Positions 1 to 64,000 of a stretch of 64,000 nucleotides of DNA are shown here, one piece after another. The notes below the pieces were generated by a model, which did no database searches, had not been told where the DNA came from, and worked only from the letters and a program-made list of their open reading frames with translations. The stretch's first letter is position 1. Every line of letters starts with the position of its first letter. A program made the position numbers and the translations under genes. Source of the stretch: Pseudacidovorax sp. RU35E (GTDB taxonomy: Bacteria; Pseudomonadota; Gammaproteobacteria; Burkholderiales; Burkholderiaceae_C); assembly GCF_900156165.1 (NCBI RefSeq), contig NZ_FTMY01000009.1, forward strand, positions 1 to 64,000, in the 5' to 3' direction.

Positions 1-597
1 CCAGCGCAGGTGGACAAGGCCATCGAGAAGTTCGGCTTCGCCATGGGCCCCTTCCGCATGGGCGACCTGGCCGGCAACGACATCGGCTGGGCGATTCGCA
101 AGCGCCGCTCGGTCGAGCAGCCCGACATGAAGTACAGCCGCACGGCCGACAAGCTGTGCGAGCTCGGCCGCTTCGGCCAGAAGACGGGCGCGGGCTGGTA
201 CGACTACCAGGCCGGCAAGCGCGACGCGATCCCGTCCAAGCTGGTGGAGGACATGATTGCCGAGCACCGCAAGGAACTGGGCATCACGCCGCGCAAGATC
301 AGCGACGAGGAGATCGTGCAGCGTCTGGTGTATTCGCTGGTCAACGAGGGTGCGCACATCCTCGAAGACGGCATCGCCAGCAAGGCCAGCGACATCGACA
401 TGGTCTACATCACGGGCTACGGCTTCCCGATCTTCCGCGGCGGCCCGATGCACTACGCCAGCCAGCAGGGGCTGTTCAACGTGGTGCAGGCGATGCAGCG
501 CTTCGGCCGCAACCCCAACGACGATGCCAAGTTCTGGGAGCCTGCCGGGCTGATCAGCAAGCTGGCGGCCGAGGGCAAAGGGTTCGATCAGGCCTGA
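1..597 (+). CDS. 3-hydroxyacyl-CoA dehydrogenase/enoyl-CoA hydratase, C-terminal part (FadB-like), 5' end outside window
   Basis: The reading frame is open from base 1, so only the last 198 residues are present. They hold two 3-hydroxyacyl-CoA dehydrogenase C-terminal modules: the first includes the stretch reading MGPFRMGDLAGNDIGW, the second runs from about residue 100 and includes YGFPIFRGGPMHYA, both usual in multifunctional FadB/FadJ-type proteins. The full enzyme would hydrate enoyl-CoA and oxidise (S)-3-hydroxyacyl-CoA with NAD in the cytoplasm. A thiolase and acyl-CoA dehydrogenase follow on the same strand, which fits beta-oxidation. The hydratase and NAD-binding parts cannot be checked here. 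Substrate chain length is unknown. Confidence 0.9.
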   Translation, partial: PAQVDKAIEKFGFAMGPFRMGDLAGNDIGWAIRKRRSVEQPDMKYSRTADKLCELGRFGQKTGAGWYDYQAGKRDAIPSKLVEDMIAEHRKELGITPRKISDEEIVQRLVYSLVNEGAHILEDGIASKASDIDMVYITGYGFPIFRGGPMHYASQQGLFNVVQAMQRFGRNPNDDAKFWEPAGLISKLAAEGKGFDQA

Positions 598-635
598 GGC
601 ACTGAACCACTGACGCACTGCCGCACCGACTGCCG

Positions 636-2138
636 ATGATCCGCCGCCTCCTGTCGATCCTGCTCGCCGCGCTGGTGCTGCTGGCCGCGGCGCTGGGCCT
701 CAACACCTGGCGTCAAGGCTCGCGGCAGGTCGCCGTGGCGCCAGCACCCAAGGCGGACATCGACCTCGGATCGGCAGCGCAGCGCTTGGCGGGTGCGGTG
801 CGCTTTCGCACCGTCTCGGCCATGGACGGCTCGGGCGAGTCCAGCGCCGAGTTCGACAAGTTCCAGGCCTACCTGGCCCAGCAGTTTCCGCGTGTGCACG
901 GTGCGCTTCGCAAGGAGGTGGTGGGGCGGCACGCGCTGCTCTTCACCTGGGAAGGGCGCGACCCCAAGGCCATGCCCGCCGCGCTGATGGCGCATCAGGA
1001 CGTGGTGCCCATCGCGCCCGGCACCGAGCGCGCCTGGAGCGTGGACCCCTTCGCCGGCGAGGTGAAGGACGGCTTCATCTGGGGCCGCGGCACCATGGAC
1101 GACAAAGGCAACCTGCTGGCCCAACTGGAGGCCGTGGAGTCGCTGCTGGCGGCCGGCTTCCAGCCGCGCCAGACCCTCTACTTCGTGATGGGCGACGACG
1201 AGGAGGTCAGCGGCCTGCGCGGCGCCAGGCCCATCGCCGAGCTGCTGCAGTCGCGCGGCGTCGAGCTGGAATGGGTGCTCGACGAGGGCCTGCTGGTGCT
1301 CGACGGCGTGCTGCCCGGCCTGTCGAAGCCCGCGGCGCTGATCGGCCTGGCGGAGAAGGGCTACGGCACCTTCTTCCTCACGCTCGACACCTCGCCCGGC
1401 CATTCGTCCATGCCGCCCGCGCACAGTGCCATCGGCCGCATGAGCGCGGCGCTGGCCCGGCTCGAGGCCTCGGCCATGCCGGGTGGTATCCGCGGCGTGG
1501 CGGGCCAGATGTTCGGCACCCTCGCGCCGGAGATGAGCCCGCTTAATCGCGTGATGCTCTCCAACCTGTGGCTCACTGAGCCCCTGGTGCGGGGCCAGCT
1601 CGAGAAGAGCCCCAGCAGCAACGCCATGCTGCGCACCACCACCGCGCTCACCATCGTGCGCGCCGGGAACAAGGACAACGTGCTGCCTGGCCGCGCCGAG
1701 GCGGCCGTCAACTTCCGCGTGCTACCCGGCGACACGCTGGACAGCGTGCAGGCCCACCTCAAGAAGGCGCTGGCCGACGACGACATCCAGATCAAGGCCT
1801 ATCCCGGCAATGCCGAGCCGTCGCCAGTTTCGCCCACCGACAGCACGGGCTATGCGCTCATCGAGCGCAGCATCCGCGAGCGCTTCCCCGATGCGGTGGT
1901 AGCCCCCGGCCTGATGACCGCCGCCACCGACTCGCGCCATTTCACGGGCATCTCGAAGGCGGTCTACCGCTTCTCGCCCATCCGTGTGAACAACGAGGAC
2001 CTGCCTCGCTTCCACGGCACCAACGAACGCCTGAGCATCGCCGCCTACGGCGACATGATCGGCTTCTACCAGCAGCTGCTGCGCAACGCGTCGCAGCCCG
2101 CTTCCGTTTCCGCCTCCATTCAAAGGAAGACACCATGA
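636..2138 (+). CDS. M20 family metallopeptidase with N-terminal membrane anchor
   Basis: 500 aa. Residues 1-25 are a hydrophobic signal or anchor ([16 protein letters not shown]), so the enzyme probably faces the periplasm. The M20 di-zinc signature is clear: H120-x-D122 in AHQDVVP, D155 in [10 protein letters not shown], and the acidic pair E189/E190 in GDDEEVSG. M20 members of this PM20D1/carboxypeptidase-S-like type hydrolyse or condense N-acyl or peptide amide bonds. It sits between a beta-oxidation dehydrogenase and a thiolase, and its stop overlaps the thiolase start by four bases (ATGA), so the two are translationally linked. Whether its substrate is an N-acyl amino acid is inference from that setting. 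Confidence 0.88.
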
Positions 2139-3310
2139 CCCGCGCCGTGATCGTTTCCACCGCCCGTACGCCGCTCGCCAAGAGCTGGAAGGGTGCCTTC
2201 AACATGACCCACGGCGCCACGCTCGGCGGCCACGCCGTGCAGCATGCGGTGCAGCGCGCCGGCATCGATGGCGCCGAGGTCGACGACGTCATCATGGGTT
2301 GTGCCACGCCCGAAGGCGCCACCGGCAGCAACATCGCGCGCCAGATCGCCCTGCGCGCCGGCCTGCCCGTGACCACCTCGGGCATGACCATCAACCGCTT
2401 CTGCTCCTCGGGCCTGCAGACCATCGCCACCGCCGCCCAGCGCATCATCGCGGGCGAGGGCGACGTGTACGTGGCCGGTGGCGTGGAAAGCATATCGTGC
2501 GTGCAGAACGAGGCCAACAAGCACATGCTGACCGATCCCTGGCTGGTCAAGAACAAGCCCGAGATCTACTGGAACATGCTGCAGACCGCCGAGCAGGTGG
2601 CCAAGCGCTACAACATCGGCCGCGAGGCCATGGACGAATACGGCGCCCGCAGCCAGCAACGCGCCACCGCCGCGCTGGAAGCCGGCAAGTTCAAGGACGA
2701 GATCGCGCCGATCACCGTGCTGGCCGGCGTGGCCGACGGCCAGCTGGGCCTGATCACCAAGGAAGTGACCGTCGAGAACGACGAGGGCATCCGTCCCGGC
2801 ACCACCAAGGAAGGCATCAGCGGCATCCGCCCGGCCATGCCCGGCGGCCTGATCTCGGCCGGCAATGCCAGCCAGTTCTCCGATGGCGGCGGCGCCTGCG
2901 TGGTGGTGGACGAGGCCTATGCCGAGCGCAAGGGCCTGAAGCCGCTGGGCCGCTTCCTGGGCTTCGCGGTGGCGGGCTGCGAGCCGGACGAGATGGGCAT
3001 CGGCCCCGTCTTCGCCATCCCGAAGGTGCTCAAGAAACTGGGCCTGACGGTCAATGACATCGACCTGTGGGAGTTGAACGAAGCCTTCGCGGTGCAAGTG
3101 CTGTACTGCCGTGACAAGCTGGGCCTGCCGGACGACCGCCTGAACGTCAACGGCGGCGCCATCGCCGTCGGCCATCCCTACGGCGTGAGCGGCCAGCGCC
3201 TGACCGGCCATGCGCTGATCGAAGGCAAGCGTCGTGGCGCCAAGAAGGTGGTGGTGACCATGTGCATCGGCGGCGGCATGGGTGCGGCCGGCGTGTTCGA
3301 GGTTCTCTGA
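2135..3310 (+). CDS. Acetyl-CoA acyltransferase (thiolase)
   Basis: 391 aa, the normal length for a thiolase. The three catalytic residues are visible: nucleophile C90 in [10 protein letters not shown]347 in AVGHPYG, and C377 in MCIGGGMG. It cleaves 3-ketoacyl-CoA with CoA to give acetyl-CoA and a shortened acyl-CoA, or the reverse. The ATG overlaps the TGA of the M20 peptidase gene. Position after a FadB-like gene makes it the FadA-like partner, though the intervening peptidase is unusual for a fadBA pair. A biosynthetic (PhaA-like) role cannot be excluded from sequence alone. Confidence 0.93.
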
Positions 3311-3341
3311 TCCTCGGCGTACGCGCACCGAAGGCATGGCG

Positions 3342-3767
3342 ATGAAGGTCGATCTGCCCACGCTGCAGGGCTTCTTCGCCAGTGCGCCCTTCATGGCCGA
3401 CCTGGGCGTGCAGGCGACGGGCGGCGAGGCAGGGCGGGTGCGCACGGCGCTCACGCTCGCGCCGCGCCACCTGCAGCACACCGGGGTGGTCCATGCCGGC
3501 GTCATGGCTTCCATCGCCGACCACACCATGGGCGCGGCGGCGCAGACGATGGCGCCGGATGGCTTCTGGATCGTCACCGCCGAGTTCAAGACCACGCTCC
3601 TGCGAGGCGCCCGCGGTGTGCGCCTGGAGTGCGAGGCCTGGGTGCTGCGGGCGGGACGCCAACTGAGCTTTGCCGAGGCCGAGGTCTATGCGGTGGCGGC
3701 CGATGGGCAGCGCACGCTGGCCGTCAAGGCGGCGGGCACCATGGCCCTGATCGCGGCGCAGGGCTGA
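3342..3767 (+). CDS. PaaI-like hot-dog fold thioesterase
   Basis: 141 aa. The segment reading HTGVVHAGVMASIADHTMGAA is the PaaI/4-hydroxybenzoyl-CoA thioesterase signature, with the helix-capping HAG and a nearby Asp. Family members hydrolyse acyl- or aryl-CoA thioesters as homotetramers in the cytoplasm. I chose the ATG at 3342 because an AAGG lies seven bases before it; the ATG at 3336 is too close to that site. It starts 31 bases after the thiolase and is probably co-transcribed with it. A hairpin follows (3800-3820). Confidence 0.85.
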   Translation: MKVDLPTLQGFFASAPFMADLGVQATGGEAGRVRTALTLAPRHLQHTGVVHAGVMASIADHTMGAAAQTMAPDGFWIVTAEFKTTLLRGARGVRLECEAWVLRAGRQLSFAEAEVYAVAADGQRTLAVKAAGTMALIAAQG

Positions 3768-3799
3768 GCACAGGGCGTCCAGGCCGCTACTGCCCAACC

Positions 3800-3820
3800 C
3801 CGCGCCGAACTCCGGCGCGG
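3800..3820 (+). terminator. Rho-independent terminator after the thioesterase gene
   Basis: An 8-bp perfect stem (CCGCGCCG at 3800-3807 with CGGCGCGG at 3813-3820) with a five-base loop, followed by the pyrimidine run TCTTCTTC. It lies 22 bases before the next ATG and may separate the upstream genes from the acyl-CoA dehydrogenase operon, or only weaken read-through. Confidence 0.6.
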
Positions 3821-3842
3821 TCTTCTTCACCACGAGACAACC

Positions 3843-5674
<1,832 letters not shown>

Positions 5675-5675
<1 letters not shown>

Positions 5676-5890
5676 TGACTCCCCAAGCACCCGTCCGCCC
5701 GCCCAAGCAACGCCACTGGACCGAGAAGCTGTGCTGGATCCTGATCTACGCCGGCCTGTTCATCGTGGTGCTGGGCATCGCCACTGCCCGCCAGGACGCG
5801 CCGCTGGGCTGGTCCATCGGCGTGCCGGGCGGCGTGGCCGTGCTGGCCGGCGTGGTGCTGATCTACATCCGTTCCCGCATCAAACCCTGA
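5675..5890 (+). CDS. Small two-helix membrane protein, unknown function
   Basis: 71 aa. After a basic N-terminus there are two hydrophobic segments, about residues 18-35 (WILIYAGLFIVVLGIATA) and 46-65, then a basic tail (RSRIKP). The ATG at 5675 shares its A with the last base of the acyl-CoA dehydrogenase TGA, so translation is coupled. I do not recognise a family. Coupled position suggests it is made with the dehydrogenase, perhaps a membrane protein of the same regulon, but no function can be assigned. Confidence 0.7.
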
Positions 5891-5936
5891 ACCGGGCGCG
5901 TCGCGCCCATTTCGCAATTTCCGGAGACAAGAAGCC

Positions 5937-6734
5937 ATGAGCGCACGCACCGTCCAGCAATTGTTCGACCTGAAGGGCAAGGTCGCCCTGATCACCGGCG
6001 GCTCCCGCGGCCTGGGCCTGCAGATGGCCCATGCGCTGGGCGAGGCCGGTGCCCGGGTCATGCTCAGTTCGCGCAAGGCCGAGGATCTGGAGCAGGCCGC
6101 GGCCGAGCTGCAGGCTGCGGGCATCGATGCGCGCTGGATCGCCGCCGACTGCAGCAAGGAAGACGACACCCGCCGCCTGGCCGACGAGACGCTGGAGCGC
6201 ATGGGCGCCGTGGACATCCTGGTGAACAACGCCGGCGCCAGCTGGGGTGCCCCGGCCGAGGAGCATCCGGTGGCCGCCTGGGACAAGGTGATGAACCTCA
6301 ACGTCCGCGGCTACTTCATCCTGAGCCAGCAGATCGCCAACGGCTACATGATCCCCAAGAAGACCGGGCGCATCATCAACATCGCCTCCATCGCGGGCCT
6401 GAACGGCAACCCGATCGGCATGAAGACCCTCGCCTACAACACCTCCAAGACCGCGGTGATCGGCTTCACCCGCACCCTGGCCGCCGAGTGGGGCCACCAT
6501 GGCATCAACGTCAACGCCATCTGCCCCGGCTTCTTCCGCACCAAGATGGCCGCTGGCCTGATCGACGCGCTGGGCGAGGACAACATGAAGGCTGCCGCGC
6601 CGCTCAACCGCCTGGGCGATGATGAGGATCTCAAGGGCATCACGCTGCTGTACGCCAGCGACGCGGGCAAGCACATCACCGGCCAGTGGATGGCGGTGGA
6701 TGGTGGCACCAGCGTCGTGCTGGGCGCGGCCTGA
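5937..6734 (+). CDS. SDR family NAD(P)-dependent oxidoreductase
   Basis: 265 aa classical short-chain dehydrogenase. The cofactor motif TGGSRGLG starts at residue 20, NNAGA is at 97-101, and the catalytic set is S151, Y167 and K171 (YNTSK). The C-terminus has the usual PGFFRTKM and GQWMAVDGG parts. Resemblance is to gluconate 5-dehydrogenase-like and 3-oxoacyl reductases. The CDS begins 46 bases after the small membrane protein gene, with GGAG upstream. In this fatty acyl-CoA gene run, a 3-hydroxyacyl or related alcohol substrate is likely, but not shown by sequence. Confidence 0.9.
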   Translation: MSARTVQQLFDLKGKVALITGGSRGLGLQMAHALGEAGARVMLSSRKAEDLEQAAAELQAAGIDARWIAADCSKEDDTRRLADETLERMGAVDILVNNAGASWGAPAEEHPVAAWDKVMNLNVRGYFILSQQIANGYMIPKKTGRIINIASIAGLNGNPIGMKTLAYNTSKTAVIGFTRTLAAEWGHHGINVNAICPGFFRTKMAAGLIDALGEDNMKAAAPLNRLGDDEDLKGITLLYASDAGKHITGQWMAVDGGTSVVLGAA

Positions 6735-6785
6735 GCCCGCCTTTCCATCGAACCCGCGCCGCCTCGTGTGGTGGCCTTCCAGACC

Positions 6786-7220
6786 ATGAACATTTCCTTC
6801 GGCGTCGACATTCCCTTCGTCCACCATCTTGGCTTCACGATGCACCGCTTCGAGGGCGGTGAGTCGGAGCTGCGCTACACGCCGACCGACGAGCACCTCA
6901 ACAGCTTCCAGGTGGCGCACGGCGGGGCCTGCATGACGCTGCTGGACGTGACCATGGCCACGGCGGCGCGCAGCGTGCAGCCGGAGATCGGCGTCGTCAC
7001 CATCGAGATGAAGACCAGCTTCATGCAGCCCGCGCGCGGCCCGCTGGTGGCTCATGGTCGGCTGATGCACCGCACGGCGACGCTGGCCTTCACCGAGGCA
7101 CGCATCGTCGACGCCGAAGGCCGCCTGTGCTCGCATGCCACCGGCACCTTCAAGTACGTCAAGCGCCTGCCGGTCGAAGGCCGCAGCGTGCATTCCCTTC
7201 AACCCCTTTCCACCGACTGA
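6786..7220 (+). CDS. PaaI-like thioesterase, second copy
   Basis: 144 aa from the ATG at 6786; an in-frame GTG at 6768 is a possible longer start. The hot-dog motif AHGGACMTLLDVTMATAAR matches acyl-CoA thioesterases of the PaaI/YdiI group. It is a different lineage from the thioesterase at 3342, sharing only the core motif. It would release free acid from an acyl-CoA pathway intermediate, or recover CoA. It lies between an SDR and a reductase in the same direction. Confidence 0.85.
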   Translation: MNISFGVDIPFVHHLGFTMHRFEGGESELRYTPTDEHLNSFQVAHGGACMTLLDVTMATAARSVQPEIGVVTIEMKTSFMQPARGPLVAHGRLMHRTATLAFTEARIVDAEGRLCSHATGTFKYVKRLPVEGRSVHSLQPLSTD

Positions 7221-7236
7221 CCCGGAGCGCACCACC

Positions 7237-8253
7237 ATGCCGCAGAACAAGCAGATCCACCTGGACAACCGCCCGACCGGCGAGGCCGAACTCGCCAACT
7301 TCAAGCTGGTGACCGCCGAGACGCCGGCCCTGACCGATGGCCAGGTGCTGGTGCGCCACCACTACCTGAGCCTGGACCCGTACATGCGCGGTCGCATGAA
7401 CGACTCCAAGAGCTATGCCGCCTCGCAGCCCCTGGGCCAGACCTTCCAGGGCGGCACGGTGGGCGAGATCGTCGAGAGCCGCCATCCCAAATTCGCCGTG
7501 GGCGACAAGGTGGTGGGCTTCGGCGGCTGGCAGGAATACGGCGTGGTCGACGCCAACCAGCCCGGCATGCTGCGCAAGGTGGACACCACGCACGTGCCGC
7601 TGTCGCATTACCTGGGCGCCGTCGGCATGCCCGGCGTGACGGCCTGGTACGGCCTGGTCAAGATCATTGCGCCCAAGGCCGGCGAGACGCTGGTCGTCAC
7701 GGCCGCGAGCGGCGCCGTCGGCAGCGCCTTCGGCGCGCTGGCCAAGGCCCGCGGCTGCCGCGTGGTCGGCATCGCCGGCGGGCCGGACAAGTGCAAGTAC
7801 GTGACGGACGAACTGGGCTTCGACGCCTGCATCGACTACCGGCAGCACCCCGACGTCAAGAGCATGAGCGCCGCGCTCAAGGAAGCCTGCCCCGACGGCA
7901 TCGACGGCTACTTCGAGAACGTCGGTGGCTACATCCTCGACGCCGTGCTGCTGCGCATGAACGCCTTCGCCCGCATCGCCCTGTGCGGCATGATCGCCGG
8001 CTACGACGGCCAGCCGCTGCCGCTGCAGAACCCCACGCTGCTGCTGATCAACCGCGTGAAGCTCGAAGGCTTCATCGTCAGCGAGCACATGGAAGTCTGG
8101 CCCGAGGCGCTCAAGGAGCTGGGCACGCTGGTCGCCACCGGCAAACTGCGCCCGCGCGAATCCATCGCCGAGGGCATCGAGAAGGCGCCCGAGGCGTTCC
8201 TTGGCCTGCTCAAGGGCAAGAACTTCGGCAAGCAGCTGGTCAAGCTGGTCTGA
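7237..8253 (+). CDS. NADP-dependent oxidoreductase, MDR superfamily (CurA/leukotriene B4 dehydrogenase type)
   Basis: 338 aa. Typical features are the N-terminal LSLDPYMRGRM stretch, the nucleotide-binding AASGAVGSAFGALAKARG near residue 150, and YFENVGG. No zinc-ligand cysteines are evident, as expected for this zinc-free branch. The family reduces alpha,beta-unsaturated ketones or enones with NADPH. The ATG at 7237 is chosen over longer forms since it gives the family's standard N-terminus and begins 16 bases after the thioesterase stop. It may deal with enone by-products of lipid breakdown. Confidence 0.9.
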   Translation: MPQNKQIHLDNRPTGEAELANFKLVTAETPALTDGQVLVRHHYLSLDPYMRGRMNDSKSYAASQPLGQTFQGGTVGEIVESRHPKFAVGDKVVGFGGWQEYGVVDANQPGMLRKVDTTHVPLSHYLGAVGMPGVTAWYGLVKIIAPKAGETLVVTAASGAVGSAFGALAKARGCRVVGIAGGPDKCKYVTDELGFDACIDYRQHPDVKSMSAALKEACPDGIDGYFENVGGYILDAVLLRMNAFARIALCGMIAGYDGQPLPLQNPTLLLINRVKLEGFIVSEHMEVWPEALKELGTLVATGKLRPRESIAEGIEKAPEAFLGLLKGKNFGKQLVKLV

Positions 8254-8306
8254 GGCACTGACGCTGTCCCGCCGGTGCGCCGGCTTCGCAAGGCCAGGAG
8301 GCAGGC

Positions 8307-9983
8307 ATGAACGCTTTTGTCACGCACGAGGTCTTCAACCAGCCCCAGCCGCTGGTCGACTACGACCTGTTCGCCACGAACCGCGCACTGCAGGACGCCC
8401 TGCGCTTCAACGCACCCAGTCTTGACCTGTCGCCGCTGCAGGCGCTGGGCCGCGAGGTGGGTACGGCGCTGATGCAGCAGCATGCGCGCCTGGCCAATGT
8501 GCACACGCCGGTGCTGCACACGCACGACCGCTTCGGCCGGCGCATCGACGAGGTGGAGTTCCATCCTAGCTACCACGCGCTCATGGGCGCCGCCGTGGGC
8601 GCAGGCCTGCACGGCACGCCCTGGGCCGAGGCGGGCGATCCGGCGGCGGCCGCGGCCGGCCGATCGCCGCATGTGCAGCGTGCTGCCGGCTTCATGCTCT
8701 TCACCGAGCTGGAGCCCTCGATGCTGTGCCCCATCTCCATGACCTATGCGGCCACGCCCGGCCTGCGCGGCAATGCCGCCATCTACGCCGACTGGGCGCC
8801 CAAGTTGCAGAGCCGCTGGTACGACCGGCAGCTGGCTGTCTGGCGCGACAAGCCCGGTGTGACCATGGGCATGGGCATGACCGAGAAGCAGGGCGGCTCG
8901 GACGTGCGTGCCAACACCACGCAGGCGGTGCGCGACGGCAGCGACGCCTGGGGCGAGCGCTATGTGCTAACCGGCCACAAGTGGTTCTTCTCGGCCCCGA
9001 TGTGCGACGCCTTCCTGGTACTGGCGCAGGCGCCGGCGCCGGCGGGGCTCTCCTGCTTCTTCCTGCCGCGGGTGCTGCCGGACGGCACGCGCAACGCACT
9101 GCGCATCCAGCGCCTGAAGGACAAGCTGGGCAACAGGGCCAATGCCAGCTCCGAGGTCGAGTTCCACGGCGCCACCGCCTGGCTGGTGGGCGAGGAAGGG
9201 CGCGGTGTGCCGCAGATCCTCGAGATGGGCACCATGACCCGGCTCGACTGCTCGCTGGGCACCAGCGGCCTGATGCGCCAGGCGCTGGCCCAGGCGCTCA
9301 ACCACACCGCGCAGCGCAGCGCCTTCGGCAAGCCGCTGATCGCGCAGCCGCTGATGAAGAACGTGCTGGCCGACATGGCGCTCGAAAGCGAAGCGGCCGT
9401 GGCCCTGTCGATCCGCCTCGCGCGCGCCTTCGACCGCGCGCACGACCCGCGCGAGCGGCTGCTCGCCCGCGTGCTCACGCCCATCGCCAAGTTCTGGATC
9501 TGCAAGCGCGGCGCCGCGCTGGCGCAGGAGGCCATGGAATGCCTGGGCGGCAACGGTTACGTGGAGGAGGGCGGCGAAGGCGTGCTGGCCCGCATCTACC
9601 GCGAGATGCCGGTCAACTCCATCTGGGAGGGCGCCGGCAACATCATGGCCATCGACCTGCTGCGCGCCCTGCGCAAGGGCGACATCGCCGCGGCGCTGGC
9701 CGACGAACTGGCGCCCGCCCGCGGCGCGCATCCGGCGCTCGACCGGCTGATGGAGGCCCTGCCCACGCGCGTGGAAGCCATGGCCACCGAGACGCAGGCG
9801 CGCCGCCTGGCGCAGGACGTGGCGCTGGCCGTGCAGGCCGCGCTGCTGGTGCAGACGGCGCCGGCAGCGGTGCATGAGGCCTTCTGCGCCTCGCGCATCG
9901 GTGGCGACTGGGGCCAGACTTTCGGCACACTGGGCGAGGGCGCCGATTTCGACGCCATCCTGGCCCGGGCCATGCCGCGCTGA
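8307..9983 (+). CDS. aidB: AidB-like acyl-CoA dehydrogenase family protein
   Basis: 558 aa. The N-terminus THEVFNQPQPLVDYDLF and the segments RLANVHTP and FHPSYHALMG match the E. coli AidB pattern (541 aa), as do CPISMTYAATP and MTEKQGGSDVRANTT. AidB binds FAD and DNA and is induced by alkylation damage; its catalytic role is unsettled. A good site, GGAGGC, lies just before the ATG. Here it sits in a beta-oxidation run rather than beside ada or alkB, although an alkyltransferase gene is found 13 kb away (23320). It may therefore be a metabolic dehydrogenase in this organism. Confidence 0.9.
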   Translation: MNAFVTHEVFNQPQPLVDYDLFATNRALQDALRFNAPSLDLSPLQALGREVGTALMQQHARLANVHTPVLHTHDRFGRRIDEVEFHPSYHALMGAAVGAGLHGTPWAEAGDPAAAAAGRSPHVQRAAGFMLFTELEPSMLCPISMTYAATPGLRGNAAIYADWAPKLQSRWYDRQLAVWRDKPGVTMGMGMTEKQGGSDVRANTTQAVRDGSDAWGERYVLTGHKWFFSAPMCDAFLVLAQAPAPAGLSCFFLPRVLPDGTRNALRIQRLKDKLGNRANASSEVEFHGATAWLVGEEGRGVPQILEMGTMTRLDCSLGTSGLMRQALAQALNHTAQRSAFGKPLIAQPLMKNVLADMALESEAAVALSIRLARAFDRAHDPRERLLARVLTPIAKFWICKRGAALAQEAMECLGGNGYVEEGGEGVLARIYREMPVNSIWEGAGNIMAIDLLRALRKGDIAAALADELAPARGAHPALDRLMEALPTRVEAMATETQARRLAQDVALAVQAALLVQTAPAAVHEAFCASRIGGDWGQTFGTLGEGADFDAILARAMPR

Positions 9984-10101
9984 GTCTGCCACTCGCAGGG
10001 GCGGCCCGGGCCCACGCACAGACGTTCTTCGCATCCGAACCACGCAGCGGCGTACGCCGCTGAACCCCGGCGCCATGCCGCCGTCCTTTTCCGGAGTCCC
10101 C

Positions 10102-11043
10102 ATGGCAGACATCATCCTGCACCACTACGCCGCCTCGCCCTTCTCGGAGAAGGTGCGCCTGCTGCTCGGCCACAAGAAGCTGGCCTGGAAGTCGGTGATC
10201 ATTCCCTCGGTCATGCCCAAACCCGACCTGGTGGCGCTGACCGGCGGCTACCGCCGCACGCCGGTGCTGCAGGTGGGCGCGGACGTGTACTGCGACACCG
10301 CCCTCATCGCCGACGTGCTGGAGCACCTGCAGCCCGAGCCCACCCTCTACCCCGAGCCCGAGAAGGGCCTGGCCCGCATCGTGGCGCAGTGGGCCGACAG
10401 CACGCTGTTCTGGGCCGCCATGGCCTGGAACCTGCAGCCCAAGGGCGCGGCCGAACTCTTCGCCAGCCTGCCGGCCGAGGCGGCCAAGGCTTTCGGCGAA
10501 GACCGCGGCAAGATGACCGCCGGCAACATGGCGCGCATCAAGCCGGCCGATGCCGCCGCCGCCTACAAGAACTACCTGCGGCGCCTGTCCGACATGCTGG
10601 ACGACCGCAGCCACTTGCTCGGCGAGGTGCCCTGCATCGCCGACTTCGCGGCCTACCACCCGCTCTGGTACACCAGCCGCGTCAATGCGGTGAAGTCCAT
10701 CCTGCAGCTCACGCCGGCGGTGGTCGACTGGATGGACCGCATCAAGGCCATCGGCCACGGCACGTTCGAGAAGATCGGGTCGGCCGACGCGCTGGCCATC
10801 GCCAAGGCCGCGGCGCCCAAGACCCTGCTGACCGACAGCACCTTCCAGGACGACCATGGCATCCCGCTGGGCAGCGCGGTGACCATCCGCGCTGAGAGCT
10901 TCGGCCTCGAAGAGACCGCCGGCACGCTGGTGGCCGCGACACGCACGCACTTCACGCTGGCCCGCGAAGACGAGCGGGCAGGGGCGCTGCACGTGCACTT
11001 TCCGCGCACGGGCTATGTGCTGAAGGCAGCCGACGCGGGCTGA
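10102..11043 (+). CDS. Glutathione S-transferase family protein with C-terminal extension
   Basis: 313 aa. The N-terminal thioredoxin-like domain (about residues 1-80) begins IILHHYAASPFSEKVRLLLG, with an SPFS active-site-like turn and the conserved cis-proline in RRTPVLQ. A helical domain follows to about residue 225. The last ~90 residues, after a helical link, look beta-rich (VTIRAESFGLEETAGTLVAA) and exceed the normal 200-230 aa GST length. Family members conjugate or remove glutathione. The start at 10102 has a GGAG nearby. Preceded by AidB and followed by an SDR on the same strand. Confidence 0.85.
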   Translation: MADIILHHYAASPFSEKVRLLLGHKKLAWKSVIIPSVMPKPDLVALTGGYRRTPVLQVGADVYCDTALIADVLEHLQPEPTLYPEPEKGLARIVAQWADSTLFWAAMAWNLQPKGAAELFASLPAEAAKAFGEDRGKMTAGNMARIKPADAAAAYKNYLRRLSDMLDDRSHLLGEVPCIADFAAYHPLWYTSRVNAVKSILQLTPAVVDWMDRIKAIGHGTFEKIGSADALAIAKAAAPKTLLTDSTFQDDHGIPLGSAVTIRAESFGLEETAGTLVAATRTHFTLAREDERAGALHVHFPRTGYVLKAADAG

Positions 11044-11180
11044 TCGGCGCGATGGCGGCGGGCTTGTGCTGCCCGCCGACGTCGCCTGCAGGACAGCCGT
11101 GGGGCGTCGCGGGCGCTCCAATCGGTCGCACAGCGGCAATCCTCCGCATTCCAGAGACAACGGCAAAAGGACCGACTTCC

Positions 11181-12095
11181 ATGATCCAGGACTTCCACGG
11201 CAAGACCGCGGTGCTGACCGGCGCCGCTTCCGGCTTCGGCCTCGAATGCGCGCGCATCGGCGCGGCGCGCGGCATGAACCTCGTACTGGTCGACGTGCAG
11301 CAGGATGCGCTCGACAAGGCCGAGACCGAGATGAAGGCCGCCGGCGTGCAGGTGATGGCGCGCAGGGTGGACGTCGCCAACGCCAGCGAGATGGGAGCCC
11401 TCGCCGCGGCCGTGAAGGAGCGCTTCGGCGCGCCGCATTTCGTCTTTAACAACGCGGGCGTGGGTGCCGGCGGCCTGGTGTGGGAGAACTCGGTCGCCGA
11501 CTGGGAATGGGTGCTGGGCGTGGACCTGTGGGGCGTGGTGCACGGCGTGCGCTTGTTCGTGCCCATGATGCTGGAGGCCGCCGAGAAAGACCCGGCCTAC
11601 CGTGGCCACATCACCAACACCGCCAGCATGGCCGGTCTGCTCACGGCCCCCAACATGGGCATCTACAACGCCGCGAAGGCCGCCGTGGTGAGCCTGACCG
11701 AGACCATGTACCAGGATCTGCGCCTGGTCACCGACCAGATCGGCGCCAGCCTGCTGTGCCCCTACTTCGTGCCCACCGCCATCGTGCAGAGCGACCGCAA
11801 CCGGCCGGGTGGCGCGCTGGCGCAGGGCCAGCTGACCAAGAGCCAGCTGATCGGCCAGGCCATGTCCGAGAAGGCCGTTTCCAGCGGCAAGGTCACGGCG
11901 GCCGAGGTGGCGCACAAGGTCTTCCAGGCCATCAGCGACAACCAGTTCTACGTCTTCAGCCACACCGGCGCCAAGGCCTTGGGCAACGTGAAGAGCCGCA
12001 TGGAGAACATCGTGGCCATCCAGAACCCGGCCGATCCCTTCCTGGAGCGGCCGGAGCTGGGGGCACAGCTGAAGGCGCAGTTGCGGGGCGGTTGA
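11181..12095 (+). CDS. SDR family NAD(P)-dependent oxidoreductase
   Basis: 304 aa. The cofactor motif TGAASGFG is near residue 14, NNAGVG marks the fourth strand, and the catalytic Tyr/Lys are in YNAAK. The protein is somewhat longer than classical SDRs owing to a C-terminal tail after about residue 260, where it reads FYVFSHTGAKALGNVKSR. The ATG at 11181 gives the standard SDR N-terminus; longer in-frame starts would run back into untypical sequence. It ends the long plus-strand lipid run and faces a convergent aldo/keto reductase gene. Substrate is not predictable. Confidence 0.9.
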   Translation: MIQDFHGKTAVLTGAASGFGLECARIGAARGMNLVLVDVQQDALDKAETEMKAAGVQVMARRVDVANASEMGALAAAVKERFGAPHFVFNNAGVGAGGLVWENSVADWEWVLGVDLWGVVHGVRLFVPMMLEAAEKDPAYRGHITNTASMAGLLTAPNMGIYNAAKAAVVSLTETMYQDLRLVTDQIGASLLCPYFVPTAIVQSDRNRPGGALAQGQLTKSQLIGQAMSEKAVSSGKVTAAEVAHKVFQAISDNQFYVFSHTGAKALGNVKSRMENIVAIQNPADPFLERPELGAQLKAQLRGG

Positions 12096-12165
12096 GCGGG
12101 CTCAGCCATCGGCCGATGGTGCTCGGGCGGCCGAGGAAGACCGACGTCTCCGTGCGTGCCAAGCT

Positions 12166-13206
<1,041 letters not shown>

Positions 13207-13231
13207 GGTGGTTTCTCCTTGGGTGTCAGGG

Positions 13232-14425
13232 TCAGGCGTTGCAGCGGCGGGGCGTGGAAGGCGCGTCGGCGGACAGGCGACGACGCTGCATCGCCCGGCT
13301 GACCAGCGCCAGCGCCAGCCCGGCCAGCGTGAGCCCGGCGGCTGCGGGGCCGAGGCCCTGCAGCCCGGGCCCGTGGTCGATTACCGCGCCGCCCACCCAG
13401 GCGCCGAGGGCGTTGCCCAGGTTGAAGGCGGCGATGTTCAGGCTGGACGCCAGGTTCTGACCCGCGCCGGCCGCCTGCTCCAGCATGCGGGCCTGCAGCG
13501 GCGCGGCGGTGGCGAAGGCGGCCACCCCCAGCGCCGCCAGGAAGACCGCCGCAGCCAGGCGATGTGGCATGGCGATCGGGGCCAGTGCCAGCACCACGGC
13601 CAGCGCGAGCAGGGTGCCGATCACGGCCGGCATCGGCGCCCGGTCGGCCAGCCGGCCGCCCAGGATGTTGCCCACCGCCAGCCCGCCGCCGAAGACCAGC
13701 AGCAGCGGCGACACGGCCGCGACGGACAGGCCGGTCACCTGCGTCAGCACCGGCTGCACGTAGGTGTAGAAAGCGAACACGCCGCCGAAGCCCAGGATGG
13801 TGATGGCCAGGCTCAGCCACACCTGGGGCCGGGCCAGCACCGACAGCTCCTCGGCCAGCGTGGCGGCCGCCTCGGCCTGCGCCTGCCGCGGCACGAGGCG
13901 CATCAGCACCGCGAGCGCGACCACGCCGACCACGGCCACGGCCCAGAAGGTGGCGCGCCAGCCCCACTGCAGCCCGATCCAGGCGCCGGCCGGCACACCC
14001 AGCAGCGTCGCAGCTGTGAGACCGGTGAACATCAGCGCGATGGCCGAGGCCCGGCGCTCCGGCGGCACCAGGCCGGCGGCCACCACGGCGCCGACGCCGA
14101 AGAAGGTGCCGTGCGCCAGCGACGTGAGCACGCGGGCGGCCATCAGCGTGGCGTAGTCGGGCGCCAGGGCGCAGGCGATGTTGCCTGCGGTGAACACGCC
14201 CATCAGCGCGATCAGCACCGTGCGTCGCGGCAGGCGTCGCGTGGCCAGCGTGAGCACGGGCGCACCCACGGCGACGCCCAGCGCATAGCCGGAGATGAGC
14301 AGGCCGGCCGCCGTGATGGACACCCGCAGATCGGCCGCGACCTGCTGCAGCAGGCCCATGATGACGAATTCGGTGGTGCCGATGCCAAAGGCGCCGGCGG
14401 TGAGGGCAAGTAGTGCGAGAGGCAT
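13232..14425 (-). CDS. MFS transporter, AraJ/DHA1-like efflux family
   Basis: 397 aa with about 12 hydrophobic segments. The N-terminus ALTAGAFGIGTTEFVIMGLL and the A-loop region GAPVLTLATRRLPRR are typical of the AraJ/NepI/YdhP group of drug or sugar exporters. It is divergently arranged with a LysR regulator, a common layout where the regulator senses the pump substrate. The aldo/keto reductase gene follows directly. The exported compound is unknown. Confidence 0.88.
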   Translation of the reverse strand: MPLALLALTAGAFGIGTTEFVIMGLLQQVAADLRVSITAAGLLISGYALGVAVGAPVLTLATRRLPRRTVLIALMGVFTAGNIACALAPDYATLMAARVLTSLAHGTFFGVGAVVAAGLVPPERRASAIALMFTGLTAATLLGVPAGAWIGLQWGWRATFWAVAVVGVVALAVLMRLVPRQAQAEAAATLAEELSVLARPQVWLSLAITILGFGGVFAFYTYVQPVLTQVTGLSVAAVSPLLLVFGGGLAVGNILGGRLADRAPMPAVIGTLLALAVVLALAPIAMPHRLAAAVFLAALGVAAFATAAPLQARMLEQAAGAGQNLASSLNIAAFNLGNALGAWVGGAVIDHGPGLQGLGPAAAGLTLAGLALALVSRAMQRRRLSADAPSTPRRCNA

Positions 14426-14457
14426 GATGGCCGTGACTGTGATCTGATCGCGTCACG

Positions 14458-15447
14458 ATGACTAGGACGCTTTCTGGACAAGCAGCTGTGAAGCCAATTC
14501 ACAAATCGGCCGCCGCGCGTGTGGAGGTCAACCGCGCCGGCGAACTGGAGGCCTTCGTGCAGGTGGTGGACCGGGGCGGCTTCTCGGCTGCGGCGCGGCA
14601 CCTGGGTCTGACGCCCTCGGCCATCAGCAAGCTGGTGGCGCGGCTGGAAGCGCGTCTCTCGGTGCAACTGGTGCACCGCTCCACGCGCAAGCTGCAGCTC
14701 ACGGCCGAAGGGCAGCTCTTCTACGAGCGCGGCCTGCGGGTGCTGGCCGATCTGGACGAGGCGGAGCGCTGCGTGGGCGCCGGCGCCGCGCCGCGCGGGC
14801 GGGTCAGCATCAATGCCAGCATTCCCTTTGGGCATCGCCTTCTTCTGCCGCTGGTGCCGCGACTGCTGGAGGCCTATCCGGAGCTGCAGGTGGACGTGGT
14901 GCTGACCGACCGCGTGGTCGATCTGATGGAGGAGCGCTGCGACATCGCGATCCGCTGGGGCAAGCTGCCGCCTTCGGATCTGGTGGGCCGGCTGCTGGGC
15001 CACACGGCGCAGGCCATCGTCGGCTCACCCGACTACCTGGCGCGGCACGGCGCGCCCACCACGGTGGAGGAGCTCGCGCGCCACAACCGGCTGGGTTCCA
15101 CCTATCGCCGCAACGTGCCCGACTGGCCGCTGGTCGTCGATGGCCGTGCGGTCGCCATGCCGGTGGTGGGCAGCGCCCGCGCCAGCGACGGTGCGGCGCT
15201 GCGCCTGCTGGCGCTGGAGGGGGTGGGGCTGGCGCGTCTGTCGGTCTACCACGTGTTGCCCGACCTGCGCGCGGGGCGTCTGGTGCCGGTGATGGAGGCG
15301 TTCAACCCGCACGAGCTGGAGCCGCTGCATGCCGTCTATCTGGGCCGACCGGGGCGGCTGCCGGCGCGGGTGCGGGCGGTGCTGGACTTCCTGGCGGCGA
15401 ACGCGGACTTCGAGGGTGCGGACCGGGTGCCCGCGCCGGCTTCTTGA
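14458..15447 (+). CDS. LysR family transcriptional regulator
   Basis: 329 aa. The winged HTH reads ELEAFVQVVDRGGFSAAARHLGLTPSAISKLVARLE, split around residues 28-65, followed by a LysR substrate-binding domain. The N-terminal ~21 residues before VEVNRAGELEAF are not typical; an in-frame GTG at 14521 would give the usual start and would lengthen the divergent promoter from 32 to 95 bases. I kept the ATG but think GTG 14521 quite possible. It probably controls the MFS-aldo/keto reductase pair on the opposite strand. Confidence 0.88.
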   Translation: MTRTLSGQAAVKPIHKSAAARVEVNRAGELEAFVQVVDRGGFSAAARHLGLTPSAISKLVARLEARLSVQLVHRSTRKLQLTAEGQLFYERGLRVLADLDEAERCVGAGAAPRGRVSINASIPFGHRLLLPLVPRLLEAYPELQVDVVLTDRVVDLMEERCDIAIRWGKLPPSDLVGRLLGHTAQAIVGSPDYLARHGAPTTVEELARHNRLGSTYRRNVPDWPLVVDGRAVAMPVVGSARASDGAALRLLALEGVGLARLSVYHVLPDLRAGRLVPVMEAFNPHELEPLHAVYLGRPGRLPARVRAVLDFLAANADFEGADRVPAPAS

Positions 15448-15468
15448 GCCTGGCTTCGACGTCTGGCT

Positions 15469-16944
15469 TCAGGCCAACGGTGCACGCGGCAGATGGACTC
15501 GGGCGCACAGCCCGTGGGGAATGGCGGACGCCAGCGTCACGCGCCCCCCCTGGCGCTCCACGATCTCCTTCACGATCGGCAGGCCCAGGCCGCAGCCGTT
15601 GCCCTGGTCGGTCGCGCGCACGAAGCGCTCGAAGACGCGGGACGAGTCCTCCGGCGCGATGCCGGGCCCATCGTCGGTGACGCTCAGCACCGCCTCGTTG
15701 CCATCGCGCTGAACATCCACCGTCACGACCGCGCCACGGCCCGCGTAGCGCAGGGCGTTGTCGATCAGATTGCTGAGGGCTTCGCGCAGCAGCCAGGCAT
15801 GGCCGGTGACGATGAGGGGCAGGGCCTCCCCCTGCGGGCCCCCATCCTCTTCCGTCGGCGCAAAGCCCAGGTCGATGCCCTCGCGTAGCGCGCGTGGCAC
15901 CAGCGTGGCGGTGAGCTCCTGCGCCAGCGCCCGCAGGTCCACCGGCGAGCCCCGGGCCGCGGCGGTGTCGGGCTCGGCCCGCGCAAGGGTGAGCAGTTGG
16001 TTGACCAGCTGCGCGCTGCGGTCCGCGCTCTCGTGCACGCGGCGCAGGCGCTCGCGCTGGGCGTCGTCGCCGGCCAGGGCCAACGCCACCTCGGCCTGCG
16101 ACTTGAGGCCCGCCAGCGGGGTGCGCATCTGATGCGCGGCATCGCTGATGAAGCGCTTCTGCTGCGCCAGGTTGTTCTGCACGGCCGCCAGCAGGCCGTT
16201 CACCGCCATCACCAGCGCGCGCACCTCGCCCGGTGCAGCGTCGAGGCGGATCGGTGTGAGGTCTGTGGGCGCCCGGCCTTCGACCTCGCGGCGCAGGCGC
16301 AGCAGTGGCGCAAGGCCGGCGCGGATGCCCAGCCAGATCACCGTGGTCATCAGCAGGATCAGCCCGGCCAGCGGCAGCAGCGTGTCCCAGAGGATGCCGC
16401 GTGCCAGCTCCTCGCGGCTGGTGCGGCTGCGGGCCACCTGCACCAGCAGCACCGCGTCCGGGTCGTCGCGGCCACCCTGGCGCAGGAAGAGGGCAGCCAC
16501 GCGCAGCGGCTGTCGCGTGCCGACCTCGTCGTTGGCGGGCGGCAGCAGCGCATCGTAGAAGTAGGGCTGGCCGATGGGTGGCCGGGCCATGACGGCTGCC
16601 GGTGGCAGCGGCAACTGGTGGTTGCCCAGGATGAAGGCGCCCGGGGGCGTGCTGACCATGTAGTGCAGCCGGTCGTCGGGGTCGGCCTCCAGCACGTCCT
16701 GGGCGGCGCGTGGAAAGTCGATCAAGAGGCCGTTGTCCAACGGGCGCAGCTGGCGGGCCAGGGCACGCGAGGCCTGCAGCAGGCTCGCGTCGACGGCCGC
16801 GTTGGTGTAACGCTCGGCCAGCTGGTAGGCGGCGAGGCCGCCCGCCAGCCACAGCACGAGCTGCGGGAGCAGCAGCCACAGCAAGAGCTGGCGGCGCAGG
16901 GTGGGCGCGAAGCGGCGGGGGGCGGAGGCGCGCCGATCAGCCAC
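15469..16944 (-). CDS. Sensor histidine kinase, TctE-like
   Basis: 491 aa. Membrane helices at about 19-41 and 183-207 flank a periplasmic sensor region of ~140 residues. The dimerisation motif is FISDAAHQMRTPL with phospho-acceptor H271, and the ATPase domain has NALRYAG (N box) and DDGPGI (G1). This H-box context (AAHQMRTPL) is that of the tricarboxylate-sensing TctE group. The gene overlaps the upstream response regulator by eight bases. As the pair is divergent from a sugar ABC transporter, the sensed compound may be a sugar or organic acid; this is inference. A C7 tract lies at 15544-15550 near the 3' end. Confidence 0.92.
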   Translation of the reverse strand: MADRRASAPRRFAPTLRRQLLLWLLLPQLVLWLAGGLAAYQLAERYTNAAVDASLLQASRALARQLRPLDNGLLIDFPRAAQDVLEADPDDRLHYMVSTPPGAFILGNHQLPLPPAAVMARPPIGQPYFYDALLPPANDEVGTRQPLRVAALFLRQGGRDDPDAVLLVQVARSRTSREELARGILWDTLLPLAGLILLMTTVIWLGIRAGLAPLLRLRREVEGRAPTDLTPIRLDAAPGEVRALVMAVNGLLAAVQNNLAQQKRFISDAAHQMRTPLAGLKSQAEVALALAGDDAQRERLRRVHESADRSAQLVNQLLTLARAEPDTAAARGSPVDLRALAQELTATLVPRALREGIDLGFAPTEEDGGPQGEALPLIVTGHAWLLREALSNLIDNALRYAGRGAVVTVDVQRDGNEAVLSVTDDGPGIAPEDSSRVFERFVRATDQGNGCGLGLPIVKEIVERQGGRVTLASAIPHGLCARVHLPRAPLA

Positions 16945-17635
16945 GTACGCCCGCCGTCGCTGCCGGCGCCGGGCTTTCGAGCAGGTAGCCCAGCCCGCGC
17001 ACCGTGCGGATGACCAGACCCGGCTTCTCCAGCTTGCGCCGCAGCTTATGGACGTAGACCTCCACCGCGTTGCCCACCGCGGCGCTGTCGCCCTCGTCGC
17101 CCATCCAGGCGCGCACGATCTCGTCCTTGGTCACGACCTCGCCGGCGCGCTCGGCCAGCAGCTCCAGCATGGCCCATTCGCGGCCACTCAGCTCGATGGC
17201 CTCGCCGCCGACCGTGGCGCGGCGGTTGTCGCGGTCCAGCAGCATGCCGCCCACCTGCAGGCCGCTGCCGCGCGCGCGGGTGCGGCGCAGCAGGGCGTGC
17301 AGCCGCGCTTCCAGCTCCGGAAAGTCGAAGGGCTTGGTCACGTAGTCGTCGGCACCGGCCTGCAGGCCGCTCACGCGGTCTTCCAGGCTGTCGCGGGCGG
17401 TGAGCACGACGATGGGCAGCAGCGGCTGCTCGGCGCGCACGTTGCGCAGCAGGCTCAGGCCGTCCAGCAGCGGCAGGCCCAGGTCGAGGATGGCGAGGTC
17501 GAAGCGATGGCGGCCCAGCAGGTACTCGGCCACGGCGCCATTGGGCGCGTGCTCCACCGCGAAGCCGGCGCCCTTCAGCTGGGCCGCCAGTCCGTCGGCC
17601 AGCAGGGCGTCGTCTTCGGCAAGCAGGATGTGCAT
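16937..17635 (-). CDS. Response regulator, OmpR/PhoB type (TctD-like)
   Basis: 232 aa. The receiver domain has acidic residues D8/D9, phospho-acceptor D51 (LDLGLP) and K101 (TKPF); the C-terminal winged helix reads GREWAMLELLAERAGEVVTK and ends with RTVRGLGYLLE. It is the partner of the overlapping histidine kinase. Its gene is divergent from gtsA across a 142-base region that holds an AT-rich inverted repeat (17695-17711), a plausible binding site for its dimer. Confidence 0.93.
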   Translation of the reverse strand: MHILLAEDDALLADGLAAQLKGAGFAVEHAPNGAVAEYLLGRHRFDLAILDLGLPLLDGLSLLRNVRAEQPLLPIVVLTARDSLEDRVSGLQAGADDYVTKPFDFPELEARLHALLRRTRARGSGLQVGGMLLDRDNRRATVGGEAIELSGREWAMLELLAERAGEVVTKDEIVRAWMGDEGDSAAVGNAVEVYVHKLRRKLEKPGLVIRTVRGLGYLLESPAPAATAGVRG

Positions 17636-17694
17636 GGCGCCGAGATTAACGAAGCAGGGCCGCTTCGGCCTCGGGTTTAACCTTAGATTAATAA

Positions 17695-17711
17695 ATTAAA
17701 GAGACTTTAAT
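17695..17711. promoter_or_regulatory. AT-rich inverted repeat in the two-component/gtsA divergent promoter
   Basis: ATTAAAG (17695-17701) and CTTTAAT (17705-17711) form a perfect 7-bp inverted repeat with a three-base centre. The stretch 17678-17714 is strikingly AT-rich for this genome. It lies 60 bases before the response regulator start and 67 before gtsA, so it may be an operator and/or core promoter. Binding by the adjacent regulator is inference. Confidence 0.45.
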
Positions 17712-17777
17712 AATCCGGCCGCGGCGACGACGCCGACCACTCAACGGCCCCGCGGGGCGACTTAAGGAGACCTGGCC

Positions 17778-19040
17778 ATGCGCAACCATCCGACTGCTTC
17801 CTTCACCCGCACCGCCGCCGCAGTGGCCTGGCTGGCTCTGGCCGGCGCCGCTCAGGCGGGCGAGGTCGAGGTGCTGCACTACTGGACCAGCGGCGGCGAG
17901 GCCAAGGCCGCTGCCGCGCTCAAGGCCACGCTGCAGGCCAAGGGCGACACCTGGAAGGACTTCGCCGTGGCCGGCGGCGGTGGCGATTCGGCCATGACGG
18001 TGCTGAAGTCGCGCGTGGTCTCGGGCAATGCGCCGTCGGCCGCCCAGATCAAGGGCCCGGCCATCCAGGAATGGGCGCGCGAAGGCGTGCTGACCAGCAT
18101 CGACAGCGTGGCCAAGGCCAACAAGTGGGACGCGGCGCTGCCGCCCACCGTGGCCGCCATCATGAAATACAAGGGCAACTACGTGGCCGCGCCGGTCAAC
18201 GTGCACCGCGTGAACTGGCTCTGGATCAACCCCGAGGCGCTGAAGAAGGCCAAGGCCAAGGCGCCCACCACCTGGGACGAGTTCTTCGTCACGGCCGATG
18301 CCATGCAGAAGGCCGGCATCACGCCCGTGGCCCACGGCGGGCAGCCCTGGCAGGACTTCACCACCTTCGAGACGGTGGTGCTGGGCGTCGGCGGCGCCGA
18401 CTTCTACCGCAAGGCGCTGGTGCAGCTGGACCAGGACGCGCTCAAGAGCCCGACCATGATCAAGGCCGCCGAGACCTTCAAGCGCATCAAGCCCTACACC
18501 GACAAGGCCGCCTCCGGCCGCGACTGGAACCTGGCCACCGCCATGGTCATCAAGGGCGAGGCCGGCATGCAGTTCATGGGCGATTGGGCCAAGGGCGAGT
18601 TCGTTGCCGCGGGCAAGAAGCCGGGCACCGACTTCCTGTGCATGGCCGCGCCGGGCACGGCCCAGGCCTTCACCTTCAACATCGATTCCTTCGCCATGTT
18701 CAAGGTCAAGGGCGATGACCGCATCAAGGCGCAGAACGACCTGGCCGAGGCCATCATGTCGCCCGCCTTCCAGGAGACCTTCAGCCTGGCCAAGGGTTCG
18801 ATCCCGGTGCGGCTGGACGTGCCCATGGACAAGTTCGACGACTGCGCCAAGCTCTCGGCCAAGGACTTCGCGGCCACCGCCAAGTCGGGCGCCCTGGTGC
18901 CCAGCGCGGCCCACAGCATGGCCGTGCCCTCGGCCGTCGAAGGCGCGCTCAAGGACGCGGTGAGCCAGTACTGGAACAGCGACAAGATGAGCGCGCAGGA
19001 CGCCGTCGCCAAGATCGCCGCCGCGGCCAAGACCCGCTGA
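17778..19040 (+). CDS. gtsA: Sugar ABC transporter substrate-binding protein, glucose/mannose type
   Basis: 420 aa. A Sec signal peptide ends near residue 27 (ALAGAAQA). The mature start VEVLHYWTSGGE and the segments FAVAGGGGDSAMTVLKSR, APVNVHRVNWLW, VAHGGQPWQDF and MGDWAKGEF match the GtsA-type glucose/mannose-binding proteins of pseudomonads. It binds hexose in the periplasm and delivers it to the two permeases that follow. AAGGAG precedes the ATG. The gene starts the transporter operon and is divergent from the two-component pair. Confidence 0.9.
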   Translation: MRNHPTASFTRTAAAVAWLALAGAAQAGEVEVLHYWTSGGEAKAAAALKATLQAKGDTWKDFAVAGGGGDSAMTVLKSRVVSGNAPSAAQIKGPAIQEWAREGVLTSIDSVAKANKWDAALPPTVAAIMKYKGNYVAAPVNVHRVNWLWINPEALKKAKAKAPTTWDEFFVTADAMQKAGITPVAHGGQPWQDFTTFETVVLGVGGADFYRKALVQLDQDALKSPTMIKAAETFKRIKPYTDKAASGRDWNLATAMVIKGEAGMQFMGDWAKGEFVAAGKKPGTDFLCMAAPGTAQAFTFNIDSFAMFKVKGDDRIKAQNDLAEAIMSPAFQETFSLAKGSIPVRLDVPMDKFDDCAKLSAKDFAATAKSGALVPSAAHSMAVPSAVEGALKDAVSQYWNSDKMSAQDAVAKIAAAAKTR

Positions 19041-19128
19041 CCGGCACCGCGCTGCATACCTGACGAGCACCGCCCCGGCCGCCACCCGCGCCGGGGCCCG
19101 CCGCCGCATCGCCCGACGAGGGAGCCCC

Positions 19129-20013
19129 ATGTCCGCGCCTTCCCGCCTGCCCACGCCCTGGCTGCCCAAGCTGGTCATCGCGCCCAGCTTCGTGCTGGCC
19201 TTCCTGTTCATCTACGGCCTGATCGCCTGGAACGGCTACCTGTCGGTGTCGGAGTCGCGGCTGCTGCCCAACTACGACTTCGCCGGGCTCGACCACTACC
19301 TCACCCTGTGGGAGAACGAGCGCTTCCGCGTCGCGATGACGAACATGCTGATCTTCGGCGTGCTCTTCATCGGCGGCAGCACGCTGCTGGGCCTTCTGCT
19401 GGCCATCCTGCTGGACCACAAGATCCGCGCCGAGGGCGTGCTGCGCACGGTGTACCTGTACCCCATGGCCATCTCGGCCATCGTCACCGGCACCGCCTGG
19501 AAGTGGATGCTCAACCCCGGCATGGGCCTGGAGCACCTGATGCAGTCCTGGGGCTTCGCCGGCTTCAGCTTCGACTGGCTGGTCGATCCCGACCGGGCCA
19601 TCTACTGCGTGGTGATCGCCGGCATCTGGCAGAGCGCGGGCTTCGTCATGGCGCTCTTCCTGGCGGCGCTGCGCGGCATCGACGACGCCATCATCAAGGC
19701 GGCGCAGGTGGACGGCGCCAGCCTGCCGCGCATCTACTGGCGCATCATCATCCCCAGCCTGCGGCCGGTGTTCTTCAGCACCGTGCTGGTGGTCAGCCAC
19801 CTGGCCATCAAGAGCTTCGACCTGGTGATGGCGCTCACCGCCGGCGGCCCCGGCTTCGCCACCGACCTGCCGGCCACCTTCATGTACGCCATGGCCTTCA
19901 CCCGCGGGCAGATCGGCCTGGGCGCGGCCAGCGCCACCGTCATGCTGGCCACCGTGGCGGCGGTGGTGGTGCCGTACCTGTACTCCGAACTGCGGACCAA
20001 AAAGGGCTCCTGA
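19129..20013 (+). CDS. gtsB: Sugar ABC transporter permease (MalF-like)
   Basis: 294 aa with about six membrane helices. The EAA loop that contacts the ATPase reads IDDAIIKAAQVDGASLPRIY around residues 184-205. The N-terminal helix VIAPSFVLAFLFIYG is usual for the CUT1 family. GAGGGAG stands upstream of the ATG. It forms the membrane channel with the next permease, whose ATG comes just two bases after this stop. Confidence 0.92.
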   Translation: MSAPSRLPTPWLPKLVIAPSFVLAFLFIYGLIAWNGYLSVSESRLLPNYDFAGLDHYLTLWENERFRVAMTNMLIFGVLFIGGSTLLGLLLAILLDHKIRAEGVLRTVYLYPMAISAIVTGTAWKWMLNPGMGLEHLMQSWGFAGFSFDWLVDPDRAIYCVVIAGIWQSAGFVMALFLAALRGIDDAIIKAAQVDGASLPRIYWRIIIPSLRPVFFSTVLVVSHLAIKSFDLVMALTAGGPGFATDLPATFMYAMAFTRGQIGLGAASATVMLATVAAVVVPYLYSELRTKKGS

Positions 20014-20015
20014 CC

Positions 20016-20860
20016 ATGCGCGTCGTTCACCGCACCATCCTCTGGGCGCTGCTGCTGCTCTTCGCGGCCTACTTCCTGGCGCCCCTGTACGTGATGCTGG
20101 TCACCTCCTTCAAGGACATGGACCAGGTGCGCGCCACCAGCATGGTGGCCCTGCCCACGCAGCCCACCTTCGAGGCCTGGTCCAAGGCCTGGAGCTCCGC
20201 CTGCACCGGCACCGACTGCCGCGGCCTGCAGCCCTTCTTCATGAACTCGGTGCTGATGGTGGTGCCGGCCGTGGCCATCTCGACGCTGTTGGGCGCGCTC
20301 AACGGCTACGTACTGGCGCAGTGGCGCTTTCGTGGCAGCGAGACGATGTTCGCGCTGATGCTCTTCGGCGTCTTCATGCCCATGCAGGTCGTGCTGCTGC
20401 CCATGAGCCAGGTGCTGGGCTGGCTGGGCATCGCCAGCTCCATCTGGGGGCTGATCCTCATGCACCTTCTGGCCGGGCTGCCGACCACCACGCTGTTCTT
20501 CCGCAACTACTACGTGGGCCTGCCGCCCGAGCTGGTCAAGGCGGCCATGCTCGACGGCGCCAGCTTCTGGCAGATCTTCCGGCGCATCGTGCTGCCGCTG
20601 TCGGTGCCGATCCTGGTGGTGACGGTCATCTGGCAGTTCACGGCCATCTGGAACGACTTCCTCTATGGCGTGGTGTTCTCCGGCGCCGACAGCAAGCCCA
20701 TCACGGTGGGCCTGAACAACCTGGCCAACACCACCAGCTCGGTCAAGGAATACAACGTGGACATGGCCGCGGCGCTGATCGCCGCGCTGCCGACTCTGTT
20801 TGTCTACGTGGTGGCGGGCAAGTACTTTGTGCGCGGGCTGACGGCCGGCGCGGTGAAGGG

Positions 20861-20864
<4 letters not shown>
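20016..20864 (+). CDS. gtsC: Sugar ABC transporter permease (MalG-like)
   Basis: 282 aa, six helices. It begins with a hydrophobic segment ILWALLLLFAAYFLAPLYVM and has the EAA loop PELVKAAMLDGASFWQIFRR at about 168-188. The ending YFVRGLTAGAVKG is the standard MalG-family C-terminus that docks into the ATPase. It starts two bases after the first permease and its TGA overlaps the ATPase ATG (ATGA). Confidence 0.92.
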
Positions 20865-21940
<1,076 letters not shown>

Positions 21941-22089
21941 GACGGCGGGCGCAGCGGTGAGGGCGCTGCCGGCGCGGCATGCCCGCAGCGGCCGGCCTCG
22001 GGCACGGCCGAGCCAATGCCCATGGCAGCCCGGGGCCGCAGCCGGGTCGACGGGCAGCTTCGTGCTCGAGCCGGGACAATGCGCCGCCT

Positions 22090-23298
22090 ATGTCCTCGTC
22101 TCCCCGGTTCCTCCGCATCGCCGTCGTCCTCGGCCTGCTCTCGGCCATCGGCCCCTTCGCCATCGACATGTACCTGCCGGCGCTGCCGGCCATCGGCCAG
22201 CAACTGGGCACCGACTTCGGCAGCGCGCAGCTGAGCCTGACGGTGTTCTTCATCTCCATCGGCATCGGCCAGCTGCTCTACGGCCCGGTGTCGGACATGG
22301 TGGGCCGGCGGCCGCCCATGTTCTTCGGCATGACGCTGTTCGCGCTGGCCAGCGTGGGCTGCGCGCTGGCCACCGACATCCACACGCTGATCGTGCTGCG
22401 CTTCGTCCAGGGCCTCGGCGCGGCGGCGGGCATGGCGATCCCGCGCGCCGTGGTGCGCGACCTGCACACGGGCTCCGACGCGGCGCGGCTGATGTCGCTG
22501 CTGATGCTGGTGTTCAGCATCTCGCCCATCCTGGCGCCGCTCGCCGGCAGCGGCGTGATCGCGGTGGCGGGTTGGCGAGCGGTGTTCTGGGTGGTCGCCC
22601 TGGCGGCCGTGGCGGGCCTGGCGCTGCTGGCCTTCAGCCTTGAAGAAACCCGCCCGCCCTCGGCCCGCGTGGAGAGCAGCCTGGGCAGCGCCCTGCGTGC
22701 CTATGGCGGTCTGCTGCTGGACGCGCATTTCCTGGGACTGGTCTTCATCGGCGGCTTCGCGATGATGGGCTTCTTCATCTACCTGTCGACCTCGTCCTTC
22801 GTGATGATCGGCCACTACGGCCTCACACCCACGCAGTACAGCATCGCCTTCGGCGTGAACGCTGCGGCATTCTTTGGTGCCGCCCAGCTCAATGGCCGGC
22901 TCTCGGCCCGTTTCGGCCTGGCGCCGCTGGTGCGTGTCGGCGTGCTGGGCGCCAGCGTCGCGATCAGCCTGATGCTGGCGCACTACCTGACGGGTGGAGA
23001 CTCGCTGGCGATGCTGATGGGTCTGTACTTCGTGGCCACCGCCTTCATGGGCCTGGTCATTCCGACGACCGCCGTGCTCGCGATGGAGAACCACGGCGCC
23101 ATCGCCGGCACGGCCGCGGCCCTGATGGGCACGCTGCAGATGCTCGGCGGTGCGGTGGGCATGGCGGTGGTCAGCCTGTTCAACGACGGCCGGCCGCTGC
23201 CCATGGTGCTGGGCATGGCGGCGGGCATGTACCTGTCGCTCGTGCTCACCCTGCTGACGCTGGGTGTACGCGGCCGCCGGCTGCCGTCGCCTGCCTGA
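22090..23298 (+). CDS. Bcr/CflA family multidrug efflux MFS transporter
   Basis: 402 aa, about 12 membrane helices. The hallmark DMYLPALPAIGQQLG is in the first helix region, followed by YGPVSDMVGRRPPM (loop 2-3 motif A) and the motif-C region near SPILAPLAGS. Family members export drugs such as bicyclomycin, or cysteine. It lies 149 bases after the sugar ATPase and is probably a separate unit. The alkyltransferase gene follows after 21 bases. The start was set at the ATG giving the standard N-terminus. Confidence 0.9.
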   Translation: MSSSPRFLRIAVVLGLLSAIGPFAIDMYLPALPAIGQQLGTDFGSAQLSLTVFFISIGIGQLLYGPVSDMVGRRPPMFFGMTLFALASVGCALATDIHTLIVLRFVQGLGAAAGMAIPRAVVRDLHTGSDAARLMSLLMLVFSISPILAPLAGSGVIAVAGWRAVFWVVALAAVAGLALLAFSLEETRPPSARVESSLGSALRAYGGLLLDAHFLGLVFIGGFAMMGFFIYLSTSSFVMIGHYGLTPTQYSIAFGVNAAAFFGAAQLNGRLSARFGLAPLVRVGVLGASVAISLMLAHYLTGGDSLAMLMGLYFVATAFMGLVIPTTAVLAMENHGAIAGTAAALMGTLQMLGGAVGMAVVSLFNDGRPLPMVLGMAAGMYLSLVLTLLTLGVRGRRLPSPA

Positions 23299-23319
23299 TC
23301 GGCTGAACCGAGATCGCGC

Positions 23320-23871
23320 GTGACCGGCCTTGCCGTCTTCGACACCGCCATCGGCCACTGCGGCCTGGCCTGGGGCGAGGCCGGCCTGCGCAGCGTGCTG
23401 CTGCCCGAGGCGGACGGCAGCAACACGGGCCTGCGCGCCCACCTGCTTCGCCGCTGTCCCGACGCATCCGACACGGTGCCTCATCCCGACTGGGTGGTGC
23501 AGGCCATCCAGGGCATCCGCGCCCTTCTGACCGGCGAGCCCCGCGACCTGCGCGAACTGCCGCTGGACGAGCGTGGCGTGCCGGACTTCCATCGCCGCGT
23601 CTACGCCCTGACCCGGCAGATTCCGCCGGGCCAGACCCGCACCTACGGCGACTTGGCCGAGGCGCTGGGCAGCAAGGGCAGGGCGCGGGCGGTGGGCCAG
23701 GCCCTGGGCCACAACCCCTTTGCGCCGGTCGTGCCATGCCACCGGGTGCTGGGTGCCGACGGCCGGCCGGGCGGCTTCTCGGCACCGGGCGGGGCACTGC
23801 TCAAGCTGCGCATGCTGGCCATCGAGGGCGCCCGTCCCTGGGGCAGCGAGCCGCTCTTCGACGAACGTTGA
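23320..23871 (+). CDS. ogt: Methylated-DNA--protein-cysteine S-methyltransferase
   Basis: 183 aa from a GTG start. The active-site motif PCHRV carries the acceptor C140 and is preceded by the arginine-finger helix region RARAVGQALGHNP. The domain TRQIPPGQTRTYGDLAEALG is the usual ASL (winged-helix) part. The protein transfers alkyl groups from O6-alkylguanine in DNA to its own cysteine in a suicide reaction. It lacks an Ada-type regulator domain. It starts 21 bases after the Bcr/CflA pump gene. Confidence 0.92.
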   Translation: MTGLAVFDTAIGHCGLAWGEAGLRSVLLPEADGSNTGLRAHLLRRCPDASDTVPHPDWVVQAIQGIRALLTGEPRDLRELPLDERGVPDFHRRVYALTRQIPPGQTRTYGDLAEALGSKGRARAVGQALGHNPFAPVVPCHRVLGADGRPGGFSAPGGALLKLRMLAIEGARPWGSEPLFDER

Positions 23872-24040
23872 ACACCTTGCACGACCCTGCCCGCACCACC
23901 CCGGCGCGCACTCGGCCATCGGCGGACTTGCGCGCACCGTGACGACGCGCGGCGCAGAATCGCCTGATGCCGATGCTCTCCCTCCGCCTGCCGCCAGCCT
24001 TCGTCACCACGCATCCCGACCAGGCGGCACGGAGCGGCGC

Positions 24041-25456
24041 ATGACGCCGGCTGCGACGGAAAGCCCGGCCTACGACGGCCTGCCCCAGCCGCAGCGCGGC
24101 CGTGCGATGGCCGTGATCATCGTGGCCATGATCGTCTCGGTGCTCGACGGCACCATCCTCAATCTCGCTCTGCCCGGCATCGCCCGTTCGCTCAACGCCA
24201 GTGCCTCGCATGCGGTGTGGGTGGTCAATGCCTACCAGATCGCCACGCTGGTCCTGCTGCTGCCGCTCGCGCGGCTGGGCGAGCAGATCGGCTTCCGGCG
24301 CGTCTACATGGCCGGCATGGCGCTGTTCACCGTCGCCTCGCTGGGCGCCTTGATGTCCAACAGCCTGGGCTGGCTGATCGCGGCGCGTGCCGTGCAGGGC
24401 GTGGGCGCGGCCGGCCTGATGAGCGTGAACGCGGCCCTGGTGCGGCTGACCTATCCACGCAGCCAGTTGGGCAAGGGCATGGCGATCAACTCGATGGTGG
24501 TGGCCGCTTCGTCGGTGGCGGGCCCGTCGGTGGCCGCGGCGGTGCTGGCGGTGGCCGACTGGCCCTGGCTCTTCGCCATCAACCTGCCGCTGGGCGTGGC
24601 GGTGCTCTGGCTTGGCTGGAAGGCGCTGCCCCCGAACGTCGGGCCCGCGGTGGGCGACCGCATGCGGATGTTGGACGTGCTGCTCAACATCGGCATGTTC
24701 TCGCTCTTCTTCCTGGGCGTCGACCGCCTCGGCGTGCAGGACGGCCAGGCCGGCGGCCGGCTGGACGGTTGGCTGTGGCTGGGCGGCGGGCTGCTGCTGG
24801 GCGCGGTCTACATGCGCCGGCAGTGGCCCATGCGCGTGCCGCTGTTCCCGGTCGACCTGCTGCGCATCCCGGTCTTCGCGCTGTCCATGGGCACCTCGGT
24901 CAGCGCCTTTGCGGCGCAGATGCTGGCCTACATCGCGCTGCCCTTTCTGCTGCTCGATGCCTTCGGCCGTACCCATGTGCAGGCCGGCCTGCTGCTGACG
25001 GCCTGGCCCCTGGCCATCGTGGCCACGGCGCCCATCGCGGGACGGTTGATCGGCCGGGTGCCCGACGGGCTGCTGGGGGGCATCGGTCTGGGCCTGCTGG
25101 CGGTGGGCCTGGCGCTGCTGGCCCTGTTGCCGGACGCGCCGGCCAACGGCGACATCGCCTGGCGCATGGCCCTGTGCGGTGTCGGCTTCGGGCTGTTCCA
25201 GTCGCCCAACAACCACACCATCGTGACGGCGCCGCCGCCGCACCGCAGCGGCGCCGCGAGCGGCATGCTGGGCACCGCGCGGCTCACGGGACAGACCGTG
25301 GGTGCCGTGGTGCTCGCGGTCATCTTCAGCGTGTGGGATCCGCACCTGCGCACCGGGCCCGAAGTGGCGCTGGGCGTGGCGGCGGTCTTCGCGGCCGTGT
25401 CGGGCGTGTTCAGTTCGCTGCGGCTGAAGACGGCCAGTGGGCACGCAGCCGCCTGA
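24041..25456 (+). CDS. MFS transporter, DHA2 (EmrB/QacA-like) family
   Basis: 471 aa with about 14 hydrophobic segments, the DHA2 number. The first helix carries VSVLDGTILNLALPGIARSL (motif D1 with Asp), and motif A reads LARLGEQIGFRR. Such pumps expel hydrophobic drugs or quaternary amines by proton antiport. No emrA-like adaptor gene is adjacent. It begins 169 bases after ogt and converges on the MATE pump gene. Confidence 0.88.
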   Translation: MTPAATESPAYDGLPQPQRGRAMAVIIVAMIVSVLDGTILNLALPGIARSLNASASHAVWVVNAYQIATLVLLLPLARLGEQIGFRRVYMAGMALFTVASLGALMSNSLGWLIAARAVQGVGAAGLMSVNAALVRLTYPRSQLGKGMAINSMVVAASSVAGPSVAAAVLAVADWPWLFAINLPLGVAVLWLGWKALPPNVGPAVGDRMRMLDVLLNIGMFSLFFLGVDRLGVQDGQAGGRLDGWLWLGGGLLLGAVYMRRQWPMRVPLFPVDLLRIPVFALSMGTSVSAFAAQMLAYIALPFLLLDAFGRTHVQAGLLLTAWPLAIVATAPIAGRLIGRVPDGLLGGIGLGLLAVGLALLALLPDAPANGDIAWRMALCGVGFGLFQSPNNHTIVTAPPPHRSGAASGMLGTARLTGQTVGAVVLAVIFSVWDPHLRTGPEVALGVAAVFAAVSGVFSSLRLKTASGHAAA

Positions 25457-25483
25457 GGCGCCGGCTGCGCCTCTTCGCGCGGG

Positions 25484-26953
25484 TCAGACCATCCGCCGGA
25501 TCTTCTTGTGCCGCCAGACGGCGCGGTAGTAGGCCGTCTGCATCAACAGCATGGCGCAGAAGCCCAGCGGATAGGCCATCCAGATGCCCTTGAGGCCGAA
25601 GCGGTGGCTCATCCACCAGGCGGCGGGCACTTCGACGAAGAGCACGGCGCCGATGGTGATGGCCGTGGGCACCAGCACCGAACCGCTGGCACGCATCACG
25701 CCCGCCAGGGCCGAGCCCATGCCGAAGACCACCAGACTCCACAGCATGATGTGCAGCAGCTGCTGCGCCACCTCGATCACGGCCGGGTCGGTGATGAACA
25801 GGCCCATCAGTGGCCGGGAGGCCAGGTAGGCCAGCAGCACCAGCCCGCCCGTCAAGGCCAGGTTCATGCCCAGCGCGGTGGCGGTGATCCGGCCCAGTTG
25901 GTCGGCCTTGCCCGCGCCGATGGCCTGCGCCCCCAGCACCGAGGCCGTGATGGCGATGGAGATGGCCGGAAACTGCACATAGGCGATCACCTGGTTCACC
26001 GCACCGTAGGCCGCCGTGGCGGCCGAGCCGAAGCCGTTGACCAGCGACAGCAGCACCACCGCCGCCAGAGACACCACGATCATCTGCACGCCGGTAGGCA
26101 CGCCCACCCTGAGCACGGCGCGCAGCAGCTGCCAGTCGATGCGCAGGTGCCGCAGCAGCGCCCGGTTGGGTGCCAGCGGGCTGCCGCGCCGGCGCAGGTG
26201 CAGGCCCATCCACAGGCTGGCGAGCACGAAGCCCACCACCGTGGCCCAGGCCGCACTGGCCACGCCGAGCTGCGGCAGGCCGAGCCAGCCGCGGATCAGC
26301 GTGGGCGTCAACAGCAGTCCCGTGCTGGTGGAGATGAGCAGTGTGTAGAGCGGCGTGAGCGTGTCGCCCACACCGCGCAGCATGGCGGTGGAAAGCAGGT
26401 AGACGAACAGGCCGGGCATGGCGATCAGGATGATGCGGGCATAGGCGGTGGCGTCGGGCAGGATGTCTGGGGGCGTGCCCAGCGCGTGCAGCAGCGGCTG
26501 CGTGAACAGCCCCCCGAAGACCGCGACCAGGAGGCCGAAGAGCAGCACCACCGAAAGCGCCGTGCCTGCCACTGCACGTGCCCGCTCGGGCTCGGCCGCG
26601 CCCCAGGCCTGGCCGATCAGCACCGAGGCGCCCGAGCCCAGCCCTATCGTGAAGGCGATGAAGAAGAACATCACCGGGAAGAAGCCCGAGACGGCAGCCA
26701 GCGCCTGCACGCCGAGCATCTGACCGAGGTAGATGTTGTTGACGGTGCCCGAGGCCGACTGCAGCACGTTGGACAACAGCATCGGCAGCAGGAAGAACAG
26801 GAAGGTCTTCCAGAGCGGCCGGGCATCAGGGGCGGCCGTTGCAGCCCCGCGCGCGTGCCCGCTGGCGGGCATGGCGGAAAGGCGCGCTCCCAGTGCGGCC
26901 CTGCCACCATCTGCGTTGGTTTCGCGCTCACGAGCGGGAGTGGGCCCGCTCAC
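25484..26953 (-). CDS. MATE family efflux transporter
   Basis: 489 aa from the GTG at 26953. About 12 hydrophobic segments are present; LPMLLSNVLQSASGTVNNIYLGQMLG in two parts and ASVLIGQAWGA are typical of NorM/DinF-type MATE proteins, which export cationic compounds with Na+ or H+. The GTG overlaps the stop of the DUF2239 gene (GTGA) and has GGAG eight bases upstream. An ATG at 26872 would give 462 aa and skip a non-hydrophobic leader, but has no good ribosome site. Confidence 0.87.
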   Translation of the reverse strand: MSGPTPARERETNADGGRAALGARLSAMPASGHARGAATAAPDARPLWKTFLFFLLPMLLSNVLQSASGTVNNIYLGQMLGVQALAAVSGFFPVMFFFIAFTIGLGSGASVLIGQAWGAAEPERARAVAGTALSVVLLFGLLVAVFGGLFTQPLLHALGTPPDILPDATAYARIILIAMPGLFVYLLSTAMLRGVGDTLTPLYTLLISTSTGLLLTPTLIRGWLGLPQLGVASAAWATVVGFVLASLWMGLHLRRRGSPLAPNRALLRHLRIDWQLLRAVLRVGVPTGVQMIVVSLAAVVLLSLVNGFGSAATAAYGAVNQVIAYVQFPAISIAITASVLGAQAIGAGKADQLGRITATALGMNLALTGGLVLLAYLASRPLMGLFITDPAVIEVAQQLLHIMLWSLVVFGMGSALAGVMRASGSVLVPTAITIGAVLFVEVPAAWWMSHRFGLKGIWMAYPLGFCAMLLMQTAYYRAVWRHKKIRRMV

Positions 26954-27531
26954 GCCGTGTGCTCCGGGGCGGCGGCCCAACTGCCGGCCGAGAGGTGCCG
27001 CGCATAGCGCGCCACGTCTTCGGGCCAGTCGTGGATCTGTTCGGCGAAACGTGCCGGATCGCCGGCGAAGAGGGCGCGGGCCGCTTCCTCGAAGCCGGGC
27101 AGGGCGCTCGCCACGGTGCTCATGAAGCGGTAGGCCGACTCGCGCGACGCCCGGACCGCATCGCGGTCCGCATAGACGCGGCGCGCGTCGTCCACCAGCC
27201 GACGCAGCGCCACCGAGGCGCCGCCGGGCTGGCGACTCAGCCATTCCCAATGCCGCGGCAGCAAGGTGACTTCGCGCGCCACGACGCCCAGGCGGGGGCG
27301 GCCCACGCCCCGTGCGTGGCGTGAAGCCCCGGCGTGCGGCTCTGGCGGCGCGTCGCCGCACGCGGTGCCGGCTTCGAGCTCGACCCGATCGCCGCTGAGG
27401 TCGTCGAAGACCACCGCGGGTGGGTTGTCCTGCCGACGACGCAGTTCGGCCAGCACGACGTCGCGAGGACCTTGGGCGACCTGTTGGTAGCCGACGAAAG
27501 CCGTCAGCTGGGGGGCGGTGGGGGCATCCAT
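26950..27531 (-). CDS. DUF2239 family protein
   Basis: 193 aa. The N-terminal part has TAFVGYQQVAQGPRDVVLAEL and VVFDDLSGDRVELE; the C-terminal half has the highly characteristic GRPRLGVVAREVTLLPRHW then EWLSRQPGGASVALRRLVDD. I recognise this as DUF2239, of unknown function. The strand (REVTLLP) followed by two helices with a glycine turn looks like a ribbon-helix-helix DNA-binding unit; that is my inference. It is divergent from the Pqi operon and overlaps the MATE gene by four bases. Its own promoter region holds a palindrome (27580-27592). Confidence 0.82.
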   Translation of the reverse strand: MDAPTAPQLTAFVGYQQVAQGPRDVVLAELRRRQDNPPAVVFDDLSGDRVELEAGTACGDAPPEPHAGASRHARGVGRPRLGVVAREVTLLPRHWEWLSRQPGGASVALRRLVDDARRVYADRDAVRASRESAYRFMSTVASALPGFEEAARALFAGDPARFAEQIHDWPEDVARYARHLSAGSWAAAPEHTA

Positions 27532-27540
27532 GATGACGCG

Positions 27541-27594
27541 AATATTACCCGGCTGAAATGAGGTGCGCAATATGGCCCGGGTAAAATTTACCGG
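27541..27594. promoter_or_regulatory. Palindromic candidate operator between DUF2239 and pqi operon
   Basis: GGTAAAATTTACC at 27580-27592 is a perfect 6+1+6 palindrome inside CCGGGTAAAATTTACCGG (27577-27594). A second, partial copy in the opposite orientation, AATATTACCCGG (27541-27552), lies about 30 bases away. Both are AT-rich islands in GC-rich DNA between divergent genes, the usual place for an operator controlling both. The binding protein is not known; DUF2239 self-regulation is inference. Confidence 0.5.
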
Positions 27595-27688
27595 TATTTG
27601 TCCTACGCCCGCGGTGGTTGGCGGATGCCGTGGGCTCGTCCGCCTGCCGCTCCATGCACCCGAAGGAGTGTGGGCAGAATGCAGCGCG

Positions 27689-28363
27689 ATGCAAGTGGTG
27701 CCCCATGTGACGGTTTGCGAAGGATGCGATGCGGTGTTCCGCGCGCCAAAGCTCCGCTCGCGTGAGATCGCCCACTGCCCACGGTGCGGCACCGAGCTGA
27801 CCCGTCATGCGGGCCAGCAGCGCGATCGGCTTCTGCCGCTGACGCTCGCCAGCCTCATCCTTTTCGCGATCGCCAATCTCTTTCCCATCGTGGAGATCGA
27901 ACTCCAGGGGCGCAGCAGCCAGACCACTCTTGCAGGGGCGGTGGTGGTGCTGGCAGGCGAGGGCATGTCGCCGGTGGCACTGCTGGTGCTGGCCACTACG
28001 CTGCTGTTTCCGCTCGCGCAGTTGTGCATCCTGCTGTACCTGCAGGTCGCACCGACGGTGTGGCAGGCGGATCGGGAGGCCGATGGTGACGCGGCCACGC
28101 CACCAGAGCGGCCACCGGGTTTCGCCGTGCTGGTGAAGGCGCTGCAGTCGCTGCGGCCCTGGGGCATGGTCGAGGTCTTCCTTCTTGGCGTGCTGGTCGC
28201 CATCGTCAAGCTCTTCGGCATGGCCACGGTGGTGCTGGGGCCAGCGCTGTGGGCCTTCGTCGGGCTGACGGTGCTGCTGACCACGCTGCTGTCCTTCGAC
28301 CCGCGCAGCTTCTGGCAGATGGCCTTCGAGCGGGAAGAAGGCGCGAAGGGGGGCGCCGCATGA
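27689..28363 (+). CDS. pqiA: PqiA/LetA-like integral membrane protein, first half
   Basis: 224 aa. A zinc-ribbon-like pair of CxxC motifs stands at the N-terminus (CEGCD near residue 10 and CPRCG near 34), followed by about four membrane helices, as in one of the two repeated halves of E. coli PqiA. PqiA/LetA proteins work with MCE proteins in lipid transport between inner and outer membranes. The ATG at 27689 places the first CxxC at the usual distance; no strong ribosome site is seen. The stop overlaps the next gene's ATG (ATGA). Confidence 0.88.
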   Translation: MQVVPHVTVCEGCDAVFRAPKLRSREIAHCPRCGTELTRHAGQQRDRLLPLTLASLILFAIANLFPIVEIELQGRSSQTTLAGAVVVLAGEGMSPVALLVLATTLLFPLAQLCILLYLQVAPTVWQADREADGDAATPPERPPGFAVLVKALQSLRPWGMVEVFLLGVLVAIVKLFGMATVVLGPALWAFVGLTVLLTTLLSFDPRSFWQMAFEREEGAKGGAA

Positions 28364-29124
28364 CGAGCCGGACCCGCGCTGTACGCGAACGGCTCTCGCG
28401 GCTTGCCAGTCATGCCACGCCGCACCTTCCGGTCGAACAGGGCGGCGGGGCCATCGTCACGGCGCACCATGCGGGCCTGCTCGACTGCCACCGGTGCGCC
28501 ACGGTGTGGGAGGGCGCGCAGGTCGGCGAGCAGTGTGGGCGCTGTGGCACCCGCCTGCGCGCGCGCAAGCCCGACAGCCTGCGCCGGGCCTGGGCCTACC
28601 TGCTCGCTGCCGCGGTGCTCTACCTGCCCGCCAACCTGCTGCCGGTGATGATCACCAAGAGCCTGCTCGGCACGCAGCAGGACACCATCCTCAGCGGGAT
28701 CATCTTCTTCTGGATTTCCGGCTCCTACGGGCTGGCGGCATTGATCTTCACCGCGAGCTTCCTGGTGCCGCTGTTCAAGCTGGCCGCGCTGGCCGTGCTG
28801 GTGGTCACCACGCAGCGGCGCAGCCGCTGGCGTCAGCGCGAGCGGGCCAAGCTCTACCAGGTTCTGGAGTTCATCGGTCGATGGTCGATGCTGGACGTGT
28901 TCGTGGTGTCGCTGCTGGCGGGGCTGGTGCGGATCCAGGGTTTTGCGGTGGTGCAGGCTGGCGTGGGGATTGCTGCCTTCGGCGCCGTGGTGGTGCTGAC
29001 CATGCTGGCCTCGCTGAGCTTCGATCCACGCCTCATCTGGGACGCGGGTGAGCCCGAGCCGGAGGAGTCCGCCGAATCGGCGGATGGCGATCCAACCACG
29101 GCCGACTCGAAGGTTGTTGCATGA
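28360..29124 (+). CDS. pqiA: PqiA/LetA-like integral membrane protein, second half
   Basis: 254 aa. It again has two CxxC motifs (CHRCA, CGRCG) and then about four membrane helices, with the motif YLPANLLPVMITKS typical of PqiA family helices. Together with the preceding gene it makes the equivalent of the two-domain PqiA (about 417 aa in E. coli), here split into two overlapping genes. Its acidic C-terminal tail (EPEPEESAESADGD) is extra. The PqiB-like gene starts 54 bases later. Confidence 0.88.
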   Translation: MTSRTRAVRERLSRLASHATPHLPVEQGGGAIVTAHHAGLLDCHRCATVWEGAQVGEQCGRCGTRLRARKPDSLRRAWAYLLAAAVLYLPANLLPVMITKSLLGTQQDTILSGIIFFWISGSYGLAALIFTASFLVPLFKLAALAVLVVTTQRRSRWRQRERAKLYQVLEFIGRWSMLDVFVVSLLAGLVRIQGFAVVQAGVGIAAFGAVVVLTMLASLSFDPRLIWDAGEPEPEESAESADGDPTTADSKVVA

Positions 29125-29178
29125 GCGATGCGCGTCCACGAAGGCCGCATCGCCGCCCGCAGGGGCATAGGAGTGTGA

Positions 29179-30867
29179 ATGAGTGAACCGGGGCCTCATG
29201 AAGGCCAGACTTCCGTCCCTGGCGATGCGCCGACAGCGCCGCCGGCGCTTGCACGTCCGCGTGTGGTGCGCCGCCGCGACTGGGTGCCGTCGCTGATCTG
29301 GCTGATCCCCATCGTGGCGGCCTTGGTGGGCATCACGCTGGTGGCCAAGGTGCTCTGGAACCGCGGGCCCGAGATCGTGCTCACGTTCAAGACCGCCGAG
29401 GGACTCGAAGCGGGCAAGACGGCGGTCAAGTACAAGGACGTGCAGATCGGCACCGTGCAGAGCATCCGCCTGGCGCGCGACCGCTCCCACGTGCGGGTGG
29501 CGGTCGAGCTGGACAAGAAGGCGGCCGATGGCTTCACCGCCAAGGACGCGCGCTACTGGGTGGTGCGGCCGCGTTTCGACACCTCGGGCGTCTCGGGCCT
29601 GAACACGCTGCTTTCGGGTGCCTACATCGGGGCCGATGCGGGCGCCGAAGAGGAAACGGCGAGCGAATTCGCCGGGCTGGAAGCGCCGCCCATCGTCACC
29701 CGTGACGCCAGCGGACGGCAGTTCGCGTTGCACGCGAAGGACGCCGGCTCTCTGGACATCGGCTCGCCGGTGTACTTCCGCCGGGTGCGGGTGGGCCAGG
29801 TGGCGTCGGTGGAGCTCGATGGCGACGGGCGCGGCGTGGCGCTGCGGGTGTTCATCGACGCGCCTTACGACCGCTTCGTCGGTGCCAACACGCGCTTCTG
29901 GCATGCCAGCGGCCTGCAGGTGCAGGCGGGCGCCAGCGGTTTCCAGGTGCGGACGCAGTCGCTCGCGTCCATCGTGCTGGGTGGCATCGCCTTTGCCGCG
30001 CCGGACGACGTGATGGGCCCGAGCGCCGACGAGAACAGCGTCTTCGCGCTTGCCGAGGACGAGACCGCGGCGATGAAGCCGCCGGATGGACCGCCGCAGA
30101 CACTGCTGATGTACTTCAACCAGTCGCTGCGCGGGCTCTCGCCCGGCGCGCCGGTGGACTTCCGCGGCGTGATCATCGGAGAGGTGAAATCGATCGGCGT
30201 GCAGTTCGACCGCAACGAGCGCGAGTTCCTGATGCCGGTGGTGGTCACCGTGTATCCGGACCGCCTGCGCCGCTCCAACACGCTCGAGGGTTCGCAGGCC
30301 GCGCCGCCGGTGGAGCCGCGCTTTACCCAGCAGGAACGCACCCGCTTCCTCATCGGCCGCGGGCTGCGCGCCCAACTGCGTACGGGCAACCTGCTGACAG
30401 GTCAGCTGTACGTGGCGCTGGATTTCTTCCCCAAGGAGAAGCCGGTCAAGGTCGACACCAACCAGGACCCGATCCAGATCCCCACGGTGGCCGGGAGCTT
30501 CGACGAGCTGCAGGAGCAGCTGCAGGAGATCGCGACCAAGGTCAACAAGATCCCGTTCCAGGAAATCGCAGGCGATCTGCGCAAGACCCTTGGCACGCTC
30601 GACAGGACGCTCGGCAGCGCCGAGGCCACCGTCACGCGCATCAACAACGACGTGACGCCCGAGATCGCCGCAGCCGTCAAGGACGCGCGCAAGACCATCG
30701 ACGCCGCGACCCGCACGCTGTCGGAGGACGCACCGGTGCAGCAGGACCTGCGCTCGACGCTGCAGGAGCTGACGCGCGCCGCCGGTTCGGTGCGGGTGCT
30801 GACCGACTACCTGGAGCGCCACCCCGAATCGCTGCTGCGCGGCAAACCCGAGGACAAGAAGCGATGA
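29179..30867 (+). CDS. pqiB: PqiB-like MCE protein, three MCE domains
   Basis: 562 aa, close to E. coli PqiB (546). One membrane anchor is at about 38-58 (SLIWLIPIVAALVGITLV). Three MCE domains follow, with starts near IVLTFKTAEGLEAGKTAVKYKDV, FALHAKDAGSLDIGSPVYFR and YFNQSLRGLSPGAPVDFRGV, then a C-terminal helical coiled-coil region from about residue 430. PqiB forms a periplasmic syringe-like hexamer that bridges membranes and passes lipids. Its last codons overlap the lipoprotein gene start by four bases. Confidence 0.92.
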   Translation: MSEPGPHEGQTSVPGDAPTAPPALARPRVVRRRDWVPSLIWLIPIVAALVGITLVAKVLWNRGPEIVLTFKTAEGLEAGKTAVKYKDVQIGTVQSIRLARDRSHVRVAVELDKKAADGFTAKDARYWVVRPRFDTSGVSGLNTLLSGAYIGADAGAEEETASEFAGLEAPPIVTRDASGRQFALHAKDAGSLDIGSPVYFRRVRVGQVASVELDGDGRGVALRVFIDAPYDRFVGANTRFWHASGLQVQAGASGFQVRTQSLASIVLGGIAFAAPDDVMGPSADENSVFALAEDETAAMKPPDGPPQTLLMYFNQSLRGLSPGAPVDFRGVIIGEVKSIGVQFDRNEREFLMPVVVTVYPDRLRRSNTLEGSQAAPPVEPRFTQQERTRFLIGRGLRAQLRTGNLLTGQLYVALDFFPKEKPVKVDTNQDPIQIPTVAGSFDELQEQLQEIATKVNKIPFQEIAGDLRKTLGTLDRTLGSAEATVTRINNDVTPEIAAAVKDARKTIDAATRTLSEDAPVQQDLRSTLQELTRAAGSVRVLTDYLERHPESLLRGKPEDKKR

Positions 30868-31502
30868 GCCGCTCTGCATCACCACGACGCTTCGGCGTGA
30901 TCACCGTCATGGCGCTGGCCCTGGGCGCACTGGGGGGCTGTGCCTCCGAGCCCGACCGCTACTACACGCTGGCGGAGCCCGCCACGCCCCAACCTCTGAC
31001 GGCGCCTCCGGCAGGCGGTACGGCCATCGAGATGGCGCCGCTGGCCGTGCCCGAACGGCTGGCGCGGCCGCAGATGGTGGTCCGCGGTCCTGCCGGCGCC
31101 GAGGTGCAGGTGCTGGAGCAAAGCCGCTGGGTGGCCTCTTTCGAGCAGGAATTGCGCGATGCGCTGGCGGCGGGGGTGGCCGCCCGGCTGGGTGCCACCG
31201 ATGCGACCCGCGGACCGGGCGTTGCCGGTGCGCTGCCATGGCGCATCACCACGCAGGTCCAGCGCTTCGATGCCACGCAGGGTAGGCAGGTCGAGGCGGG
31301 GTTGAGCTGGACGGTGCGCCGCGCCGACAGCACGCAGCGCAGCACCTGCGCGTGGCGCGGCAGCGAGCCGGCGCCCGGCGGCATCGACGGTGTGGCGCAG
31401 GCGGGGCAGCGCGTCGTGGCGCGGGTGGCTGAGGCCATGGCGCGCCACGTGGCGGCCTTGCAGGCAGGGCAGCCTGCGGCGTGCCCGGCGTCGCAGGGCT
31501 GA
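30864..31502 (+). CDS. pqiC: PqiC-like ABC-type transport auxiliary lipoprotein
   Basis: 212 aa. A lipoprotein signal ends LGALGGCASE with the lipid-accepting cysteine near residue 27; YYTLAEP just after it is the family signature. PqiC is an outer-membrane lipoprotein that completes the PqiABC lipid-transport bridge. It overlaps pqiB (ATGA). The operon pqiA-pqiA-pqiB-pqiC ends here, facing the convergent DUF72 gene 20 bases on. Confidence 0.9.
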   Translation: MSRSASPRRFGVITVMALALGALGGCASEPDRYYTLAEPATPQPLTAPPAGGTAIEMAPLAVPERLARPQMVVRGPAGAEVQVLEQSRWVASFEQELRDALAAGVAARLGATDATRGPGVAGALPWRITTQVQRFDATQGRQVEAGLSWTVRRADSTQRSTCAWRGSEPAPGGIDGVAQAGQRVVARVAEAMARHVAALQAGQPAACPASQG

Positions 31503-31522
31503 CGGGCTGACCGCGCGGGCGA

Positions 31523-32620
31523 TCAGGTCCTTCCGGCCAGCACCGCCTCACCAAGCGCCTGCACCGACAGGGGGGCGCTGCCTTCGGCCTTGTTGTTGAT
31601 GGTCACGTAGGCCGCGTGGCCTGCAGCGGTGCTGCCGGCGATCACCCGCGCCAGCAGGCCACGGGTGTGAGGGTCGGGGTCCACCAGCCGGTCGAAGGGC
31701 TCGTAGAGGCCCTTCGCCTCCTCGTAGCCGTAGGCGCCGTGCAGGCGGTTGAGGTTCCAGCGGCACACGAGCGGTCCTGGCCACAAGGCGCGCAGCAGCG
31801 GCAACTGGTCCTCGATGGGCGGCAGCTTGGGATGCAGGCCCAGGCAGTAGGTGGCGCCATGGGCCTTGAGCACGCGCACGAAGTCGGGCGTCAGGAATTC
31901 AGTATTGCGGACCTCCACCGCCACCACGGCGTCCGGTGCCGTCGGCCGCAGCGAGGGCAGGGCGGCCAGCATGGCATCGAGCCGCGCCAGCACCTCGGGC
32001 ATGTGCGCCAGCATCGTGCCTGGCAGGGGGCTGAGCTGGAAGACCAGCGCGCCCAGCTTGGTGCCCAGGCCCTGCAGGGCCGGCTCCACGAAGTCCTGCA
32101 CCGCCAGTTGGGGGTTGAGGAACGCGGGGTTGGGGCGTTGACCGCGTCCGTCCTCGGCGCGCACAAGGGCATCGGCGACAGCCGACGGCGCCTTGACCAC
32201 GAAGCGGAAGTCCTCCGGCACCTGGCTGGCATAGGCTGCGAACTGCGATGCGGTGAGGGCGCGGTAGAAGTTGCGATCCAGGCTCACGGTGCGCAGCAGT
32301 GGATGCTGCGCATAGGCCGCGAGGCCGTGGCGCGACAGCACCGAGCCTTCATAGTCGCCGTTCCACACCAAGCCGGCCCACCCGGAGAAGTGCCAGGACG
32401 AGCTGCCCAGGCGCAGCAACGGCGGCAGGCGCGCGGCCATTTCGCGCAGGCGCTCCTCGACGGCGGCCGGCTCTACCTTGGGCATGCCGGCCTTGGCACG
32501 GCGCTTGGGCGGGGCCGCCTCGTCCGCGGCTGGCGGCGCGGCGGATGACCCCGCGTCGGCTGGTGCCGGGCGTGGGGGTGCGGGTAGGGGAAGGTCGTCG
32601 CCGAAAAGTGAGTCCTGCAT
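31523..32620 (-). CDS. DUF72 (YecE-like) protein
   Basis: 365 aa from the ATG at 32620, which begins MQDSLFGDDLPLPAPP and includes an Ala/Pro-rich, basic N-terminal region of about 75 residues. The DUF72 barrel begins near LRLGSSSWHFSGWAGLVW and continues with FRFVVKAPS, VAVEVRN and the C-terminal VTINNKAEGSAPL. YecE-type proteins have a TIM-barrel fold and no firmly known reaction. The gene is divergent from the PaiB-like gene with 76 bases between them. Confidence 0.9.
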   Translation of the reverse strand: MQDSLFGDDLPLPAPPRPAPADAGSSAAPPAADEAAPPKRRAKAGMPKVEPAAVEERLREMAARLPPLLRLGSSSWHFSGWAGLVWNGDYEGSVLSRHGLAAYAQHPLLRTVSLDRNFYRALTASQFAAYASQVPEDFRFVVKAPSAVADALVRAEDGRGQRPNPAFLNPQLAVQDFVEPALQGLGTKLGALVFQLSPLPGTMLAHMPEVLARLDAMLAALPSLRPTAPDAVVAVEVRNTEFLTPDFVRVLKAHGATYCLGLHPKLPPIEDQLPLLRALWPGPLVCRWNLNRLHGAYGYEEAKGLYEPFDRLVDPDPHTRGLLARVIAGSTAAGHAAYVTINNKAEGSAPLSVQALGEAVLAGRT

Positions 32621-32696
32621 GCGAAGAGAGAGGGCGAGTGCGAGGCTCGGGCATGGCAGGCGGGACAATCGCCCGCTTCGCCTTTCGAGGTCCGCC

Positions 32697-33317
32697 ATGT
32701 ACCTGCCCGCCCATTTTGACGCCGAGGATCCCGTGCTTGCCGCGCAGCTGATGCGCGAACATCCTTTCGCCAGCCTCGTGACCAACGACGACGAGCGCTT
32801 TCCCTTCGTCACCCACCTGCCGCTGGTGCTGGTGTCGAAGGGGCCGGGTGAGTGGACGCTGCTGGGCCATGTGGCGCGCGCCAACCCGCAGTGGAAGCAG
32901 CTGCAGGCGCGGCCCGAGGCGCTGGTCGTCTTCCTGGGACCGCACGGCTATGTCTCGCCGACGGTCTACCCGGACCGCGAGCGGGTGCCGACCTGGAACT
33001 ATGTCGCCGTCCACTGCCGCGTGCGCGCCACCCTGCTGCCGGAGGCCGGTACCAAGGATGCATTGCTCAAGCAGCTCATCGGCCAGCACGAGCCGCCCTA
33101 CGCACAGCAATGGCGCGACCTGGGCGAGGACTACCAGCGCCGCATGCTCGCCGGTATCGTCGCATTCGAGCTCAAGGTCGTCGGCTGGCAATGCAAGCTC
33201 AAGCTCAACCAGCATCGGCCCGAGGCCCATGCCGGGATGCGGCGGCTGCACGCCGCGCAGGGCGGCGAGGCTGCCGGGCTGGGCACCTGGATGGACCGTG
33301 CGGGCGTTGGCGGTTGA
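32697..33317 (+). CDS. FMN-binding negative transcriptional regulator, PaiB-like
   Basis: 206 aa. MYLPAHF at the N-terminus, then HPFASLVTNDD, FVTHLPLVL, GHVARANPQW, FLGPHGYVSP and VPTWNYVAVH are all PaiB family features; the split-barrel fold binds FMN. B. subtilis PaiB represses sporulation and protease genes, but in proteobacteria the role is unclear. Start ATG at 32697 gives the exact family N-terminus. It is followed by the TadA fusion gene only five bases (GTG start) or less away. Confidence 0.9.
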   Translation: MYLPAHFDAEDPVLAAQLMREHPFASLVTNDDERFPFVTHLPLVLVSKGPGEWTLLGHVARANPQWKQLQARPEALVVFLGPHGYVSPTVYPDRERVPTWNYVAVHCRVRATLLPEAGTKDALLKQLIGQHEPPYAQQWRDLGEDYQRRMLAGIVAFELKVVGWQCKLKLNQHRPEAHAGMRRLHAAQGGEAAGLGTWMDRAGVGG

Positions 33318-33322
33318 CGCGC

Positions 33323-34525
33323 GTGATCCGGTCGTCCCCTTCTTCGTCCAGCGGGCCCGCTGAGCCGCACAGCCAGAGCGATGAAGACCATCGCTGGATG
33401 GCCCTGGCGCTCGACGAGGCCCGCGCCGCGGCCGCAGCCGGAGAGGTGCCGGTCGGCGCGGTGCTGGTGCGCGATGGCCGGCTCGTGGCCACGGGCCGCA
33501 ATGCGCCGGTCGCCACCCACGATCCCAGTGCCCATGCGGAGATGGCGGCGCTGCGGACGGCCGGGCAGGCGCTGGGCAACTACCGGCTGGACGGCTGCAC
33601 GCTCTACGTGACGCTGGAGCCCTGCGCCATGTGTGCTGGGGCCATGCTGCATGCACGGCTGAGCCGCGTGGTCTTCGGCGCGGCCGATGCGCGCACGGGC
33701 GCCGCGGGTTCGGTGCTCGATCTCTTCGGCTTCGGCCAGCTCAACCACCAGACGGCAGTGCAGGGCGGCGTGATGGGCGAGGACTGCGGCGCGCTGCTCC
33801 AGGACTTCTTCCGCGCGCGGCGCGCACAGGCCCGGGCGCAGGCGCAGCCGGTGCGCGACGACGCACTGCGCACACCCGAGGGCCGGTTCGATGGCCTCGT
33901 CGCCTTCGATGTACCGCTCGCCTTCACCACCGAGCTGCCGGTGCTGGCCGGGTTGCGGATGGCCTACGTCGATGTGGATCGTCTGTCCGCGCAGGGCACA
34001 GGATCGGCGCGGCGCGGCATCCTCTGCCTGCACGGGGCTGGCCAATGGGGGCATCTTTTCCGCCACATGCCAGCGCTGCTGCCAGAGCGCCGCCTCTTGA
34101 TCCCCGACCTGGTTGGCTTCGGCCGAAGCGACAAGCCCAAGAAGGACGGCGCGCACGCGCTCGACTGGCATGCCGAGGTGCTTGCGGATTGGCTGCTCGC
34201 CTCTGGCATCAGCGAGTTCGGCCTGATCGTCCATCCCGACATGGCCGCACTGGCCGATCGGGTGGTCGAGCGGGCTGCATCAAAAGGCATGGTGTCCGGC
34301 CCCCATCTGGCGCTCCCACAGGCCCTGCTGGCGGTCCGGGGAGCCGAGGCTGAGGAGGCCGCGCGGGCCTGGGCTGCGCCTTTCCCCGACAAGGGCCATG
34401 AAGCCGCCCTTCGCGCCTGGCCGGTGCGCCGTCGGCCGGTGCAGGACCTGTCCGCGGACGCGGCCCGTACGCTGGCTGCGCAGTGGCGGACCCTGGAAGA
34501 GCCGATGGGATACTCCCCCGGGTGA
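33323..34525 (+). CDS. tadA: tRNA adenosine(34) deaminase TadA fused to a degenerate alpha/beta-hydrolase-like domain
   Basis: 400 aa from the GTG at 33323, more than twice a normal TadA. Residues 20-170 are a complete deaminase: HAE (H71, E73), PCAMC (C101, C104), and the helix EVPVGAVLV. TadA converts A34 to inosine in tRNA-Arg(ACG). Residues ~187-365 resemble haloalkane-dehalogenase/epoxide-hydrolase-like proteins: GLRMAYVDVDR, CLHGAGQWGHLFRHMP, PDLVGFGRSDKP and APFPDKGHEAALRAWP. The nucleophile elbow is replaced by IVHPDMAALA and no catalytic His region is seen, so this part is probably not an enzyme. The S66 peptidase gene overlaps the stop (GTGA). A TTG at 33314 is another possible start. 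Confidence 0.88.
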   Translation: MIRSSPSSSSGPAEPHSQSDEDHRWMALALDEARAAAAAGEVPVGAVLVRDGRLVATGRNAPVATHDPSAHAEMAALRTAGQALGNYRLDGCTLYVTLEPCAMCAGAMLHARLSRVVFGAADARTGAAGSVLDLFGFGQLNHQTAVQGGVMGEDCGALLQDFFRARRAQARAQAQPVRDDALRTPEGRFDGLVAFDVPLAFTTELPVLAGLRMAYVDVDRLSAQGTGSARRGILCLHGAGQWGHLFRHMPALLPERRLLIPDLVGFGRSDKPKKDGAHALDWHAEVLADWLLASGISEFGLIVHPDMAALADRVVERAASKGMVSGPHLALPQALLAVRGAEAEEAARAWAAPFPDKGHEAALRAWPVRRRPVQDLSADAARTLAAQWRTLEEPMGYSPG

Positions 34526-35487
34526 ACAAGAAGCACATCTACATCTACTCCCCCTCCAGCGCCGTGCGCGAGAAGCCGGCCTTCCGCCGTGGCGTGGCCT
34601 GGCTGCGCGCGCAGGGCCACGAGGTGGAGATCGACGAAGCGGCTCTCGCGGCCGAGCAGCGCTTCGCGGGCGACGATGCCACCCGCATCGCCGCGATTGC
34701 GCGGGCAGCAGCCAGCGGTGCGGATGTGGCGCTGGCCTCGCGCGGCGGCTACGGTCTGACGCGCATCCTGGAAGGGATCCCCTACAAGGCCGTGGCGAAG
34801 GCCATCGAGCGCGGTACGGCCTTTGTCGGCATGAGCGACTTCACGGCCTTCCAGCTCGCCATGGTGGCGCGCACGGGTGCAGCCACGTGGTCCGGCCCGA
34901 CGCTGTGCAGCGACTTCGGTGCCGAGGAGGGCATCGACGACATCACGGCCGCCTGCTTCGACGACCTGCTCGATGGGTACGGCGAGGGCACGGGCTGGCG
35001 ACTGCCCGCCCGCGACGAGGTGCCGAGCTTCAGGCCGGTGCGTGGCGCCACGCTGTGGGGCGGCAACCTCGCAGTGCTGTGCAGCCTGTTGGGTACGCCC
35101 TACTTTCCGCAGGTGGACAAGGGCGTGCTCTTCCTGGAGGACGTGGGCGAGCATCCCTACCGCATCGAGCGCATGCTCGAGCAGTTGCGCCTGGCGGGCG
35201 TGCTGGCCCGTCAGAAGGCCGTCGTGCTGGGGCAGTTCACTGGCTACCGCGCTGCACCGCACGACCGGGGCTTCAAGCTGCAGACGGTGGTGGAACGGCT
35301 GCGCACCCAGATCAAGGCGCCCGTGCTCACGGGCCTGCCTTTCGGCCATGTGCCCACCAAAGTGCTGCTGCCGGTCGGCGCCAAGGTCGACCTTGCGATC
35401 GAGGGCAAGGAAGCCTTCATCGTGTGGGGACACGGCGTTGGCGGCAGCCGCCACCTGCACTCCGGCGACCACGGGCACGGGCATTAA
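34522..35487 (+). CDS. S66 family LD-carboxypeptidase (LdcA/MccF-like)
   Basis: 321 aa from a GTG that overlaps the tadA stop. The S66 triad is readable: S105 in VGMSDFTAF, E206 in FLEDVGEHPYR, and H276 in GLPFGHVPTK. LdcA removes the terminal D-Ala from murein tetrapeptides during recycling in the cytoplasm; MccF-like members cleave microcin C-type peptide nucleotides. The C-terminal tail is His-rich (HLHSGDHGHGH), possibly metal-binding or neutral. No signal peptide is present. Confidence 0.9.
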   Translation: MNKKHIYIYSPSSAVREKPAFRRGVAWLRAQGHEVEIDEAALAAEQRFAGDDATRIAAIARAAASGADVALASRGGYGLTRILEGIPYKAVAKAIERGTAFVGMSDFTAFQLAMVARTGAATWSGPTLCSDFGAEEGIDDITAACFDDLLDGYGEGTGWRLPARDEVPSFRPVRGATLWGGNLAVLCSLLGTPYFPQVDKGVLFLEDVGEHPYRIERMLEQLRLAGVLARQKAVVLGQFTGYRAAPHDRGFKLQTVVERLRTQIKAPVLTGLPFGHVPTKVLLPVGAKVDLAIEGKEAFIVWGHGVGGSRHLHSGDHGHGH

Positions 35488-35505
35488 AGCGGCCGCGGCA
35501 GTGAC

Positions 35506-35523
35506 GCCCTGCGCCTGCAGGGC
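35506..35523. terminator. Candidate terminator hairpin between convergent genes
   Basis: GCCCTGC (35506-35512) pairs perfectly with GCAGGGC (35517-35523) around a four-base loop. It lies between the S66 peptidase gene and the convergent hypothetical gene, 19 bases after the former's stop. There is no T-run, so efficiency is uncertain. Confidence 0.4.
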
Positions 35524-35537
35524 CCGCCGGAGACGCC

Positions 35538-35873
35538 TCAGGAGGCGCGCATCTGAGCGCGCAGGCGCGGGCGGAAGGCTTCGGAGCGGCCGAACAGCGC
35601 ATTGATCGGTTGCAACTCCTGCCGCGCCCGGGCCTCGCCACAGGCATTCATGAGGGCGGTCAACAGGTCCTGCCGCAGGTACCACAAGGATTCGAGCTCG
35701 CTGGCATAGGTCACGCGCTCCGCCAGGGAGCGCCGTTGGCGCAGCAAGCCATGGCGTTCGAGCGCGGCGAGCATGGCGACGCGCACCTGCTGCAGCGTGC
35801 GCTCGGCACCCGCGGGCGCGGCATTCCGGGCCGGTGTCCGGAGCCAGCGGGAGATGGCATTCAAGGACTTCAT
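35538..35873 (-). CDS. Conserved-looking hypothetical protein
   Basis: 111 aa, basic (rich in Arg, Ala, Leu), mostly predicted helix, without signal peptide or membrane segment. It contains ALWYLR-like ESLWYLRQDLLTALMNACGE. The start region MKSLNAISRWLR and this core recall small hypothetical proteins I associate with Comamonadaceae, but I know no function. The ORF has coding-like codon use (G/C third bases). It is divergent from the cyclase-FHA gene across 281 bases. Confidence 0.65.
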   Translation of the reverse strand: MKSLNAISRWLRTPARNAAPAGAERTLQQVRVAMLAALERHGLLRQRRSLAERVTYASELESLWYLRQDLLTALMNACGEARARQELQPINALFGRSEAFRPRLRAQMRAS

Positions 35874-36068
35874 GAGGGGTGGATTCGTCGCCTTGGAATG
35901 ACCTTACGCAGGGCCGCCGCATCTCGCAACGTAGAAAAAAGTTTCCGCAGTGTTGCGTCTGGTTCTTCGAGGAGGCCATGCATGCGTCTGGCGGGGTGCG
36001 GGCGGCGAACCGCTGCGGCATTCCCTCAGATCGCAGGCCGATTGTGGGCAAAGCAACAGGCCACGGAA

Positions 36069-36082
36069 TTGACCTGCATCAA
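36069..36082. promoter_or_regulatory. FNR/ANR-type box upstream of the cyclase-FHA gene
   Basis: TTGACCTGCATCAA matches the FNR/ANR consensus TTGAT-N4-ATCAA at nine of ten fixed positions. It lies 73 bases before the ATG at 36155. A possible -10 hexamer GATAAT is at 36119-36124, which would put the box centre about 55 bases before transcription start. The remainder of 35874-36154 holds an A6 run and no ORF I would support. Confidence 0.5.
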
Positions 36083-36154
36083 ATCGGCGGCCGAACTCGC
36101 GCGATTTCTTTGTCTGGAGATAATTGCAGGAAACAATTCGTTGAACATTGGACG

Positions 36155-37105
36155 ATGGCAACCACGGTCGTATTCGCGGACCTGACCGGCAGCACGCGGG
36201 TCTTCGAGGCCATGGGCAATGCCCGCGCGACCGATACCGTCACGCGGCTGGTCCAGTGGGTGGGCGATGTGTGCGAAGCCCACGGCGGGCGCGTGATCAA
36301 GAAGCTCGGCGACGGGATCTTCGCGCTGTTCCCCGACGGGGCGCTCGCGATCTCCGCCATGCTGGAAATCCAGCGCAGCCACCACAAGCGCCTGCTCAAG
36401 TGGCCGGAGGCGTTGCGCATGGATCTTCAGATTGGCATTGCGAGCGGCGAGGTGGTGGAGGTCGACGGCGACTTCTACGGGGACGCAGTGAACGTCGCCT
36501 CCCGCCTGAGCGACCTGGCCGGTCCGGGCCAGATCTGGGCCACCGAATCGGTGGTCGACCAGCACCTCGGACCCGAGGTCCGCCACCGCAGCCTGGGCCC
36601 CATCGCCATCCGCGGGCGACAGGACACCCCGATCATCCACCGCATCGACTGGCAGGACGAGGTGGTGGACCTGCTGACGCTGCCTGCGGCCCTGTCGACC
36701 CTGGCCAAGCCCGGCATCGACACGGCGTTCGGGCAGATCGAACTCTCCTGGTTGGACGTGCATGCCGCCTTCGGCGCGCGCGACCTGCCGATCCACCTCG
36801 GCCGCGTGAGTGAGGCCGATTTCGTGGTGAACGACCCGCGCGTGTCGCGCCTGCATGCCCGCATCGAGGCGCGCAACGGCAGCTGCATCCTCACCGACGT
36901 GAGCAGCTATGGCACCTGGGTGCGTTTCCGCGACGCGGACGGCAGCAGCAGCGAGGTGGCGCTGCGCCGCGATGAATGCATGCTGCACGGCAGCGGCGAG
37001 ATCAGCCTGGGGGCACCGCTGTCGGACTTCACGGCGCCGACCATCAGCTTCCACACGGCCGGCGGGCGGGTGCAGCTGGCCATGAAGGCCGAAGCCTCGG
37101 AGTGA
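36155..37105 (+). CDS. Class III nucleotide cyclase domain fused to FHA domain
   Basis: 316 aa. The N-terminal ~165 residues are a class III cyclase catalytic domain: VVFADLTGSTR holds metal-binding D9, KLGDGIFALFP holds D53, and DAVNVASRLSDLAGPGQIWATE follows. The C-terminal FHA domain (about 205-305) has LGRVSEADFVVNDPRVSRLHARI and SSYGTWVRF, with the usual Arg, Ser and His for phosphothreonine binding. It would be a soluble protein joining cyclic nucleotide formation to phosphopeptide recognition. Whether it makes cAMP or is inactive is not certain. Start: ATG at 36155, no strong ribosome site. Confidence 0.88.
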   Translation: MATTVVFADLTGSTRVFEAMGNARATDTVTRLVQWVGDVCEAHGGRVIKKLGDGIFALFPDGALAISAMLEIQRSHHKRLLKWPEALRMDLQIGIASGEVVEVDGDFYGDAVNVASRLSDLAGPGQIWATESVVDQHLGPEVRHRSLGPIAIRGRQDTPIIHRIDWQDEVVDLLTLPAALSTLAKPGIDTAFGQIELSWLDVHAAFGARDLPIHLGRVSEADFVVNDPRVSRLHARIEARNGSCILTDVSSYGTWVRFRDADGSSSEVALRRDECMLHGSGEISLGAPLSDFTAPTISFHTAGGRVQLAMKAEASE

Positions 37106-37138
37106 GCCGTCGCGCCGTCGAGGGCGGTGCCGGTGCGC

Positions 37139-37615
37139 TCAACGGTCCACCGGGAGGATCAGCGTCTCCTTGACCTCTTCCATCACCACGTAGCTGTGCG
37201 ACTCGGCCGCCACCGGCAGCTTCTTGAGGATGTTGCCCAGCAGGTGCCGGTATTCGCCCATGCCGCGCAGCCGCGCCTTGACCAGGTAGTCGAAGCCGCC
37301 GGACACCAGGTGGCATTCCAGCACCTCGGGCATGTGCAGAAGCTCGTTGCGCACCTTGTCGAACACGTCGGCCGACTTGGATGAGAGCTTGATCTCCACG
37401 AACACCAGCAGCATCTTGCCCAGCGCCTCGGGCGCCACGCGGGCGTGATAGCCGCTTATCACACCCGTGCGCTCCATCCGCTTGACCCGCTCGGAGCAGG
37501 GCGAGGTCGACAGGCCCACGCGCTGTGCAAGGTCGGTGATGGCGATGCGGCCTTCGCGCTGGAGGATGTCCAGGATCTTGCGGTCGATGCGGTCGAGGGT
37601 GGCGAATTCGGGCAT
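37139..37615 (-). CDS. dadR: Lrp/AsnC family regulator, DadR-like
   Basis: 158 aa. The N-terminal HTH reads [30 protein letters not shown] in two parts, and the C-terminal RAM domain contains the ligand-binding fold ([25 protein letters not shown]). It is divergent from dadA across 143 bases, the standard arrangement of DadR, which activates D-amino-acid dehydrogenase genes in response to alanine. The symbol is given from that setting and domain type. Confidence 0.85.
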
Positions 37616-37758
37616 GGCGTCGGGCGGCTCAGCGGATGCACAGGGTTGGTCAGCTGATTTTGCTGCGGATCCCCAAAAGAACCGTCAAAGTTTCGGGTCA
37701 TGCCTGCATAAAGTTCTGGGATCGACTCCACGAGTCTTCTTTTCCAGCGGGATCGGCC

Positions 37759-39060
37759 ATGAAAGTCATTGTTCTCGGCGGCGGCGTGATCGGCACGACC
37801 ACGGCCTACTACCTGGCCCGCGCGGGCGCGCAGGTGACGGTGCTGGAGCGCCAGCCCGGCGCCGCGCTGGAGACCAGCTTCGGCAATGCCGGCCAGGTCT
37901 CGCCGGGCTACTCCACGCCCTGGGCCGCGCCCGGCATCCCGTTCAAGGCGATCAAGTGGATGTTCCAGAAGCATGCGCCGCTCGCCATCCGCGCCGACGG
38001 CAGCCTGTTCCAGCTGCGCTGGATGGCCCAGATGCTGCGCAACTGCTCGGCCGAGCGCTATACCGTGAACAAGGAACGCATGATGCGGGTGGCCGAGTAC
38101 AGCCGCGATTGCCTGCGCAAGCTGCGCGCCGATACGGGCATCGACTACGAACAGCGCACCGGCGGCACGCTGCAGCTGTTCCGCAAGCAGCAGCAGCTGG
38201 ACGCCGTGCAGCGCGACATCGCCGTGCTGCAGGAGTGCGGCGTGCCCTATGAACTGCTGGACCGCGAAGGGCTGGCCCGCGTCGAGCCGGCGCTGGCTCG
38301 CACGGGGGGGGGCCTCGTGGGCGGCCTGCGCCTGCCCAACGACGAGACGGGCGATTGCCATCTCTTTACCACCCGCTTGGCTGAAATGGCCCGTGGCCTG
38401 GGCGTGGCATTCCGCTACGGCAGCAACGTACAGGGGCTTGGCACCGACGGCGGCCGCATCAGCGGCGTGCAGGTCGACGGCCAGTGGCTCGAGGCCGATC
38501 GTTACGTGCTGGCCTTTGGCAGCTATTCGCGCGCGCTCATGGAGCCCCTGGGGCTCGACCTGCCGGTCTATCCGGTCAAGGGCTACTCGCTGACGGTGCC
38601 ATTGGTGGACGAATCGCTCGCGCCCCAGTCCACGGTGCTTGACGAGACCTACAAGATCGCCGTGACCCGCTTCGCCGACCGCATCCGCGTGGGCGGCATG
38701 GCCGAGCTGTCGGGCTTCGACCTCAGCCTTAGGCCGGCGCGCCGCGCGACGCTGGAAAAGGTGGTGGGCGAACTGTTCCCCGGTGGCGACCTGCCGGCCG
38801 CGAGCTTCTGGACCGGGCTGCGCCCGATGACGCCCGACAGCACGCCAATCATCGGCCACACGCGCTGGGGCAACCTGTTCCTCAATACCGGCCATGGCAC
38901 CCTGGGCTGGACCATGGCCTGCGGCTCGGGCAAGTTGACCGCCGACCTGGTGACCGGCCGGCGGCCCGAGATCAGCACCGACGGGCTGGCGGTGGACCGC
39001 TACGCCCGCCCGGGCCAGGGCCTCGATCGGCCGCAGCCCGCAGGCGTGCAGCCTGCCTGA
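37759..39060 (+). CDS. dadA: D-amino acid dehydrogenase
   Basis: 433 aa, the normal length. The FAD motif [18 protein letters not shown] is at the N-terminus, [17 protein letters not shown] follows at about 42-58, and [15 protein letters not shown] closes the protein; all are DadA signatures. It oxidatively deaminates D-alanine and other D-amino acids at the inner membrane, giving pyruvate and reduced quinone. The gene contains a G9 run at 38304-38312 within an Arg-Thr-Gly-Gly-Gly codon stretch, a possible slippage spot. Divergent from dadR. No dadX racemase follows. Confidence 0.93.
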
Positions 39061-39070
39061 GCGACAGGGC

Positions 39071-39094
39071 GGCGGCGCAGGCCCGCGCGCCGCC
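39071..39094. terminator. Candidate terminator hairpin after dadA
   Basis: GGCGGCGC (39071-39078) and GCGCCGCC (39087-39094) form an eight-pair GC stem with an eight-base loop, 10 bases after the dadA stop and 20 bases from the stop of the convergent lipoprotein gene. No T-run follows, so it may act with Rho or as a bidirectional barrier. Confidence 0.4.
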
Positions 39095-39113
39095 GCATCG
39101 GGCGCTCAGTCCA

Positions 39114-40655
39114 TCACGGAGGGCAACCCGCGCCGCTCGACACCAGCAGCTGACGGATCCCGATGGTCTGCGCACTGTCGTCCGGCCCGGCCGTGTTGAC
39201 GGTGAACGTGCAGCCATAGTTGGTGTTGGCCACCGTGGCCGGCGTGAGCACGTCGTCCCCCGTCGGCTTCACGCCGTCACGCTCCCACTTGATCATGGCG
39301 TCGAAGGCGGCCACCTGTTCCGCGACCGTGAAGTCGCAGTGCGTGATGCCGCGGATCGCCCGCTGAACCAGCCAGTTGCCGTTGCCCTTGGCCACCACGC
39401 GCTGGCGGTAGATCTGCTCCATGCTGAAGGGCACGAACAGGTCGCCGAGCGTATGCAGCGTGACCACGGGGATCTTGATGTCGCCGTTGTTGCGCGGGAT
39501 CCAGCGCAGACCGTCGCGCCGCAGGCGGTTGGCGTCCACGTCGGCCGTCAGCTTCTGCACCGAGGCATTGAGCGCGGTCGAGGCCGTGGCATTGCCATCG
39601 ATCGTGTAGGTGAAGCGGTTCGTATCGGTGACGTTCTTGTTCAGGATGCCGTTGATCGTGCCGTCGCTGCCGAACAGGCCGAGCGGCGCCTGGAACGATC
39701 CACCCTGCGTGAGGCCGATGGAGAACAGCGGTCGCTCGCCACCTGTCAGGTTCTTGATGACCGAGGCGTATTGCAGGCCCAGCGGCGAGGTTGGCGTCAG
39801 CGTGGTGGCGGTGACCGTCGAGAACAGCTGGCCCAGCACCAGGTTCTGGATGTCGCTCCAGTTGGTCAGCGGGTACTTGGGCACGCTGGCCAGGGCCTGC
39901 GCCGTGAGCTGCGCCGCCGAGAAATAGTCGAAGAGTTCGGTGTCGCCCAGCACACCGCACATGGGCACGGCACCGGCGTAGCTCACCTTGTTGCGTGCCG
40001 TGGCCTGGGCCTCCGCCTCGATCGCGGCGGCGGTGATGTGGCCGCCCATGGAGTGGCCCGTGATGTAGACACGCGATGGTGCCGCCAGGGTGCGGCCGCG
40101 CGCCTGGGCAATGCTGTTGAAGGCCAGCGCCAGGGCGTTGGTGTCTTCCACGCCGGCTCGCACGTCGTAGTAGTTCTTGCTGTAGCTCGAGGCCGCCCAG
40201 GCGTAGCCGTTCTGGATCAGGTAACGGCGGATGGACGGGTTGGTCACCGCCAGCGTGTTGCCCGTGCCGGCATAGCCATGGGCATACATCACCAGCTTGC
40301 CGTTCCAGTTGGCGGGCACCTCGACGCGATACGCGGCACCGCCCATGACACCGGCCCAGCGGCTGGTGGTGGTGACGTCGACGGTGTCACCGGGCGCGGC
40401 GGCCAGCGCGGTGAAGGTGGTGGCCGTGGGCTCGGCCGGGACGAAGCTGTTGCGGCTGTCCTGAGGACGGGTTTCCTCGGGTACGGGTGCAGGCGCGGGC
40501 GTCGGCGCAGGGGAAGGGGCCGGCGCCGGGCTCGGCGCGGGGGCTGCGATGGGCGTGAAGGCGACGTTCGAGCCGCCACCCCCGCCGCAAGCGCTCAGGG
40601 CGAGAACGGCCGCAGCCGCGATCAGCCGCAGGGGCTGGTTCTGGAACGCATCCAT
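39114..40655 (-). CDS. Secreted alpha/beta-hydrolase lipoprotein
   Basis: 513 aa. The signal ends LALSAC with lipobox C23, followed by a Gly tract and a Pro/Ala-rich linker (about 38-60). The hydrolase domain has the nucleophile elbow GHSMGGH with S202, and MYAHGYAGTG as a likely oxyanion loop. A late segment VTLHTLGDLFVPFSMEQIYRQ carries a possible acid residue, and THCDF a possible catalytic His. It is probably an esterase or peptidase of the outer membrane or cell surface; the substrate is unknown. It stands alone on the minus strand. Confidence 0.82.
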   Translation of the reverse strand: MDAFQNQPLRLIAAAAVLALSACGGGGGSNVAFTPIAAPAPSPAPAPSPAPTPAPAPVPEETRPQDSRNSFVPAEPTATTFTALAAAPGDTVDVTTTSRWAGVMGGAAYRVEVPANWNGKLVMYAHGYAGTGNTLAVTNPSIRRYLIQNGYAWAASSYSKNYYDVRAGVEDTNALALAFNSIAQARGRTLAAPSRVYITGHSMGGHITAAAIEAEAQATARNKVSYAGAVPMCGVLGDTELFDYFSAAQLTAQALASVPKYPLTNWSDIQNLVLGQLFSTVTATTLTPTSPLGLQYASVIKNLTGGERPLFSIGLTQGGSFQAPLGLFGSDGTINGILNKNVTDTNRFTYTIDGNATASTALNASVQKLTADVDANRLRRDGLRWIPRNNGDIKIPVVTLHTLGDLFVPFSMEQIYRQRVVAKGNGNWLVQRAIRGITHCDFTVAEQVAAFDAMIKWERDGVKPTGDDVLTPATVANTNYGCTFTVNTAGPDDSAQTIGIRQLLVSSGAGCPP

Positions 40656-40845
40656 GGGTGTCTCCGTGTTGTCTGGACTGTGCCGCCCTCGAAGCGGCGC
40701 GCCAGCCTATCGCGGTGACCGATTTGGTTCCTAGGGATTTCCCCGCGCGGGTGTCAAGTCGGGGACCGGTCCTACATCTGCGGAGTTCTTCACGCCATGG
40801 CGAGATGCGAAGCCTGCAGCGGCCGGGCTGCCGGCCTCGACGTGT

Positions 40846-41760
40846 TCACCCGGGCCGACGGGTGACCTTCACGACCACATCCATGCCAGCATAGGCCTTG
40901 GCCTCGCCGAACCAGCTGCCGGCGATGGGCGGCGCCTGGGCGGGATCACGCGCAACCCCGACGCGGATCAGGCGGCTGCTGCCCATCAGGTTGTTGGTGG
41001 GGTCGAAGGCGATCCAGCCTGCGCCCGGGAGGTAGGCCTGCAGCCAGGCGTGGGTGCTGCCCGCGCCGACGATGCGCTCGGCGGGTTCTTCTCCATCCTC
41101 CTGCGCATCGTTGCCTTCGTCGAGCATGGGGTCGTACAGATAGCCCGAGACGAAGCGCGTGGCGATGCCGAGGCGTCGGGCGGCTTCCATCATCAGCAGC
41201 GAATAGTCGCGGCAACTGCCGCCGCCGATGGCCAGCGTCTCCAGGGGGGTCTGGGTGCCTTCTTCCTCGCGCGCGTGGTAGGCCAGGCTCTGGTTGATGT
41301 GGGCATTCATCCGCGTGAGCGTCTCGCGCGTGCTGTTGGGCGCGTCGGTGTGCAGGAACTGGTGGGCCCAGCGGATGAGCGTGCCGTCCGGGTCGTCATG
41401 ATGGGGGCGCAGGTAGTGCTCGAGGTCCAGTCGTTCCTGCAGCGAATAGGCGAAGGGCAGGAACTCGGCTGCGGGGTCGAGCTGCAGTTCGTCTTCCAGC
41501 GCAGGCACATGCTCGATGGTGAAGGCGCAGACGATGGTGAGTTCCGCCGCCGGCTCCTTGGGCTGGACCAGGGCGACCGAGTTCGAGTGCGGGTCCTGGA
41601 TGAGCCGCACGTGTGCTTCCGGGCTGACCTGCAGGTCGGTGGCCAGCACGCGAAGATCGTGGCTGTCGCGTGGACGGAACATCACCCGGTGCAGGCCGAA
41701 GTTCACCGCCTCGTGGTAGCGATAGGTGGTGGTGTGGAGGATGTCGTAGCAGGTCGCCAT
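40846..41760 (-). CDS. Transglutaminase-like domain protein
   Basis: 304 aa. An N-terminal beta region (YDILHTTTYRYHEAVNFGLHRV) is the bacterial transglutaminase N-terminal domain; the papain-like triad is C183 (GGGSCRDYS), H237 (STHAWLQ) and D253 (AFDPTNN). No signal peptide is seen. Such proteins are thought to be cysteine peptidases or amide-bond modifying enzymes; they often occur beside circularly permuted ATP-grasp genes, which are absent here. It follows mnmC on the same strand with a 122-base gap. Confidence 0.88.
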   Translation of the reverse strand: MATCYDILHTTTYRYHEAVNFGLHRVMFRPRDSHDLRVLATDLQVSPEAHVRLIQDPHSNSVALVQPKEPAAELTIVCAFTIEHVPALEDELQLDPAAEFLPFAYSLQERLDLEHYLRPHHDDPDGTLIRWAHQFLHTDAPNSTRETLTRMNAHINQSLAYHAREEEGTQTPLETLAIGGGSCRDYSLLMMEAARRLGIATRFVSGYLYDPMLDEGNDAQEDGEEPAERIVGAGSTHAWLQAYLPGAGWIAFDPTNNLMGSSRLIRVGVARDPAQAPPIAGSWFGEAKAYAGMDVVVKVTRRPG

Positions 41761-41882
41761 GGGCGGATGGTAGGCAGGCGGAATGAAGAACGAGTGGATG
41801 GCCGGGAGGCGCGTGGGGCGAGGCCGGTATGGAACAGGCGCAGTCTGACCGGGTGGGGACAGTGGACGCGTGCGTCCGGGGC

Positions 41883-43784
41883 TCAGCGCCAGAGGCGGCG
41901 GGTGTCCATCGCGCGAGCCTGGGCTGCCGGCACGGGGAGCGGTTCGCCGTGCCAGCGGGCGGCCAGCAGTTCGGCGCAGAGCGCAGCAAAGCTCAGGCCG
42001 CGCGACCCCAGCGCCGTGCACACCCAGGGGCCGGCCGGGGCGTCGGGATCGATCGGACCGACCAGCGGACGGCGGTCGGCAGAGGCGCAACGCACGCCCG
42101 CCCAGTCGTGCACCGGGGATTGCGCCGCGAGCATCTTCGTGGCGAGCGACGGGTGAAGACGCGCAAGGCGCGCGAGGTTGTGCGCGCGGTCGGCGGGTCG
42201 CGCGTCGGTACCGGTGTCGCCCGGCTCGTAGGTCGAGCCGCTCATCCACAGCCGCGGTACCGCCGAATCTTCGGCGATGGACAGCGATGCCCCGCCGTTG
42301 TCGGCCGGGACCTGGGCGATGAGGTGTCCATCGCCGTTGACCGGGATGGACGCCACGGCGGCGCCGATGTCTGCACTCAGCTCGCCCCAGACGATCTGGC
42401 CGCGCACCGGTTGCAACGGCAGGGCGGGCGCGAAGCGCCGTGTGCCGGGGCCGGCGGCGAAGACAACGCGGTCGGCCTGTGCAAGCACCTGGCCATCGCC
42501 GTCGCGGAGCAACCACCCGTTCTGCTGGGCAGGCCCGACGGCAGCCACCTCGGCACCGCCGCGAAATGCGATGTCCGGATGAGCCAGCCAAGCTGCCACC
42601 AGGCGGTGCGGCTTCACCCACCCGGCACGGGCATGGAAGAGCGCGGGCGTGTCCTCCGGCAGGCCTGCACGGCCGAGCGGGTCGGCCGTCGCGATGGTGG
42701 TCTCGTTCCAGTGGCCGCTCTGCCCCCATTCCGGCGGCAGGCGCAGGGACGTGACATCGCGGCGCTCCACCGCGCCAGTGGCCGCCCAGTCGGTGCCTTC
42801 GGTCAGGCCCAGCGTGGTCAGCTGCGCCCATGTCGCGCGGATGCCAGCGCGGGTCAGGCGCGAGAGCAGCGCGTCGTCGGGCGAGACATGCGGGGCCATC
42901 AGCCCGAACGGCAGCGCTGAGGCGCCGGCGGCCGGGTGGGGGGCGGCATCCAGCACGGTCACCCGCCAGCCGCGACGCGCGAGCGCATGGGCCACTGCCG
43001 CACCGGCCAGGCCCGCGCCGACCACGGCGCAGTGCCCGGGTGAGAGCACGCGCTCGGCGTCTTCGACCTGAGGCCTGCGTCGCACCGGCCAGGCGGGCGC
43101 GTACCGGCCGCGCAGGCAGTCGCGCTTGGGCGGCAGGCCGGGCGCCTTCTCCACCACGAAGCCCAGGGGCGCCAGGGCATCGCGCACGGCGCGCGCCACG
43201 GTCCAGGTGGCCACGGCAGTGCCGGACCGGCAGAAGCGCGCCACGGTCTTGAACACCTCGGGCGACCACATGTCGGCATTCACGCCGGGGCTGAAGCCGT
43301 CGAGGAACAGGCTGTCCGCCTCGAAGGGCTGATGCGCCCGCAACATGGACCGCGCATCGCCGATGCACAGCGTCAGCAGCACGCGGCCGTTCTCGAAAGC
43401 CAGGCGGTGGAAGCCCGGCAACAGGCCATGCCACTGGGCCGCGAGTTGCTCGCCCAGTGCAAGAAGTTCGGGGTAGGGCGCCACCGCACGGCGGATGTCC
43501 GCAGCCGAGACCGGATAGGCCTCGACCGAGACGAAATGCAGGATCTGCGGGCGCTGGGCATCCTCGCGCCAGGCATGCCAGGTGGCCAGGAAATTGAGGC
43601 CGAGGCCGAAGCCCGTCTCCAGCACGCGCCACTGCGGCGCATCGGCCCAGGCGCCAGGCAGGCCACAGCCGCCCAGGAACACGTGGCGTGCCTGGGCCAA
43701 GGCGCCGGTGATGGAGTGGTAGACGTCCTGGAAACGAGGGCTGAAGGGCTGGCCTTCATCGTTCCAGATGAGGATGTGGCTCAT
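41883..43784 (-). CDS. mnmC: Bifunctional tRNA 5-methylaminomethyl-2-thiouridine biosynthesis protein MnmC
   Basis: 633 aa. The N-terminal methyltransferase domain (about 1-230) has VLETGFGLGLNFLATWHAW and FLDGFSPGVNADMWSPEVF; the C-terminal FAD oxidoreductase begins with the Rossmann motif VVGAGLAGAAVAHALARRG near residue 262. MnmC removes the carboxymethyl group from cmnm5s2U34 with FAD, then methylates the amine with SAM in certain tRNAs. Both halves are complete. YggX lies 59 bases upstream on the same strand. Confidence 0.92.
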   Translation of the reverse strand: MSHILIWNDEGQPFSPRFQDVYHSITGALAQARHVFLGGCGLPGAWADAPQWRVLETGFGLGLNFLATWHAWREDAQRPQILHFVSVEAYPVSAADIRRAVAPYPELLALGEQLAAQWHGLLPGFHRLAFENGRVLLTLCIGDARSMLRAHQPFEADSLFLDGFSPGVNADMWSPEVFKTVARFCRSGTAVATWTVARAVRDALAPLGFVVEKAPGLPPKRDCLRGRYAPAWPVRRRPQVEDAERVLSPGHCAVVGAGLAGAAVAHALARRGWRVTVLDAAPHPAAGASALPFGLMAPHVSPDDALLSRLTRAGIRATWAQLTTLGLTEGTDWAATGAVERRDVTSLRLPPEWGQSGHWNETTIATADPLGRAGLPEDTPALFHARAGWVKPHRLVAAWLAHPDIAFRGGAEVAAVGPAQQNGWLLRDGDGQVLAQADRVVFAAGPGTRRFAPALPLQPVRGQIVWGELSADIGAAVASIPVNGDGHLIAQVPADNGGASLSIAEDSAVPRLWMSGSTYEPGDTGTDARPADRAHNLARLARLHPSLATKMLAAQSPVHDWAGVRCASADRRPLVGPIDPDAPAGPWVCTALGSRGLSFAALCAELLAARWHGEPLPVPAAQARAMDTRRLWR

Positions 43785-43843
43785 GTCGAAGACCGGCCGC
43801 GCATCGCAGGCGCAGCCGGGAAGCCGCGGGCTGGGCGCGGTGG

Positions 43844-44119
43844 TCAGGCCGCCGGCGGGGGCACGTAGCCCTGGGCAGCGTCGGCGCCGTCGCCGAAGAA
43901 ATGCTTTTCCATCTGGCGCGCCAGGTACTGGCGGGCGCGGGCATCGGCCAGGTTCAGTCGGTTCTCGTTGACCAGCATGGTCTGGTGCTTGAGCCAGGCG
44001 GCCCAGGCTTCCTTGCTGACGTTCTCCCAGATGCGCTTGCCGAGTTCGCCAGGGTAGGGCGGGAAGTCGAGGCCCTCGGCTTCCTTGCCGAGCTTGATGC
44101 ATTGAACCATGCGTGCCAT
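43844..44119 (-). CDS. Fe(2+)-trafficking / oxidative damage protection protein (YggX family)
   Basis: 91 aa, the family size. It begins [21 protein letters not shown] and contains [22 protein letters not shown] and MEKHFF, all strong YggX features, with the conserved Cys7. Family members protect iron-sulfur proteins and limit free iron. The gene is divergent from the sulfate-binding protein gene at 44282, sharing a 162-base region. Confidence 0.92.
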
Positions 44120-44231
44120 GGGGGGCTTTCTTGTGTAGAGAGAGAGACGGTGGGAGGGGTGCGGTGCGAGCAGGGACGACCGGCTTAGCTGATTTCGCTA
44201 TTTAGAACTGAGAACTCCGTCGTTCCCCTTT

Positions 44232-44271
44232 CCTTATGCGATATCCAGAATTCAAGTCATCGACCTTATGC
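44232..44271. promoter_or_regulatory. Direct repeats upstream of the sulfate-binding protein gene
   Basis: The octamer CCTTATGC occurs twice, at 44232-44239 and 44264-44271, 32 bases apart, which is about three helical turns, so a protein could bind both on one face. They lie in an AT-richer region just before the ATG at 44282. A LysR-type sulfur regulator such as CysB is a natural candidate; that is inference. Confidence 0.35.
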
Positions 44272-44281
44272 ACAACAAGGC

Positions 44282-45307
44282 ATGAACATGAATTTCCGCC
44301 GTGACTTTATCAAGCTTTCCCTCGCCGCCGGCGCTGTCGCAGCCTTGTCCCTGCCGGCCTGGGCGCAGACCGTGACGCTGCTCAACGTGTCGTACGACCC
44401 GACGCGCGAGCTGTATGTGGACTACAACAAGGCCTTCGCCAAGTACTGGAAGGGCAAGACCGGCCAGGACGTGGTGGTCAAGCAGTCGCACGGCGGATCG
44501 GGCAAGCAGGCCCGCTCGATCATCGACGGCATCGACGCCGACGTGGCGACGCTGGCCCTGGGCGGCGACATCGACGCGCTGGTCGAGCATGGCGGCCTGG
44601 TCAAGGCCGACTGGCAAAAGCGCCTGCCGCACAACTCGGCGCCCTACAACTCGACCATCGTCTTCCTGGTGAAGAAGGGCAACCCCAAGGGCCTCAAGGA
44701 CTGGGACGACCTGGTCAAGCCCGGCGTGCAGGTGATCACGCCCAACCCCAAGACCTCGGGCGGCGCCCGCTGGAACTACCTCGCGGCCTGGGAATATGCC
44801 AAGCGCAAGTACGGCAGCGACGCCAAGGCCAAGGAATACATCGGCAATCTGTTCAAGAACGTGCCGGTGCTCGACACGGGCGCGCGCGGCGCCACCATCA
44901 CCTTCGTGCAGCGCGGCGTGGGTGACGTGCTGCTGGCCTGGGAGAACGAGGCCTTCCTGGCCGTGAAGGAGTTCGGCCCGGACAAGTTCGACATCGTGGT
45001 GCCGTCCATCTCTATCCTGGCCGAGCCCTCGGTGGCCGTGGTCGACAAGGTGGTCGACCGCAAGGGCACCCGTGCCGTGGCCGAGGAATACCTCAAGTAC
45101 CTGTACTCGGACGAAGGCCAGGACATCGCCGGCCGCAACTACTACCGTCCCACGGGCGACAAGGCCAAGGCGAAGTACGCCGCGCAGTTCCCCAAGCTGG
45201 CGCTGTTCACCATCGACGAGGCCTTCGGCGGCTGGGCTAAGGCCGACAAGGCGCACTTTGCGGACGGCGGCTCCTTCGACCAGATATACACCAACAAGCA
45301 GAAGTGA
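44282..45307 (+). CDS. sbp: Sulfate/thiosulfate ABC transporter substrate-binding protein, Tat-type signal
   Basis: 341 aa. The signal has a twin-arginine motif (RRDFIKLS) and a cleavage-like LPAWAQ near residue 28. The mature part contains [25 protein letters not shown], and [17 protein letters not shown], all hallmark Sbp/CysP sequences that bind sulfate in the periplasm. It has no permease genes adjacent and may serve the cysTWA permease 8 kb on. It is paralogous to the Sbp at 51198, which has a Sec-type signal. Confidence 0.92.
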
Positions 45308-45314
45308 GACGCTG

Positions 45315-45345
45315 CGTGGCAGGGGGCGCCCCACGCCCTGCCACG
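45315..45345 (+). terminator. Stem-loop after the first sulfate-binding protein gene
   Basis: CGTGGCAGGG (45315-45324) pairs perfectly with CCCTGCCACG (45336-45345) across an 11-base loop, starting seven bases after the sbp stop. The absence of a T-run leaves it open whether it ends transcription or protects the abundant sbp mRNA from 3' decay. Confidence 0.5.
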
Positions 45346-45477
45346 GACTGCGTCGCCGCGATGCAGGGTGGGCGGATTCACCCACCGCGTCAGGGACAAG
45401 GCGGGCACACGGCCAGTCGCGCAGAATAGGCGCCCCGCCTTCCGGGCGGCCCTTTTGTCACTGCCGCGCCCACGCCT

Positions 45478-46395
45478 ATGTCCGCCTTTCCCATCGATGA
45501 AATCGTCTCGTCCCTGCGCCAGGTGCGCAACGATTGGCGCCACGCCCAGCAGCGTGTGGCTGGCGGCGAGCGGCAACTGCCCTCGCGTGCCGCCGTGGAC
45601 GAAGTGGTCGAGAGCCTGATCGGCGCGCTCTTTCCCATGCGACTGGGCCCCGCCCACCTGCGCGAGGAGGGCGAGGACTTCTACGTTGCGCACACCATCG
45701 ATCAGGCGCTGCGCCAACTGCAGGAGCAGGCCGTGCAGGAACTTCGGCATGTGCGCCGCCTCGATGCCGTGACCCCTGCCGAACTGCGCGCCGACGCCGG
45801 GCAGCGCACCCGCGAATTTGCGCTGCAGTTGCCCGCGATCCGCGCGTTGCTCGACACCGACGTCATGGCCGCCTACCAGGGCGACCCGGCCGCGCAGAGC
45901 GTCGACGAGGTGCTGCTGTGCTATCCGGGCGTGACGGCCATGATCCACCACCGCATCGCGCATCCGCTCTACCGGCTGGGGCTGTCGCTGCTGGCGCGCA
46001 TGGTGGCCGAGCGCGCCCATGCGCAGACGGGCATCGACATCCATCCAGGTGCGACCATCGGCGCCGGCTTCTTCATGGACCACGGCACCGGCATCGTGAT
46101 CGGTGAGACGGCCGTGATCGGCCAGCATGTGCGGCTGTACCAGCAGGTCACGCTGGGGGCCAAGCGCTTCCCCACCGACGAGAACGGCCATCCGCAGAAG
46201 GGTCTGCCGCGTCACCCCGTGGTGGAGGACGACGTGGTGATCTACGCCGGCGCCACCATCCTGGGGCGCGTAACCATCGGCAAGGGCGCCACCATCGGCG
46301 GCAATGTGTGGGTGACGGACGACGTGTTGCCAGGCGCCTCTGTCACGCAGGCCAGCCTGCAGAAGAACCGCGGCTCACGGCCGGGTGACTGCTGA
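45478..46395 (+). CDS. Serine O-acetyltransferase, long EpsC/SrpH-like form
   Basis: 305 aa. The C-terminal left-handed beta-helix shows hexapeptide repeats (IHPGATIGAGFFMDHGTGIVIGE) and the catalytic His region, then GATILGRVTIGKGATIGGN. The N-terminal helical part (about 150 residues) is longer than in enteric CysE and begins ELRHVRRLD; this long type is known as EpsC/SrpH-like. It makes O-acetylserine from serine and acetyl-CoA for cysteine synthesis. The position after a sulfate-binding protein gene agrees with a sulfur-assimilation role. Confidence 0.9.
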   Translation: MSAFPIDEIVSSLRQVRNDWRHAQQRVAGGERQLPSRAAVDEVVESLIGALFPMRLGPAHLREEGEDFYVAHTIDQALRQLQEQAVQELRHVRRLDAVTPAELRADAGQRTREFALQLPAIRALLDTDVMAAYQGDPAAQSVDEVLLCYPGVTAMIHHRIAHPLYRLGLSLLARMVAERAHAQTGIDIHPGATIGAGFFMDHGTGIVIGETAVIGQHVRLYQQVTLGAKRFPTDENGHPQKGLPRHPVVEDDVVIYAGATILGRVTIGKGATIGGNVWVTDDVLPGASVTQASLQKNRGSRPGDC

Positions 46396-46534
46396 GCGTG
46401 ATGCGATGGGCCGTCCCGATCGTGGGGCGGTGGATGTAAGCGGCGGTGCTTGCGACGGCGACTGACAGACATGCCGACCACGCTCGCCCAGCATCGAGGC
46501 TTTTCGTGTCCATCCCGCAAGAGGAGCGTCTTCG

Positions 46535-47092
46535 ATGAGCCAATATCGCATCGCCGTCCTGGTCGGCAGCATCCGCCAGGATTCCCTCAACCGCAAGCTG
46601 GCCCTGGCGCTGGCGGCGCTGGCGCCGGAGGACTTCACCTTCGAGCACCTGCGCATCGACAACCTGCCGCTCTATAACCAGGACTTCGACGGCAAGCAGC
46701 CGGCCGAGGTGCAGCAGCTCAAGACCGAGATCGCCCGCGCCCAGGGCCTGCTGATCGTCACGCCCGAGTACAACCGTTCGATTCCCGGCGTGCTGAAGAA
46801 CGCGCTGGACCACGGCTCCCGGCCCTACGGCCAGAACGCCTGGGGCGGCAAGCCGGCCGGGGTGATCGGCATCTCGCCGGGCGCCATCGGCACGGCGCTG
46901 GCGCAACAGCACCTGCGCAACGTGCTGGCCTACCTCGACGTGCCGACGCTGGGTCAGCCCGAGGCCTTCATCCAGAACAAGGACGACCTGTTCGACGAGA
47001 AGGGCCACATCGGCAACGAGGGGACGCGCAAGTTCTTGCAGGGATGGATGGACAAGTACGTTGCGTGGGTCAAGCGACACGCGAGCGTTTGA
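46535..47092 (+). CDS. NADPH-dependent FMN reductase (chromate reductase/YieF-like)
   Basis: 185 aa, flavodoxin-like. LVGSIRQDSLNRKLALAL at the N-terminus binds the FMN phosphate, and VTPEYNRSIPGVLKNALDHGSRP is the family signature. Such enzymes reduce FMN, quinones or metals with NAD(P)H. AAGAGGAG stands before the ATG. It faces the convergent azoreductase gene; both are flavin reductases but from different branches. Confidence 0.92.
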   Translation: MSQYRIAVLVGSIRQDSLNRKLALALAALAPEDFTFEHLRIDNLPLYNQDFDGKQPAEVQQLKTEIARAQGLLIVTPEYNRSIPGVLKNALDHGSRPYGQNAWGGKPAGVIGISPGAIGTALAQQHLRNVLAYLDVPTLGQPEAFIQNKDDLFDEKGHIGNEGTRKFLQGWMDKYVAWVKRHASV

Positions 47093-47192
47093 ACCGTCCT
47101 TCGCGCGTAAGGCTGCAAACCGCTCACCCGCGCTGGCCCTGGCAGCCCTGCCACGCAAGGCCAGCCAAGACTCAACGATGCTGCGGCTGCCT

Positions 47193-47816
47193 TCAGGCGG
47201 CGACGGCGGCTTCGGCAGCCTTGGGGATCGCGGCCCGGGCGGCTTCCAGCGCCGCAGCACGTGCCGACTCGCCCATGGCCAGACCTTCGGCACGCACGAA
47301 GCGCACGTCGGTGATGCCAAAGAACCCGAAGACCACCTTCAGGTAGCTTTCCTGGTGCTCGGCGGCCTGACCTGCCTCGGAGGTGGAGTACTGCCCGCCA
47401 CGGGTGGACACCACGATCACGGTCTTGCCGGTGGCCAGGCCTTGCGGACCCTTTTCGGTGTACTTGAAGGTGCGGCCGGGCTGGGCCAGGCGGTCGATCC
47501 AGGCCTTGAGCTGGCTGGGGATCGAGAAGTTGTACAGGGGGGCACCCACGACGATCACGTCGGCGGCCAGGAACTGGCGGACCAGCGCTTCGGAGACGGC
47601 GTTCTCCTGCTTCTGGGCGTCGGTGGTGGCTTCGGCCCCCACCTTCACACCCAGAGCGTCCGGGCCGAAGTGGGCGGGGGCGTTGGCCACCACGTCCAGA
47701 TAGTCCACCTCAGTGCCGGGATGGGCGGCCACCCAGTCGCGGACCACTTCGGCCGTGAGCAGACGGGAGACGGAATTGGCGCCAAGTACGCTGGAATCGA
47801 TGTGCAGCAGTTTCAT
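47193..47816 (-). CDS. azoR: FMN-dependent NADH-azoreductase
   Basis: 207 aa. [16 protein letters not shown] at the start, [28 protein letters not shown], and VSTRGGQY are the AzoR family motifs. The enzyme is a homodimeric flavodoxin-fold quinone/azo reductase using NADH. The start at 47816 is the ATG giving the standard N-terminus. The gene is divergent from a LysR regulator (47935) over 118 bases, a common pairing in which the LysR protein controls azoR. Confidence 0.93.
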
Positions 47817-47934
47817 GTTCTTCACTCCTGAAAGAGGCAGGCCCGACGGAATTCGGGCACGCGAGAAGTCTAAAACTGGGACAGAAGACCGATAAGTCGC
47901 CAGAATCGGGACCATTCGTTCTTTGGATGGAACA

Positions 47935-48861
47935 ATGAACTCCCTGCAGGACCTCAATGACCTCGTTTTTTTTGCCGAGGTCGTCGAGCGCGGCGGCTTC
48001 AGCGCTGCCAGCCGCGCACTGGACATTCCCAAGTCGCGCCTGTCCCGCCGCATCGCACAGTTGGAGGCCTCCCTCGGCGTCCAGTTGCTCCAGCGCAGCA
48101 CGCGCCGGCTGTCGCTGACGCCCGCCGGCGAGGTCTACCTGCGCCACTGCATCGCCGTGCGCGAGGCGGCCGAGGCAGGCGCCGCCGAGGTGGCGCAGGT
48201 GCGCAAGGAGCCGCGCGGCCTGGTCCGGCTGAGCTGTCCCGTCACGCTGGCGCAGAGTAACGTGGGGCCGGCGCTGCCGGAATTCTTCCGGCGCCATCCG
48301 GGTGTGCAGTTGGAAATGCGGGTGATGAACCGACCGGTGGACCCGGTGGAAGAGGGCGTGGACATCGCACTGCGCGTGCGCAACGAAGTCGAGAACAGCG
48401 CGACGCTCGCATCGCGCGTGTTCGGGCGCAGCAAGTTGCTGCTGGTCGGCACGCCGGCCTTGCTGGCGCGGCACGAGCCACTGACGCATCCGGAGTCGCT
48501 GGAGCAGGTGGAGTGCGTCTCGATGTCGGCCGCGGATGCCCGGGCCGGCACGCTGCTGCAGGGCCCGGGCGGCGCCACCCATCTGCTGATGCAGACGCCG
48601 CGCTACCTGGCGAACGACCTGCTGACGCTCAGCTTCGCGGTGGAGCAGGGCGTGGGCATCGGCTTCCTGCCCGACTACCTCTGCCGCGAGGCCCTGCAGG
48701 CGGGCAGGCTGCAGTCGGTACTGCCCGACTGGCAGCCGCCGCCCGGCCTTGTGCATGCCATGTTCACGCCGCGGCGGGCGCTGGTGCCGGCCGTCCGAGC
48801 GGTGCTGGACTTTCTCGGCGAGGTGCTGGCCGAGGCGCCGAATCGGACGGGGTCTGTGTGA
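47935..48861 (+). CDS. LysR family transcriptional regulator, divergent from azoR
   Basis: 308 aa. [38 protein letters not shown] (two parts), the CrgA-like group in which SRLSRRI replaces the usual SAVS. The substrate domain begins around residue 92. A T8 run at 47966-47973 encodes the Val-Phe-Phe of the first helix. It probably activates azoR in response to quinones or related electrophiles; that is inference from the layout. Start at ATG 47935; a TTG at 47923 is less likely. Confidence 0.9.
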
Positions 48862-48871
48862 CGCCCGCCTT

Positions 48872-49420
48872 TCAACGGGAGCGCAAGCCTTCCTTGCGGT
48901 AGAAGTGGGCGAGTGCCGGGGGCGTCGCCAGCCGCACCTTCGGCAGGGCCACCTCGCCGAACAGGGCGTCGTAGCGCCTTCGGTTAGCGGGCGTGACCAC
49001 GGCGATGTAGCGCAGCATCGACCATTTGACGCTGTCCTTCGCGCCTTCGAGCGCGCCCTTGCGGTCGGTGTCGAACCAGCAGCGGCGCACATACCGCCAC
49101 ATGCTGAGCGGCGTGCTCGCATCCAGCAGGATGAAACCGGTGGCGCGGGCCAGCCGCTGGAGGAGGCATTGCGTGTAGTTGCCGTCCATCACCCAGCGCT
49201 CGCCTTGAATCGCTTGGTCGTGAAGGGCAACGAATTCGGCGCGGGGTCGAGGCTGCCAGTCGGTACCGGGCTGGTGGTAGAGCTGGTCCAGGTGCACTGG
49301 CGGCAGATCCCGCGACCGGCCGATCGCCGCTGCCAGGGTCGACTTGCCGCTGTTCGAGGGGCCCAGGATGCAGATGCGGGGGCCGAGCTGGGACAGCGAG
49401 GTGGCGGTTATGTCAGTCAT
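48872..49420 (-). CDS. P-loop kinase-like ATPase (adenylate kinase/FlaR-like)
   Basis: 182 aa. The P-loop GPSNSGKST is at about 21-29, then HLDQLYHQPGTDWQPRP, WVMDGNY and the Walker-B-like FILLDAST; an Arg-rich lid region follows (RYVRRCWFDTDRKG). This is the pattern of small nucleotide kinase-like proteins annotated as topology modulation/FlaR proteins, of unclear role. The CDS overlaps the preceding remnant gene by eight bases. Substrate unknown. Confidence 0.85.
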   Translation of the reverse strand: MTDITATSLSQLGPRICILGPSNSGKSTLAAAIGRSRDLPPVHLDQLYHQPGTDWQPRPRAEFVALHDQAIQGERWVMDGNYTQCLLQRLARATGFILLDASTPLSMWRYVRRCWFDTDRKGALEGAKDSVKWSMLRYIAVVTPANRRRYDALFGEVALPKVRLATPPALAHFYRKEGLRSR

Positions 49421-49745
49421 CCGATGCTCTGCGTGTATTGCCCCAGAGCTCTGCCGACGGCTGGCCACCATGGGCGAGAAGTGCCGGGATGGCGGTGCGA
49501 TGCCGGCTGGCAGAGTTCGGGTTGGGAGGGTCGAGTTCCAGATGGAGCAAATGGCCGTTCTCCACATAGCCGTTGACGCCGAGTTCGGGGATTACCAGTG
49601 TGGAAGGACAACCAAGAACGTCCAGTTCGGTCAGGGGCAGCAGGCGCCCGATCGCGCTCGGCGCCTGCGCTGCCAAGTCCTCGAGTTCATGTCTCCAAGG
49701 CGCGAGTGCTTGGCCTGCGTCGAGGATTTGCGTGCGAGCCGCCAT
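49413..49745 (-). pseudogene. Truncated DUF2268-like (zinc protease-like) remnant
   Basis: 110 aa. The segment LPLTELDVLGCPSTLVIPELGVNGYVENG (two parts), followed by LLHLELDPPNPN and PALLAHG, resembles the N-terminal half of DUF2268 predicted zinc proteases, where an HExxH site follows the AH. Here the sequence instead reads AHGGQPSAELWGNT and stops, so no metal site is present. The lost C-terminal half would have lain where the P-loop gene now starts. It may still be translated, as a diverged short protein. My recognition is from memory, so moderate. Confidence 0.45.
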
Positions 49746-49882
49746 GAGGTGCCGCTAAATTTTTGGGGGCGTGAACTGTAAAGCCTCAGTGGCGTTGGCT
49801 TGTCGACTCGCGCGACCTGCCCGACCTGCGGCTCAGGGTCGGCCTGCCCAAGCTGAAGGCTTCATGCTTGCTTTGGCATAAC

Positions 49883-49904
49883 CAAACAAGGAGATATTCG
49901 TTTG
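49883..49904. promoter_or_regulatory. Inverted repeat upstream of the peroxiredoxin-sulfate operon
   Basis: CAAAC (49883-49887) and GTTTG (49900-49904) form an interrupted inverted repeat with a 12-base spacer in the AT-richest part of the 222-base gap 49746-49967. The gap holds no ORF I support. It stands 63 bases before the peroxiredoxin ATG and could be the operator of the whole run to dsbB. Confidence 0.35.
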
Positions 49905-49967
49905 TGATCGAAGCGCTTGTCTTCAGAATCCAGACTCCCTTGCTTCCACCTGACAGAGGATCACGCC

Positions 49968-50609
49968 ATGGCCACGCTGCGACTCGGTGACACCGCCCCC
50001 GACTTCACCCAGGATTCCTCCGAGGGCGCGCTCCATTTCTACGACTGGGCGGGCGATTCGTGGGTGGTGCTGTTCTCGCACCCCGCCGACTTCACCCCGG
50101 TGTGCACCACCGAGCTGGGCAAGACCGCGGCCCTGGGCGGCGAATTCGCCAAGCGCGGGGTCAAGCCCATCGCCATCAGCGTCGATCCGGCCGACAAGCA
50201 CAAGGAATGGATTGGCGACATCAACGAGACGCAGAACACCACGGTCAACTTCCCGATCCTGGCCGACGCCGACCGCAAGGTGGCCGAGCTGTACGACCTG
50301 ATCCACCCGAATGCCTCGGCCACCGCCACGGTGCGCAGCGTGTTCATCATCGACCCCAAGAAAGTGGTGCGCGCCACCATCACCTACCCGGCGAGCACCG
50401 GTCGCAACTTCGACGAGATCCTGCGCGTGATCGACTCGCTGCAGCTCACCGACAGCCACAAGGTCGCCACGCCCGCCAACTGGAAGGACGGCGACGACGT
50501 GGTGATCGTGCCCAGCATCCAGGACCCGGAAGAGCTGAAGGCCCGCTTCCCCAAGGGCTGGAACGCGGTGCGGCCCTATCTGCGCGTGACGCCGCAGCCC
50601 AACAAGTGA
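49968..50609 (+). CDS. 1-Cys peroxiredoxin, Prx6 type
   Basis: 213 aa, the Prx6 length. The peroxidatic C46 stands in HPADFTPVCTTE, and the long C-terminal part (PANWKDGDDVVIVPSI) is the arm typical of Prx6 enzymes; no resolving Cys is evident. It reduces H2O2 and organic peroxides with a thiol donor. It starts a tight run with a hydrolase and sulfate transporter genes, so it is probably co-expressed with sulfur uptake. Confidence 0.93.
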   Translation: MATLRLGDTAPDFTQDSSEGALHFYDWAGDSWVVLFSHPADFTPVCTTELGKTAALGGEFAKRGVKPIAISVDPADKHKEWIGDINETQNTTVNFPILADADRKVAELYDLIHPNASATATVRSVFIIDPKKVVRATITYPASTGRNFDEILRVIDSLQLTDSHKVATPANWKDGDDVVIVPSIQDPEELKARFPKGWNAVRPYLRVTPQPNK

Positions 50610-50622
50610 GCCGCCCGCGGCC

Positions 50623-51201
50623 ATGACGCAGCGCATCATCATCGTGCCGGGCTGGCGCGACTCCGGCCCTGGCCACTGGCAGAGCCTGTGGGCCGAGCGC
50701 CTGCAGGACGCCGAGCGCGTGATGCAGGACGACTGGGTGTCGCCCCGGCGCGAGGCCTGGGTCGGCACGCTGGAGCGGCTGATCCTGTCGCGGCCGGAGC
50801 GGGTGGTGATCGCGGCGCACAGCCTGGGCTGCATCGCGACCAGCCACCTGGGCGCCGAGGCCGCGGCCCGCGTCGAGGGCGCGCTGCTGGTGGCGCCGGC
50901 CGATCCGGAACGCCGTGCCGCGCTGGTCGACTTCGCGCCCGTTCCATACGCGCGCCTGCCCTACCGCAGCATCGTCGTGGCCAGCACCACCGACCCCTTC
51001 TGCCCGGTGCGCCTGGCCGGTGCCTATGCCCGGGCCTGGGGCAGCGAATTCGTCCGCATCCAGAATGCGGGCCACATCAACGTGGATTCGGGCCACGGCG
51101 ACTGGCCGCTCGGGCTGGCGCTGCTCGAATCCCTGACCGATGCCCCCAGCCGTCTGACGGCCGGGGATCGGTCTTCCGTGCAACACTCCGCGACCTTATG
51201 A
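50623..51201 (+). CDS. RBBP9/YdeN-like alpha/beta hydrolase
   Basis: 192 aa. VPGWRDSGPGHWQSLW is the family N-terminal motif, the nucleophile is S67 in AAHSLGC, and the late GHINVDSGHGDWPLG carries the catalytic His. Members are small serine hydrolases of unknown substrate. The gene begins 13 bases after the peroxiredoxin and its stop overlaps the sbp ATG (ATGA), so all three are translated in concert. The link with sulfate uptake is odd. Confidence 0.9.
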   Translation: MTQRIIIVPGWRDSGPGHWQSLWAERLQDAERVMQDDWVSPRREAWVGTLERLILSRPERVVIAAHSLGCIATSHLGAEAAARVEGALLVAPADPERRAALVDFAPVPYARLPYRSIVVASTTDPFCPVRLAGAYARAWGSEFVRIQNAGHINVDSGHGDWPLGLALLESLTDAPSRLTAGDRSSVQHSATL

Positions 51202-52208
51202 ATTCCAAGATCAAGACCTTCGCCGCGGCCCTGACGGTGGCCGCCTCGGCCTTCGCCGGCAATGCCTTCGCCCAGAACCAGCTGCTGAACGCGTCGTACG
51301 ACGTGGCCCGCGAGTTCTACAAGGACTACAACGCTGCCTTCGTCGCCCATTACAAGAAGACCACCGGCAAGGACGTCAAGATCGACCAGTCGCACGGCGG
51401 CTCCAGCGCCCAGGCCCGCTCGGTGGCCGACGGCCTCGACGCGGACGTGGTGACGATGAACACCAGCACCGACATCGACTTCCTGGCCGACAAGGGCGTG
51501 GTGGCCAAGGACTGGACCAAGAAATTCCCCGACAACGCCTCGCCCACCACCTCGACGATGCTGTTCCTGGTGCGCAACGGCAATCCCAAGGGCATCAAGG
51601 ACTGGGACGACCTGATCAAGCCCGGCGTGCAGGTCGTGGTCGTCAACCCCAAGACGGGCGGCAATGGCCGCTATGCCTATCTGGCCGCCTGGGGCTACGT
51701 GAAGAAGAAGGGCGGCACCGACGCCCAGGCCGCCGAATTCGTCGGCAAGCTGTTCAAGAACGTGCCGGTGCTGGCCCGCGGCGGCCGCGATGCCACCACC
51801 GCCTTCCTGCAACGCAGCATCGGCGACGTGCTGATCACCTTCGAATCCGAGGTGGTCTCCATCGACCGCGACTTCGGCACCGGCAAGGTCGATGCCGTCT
51901 ACCCGAGCATCAGCATCCTGGCCGAGAACCCCGTCGCGGTGGTCGAGCGCACGACGGCCAAGAAGGGCACGGGTGAGCTGGCCAAGGCCTACCTGAACTA
52001 CCTGTACTCGGACGAGGCGCAGGAGATCGCCGCCAAGCATGCGCTGCGTCCGCGTTCGCCGGCCGTGCTGAAGAAGCATGCCGACACCTTCAAGCCCCTG
52101 CAGCTGTTCACGGTGCAGGAGCTCTTCGGCAGCCTGGGTGAAGCGCAGAAGGTGCACTTCAACGACGGCGGCCAGTTCGACAAGCTCTACACCCCAGGCA
52201 CGCGCTGA
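51198..52208 (+). CDS. sbp: Sulfate ABC transporter substrate-binding protein, second copy
   Basis: 336 aa. A Sec-type signal with cleavage near AFAGNAFAQ (about residue 26) precedes [19 protein letters not shown] and [18 protein letters not shown], the sulfate-binding motifs. It shares the framework of the Sbp at 44282 with many changes and lacks the twin-arginine signal. The cysT, cysW and cysA genes follow, so this is the dedicated receptor of that importer. Its ATG overlaps the hydrolase stop. Confidence 0.93.
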
Positions 52209-52212
52209 TTCC

Positions 52213-53100
52213 ATGGCTGGTGTGACTTCACCGGCGCTGCCGACCCCGGCAGCGCCGGTTTCTCGTTCAAGGGCCGGCGGCGCCAAGCGCGTGCTGCCGG
52301 GCTTTCACCTGACGCTCGGGTACACGATCTTCTATCTGTGCCTGATCGTGCTGATTCCGCTCAGCACGCTGGTCTTCAAGACCTTCACCATGAGCTGGGA
52401 TCAGTTCTGGGTGGCCGTCACCGCACCGCGCGTGCTGGCCTCGTACCGGCTGACCTTCGGCGCCTCCTTCCTGGCCGCGTTGGTCAACCTGTTCGCCGGG
52501 CTGCTGGTGGCCTGGGTGCTGGTGCGCTACAAGTTTCCGGGCAAGAAGCTCGTCGACGCGCTGGTGGACCTGCCCTTTGCGCTGCCCACCGCCGTGGCCG
52601 GCATCTCGCTCACGGCGCTGCTGGCCGGCAACGGCTGGATCGGCCAGTACCTGGAGCCGCTGGGCATCAAGCTGGCCTTCACGCCGGCCGGCGTGGTGAT
52701 CGCGCTGATCTTCATCGGCCTGCCCTTCGTGGTGCGCACGGTTCAGCCGGTGCTGGAAGACACCGAGAAGGAACTGGAGGAAGCCGCCACGTCGCTGGGC
52801 GCCACGCGCTGGCAGACCTTCCGGCTGGTGATCCTGCCCTCGATCACGCCGGCCCTGCTCACCGGCTTCGCCATGGCCTTCGCCCGCGCCATCGGGGAGT
52901 ACGGCTCCGTCATCTTCATCGCCGGCAACATGCCCATGATTTCCGAGATCACGCCGCTCATCATCATCGGCAAGCTGGAGCAGTACGACTACCAGGGCGC
53001 CACCGCCGTGGCGCTGGTCATGCTGGTCTTCTCCTTCCTGATGCTGCTGGTCATCAACGCGCTCCAGGCCTGGCAGCGCAAGCGGGGGGTGTCGGCATGA
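52213..53100 (+). CDS. cysT: Sulfate ABC transporter permease CysT
   Basis: 295 aa, about six membrane helices after a basic N-terminus. The EAA loop reads [21 protein letters not shown] at about 180-200; [19 protein letters not shown] and the ending [11 protein letters not shown] are usual for CysT/CysU. It starts four bases after sbp and its stop overlaps cysW (ATGA). It forms the sulfate/thiosulfate channel with CysW. Confidence 0.94.
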
Positions 53101-54002
53101 GCGGTACGACAGGCATGCGCGCCGGCACTGGGCGCGTGCGCGCGGGCACAACCGAATCGCCCGCCGTGCGCTGGACGCTGATCGGCCTGGCGCTGATCTT
53201 CATGTTCTTCTTCCTGGTGCTGCCGCTGGCCGCCGTCGCCACCGAGGCGCTGCGCAAGGGCTGGGGCGCCTATGTGGAGGCGCTGAAGGAGCCGGACGCC
53301 TGGTCCGCCATCGAGCTGACGCTGATCGTGGCGGCCATCTCCGTGCCGCTGAACCTGGTGTTCGGCGTGGCGGCGGCCTGGGCCATCGCCAAGTACGAGT
53401 TCAAGGGCAAGGCCTTCCTCACGACGCTGGTGGACCTGCCCTTTGCCGTGTCGCCGGTGGTGGCCGGCCTGATCTACGTGCTGGTGTTCGGCGCCCAGGG
53501 CTGGCTGGGGCCCTGGCTGTCGGAGCACAACATCAAGATCATCTTCGCCGTGCCCGGCATCGTGCTGGCGACCGTGTTCGTGACCTTCCCATTCATCGCG
53601 CGGGAGCTGATCCCGCTGATGCAGGCGCAGGGCACCGAGGAGGAGCAGGCCGCCATCGTGCTGGGCGCGAGCGGCTGGCAAACCTTCTGGCACGTGACGC
53701 TGCCCAACATCAAGTGGGGCCTGCTGTACGGCGTGATCCTGTGCAACGCACGGGCCATGGGCGAGTTCGGCGCGGTGTCGGTGGTTTCGGGCCACATCCG
53801 CGGCCAGACCAACACCATGCCGCTGCATGTGGAGGTGCTCTACAACGAGTACCAGTCCGTCGCCGCCTTCGCCGTGGCCTCGCTGCTGGCGGTGCTGGCC
53901 CTGGTCACGCTCGTGATCAAGACGGTGGCCGAATGGCGCCATGAGCGGGAGATGAAGGCCTTGGCCGAACTGCCCCCCGAACGGCCGGCGCCTACTGCGT
54001 GA
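53097..54002 (+). CDS. cysW: Sulfate ABC transporter permease CysW
   Basis: 301 aa. After a ~20-residue N-terminus come about six helices; [17 protein letters not shown] and the EAA loop [22 protein letters not shown] in two parts identify Cys[20 protein letters not shown] is the conserved late motif. The gene overlaps cysT by four bases; cysA follows after 69 bases. Confidence 0.94.
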
Positions 54003-54071
54003 GTCCGCTTTCCACAGGGGCCCCGCCGCCTGCATGGCGGGGCGCCAGAACAGAATAAGAGTTAGCCAACC

Positions 54072-55178
54072 ATGAGCATCGAAATCCGCAACGTCAGCAA
54101 GCGCTTCGGCGACTTCCATGCGCTGCGCGACGTCAGCCTGAACATCGATTCGGGCGAGCTGTTCGCGCTGCTGGGCCCCTCGGGCTGCGGCAAGACCACG
54201 CTGCTGCGCATCATCGCGGGCCTGGAGACGGCCGACACCGGCAGCATCCTGTTCAGCGGCGAGGACACCACCGACGTGCATGTGCGCGAGCGGCAGGTGG
54301 GCTTCGTGTTCCAGCATTACGCGCTGTTCCGGCACATGACGGTGTTCGAGAACGTGGCCTTCGGGCTTCGCATCAAGCCGCGCAGCGAGCGACCCAGCGA
54401 CGCGCAGATCAAAGCCAAGGTGCTGGACCTGCTCAAGCTGGTCCAGTTGGACTGGCTGGCCGACCGCTATCCGGCGCAGCTGTCGGGCGGCCAGCGCCAG
54501 CGCATCGCCCTGGCGCGCGCGCTGGCGGTGGAGCCGAAGGTGCTGCTGCTGGACGAGCCTTTCGGCGCACTGGATGCCAAGGTGCGCAAGGAGCTGCGCC
54601 GCTGGCTGCGCCGGCTGCACGACGAGCTGCATGTCACCTCGATCTTCGTCACGCACGACCAGGAAGAGGCGCTGGAGGTTGCCGACCGTGTGGTGCTGAT
54701 GAACAGCGGCCACATCGAACAGGTCGGCTCGCCGCAGGAGGTCTGGGACCATCCGGCGAGCCCCTTCGTCTACGGTTTCCTGGGCGATGTGAACCTGTTC
54801 CACGGCCGCGCCCACGAGGGCGAGGTCGAGCTGCAGCAGGGCATGCGCTTTGCTGCGACGGAGGCGGACCTCGCGCAGGATGCCAAGGCGCTGGCGTACG
54901 TGCGCCCGCACGACTTCGACATCGCGCCGTACGTTGCTGGCCAGTTGCACGTCCATGGCATCGTCGCGCGCCTTACCCGGGCCATCGTGGTCGGACCGAT
55001 TGCGCGCATGGAACTCGAACCGGTGGAAACGAATCCGGATAATCCCGGAGGTGGAACGTTGATCGAGGTGCAGATTCCTGCCCAGCAGTTCCGCGAGTTG
55101 GGTCTGCGCGAGGGCGACACTGTGGTCGCGAGCCCGCGCCGGGCCCGCGTCTTCGTCGACCAAGGATCAGGGATTTGA
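54072..55178 (+). CDS. cysA: Sulfate ABC transporter ATP-binding protein CysA
   Basis: 368 aa. Walker [10 protein letters not shown] (about 36-44), signature [15 protein letters not shown], Walker [17 protein letters not shown] and the switch His in [14 protein letters not shown] are all present; the C-terminal TOBE-like region follows after about residue 235. It energises CysT/CysW. Its TGA overlaps the dsbB TTG start (TTGA), tying disulfide-bond formation to sulfate uptake at translation. Confidence 0.95.
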
Positions 55179-55678
55179 ACCAACTATTTGGCGCGCCCCG
55201 GCGCATTCACGGGCTCATCGCCGCGGCCTGCGTGGCCATGCTGGCCTTCGGCATGTATCTACAGCATGTGGTGGGTCTTGAGCCTTGCCCCATGTGCATC
55301 GTCCAGCGCTATGCGCTGATCCTCGTGGCGGTGTTCAGCGCGCTGGCGGCCGCCACCGGGGGCAACGGCCTGCGCAAGTTCTGGGGCTTCGTGGCCCTGG
55401 TCTTCGCCGCGGGTGGGGCATTCACGGCGGCACGGCAGAGCTGGCTGCAATGGCATCCGCCCGAGTTCGCGAGCTGCGGCCGAGACATCTACGGAATGAT
55501 CGAGACCTTCCCGCTGCAGCGCGTGGTGCCCATGATCTTCCGCGGCAGCGGCGATTGCTCGCAGATCGACTGGACCTTCCTGGGCCTGTCCATCGCGAAC
55601 TGGTCCTTCCTGTGCTTCGTCGTGTTCGGGCTGGTGTTCGTGGCGCTGCTGTTCCAGCGCCAGCATCGCCGTTTCTGA
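55175..55678 (+). CDS. dsbB: Disulfide bond formation protein B
   Basis: 167 aa from a TTG start. Four membrane helices; the first loop carries [10 protein letters not shown] with C38/C41, and the second has the Cys pair in FASCGRDI and GSGDCSQ. DsbB passes electrons from DsbA to quinone. The TTG overlaps the cysA stop (TTGA), and GGATCAGGGA stands upstream as a poor ribosome site, consistent with dependence on cysA translation. Confidence 0.92.
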
Positions 55679-55697
55679 ACCCCGGACCTGCCCGCCG

Positions 55698-55731
55698 GCC
55701 CCGCTCTGGTGCATGACTTGCCAGGCGGGGC
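55698..55731. terminator. Bidirectional terminator hairpin between dsbB and arsH
   Basis: GCCCCGC (55698-55704) pairs with GCGGGGC (55725-55731), and the adjoining CTGG (55706-55709) pairs with CCAG (55721-55724), with one bulged base. It lies 20 bases after the dsbB stop and 19 from the arsH stop on the other strand. Confidence 0.5.
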
Positions 55732-55749
55732 GTTCGTGAAGAGGCGCCG

Positions 55750-56472
55750 TCAGAGCCTGGCCTGATCCACGCGCAGGGTCAGCGCCTGGGCGCTCTCCTT
55801 GCGCTCGCTGTAGCGGTCGACCAGGTAGGGCGCCACGTCGCGGGTGAGCAGTGTGAACTTCACCAGTTCCTCCATCACGTCGACGATCCGGTCGTAGTAG
55901 GCCGAGGGCTTCATGCGGCCTGCCTCGTCGAACTCCTGATAGGCCTTGGCGACCGAGGACTGGTTGGGGATGGTCAGCATGCGCATCCACCGACCCAGCA
56001 CGCGCATCTGGTTGACGGCATTGAAGGACTGGGAGCCGCCCGAGACCTGCATCACGGCCAGCGTCTTGCCCTGCGTCGGACGCACCGCGCCGACCGACAG
56101 CGGGATCCAGTCGATCTGCGTCTTCATCAGGCCCGTCATGGCGCCGTGGCGCTCGGGCGAGCACCACACCATCCCCTCGGCCCACTGCGTGAGTGCATGC
56201 AGGTCCTGCACCCGGGGGTGGTCCGCCGGCGCATCGTCGACCAGCGGCAGGCCCGATGGGTTGAACATGCGTGTCTCGGCGCCGAGCGCCCGCAGGACGC
56301 GCGCGGCTTCCTCGGTGGCCAGGCGGCTGTAGGAGCGCTCGCGCAGCGAGCCGTACAGCAGCAGGAAGCGAGGCGCGTGCGTGCTGCGAGCAGGCGTGAA
56401 CAGGCGCGCCGCGTCGGGTGCCTGCAGGAGCGCAGCCTCGACTTGGGGAAGGTCGGGCAGGGTTTCAGACAC
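55750..56472 (-). CDS. arsH: Arsenical resistance protein ArsH
   Basis: 240 aa from a GTG at 56472, which has GGAGG six bases ahead. [23 protein letters not shown] binds FMN phosphate, and [23 protein letters not shown] is the ArsH hallmark. It is a tetrameric flavoprotein that oxidises organoarsenicals or reduces quinones with NADPH. The start lies inside the 3' end of arsC (eight-base overlap). An upstream ATG at 56487 would also be in frame. Confidence 0.94.
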
Positions 56473-56887
56473 GGCGGCCCTCCGCATCGACGACCGCCTG
56501 TCCGTCCTCTTTGCTGAATGCGCTGCGCTGGGGCTGCGGCAGGATGTCCAGCACCGTCTCCGATGGCCGGCACAGGCGGGCACCGAGCGGCGTGACCACG
56601 ATGGGGCGGTTGATGAGGATGGGGTACCGCCCCATGAGGTCGATCAGTTGGTCGTCGCTCCATGTTGGAGCCTCGAGCCCGAGCTCGGCGTAGGGCGTGC
56701 CTTTCTCGCGCAGCAGCGCGCGCACTGGCATGCCCATGGCGGTGATCAGTCCGACCAAGGTCTGCCGGTCCGGCGGCGTCTTCAGGTATTCGATGATGGT
56801 GGGCTCCTCGCCGCTGTTGCGGATCAGGGCCAACACGTTGCGGGAGGTGCCGCAATCGGGGTTGTGATAAATCGTAATGTCGCTCAT
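56465..56887 (-). CDS. arsC: Arsenate reductase ArsC (glutaredoxin-linked)
   Basis: 140 aa. The active-site C12 stands in [12 protein letters not shown], and the three-Arg catalytic region includes LRE and LINRPIVV as in E. coli plasmid ArsC. It reduces arsenate to arsenite using glutathione and glutaredoxin. Its ATG overlaps the acr3 stop (ATGA), and its 3' end overlaps arsH. Confidence 0.94.
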
Positions 56888-57987
56888 GGGGCAGGAGGGG
56901 GCAGGGGTCTGGAAGTGGGCGCCCCGCCACGCTCGTACCAGCCGCGCGAGCGGTTGACCAGGCGCACCACGAGCAGCATCACGGGCACCTCGATCAGCAC
57001 GCCGACCACGGTGGCCAGTGCGGCACCGGAGTGGAAGCCGAACAGGCTGATGGCCGCCGCGACGGCCAGCTCGAAGAAGTTGCTGGCCCCGATCAGCGCC
57101 GAGGGGCAGGCGATGGCGTGCTTCTCGCCGAGGCGCCGGTTGAGCCAGTAGGCCAGGCCCGAGTTGAAGAACACCTGGATCAGGATAGGAACCGCCAGCA
57201 TGGCGATGACCAGGGGCTGCTGCAGGATGGCGCGGCCCTGGAAGGCGAACAGGAGCACGAGCGTGAGCAGCAGTGCCGCGATCGACAGCGGGCCCAGGCG
57301 CACCAGGGCCGCATCGAAGGCCGCCTGACCTTTGCGCAGCAATGCGCGCCGCCAGAACTGCGCCAGGATGACCGGGATGACGATGTACAGCGCCACGGAG
57401 GTGAGCAGCGTTGCCCACGGCACCGTGATCGCAGACAGGCCCAGCAGCAGCCCGACGACGGGCGCGAAGGCGAACACCATGATGGTGTCGTTCAGCGCCA
57501 CCTGCGACAGCGTGAACACCGGGTCGCCGCCGGTGAGCCGGCTCCAGACGAAGACCATCGCCGTGCACGGCGCCGCCGCAAGGAGGATGAGGCCGGCCAC
57601 ATAGCTGTCGAGCTGATCGGCCGGCAGCCGGCCCGCGAACACATGCCGAACGAAGAGCCATGCCAGAAGGGCCATCGAGAAGGGCTTGACCGCCCAGTTG
57701 ACGAACAGCGTCACGCCGATGCCGCGCCAGTGCTGCCGCACCTGGCCGAGTGCGCCGAAATCCACTTTGAGCAGCATCGGAATCACCATGACCCAAATCA
57801 GCAGCCCGACCGGCAGGTTGACCTGGGCCATTTCCATGCGGCCGATGGCCTCGGACACGCGCGGCGCCGATTGGCCCAATGCGATGCCGGCAACGATGCA
57901 GGCCAGGACCCATACGGTCAGGTAGCGCTCGAAGGCGCTCATGGCCGCGCTCGGCGGACGCCCAGTGGAAAGAGAAGGTGAGGTCAT
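56884..57987 (-). CDS. acr3: Arsenite efflux permease, ACR3 family
   Basis: 367 aa with about ten membrane helices. It starts after a short cytoplasmic lead; APCTAMVFVWSRLTGGDP carries the conserved cysteine needed for As(III) binding in ACR3, and GVTLFVNWAVKPFSM is a conserved early helix pair. It exports arsenite using the membrane potential. It lies nine bases after arsR and overlaps arsC. Confidence 0.94.
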   Translation of the reverse strand: MTSPSLSTGRPPSAAMSAFERYLTVWVLACIVAGIALGQSAPRVSEAIGRMEMAQVNLPVGLLIWVMVIPMLLKVDFGALGQVRQHWRGIGVTLFVNWAVKPFSMALLAWLFVRHVFAGRLPADQLDSYVAGLILLAAAPCTAMVFVWSRLTGGDPVFTLSQVALNDTIMVFAFAPVVGLLLGLSAITVPWATLLTSVALYIVIPVILAQFWRRALLRKGQAAFDAALVRLGPLSIAALLLTLVLLFAFQGRAILQQPLVIAMLAVPILIQVFFNSGLAYWLNRRLGEKHAIACPSALIGASNFFELAVAAAISLFGFHSGAALATVVGVLIEVPVMLLVVRLVNRSRGWYERGGAPTSRPLPPPAP

Positions 57988-57996
57988 CGTCGTGGC

Positions 57997-58329
57997 TCAG
58001 CAGGCGGTGCATCTCGGGGCTGCTGCCACGACTTCGCAGGCTTCGCCCTGACAGCAGTGCTCGGTCATGTAGCCCAGCAGATCGTTCATGCGGGTGAAGT
58101 CGGCGCGGTAGACCAGATTGCGGCCTTGCGGCTCGATGGTGACCAGGGCGGCATGGGCCAGTTCCTTCAGATGGAAGGACAAGGTGTTGCGTGCCACATC
58201 GAGCTGATCGGCCAGCGTGCTGGGCGTCGACCCCTGAGGCCCGGCCACGACCAGCGCGCGAAACGCCCGAAGCCTTTGGGGATGGGCCAGGGCGGCGAGG
58301 GCGGACACGGCTTCGTTCTCGGTCATCAT
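57997..58329 (-). CDS. arsR: Arsenic-responsive repressor ArsR
   Basis: 110 aa. A winged HTH of ArsR/SmtB type (STLADQLDVARNTLSFHLKELAHA in part) and a C-terminal cysteine cluster C92, C93, C98 (HCCQGEAC), plus two more at the very end (CTAC). The usual E. coli ELCVC site in helix 3 is absent: here it reads TPSTLADQL, so arsenite sensing is by the C-terminal cysteines, as in A. ferrooxidans ArsR. Heads the operon arsR-acr3-arsC-arsH. Start ATG 58329 or 58326. Confidence 0.92.
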   Translation of the reverse strand: MMTENEAVSALAALAHPQRLRAFRALVVAGPQGSTPSTLADQLDVARNTLSFHLKELAHAALVTIEPQGRNLVYRADFTRMNDLLGYMTEHCCQGEACEVVAAAPRCTAC

Positions 58330-58635
58330 TCGATGATACAAGAGTTGTTGAATTGATTGGGCGCCAGCACCTTGGCGGGAGCTTGTGGAGGCGCCCGTGC
58401 TTTCCCCACGCACGCGGCGCTTTGCGTACCGGACGCCGCCCACGATGGATCCGCCGATGGGACGGGGATTGTTTCCCGCCGGGGAACACCGCGTTCGGCA
58501 ATGCCTCGGGTTTTCCCTAGATCAACGGTCCACAATTCATCTCACGGGCCAGCGATTGAACGCAGACCCGAAGCCGGTGGGGCAGGTGCCCTGCCAGCTC
58601 TGTTCAACGCAATACCTGCCTACAGGAGAAAAATC
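58330..58635. other. 306-base intergenic region: ars promoter and DUF4148 leader
   Basis: The left end (about 58330-58360) is AT-rich and should hold the arsR promoter and its operator, with the stretch CAATTCAACAACTCTTG read on the minus strand. The right part leads to the DUF4148 gene. It contains the small hairpin GGCAGG-TGC-CCTGCC (58581-58595) and a ribosome site AGGAG at 58623-58627. I see no ORF or RNA gene here that I would support. Confidence 0.45.
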
Positions 58636-58989
58636 ATGACCAAGACCTCGAAGATCATCGCCCTCGCCGCCCTGTCGTTCGCCGCCGTTGCCGGCGCCAG
58701 CGCCGAGGAATACCAAGGCGTCACCGCCCCGGTGTCGGCCTTCAGCCGCGCCGAAGTGAACGCCCAGGGCGTGCAGGCTGCTCGTGCCGAGCAAAACCTG
58801 GAATACGTCGGCCAGCAGGTGGCCGTGGCCCCCGCCGCTCCCCGCAGCCGCGCTGCCGTGCAGTCCGAAGCCGTTGCCGCTGCCCACAATCCCACGTCCA
58901 ACCTGGACGCCAAGGCCTTCGTGAACAGCAAGATTCCAGCCCAGTACACCCAGGGCAGCCTGTCGGTCTACCGCAAGGCTGCGCTGTAA
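58636..58989 (+). CDS. DUF4148 domain-containing secreted protein
   Basis: 117 aa. A Sec signal peptide (KIIALAALSFAAVAGASAEE) is followed by an Ala/Val/Gln-rich mature part with the DUF4148-like start APVSAFSRAEVNAQGVQAARAE. These small exported proteins are common in Burkholderiales and have no known function. AGGAG eight bases before the ATG is a strong ribosome site, suggesting high expression. Stands alone, followed by two hairpins. Confidence 0.85.
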   Translation: MTKTSKIIALAALSFAAVAGASAEEYQGVTAPVSAFSRAEVNAQGVQAARAEQNLEYVGQQVAVAPAAPRSRAAVQSEAVAAAHNPTSNLDAKAFVNSKIPAQYTQGSLSVYRKAAL

Positions 58990-59007
58990 GCTCCCCGCAG
59001 CCCGATG

Positions 59008-59090
59008 CCTCGCCCGTTGTAAGCGGGCGGGGCGTGGGCCGAAGCCTTCAGGTGACTTGAAAGCCGGCGTGCGAAAGCATGCGGGCTTTC
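59008..59090. terminator. Two successive hairpins after the DUF4148 gene
   Basis: The first hairpin, CGCCCG...CGGGCG (about 59008-59032), has a GC stem with flanking GCC/GGC pairs. The second (59059-59090) pairs GAAAGCC with GGCTTTC and continues through GTGC/GCAT-type pairs around a GAAA loop, then TTC follows. They stand between convergent DUF4148 and DUF202 genes and could serve both directions. Confidence 0.5.
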
Positions 59091-59144
59091 TTCATTGGGA
59101 TCGCGGCACCTCCGGCGACGGCGCGTTTCGGCTTCCCAGGCGCC

Positions 59145-59474
59145 TCAGCGCAAGTGGCCGAGCAGGATGGACGCCAGTCCCGTTGCAGTGGCCAGCAGCG
59201 TTGCTGTCGTCACGGCCCGCATGGCCAGGGGATCGGCCAGAGCTTCGGGCCCATGCTCCGACAACTGGCGCCGCCGCAGCCGACCGAAGCTGAAAACGGC
59301 CGCGGCGGCCACGACAAGCGCGCCGGAGAGCACCAGCAGCGGCACGGAATCGTGCACGTAGCCGCTGCGCAGATTGAGCACCGCATTCAGCAGCAGGCCG
59401 GCGGCGGTCCGCGTCCAGGACAGCGTGGTGCGCTCGGGCTGCAGGCCCGGATCGCGGCTGGCAGCGGTGGACAT
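59145..59474 (-). CDS. DUF202 family membrane protein
   Basis: 109 aa with three hydrophobic segments (about 24-37, 44-62 and 87-106). The motif RTTLSWTRTAAGLLLNAVL is the DUF202 signature (RTxLSWxRTA). Function unknown; related to the YidG type. It starts one base after the stop of the second DUF202 gene, so they form a pair translated together. Confidence 0.85.
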   Translation of the reverse strand: MSTAASRDPGLQPERTTLSWTRTAAGLLLNAVLNLRSGYVHDSVPLLVLSGALVVAAAAVFSFGRLRRRQLSEHGPEALADPLAMRAVTTATLLATATGLASILLGHLR

Positions 59475-59894
59475 TCAGGCGCGATGGATGGCAATGGCCC
59501 ACGCCATCAGCACGGCGAGCACCGCGCAGATGAGCACCACCGCCACCGTCAGGATGGCCAGCATGCGCGAATGGGGCAGCGCAGCGCGGTGCCGCATTGA
59601 GACTTCGTTGTCGCGCCAGCGCGTGTACGCCAGCAACGCCAGCGTGCCCGCCACGCCGCACAGCAGGATGGCGGTGCCGACCACCAGCAGGTGCGGCTGC
59701 AGCTTGGTGGAGAACTGGTCGAGCAGGACGCCCGCCGCCAGCACGGCCAGCGCGGTGCGGATCCAGGCCAGGAAGGTGCGTTCGTTGGCCAGCGTGAACC
59801 GGTAGTCCGGCTCTTCGCCACTGGAGCGCCATGCCGGCCGGGGTTGGATGCGGGGCAGCGTACCTGCGTGGCGTTCTGGGTCGTTTTCGGCCAT
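59475..59894 (-). CDS. DUF202 (YidH-like) family membrane protein
   Basis: 139 aa, three hydrophobic segments near the middle and C-terminus. The DUF202 motif reads NERTFLAWIRTALAVLAAGV. E. coli has a similar adjacent pair, yidH and yidG. The role is unknown. It begins 34 bases after the Bug protein gene on the same strand and may be a distal part of that operon. Confidence 0.88.
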   Translation of the reverse strand: MAENDPERHAGTLPRIQPRPAWRSSGEEPDYRFTLANERTFLAWIRTALAVLAAGVLLDQFSTKLQPHLLVVGTAILLCGVAGTLALLAYTRWRDNEVSMRHRAALPHSRMLAILTVAVVLICAVLAVLMAWAIAIHRA

Positions 59895-59928
59895 CGCCCG
59901 AGTATCCGTGTGTGGGCTGACTGCCGCC

Positions 59929-60927
59929 TCAGTCGGCCACGAAGCCGGTGGCCTTGACGATGCGCGCCCAGCGCGCGGACTCGTCGTTCATCTTCTTGAG
60001 GAAGGCATCGCCGCAGATGTCGGGCGAGGGCGCGAGGCCCGAGAGCGCCATGCGGTTGCGGAAGTCCGGCGAAGCCAGCACCTTACGGTGCGCCTCGGTC
60101 AGGCGTTTGACAATGGGCGCGGGCAGGCCGGGTGGGCCGTTCAGGCCGAACCACACGGTGGTCTCCAACTGCGGCAGGCCGAGCTCGCGCACCGTGGGCA
60201 CATCTGGCAACTCGGGAGCACGCGTCGGCGCGGTGGTGGCGAAGGCGAGCAGCTTGCCCGCCTTGATCTGCGGCGTGGCGGTGGCGATCTGCACGAAGCC
60301 CAGCGGCGCGATGCCGCCCACCATGTCGGTGATCTGCTGCGGGCTGCTGCGGTAGGGCACGTGCGTCATCGGCACGTTCAGCGCCTCGCTCAGCTGGAAA
60401 CCCAAAAAGTGCGCCGGCGAGCCCGGCGAATAGGACGAGTAGGTCGGCGGCGTCTTCTCGGCCTTGAGCCACTGCTGCAGGCCCCTGAAGTCCTTCGGCC
60501 CCAGCGACGGGTGGCTGGCGAGCACGAGGCCGGCATCCACGCCCTGGCAGATGGGCGTGAAGTCGGCCGGCGTGTACTTGGCCTTGGGATTGGCGTTGGG
60601 CGTGATGGTCAGCATACCGGCCGTGCTGACCATCAGCGTGTAGCCATCGGCGGGCGCGCGCAGCATCTGTTGTGCGGCCACCATGCCGCCGACGGCCGGC
60701 GAGTTCTCGACCACGATGGGCTGGCCCAGGTCGCGCGACATCAAGTCGGCCAGTGCGCGGGCATAGACGTCGGGCGGCCCGCCCGGGGTGGAGGGCGCGA
60801 TCATCTTGATCGTCTTGGTGGGCCAGGCCTGGGCCTGGGCACCGATGCTGGCGAAGGCACCGACGAATGCCAGGCCTACGGCCAGGGCCGTGCGGTGGGC
60901 GAGCGGCGCGCGTGTGGAAGGGGTCAT
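59929..60927 (-). CDS. Bug family tripartite tricarboxylate transporter-type substrate-binding protein
   Basis: 332 aa. Signal peptide ends near FASIGAQAQA (about residue 33), then WPTKTIKMIAPSTPGGPPDVYARALADLM, the Bug/TctC N-terminal motif in two parts. These periplasmic proteins bind carboxylates and similar solutes and often serve as extracytoplasmic receptors without an adjacent permease. It lies 33 bases downstream of the sulfatase gene in the same direction, with which it is presumably co-transcribed. Confidence 0.9.
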   Translation of the reverse strand: MTPSTRAPLAHRTALAVGLAFVGAFASIGAQAQAWPTKTIKMIAPSTPGGPPDVYARALADLMSRDLGQPIVVENSPAVGGMVAAQQMLRAPADGYTLMVSTAGMLTITPNANPKAKYTPADFTPICQGVDAGLVLASHPSLGPKDFRGLQQWLKAEKTPPTYSSYSPGSPAHFLGFQLSEALNVPMTHVPYRSSPQQITDMVGGIAPLGFVQIATATPQIKAGKLLAFATTAPTRAPELPDVPTVRELGLPQLETTVWFGLNGPPGLPAPIVKRLTEAHRKVLASPDFRNRMALSGLAPSPDICGDAFLKKMNDESARWARIVKATGFVAD

Positions 60928-60960
60928 GGTCTGTCTCCTTGGATTTCGAGGGGGCAACGT

Positions 60961-62289
60961 TCAGCGTTGGGGCATGTCGCGGTACGAATAGCCCAGGCTC
61001 ACGGCCGCGTCGTCAGGGATGGCCGGCACGGATTCGTTCCAGGCCAGCCAGTCCTCGCGCAGCGCCTGGAAGCGTGCAGGTTCGCGCGCCGCCAGGTTGG
61101 CGCGTTCGCGCTCGTCGGCGCGCAGGTCGAAGAGGTACTCGTGCTCGTCGACCTTGAGGTACTTCCAGGGCCCGCGGCGCAGGGCGCGCTGGCCGCGGTG
61201 GTTCATGCGCCAGTACAGCGGGCGCTCGAAGCCCTGCGACGGGTCGCGCAGCACGGCCGCCAGCGAGACGCCATCCAGCGTGTGGCCGGCAGGCGGCGCA
61301 CCGCCGCCCAGCTCCAGCATCGTGGCCGACCAGTCCATGGTCATGCAGTGCTGGGCGCTGGTCGTACCGGCGGGAATGGCGGCGGGCCAGTGTGCGATCC
61401 AGGGCACGCGGATGCCACCCTCGGTCAGGTCCATCTTGCCGCCCACAAGTGGCCAGTTGTCCGAGAAGCGCTCGCCGCCGTTGTCGCTGGTGAAGACGAT
61501 CAGCGTGTTCTCCAGCAGGCCTTCTGCGCGCAGGGCTGCGACCAGCTGGCCGATGCCTTCGTCCATGTGATGGATCATGCGGCGGTAGGTGTGGATGTTG
61601 CCGCCGTCCAGGTGGAACAGGTTGGCGGCCGTCTCGGCGGCCACATGCTCATCGTCGCGCGTCTCCCAGGGCCAGTGCGGCGCCGTGTAGTGCAGGCTCA
61701 GGAAGAAGGGCTTGCCGGCGCGGGCATCGGCCGCGCGGGCCTGCACATGGCCCACGGCGCGCGCGGAGAGCAGATCGGTGAGGTAGCCCGTCTCGTGGTG
61801 CTCGCTCTCGCCGATGTAGAGGTCGTGGTCGCCGCGGCCCGAGCAGTGGGTGAAGTAGTCCACGCCGCCGGCCATGATCCCGTAGAACTCGTCATAGCCC
61901 GAGCGCAGCGGGCCGAAGCTGGGCGGGTAACCCAGATGCCACTTGCCGATCAGCGCCGTGGCGTAGCCGGCATCGCGCAGCAGCGAGGGTAGGGTGGGCA
62001 TCTCGGGCGGCAGGCCCAGCGTGGTGCTGCCCTTGCTGCGGCTGTTGATCGGTTCTTCCATGCCGCCGCGCAGGCGGTACTGGTAGCGCATGGTCATCAG
62101 CGCGAATCGCGTGGGCGAGCAGACGGGCGAGTTGGCGTAGCCCTCGGTGAAGCGCAGGCCGCCTTCGGCCAGGGCGTCGATGTTCGGGGACACGAGGCCG
62201 AAGTCGGCACTGCGGCCACCGTAGCAGCCGAGGTCGGCATAGCCCAGGTCGTCGGCGACGATGTAGATGATGTTGGGTCTGGTTGTCAT
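60961..62289 (-). CDS. Type I sulfatase
   Basis: 442 aa. The formylglycine site C57-S-P-T-R61 in SPVCSPTRFALM is present, as are the calcium-binding Asp pair D13/D14 (YIVADDLGYADLG) and SDNGGE later. GKWHLG is the conserved Lys/His motif. The enzyme needs conversion of C57 to formylglycine by a maturase elsewhere. No signal peptide is apparent, so it is probably cytoplasmic and acts on an imported sulfate ester. It is divergent from a LysR gene and followed by a Bug protein gene. Confidence 0.92.
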   Translation of the reverse strand: MTTRPNIIYIVADDLGYADLGCYGGRSADFGLVSPNIDALAEGGLRFTEGYANSPVCSPTRFALMTMRYQYRLRGGMEEPINSRSKGSTTLGLPPEMPTLPSLLRDAGYATALIGKWHLGYPPSFGPLRSGYDEFYGIMAGGVDYFTHCSGRGDHDLYIGESEHHETGYLTDLLSARAVGHVQARAADARAGKPFFLSLHYTAPHWPWETRDDEHVAAETAANLFHLDGGNIHTYRRMIHHMDEGIGQLVAALRAEGLLENTLIVFTSDNGGERFSDNWPLVGGKMDLTEGGIRVPWIAHWPAAIPAGTTSAQHCMTMDWSATMLELGGGAPPAGHTLDGVSLAAVLRDPSQGFERPLYWRMNHRGQRALRRGPWKYLKVDEHEYLFDLRADERERANLAAREPARFQALREDWLAWNESVPAIPDDAAVSLGYSYRDMPQR

Positions 62290-62381
62290 GACAGCGTGCA
62301 CAGCGAGGAGCAACGGCCGAGCTTAGGCAGGACGCAGCCATCCGTAAAATTGAAAATCACGCGCCAACCATAAAAATCCCG

Positions 62382-63287
62382 ATGGATCCTCGGCACTTGG
62401 TCCAGCTCGCGACCATCCTGGAGAAAGGCTCGATCACCCAGGCGAGCCGGCATCTGCACCTCACGCAGCCTACGCTCACCCACAACATGCAGACGCTGGA
62501 GATGCAGGCGGGCGGCCAGCTCTTCGAGCGCAGCCGCTACGGTGTGCGCAGCACGCCGCTGGGCGAGATGCTGGCGCGCGAGGGGCGGGCGATCGCGCGC
62601 CGGCTCAAGGACGCCGCGGAGGTCAGCGCGCGGCACCGCGGCGGCATCCGGCGCCAGCTGCGCATTGGCTCGGGGCCGATGGTGGGCGCCGCGGTGCTCG
62701 ACGAGGTGACGCGCGCCCTGCTTGCCCGCTTCGACGACCTGGCCCTCTCCGTGCGCAGCGACCGGCCCCATGTGCTGGTGGAGCAGTTGATCGACGGCCA
62801 GCACGATTTCGTCATCGGCCCCTCCTGGCTGGAGCGACCGCCACAGGGCATCGAGCGGCGGCTGTTGGTGGCCGACACCCTCGGCGTGTACTGCGGGACG
62901 GGCCATTCCTTCGCCGAGCGGCCCTCGCTGGCCCATGGCGAGGCGGAGGCCGCGGACTGGATCAGCCTGGGAACCGCATCACCTTTCGACCAGGACGTGC
63001 AGGGCATGCTGGTGGGCGGCGGCGTGCAGCAGATGCGGGCGCAGGTCACGGTGCTGGGCGAGGCGTTCGTGCTGCTGGAGATGCTGGCGCGCGGGCGGCA
63101 CCTGTCGGTGCTGCCCGACTTTCCCTTGCGGCGGCTGAGCCAGCGCTTCGGACTGTTGTCGTTGCCCTGGCCGGGACCGCCTGCGGCGCGGCCCATCTAC
63201 CTCTGGAACCAGACCACGACCACCGAGAGCGGCCTCATGGCGGAAGTGGGAGAGCTGATCCTGTCGCAGGTGCGGGCGCTGGCCTGA
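62382..63287 (+). CDS. LysR family transcriptional regulator, divergent from sulfatase
   Basis: 301 aa. HTH: LVQLATILEKGSITQASRHLHLTQPTLTHNMQTLE in two parts, with unusual Q/T residues in the recognition helix; the effector domain starts near residue 90. The 92-base gap to the sulfatase gene is AT-rich toward 62343-62376, a likely shared promoter. It probably controls the sulfatase-Bug pair. Confidence 0.9.
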   Translation: MDPRHLVQLATILEKGSITQASRHLHLTQPTLTHNMQTLEMQAGGQLFERSRYGVRSTPLGEMLAREGRAIARRLKDAAEVSARHRGGIRRQLRIGSGPMVGAAVLDEVTRALLARFDDLALSVRSDRPHVLVEQLIDGQHDFVIGPSWLERPPQGIERRLLVADTLGVYCGTGHSFAERPSLAHGEAEAADWISLGTASPFDQDVQGMLVGGGVQQMRAQVTVLGEAFVLLEMLARGRHLSVLPDFPLRRLSQRFGLLSLPWPGPPAARPIYLWNQTTTTESGLMAEVGELILSQVRALA

Positions 63288-63358
63288 GCGGCGCGGACGG
63301 GGCGGACTTCATGGCCTGGGCAGACAGCGCCATATGCCAGCTGCGCCAGCGACCGGCG

Positions 63359-63408
63359 AAAAAAACCGCCCGCGTGGGCCGGGTCTTCGACCCAGCCCGC
63401 GCGGGCGG
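63359..63408 (-). terminator. Strong hairpin terminator for the DUF3309 gene (read leftward), also after LysR
   Basis: CCGCCCGCG (63366-63374) pairs with CGCGGGCGG (63400-63408); inner pairs GGGC/GCCC and GGGTC/GACCC surround a TTC loop. On the minus strand the stem is followed by T7 (complement of A7 at 63359-63365), the form of an intrinsic terminator. On the plus strand it may also stop the LysR transcript. Confidence 0.75.
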
Positions 63409-63432
63409 CTTCTTGGTGGTGCGCGCCGAGGG

Positions 63433-63591
63433 CTAGATTCGTCCCATCAGGAGCAGCACGATCACGATCACGAGCACCAGACCCAGGCCGCCGCTCGGGC
63501 CGTAGCCCCAGCTGCGGCTGTAGCCCCAGCTGGGCAGGGCGCCGATCAGCAGCAGGATCAGGACGATGAGCAGGATGAAGGAAAGGGACAT
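63433..63591 (-). CDS. DUF3309 family small membrane protein
   Basis: 52 aa. Two hydrophobic segments, MSLSFILLIVLILLLIGALP and about 36-49, flank a Trp-Gly-Tyr-rich middle (SWGYSRSWGYGPSGG). This matches DUF3309, small membrane proteins abundant in proteobacteria and sometimes called stress-related, without known function. A likely intrinsic terminator follows. Too short for usual ORF lists. Confidence 0.8.
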   Translation of the reverse strand: MSLSFILLIVLILLLIGALPSWGYSRSWGYGPSGGLGLVLVIVIVLLLMGRI

Positions 63592-63705
63592 GACGTAGCT
63601 CCGAGCTCTGTGAGTTGTTGACAGAGCGGATGCTGCGCATATCGAAGGGGCCGGGCGGACGGCGGCGGGCCCCTCGCGCTGTCAGGCCCTCGCCGCGGTC
63701 GGGTG

Positions 63706-64000
63706 TCAGAGTTTTGCCAGCCGCGTCAGCGCATCGCGCAGTGTCTCGTCGCGTTTGGCATAGCAGAAGCGCACCACGCGCTGGTCGAACCCATCGCCAT
63801 AGAAGGCCGACAGCGGAATCGCCGCCACGCCGATCTCGCGCGTGAGCCACTGGCAGAAGTCGGCCTCCGACAGGTCGCTGACCGACGAGATGTCCACGCA
63901 CTGGAAGTAGCTGCCCTCGCTGGGCAGCAGTCGCAGGCGGGTGCGTGCCAGGCCTTCGGCGAACAGGTCGCGCTTGCGCTGGTAGAAGGCCGGCAGGTCC
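63706..64000 (-). CDS. Pyridoxal-phosphate aminotransferase, C-terminal end (YbdL-like), rest outside window
   Basis: The frame is open from the right edge and ends at 63706; about 97 residues are visible. They read FYQRKRDLFAEGLAR, then PSEGSYFQCVDIS, DFCQWLTREIGVAAIPLSAFY and VVRFCYAKRDETL, which fits class I/II aminotransferases of the methionine/kynurenine type (YbdL in E. coli). The PLP lysine lies beyond the edge. Which substrate it uses is not shown. Confidence 0.82.
   Translation of the reverse strand, partial: DLPAFYQRKRDLFAEGLARTRLRLLPSEGSYFQCVDISSVSDLSEADFCQWLTREIGVAAIPLSAFYGDGFDQRVVRFCYAKRDETLRDALTRLAKL

Follow-up and report, generated by a model that had tools for sequence, protein, structure and literature searches.

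The tRNA adenosine deaminase TadA of Pseudacidovorax sp. RU35E is fused in frame to the remains of a haloalkane dehalogenase that has lost its active site, and many TadA proteins of the same bacterial family carry this unrelated second domain. TadA, from which the adenine base editors descend, is the model tRNA deaminase of bacteria; it edits A34 to inosine and has tRNA-Arg(ACG) as its substrate. The sequences collected here are compatible with an account in which a captured, active dehalogenase gained a role in tRNA editing, its chemistry was lost in some twenty lineages while the same core of about 30 positions was kept, and a second fusion possibly occurred in a neighbouring family. Taken whole, this account is tentative, and we judge it slightly less probable than its negation. 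If it is true, it would amount to a natural experiment, run in replicate, on how one enzyme becomes a non-catalytic subunit of another, housekeeping enzyme; the intact, dead full-length and trimmed stages are all extant. That the dead tail is a retained non-catalytic accessory domain is likely; it may stabilise TadA or bind tRNA or a partner.

The fusion protein of Pseudacidovorax

The fusion is encoded by an open reading frame of 400 amino acids with a GTG start at positions 33323-34525 (+ strand) of the window, by which is meant the whole 64,000-nucleotide stretch of DNA that was analysed. Residues 20-175 match the TadA model NF008113 with 203 bits, above the cut-off of 150, and the TadA domain (residues 1-175; 33323-33847, +) contains H71-A72-E73 and P100-C101..C104, the HAE (71-73) and PCxxC (100-104) motifs that we take to form the zinc site; the zinc-site residues are invariant among 61 aligned fusions. 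The tail (residues 176-400; 33848-34522, +) matches the haloalkane dehalogenase model NF002043 in two stretches across residues 180-400, with 89 bits, below the cut-off of 265, and its match to Pfam Abhydrolase_1 (PF00561) is limited to residues 233-304. A sequence search of the PDB places the haloalkane dehalogenases 1bee, 1edb and 1b6g at the top of the solved relatives of the tail (67 bits), the match consisting of an N-terminal stretch and a weak stretch around APFPD. The AlphaFold2 model of the whole protein has a mean pLDDT of 89.6 and a pTM of 0.70, which leaves the placement of the domains open. Foldseek pairs the TadA part of the model with the TadA structure 1z3a (TM 0.90 by target) and the tail with the haloalkane dehalogenase 7avr (E 2.7e-12, TM 0.50 by target, rmsd 9.1), the last two values making this a partial structural match only. 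The original prediction of an in-frame fusion of TadA to a degenerate haloalkane dehalogenase-like domain, for which it named a structural match to alpha/beta hydrolases as a check, is therefore borne out by the two family models, the PDB search and Foldseek.

The same prediction held that the catalytic residues and most of the cap are missing, and the alignment agrees. In the window's tail P305 stands at the nucleophile column and D306 at the column of the first Trp, the acid and His columns are gaps, nothing aligns with the cap Trp, and most of the cap is missing. The nucleophile elbow (residues 301-311; 34223-34255, +), which reads VVQDWGG in intact relatives, is destroyed and varies within the genus. 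The acid column is likewise a gap in all 14 other genomes of the genus, and their His column is a gap in 12 and Q in two. D306 was considered as a shifted nucleophile and rejected: it is replaced by G, A or S in 3 of these 14 genomes, and the acid and His are absent. A tRNA-Arg(ACG) gene, with anticodon acg, is present in the window's genome, and the A34-to-inosine editing would stay in the TadA domain of the fusion.

Directly upstream of tadA, at 32670-33317, lies a gene for an FMN_bind_2 protein (174 bits). The downstream gene encodes an S66 LD-carboxypeptidase (PF02016/PF17676; 34522-35487, +), whose start is probably the GTG at 34522, overlapping the tadA stop by 4 nt, as judged from the sequence and from the point at which the S66 family match begins. 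The start of the longest S66 open reading frame, at 34483, would give a 43-nt overlap (34483-34525) and is probably wrong. The overlap with S66, which the original prediction had read as a sign of stable co-expression, does not serve as evidence for the fusion: of 36 tail-less relatives, 34 have S66 downstream of tadA as well (in one of them 3.3 kb away), so that this gene order did not arise from the fusion. A 4-nt NTGA overlap with the next start occurs in 48 of 78 loci with shortened dead tails, 26 of 64 with intact tails, 4 of 15 with full-length dead tails and 25 of 36 without a tail.

Distribution and states of the tail

Collection yielded 224 loci, 219 of them with a TadA frame, and 193 distinct TadA sequences; sampling was uneven, many contigs are from MAGs and mostly fused-looking genomes were chosen. 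The number of relatives that share the extension, which had been proposed as a check, is 157 of the 193 sequences under this sampling in favour of fused-looking genomes, with 36 tail-less. By our own criterion, applied to one MAFFT alignment, a tail is intact if its nucleophile column has D, its acid column D or N and its His column H, and on this basis the 157 tails comprise 64 with an intact dehalogenase site, 15 that are full-length but dead and 78 that are shortened and dead. That many relatives possess a complete dehalogenase was not visible from the window sequence alone. Named carriers of the fusion include Pseudacidovorax, Variovorax, Polaromonas, Rhodoferax, Ottowia, Acidovorax and Ramlibacter; Ottowia thiooxydans has an intact fusion, and the soil species Variovorax paradoxus a dead tail. 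In a sample of 200 genomes of the family, loci from 128 gave 103 fused genes (45 intact, 11 dead full-length and 47 dead shortened), 23 tail-less genes and two places without TadA; because mostly fused-looking genomes were sampled, 103 of 200 is a lower bound rather than a rate. A TadA match at E <= 1e-30 is present in 189 of the 200 genomes, with exactly one in each.

The intact tail of L092 matches 2xt0 over nearly its whole length with 329 bits, and in 31 intact representatives the active-site columns are 100% conserved, a figure that for the nucleophile, acid and His is partly given by the class definition but that extends to two columns outside that definition, the Trp that follows the nucleophile and that of the cap, presumably the halide-binding Trp residues of dehalogenases. 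These columns are lost in dead tails. Full-length dead tails show that the residues were lost in different orders, since L084 and L093 keep DWGG and lack the His, whereas L082 has lost the nucleophile and kept the acid and His. Tail lengths fall into three groups (0-61, 178-268 and 291-377 aa), with the addition of one broken tail of 109 aa. This tail, in L177 (genome G068, placed in the dead shortened class), stops in frame at 109 aa and similarity to dehalogenase resumes just downstream on the same strand; it may be a MAG error or a fresh break. Leaving L177 aside, the three shortest tails end 9 residues past the PDxGH motif and the others listed extend 12 to 44 residues beyond it.

Outside the family, none of the 25 dehalogenase loci of the phylum sample has a TadA. 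In the 36 stretches from tail-less genomes, some of them truncated, no dehalogenase gene adjoins tadA. In the order sample the positions of TadA and a free-standing dehalogenase were compared in six genomes: the two lie on different contigs in G526, G548, G558, G685 and G727 and about 255 kb apart in G583.

Repeated loss of the active site

The losses were counted on quick trees with SH-aLRT support only. A tree of TadA and S66, which omits the tail and takes the sequences with an S66 gene (134 of 157 fused and 33 of 36 tail-less), has one group of 134 rows with a support of 100, made up of 132 fused and two tail-less sequences; the fused rows outside it are L100, from the neighbouring family f72 and with a tail identical to that of L300, and L178. 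If loss alone is allowed, this tree requires 21 losses of the active site, falling to 19, 16 and 5 when forks with support under 80, 90 and 95 are collapsed. On a tree of TadA only, the fused rows are not united in a single group, support is low and the intact and dead labels require 31 changes, of which the starred branches force just four for the intact label. Transfer or recombination at the locus could be inflating the count.

A recent loss, useful for experiments, is provided by L033 (intact) and L067 (dead, with a cap-reduced tail), whose TadA genes are sisters with a support of 100. Recombination of the L067 tail was raised by its dS of 2.0 to that of L033; the nearest tail is still that of L033, and the suggestion is unsupported.

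The tail itself has apparently been lost in L102 and L209, which lie within the fusion group of the TadA and S66 tree, and in L208, which is placed so by the TadA-only tree with its open forks. It follows that TadA can dispense with the tail in some lineages. S66 follows closely in L102 and L209, and L208 is near a contig end. The dead-tailed L178 and the tail-less L200 pair inside a tail-less clade of the TadA and S66 tree (support 92, long branches), a pairing that we read as transfer or tree error.

Constraint on the dead tails

Rates were estimated by the Nei-Gojobori method with Jukes-Cantor correction, on pairs that overlap. Conservation of the tail relative to the TadA part, a comparison also proposed with the original prediction, is given by median dN/dS values of 0.335 and 0.156, respectively, in 72 pairs of dead-tailed sequences; in seven intact pairs the values are 0.317 for the tail and 0.402 for the core. 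Retention is bimodal: intact tails have 129 conserved columns, and representatives of the shortened dead tails keep 27 of these at >=90% and 47 at <10%. An out-of-sample measurement was made by choosing 32 columns kept at >=90% in 37 representatives of the 49 shortened dead tails outside the window's own clade, the Variovorax/Pseudacidovorax group, and scoring them in 155 pairs among 28 sequences inside it. These 32 columns have a dN/dS of 0.022, compared with 0.361 for the columns that are lost elsewhere; for the rest of the tail it is 0.411. Purifying selection thus persists in tails with a dead site, at columns picked from other lineages, and the remainder of the dead tail is weakly constrained.

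The kept core begins at the junction motif R178-x-D180-A-L-R-T-P185 (33854-33877, +), present in 97-100% of 36 representatives of the shortened dead tails. It continues with L236-H237-G..W242 (34028-34048, +), the former oxyanion strand and loop, from which the N and P of active relatives have been lost, and with P261-D-L-x-G-F-G-x-S-D-K-P-K273 (34103-34141, +), H278 (34154-34156, +) and H283. It ends with P353-x-P-D-x-G358-H-x-A-x-x-R-A365 (34379-34417, +) at the end of the former cap, soon after which several dead tails stop. Most of the retained residues are conserved in free-standing relatives too and may be kept for folding alone. Three are typical of the fusion. All 36 representatives of the shortened dead tails have K273, against 0 of 40 free-standing relatives; H278, which is Tyr in most free-standing relatives, is present in 97% of the 36 and in 12 of 14 other genus genomes (Leu in the other two) against 3 of 40; and G358 in 100% against 2 of 40. 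Each stands at 97% in the intact representatives; most simply, then, these letters predate the loss of the site. R178 was dropped from this list, as one alignment shows R in 0 of 22 free-standing representatives and another shows it in 7 of 40 free-standing relatives. Alignment is loose at this N-terminal end, which makes differences at residues 178-181 less certain.

Proposed origin and role of the tail

We propose that a haloalkane dehalogenase gene arrived between tadA and S66 in an ancestor of the family and fused in frame to tadA, the place of insertion being suggested by tail-less relatives, which have tadA followed by S66. The complete site would have been kept in many lineages, as judged from the 64 sequences with the full residue set. 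The fused domain would then have gained a second, non-catalytic role through its N-terminal half and the PxPDxGH segment, since residues are kept after catalytic death and three of them are fusion-typical. In lineages with no further need of the chemistry, the active site would have decayed repeatedly, and the cap and C-terminal strands would have been trimmed to leave a half-hydrolase. The most likely role is accessory to TadA itself, the tail stabilising or orienting the deaminase or adding a surface beside the tRNA site. We count in favour of such a role the single TadA per genome (189 of 200), the tRNA-Arg(ACG) and the confident two-domain model, and against it the near-neutral tails, the almost complete lack of fusion-specific TadA residues and the three apparent tail losses.

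The original prediction had likewise seen a non-catalytic hydrolase scaffold attached to TadA, which stands, part of it being under strong selection (dN/dS 0.022). Its suggestion that the scaffold recruits tRNA or a partner, or regulates the enzyme, gains nothing from the data: no excess of positive charge was found in the tails, which are near neutral, and binding of RNA through charge was rejected on that ground. In the TadA part a search for fusion-specific residues returned one weak column only, which does not favour a co-evolved interface.

A less probable but serious alternative is that the retained residues are simply those needed to fold the half-hydrolase, TadA having become dependent on a folded half with no functional gain. 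One retained set recurs across the losses, is mostly shared with free-standing relatives and is accompanied by no changes on the TadA side, all of which fits. However, K273, H278 and G358 differ from the free-standing letters and are kept through catalytic death, which pure folding does not predict, and tail-less relatives exist.

It is improbable that the tail is a passive relic whose frame stays open because an early stop would uncouple translation of S66. The 4-nt NTGA overlap is indeed common, dN/dS is a loose 0.41 outside the retained columns, and the tail-less genes L102 and L209 sit inside the fusion group. Against this, deletion of the tail can preserve the coupling, as in L102, several in-frame reductions end soon after one common segment, and neither the near-invariance of K273, H278 and G358 in shortened dead tails nor the low dN/dS at columns picked from other lineages is what a relic should display. 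Equally small is the probability that the tail still acts as an enzyme, or binds a ligand, through a rebuilt site unrelated to the work of TadA. Dead tails do keep a number of polar residues (H237, W242, D262, S269-D-K-P-K273, H278, H283, D356 and H359), but most of the kept residues are common to free-standing relatives, the nucleophile, acid and His are absent from their old positions in the window, and D306 is unconserved in the genus. An assembly or frame artefact is refuted, as nothing speaks for it in the window's gene and the extension is carried by each of the 15 genomes of the genus, that of the window among them, and by 157 distinct fused sequences; absence from all close relatives, as from an assembly error, was a refuting condition of the original prediction.

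Relation to known systems

The accessory tail that we favour sets the protein apart from its closest solved relatives. E. coli TadA (PDB 1z3a) shares the complete deaminase domain and zinc motifs, but its chain has 168 residues and no added domain, whereas the window protein has a 225-residue hydrolase-derived tail. The haloalkane dehalogenases 1b6g/1bee, DppA (2xt0) and DpaA (7avr), which we take to be of the DhlA type, subfamily HLD-I, share the fold and the N-terminal half; unlike them, the window tail has no nucleophile, acid or His, has lost most of the cap, is joined to TadA and carries K273, H278 and G358. A possible analogy is offered by the eukaryotic A34 deaminase ADAT2/ADAT3 (PDB 7nz7), also a tRNA deaminase with a catalytically dead partner, although there the dead part is a deaminase paralogue and here it is an unrelated hydrolase. 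In Bacillus subtilis the tRNA adenosine deaminase gene is reported to be non-essential (PMC10454642), and on that account essentiality of tadA should not be assumed here.

A search of titles and abstract openings in the open-licence literature returned no description of a TadA-dehalogenase fusion. TadA, haloalkane dehalogenases and pseudoenzymes are all known; their combination, and its repeated decay, may be new. Since intact, dead full-length and trimmed versions coexist, the route from captured enzyme to structural part is testable, including whether the same residues are kept. There is also a consequence for annotation, in that a dehalogenase-like sequence in these genomes can turn out to be the tail of a TadA, and many such tails lack an active site.

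A neighbouring family and stray dehalogenases

Of the five genomes listed for the neighbouring family f72, four have fusions, and in one of these four a stop interrupts the match. Judged on sequence, f72 is perhaps a second independent fusion or perhaps an early branch. A single clade of all fused rows is rejected on the dehalogenase tree (AU p 0.0015). When the clade may also contain L304 and L318, which are free-standing but nested, and L100 and the long rows L251-L253 are removed, the AU p is 0.31, and for TadA the same question gives 0.67, using 45 of 69 fused representatives; the groups in these tests were named after inspection of the data. The f72 loci L299-L302 and L100 have intact triads and free-standing-type letters at positions 273, 278 and 358, and the f72 fused dehalogenase retains an internal Met that resembles a start of its own. 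L304 (genome G685, family f78), a frame of 419 aa that lacks TadA, has a dehalogenase domain nested among the fused ones of the window's family, and it is perhaps a transferred or de-fused copy.
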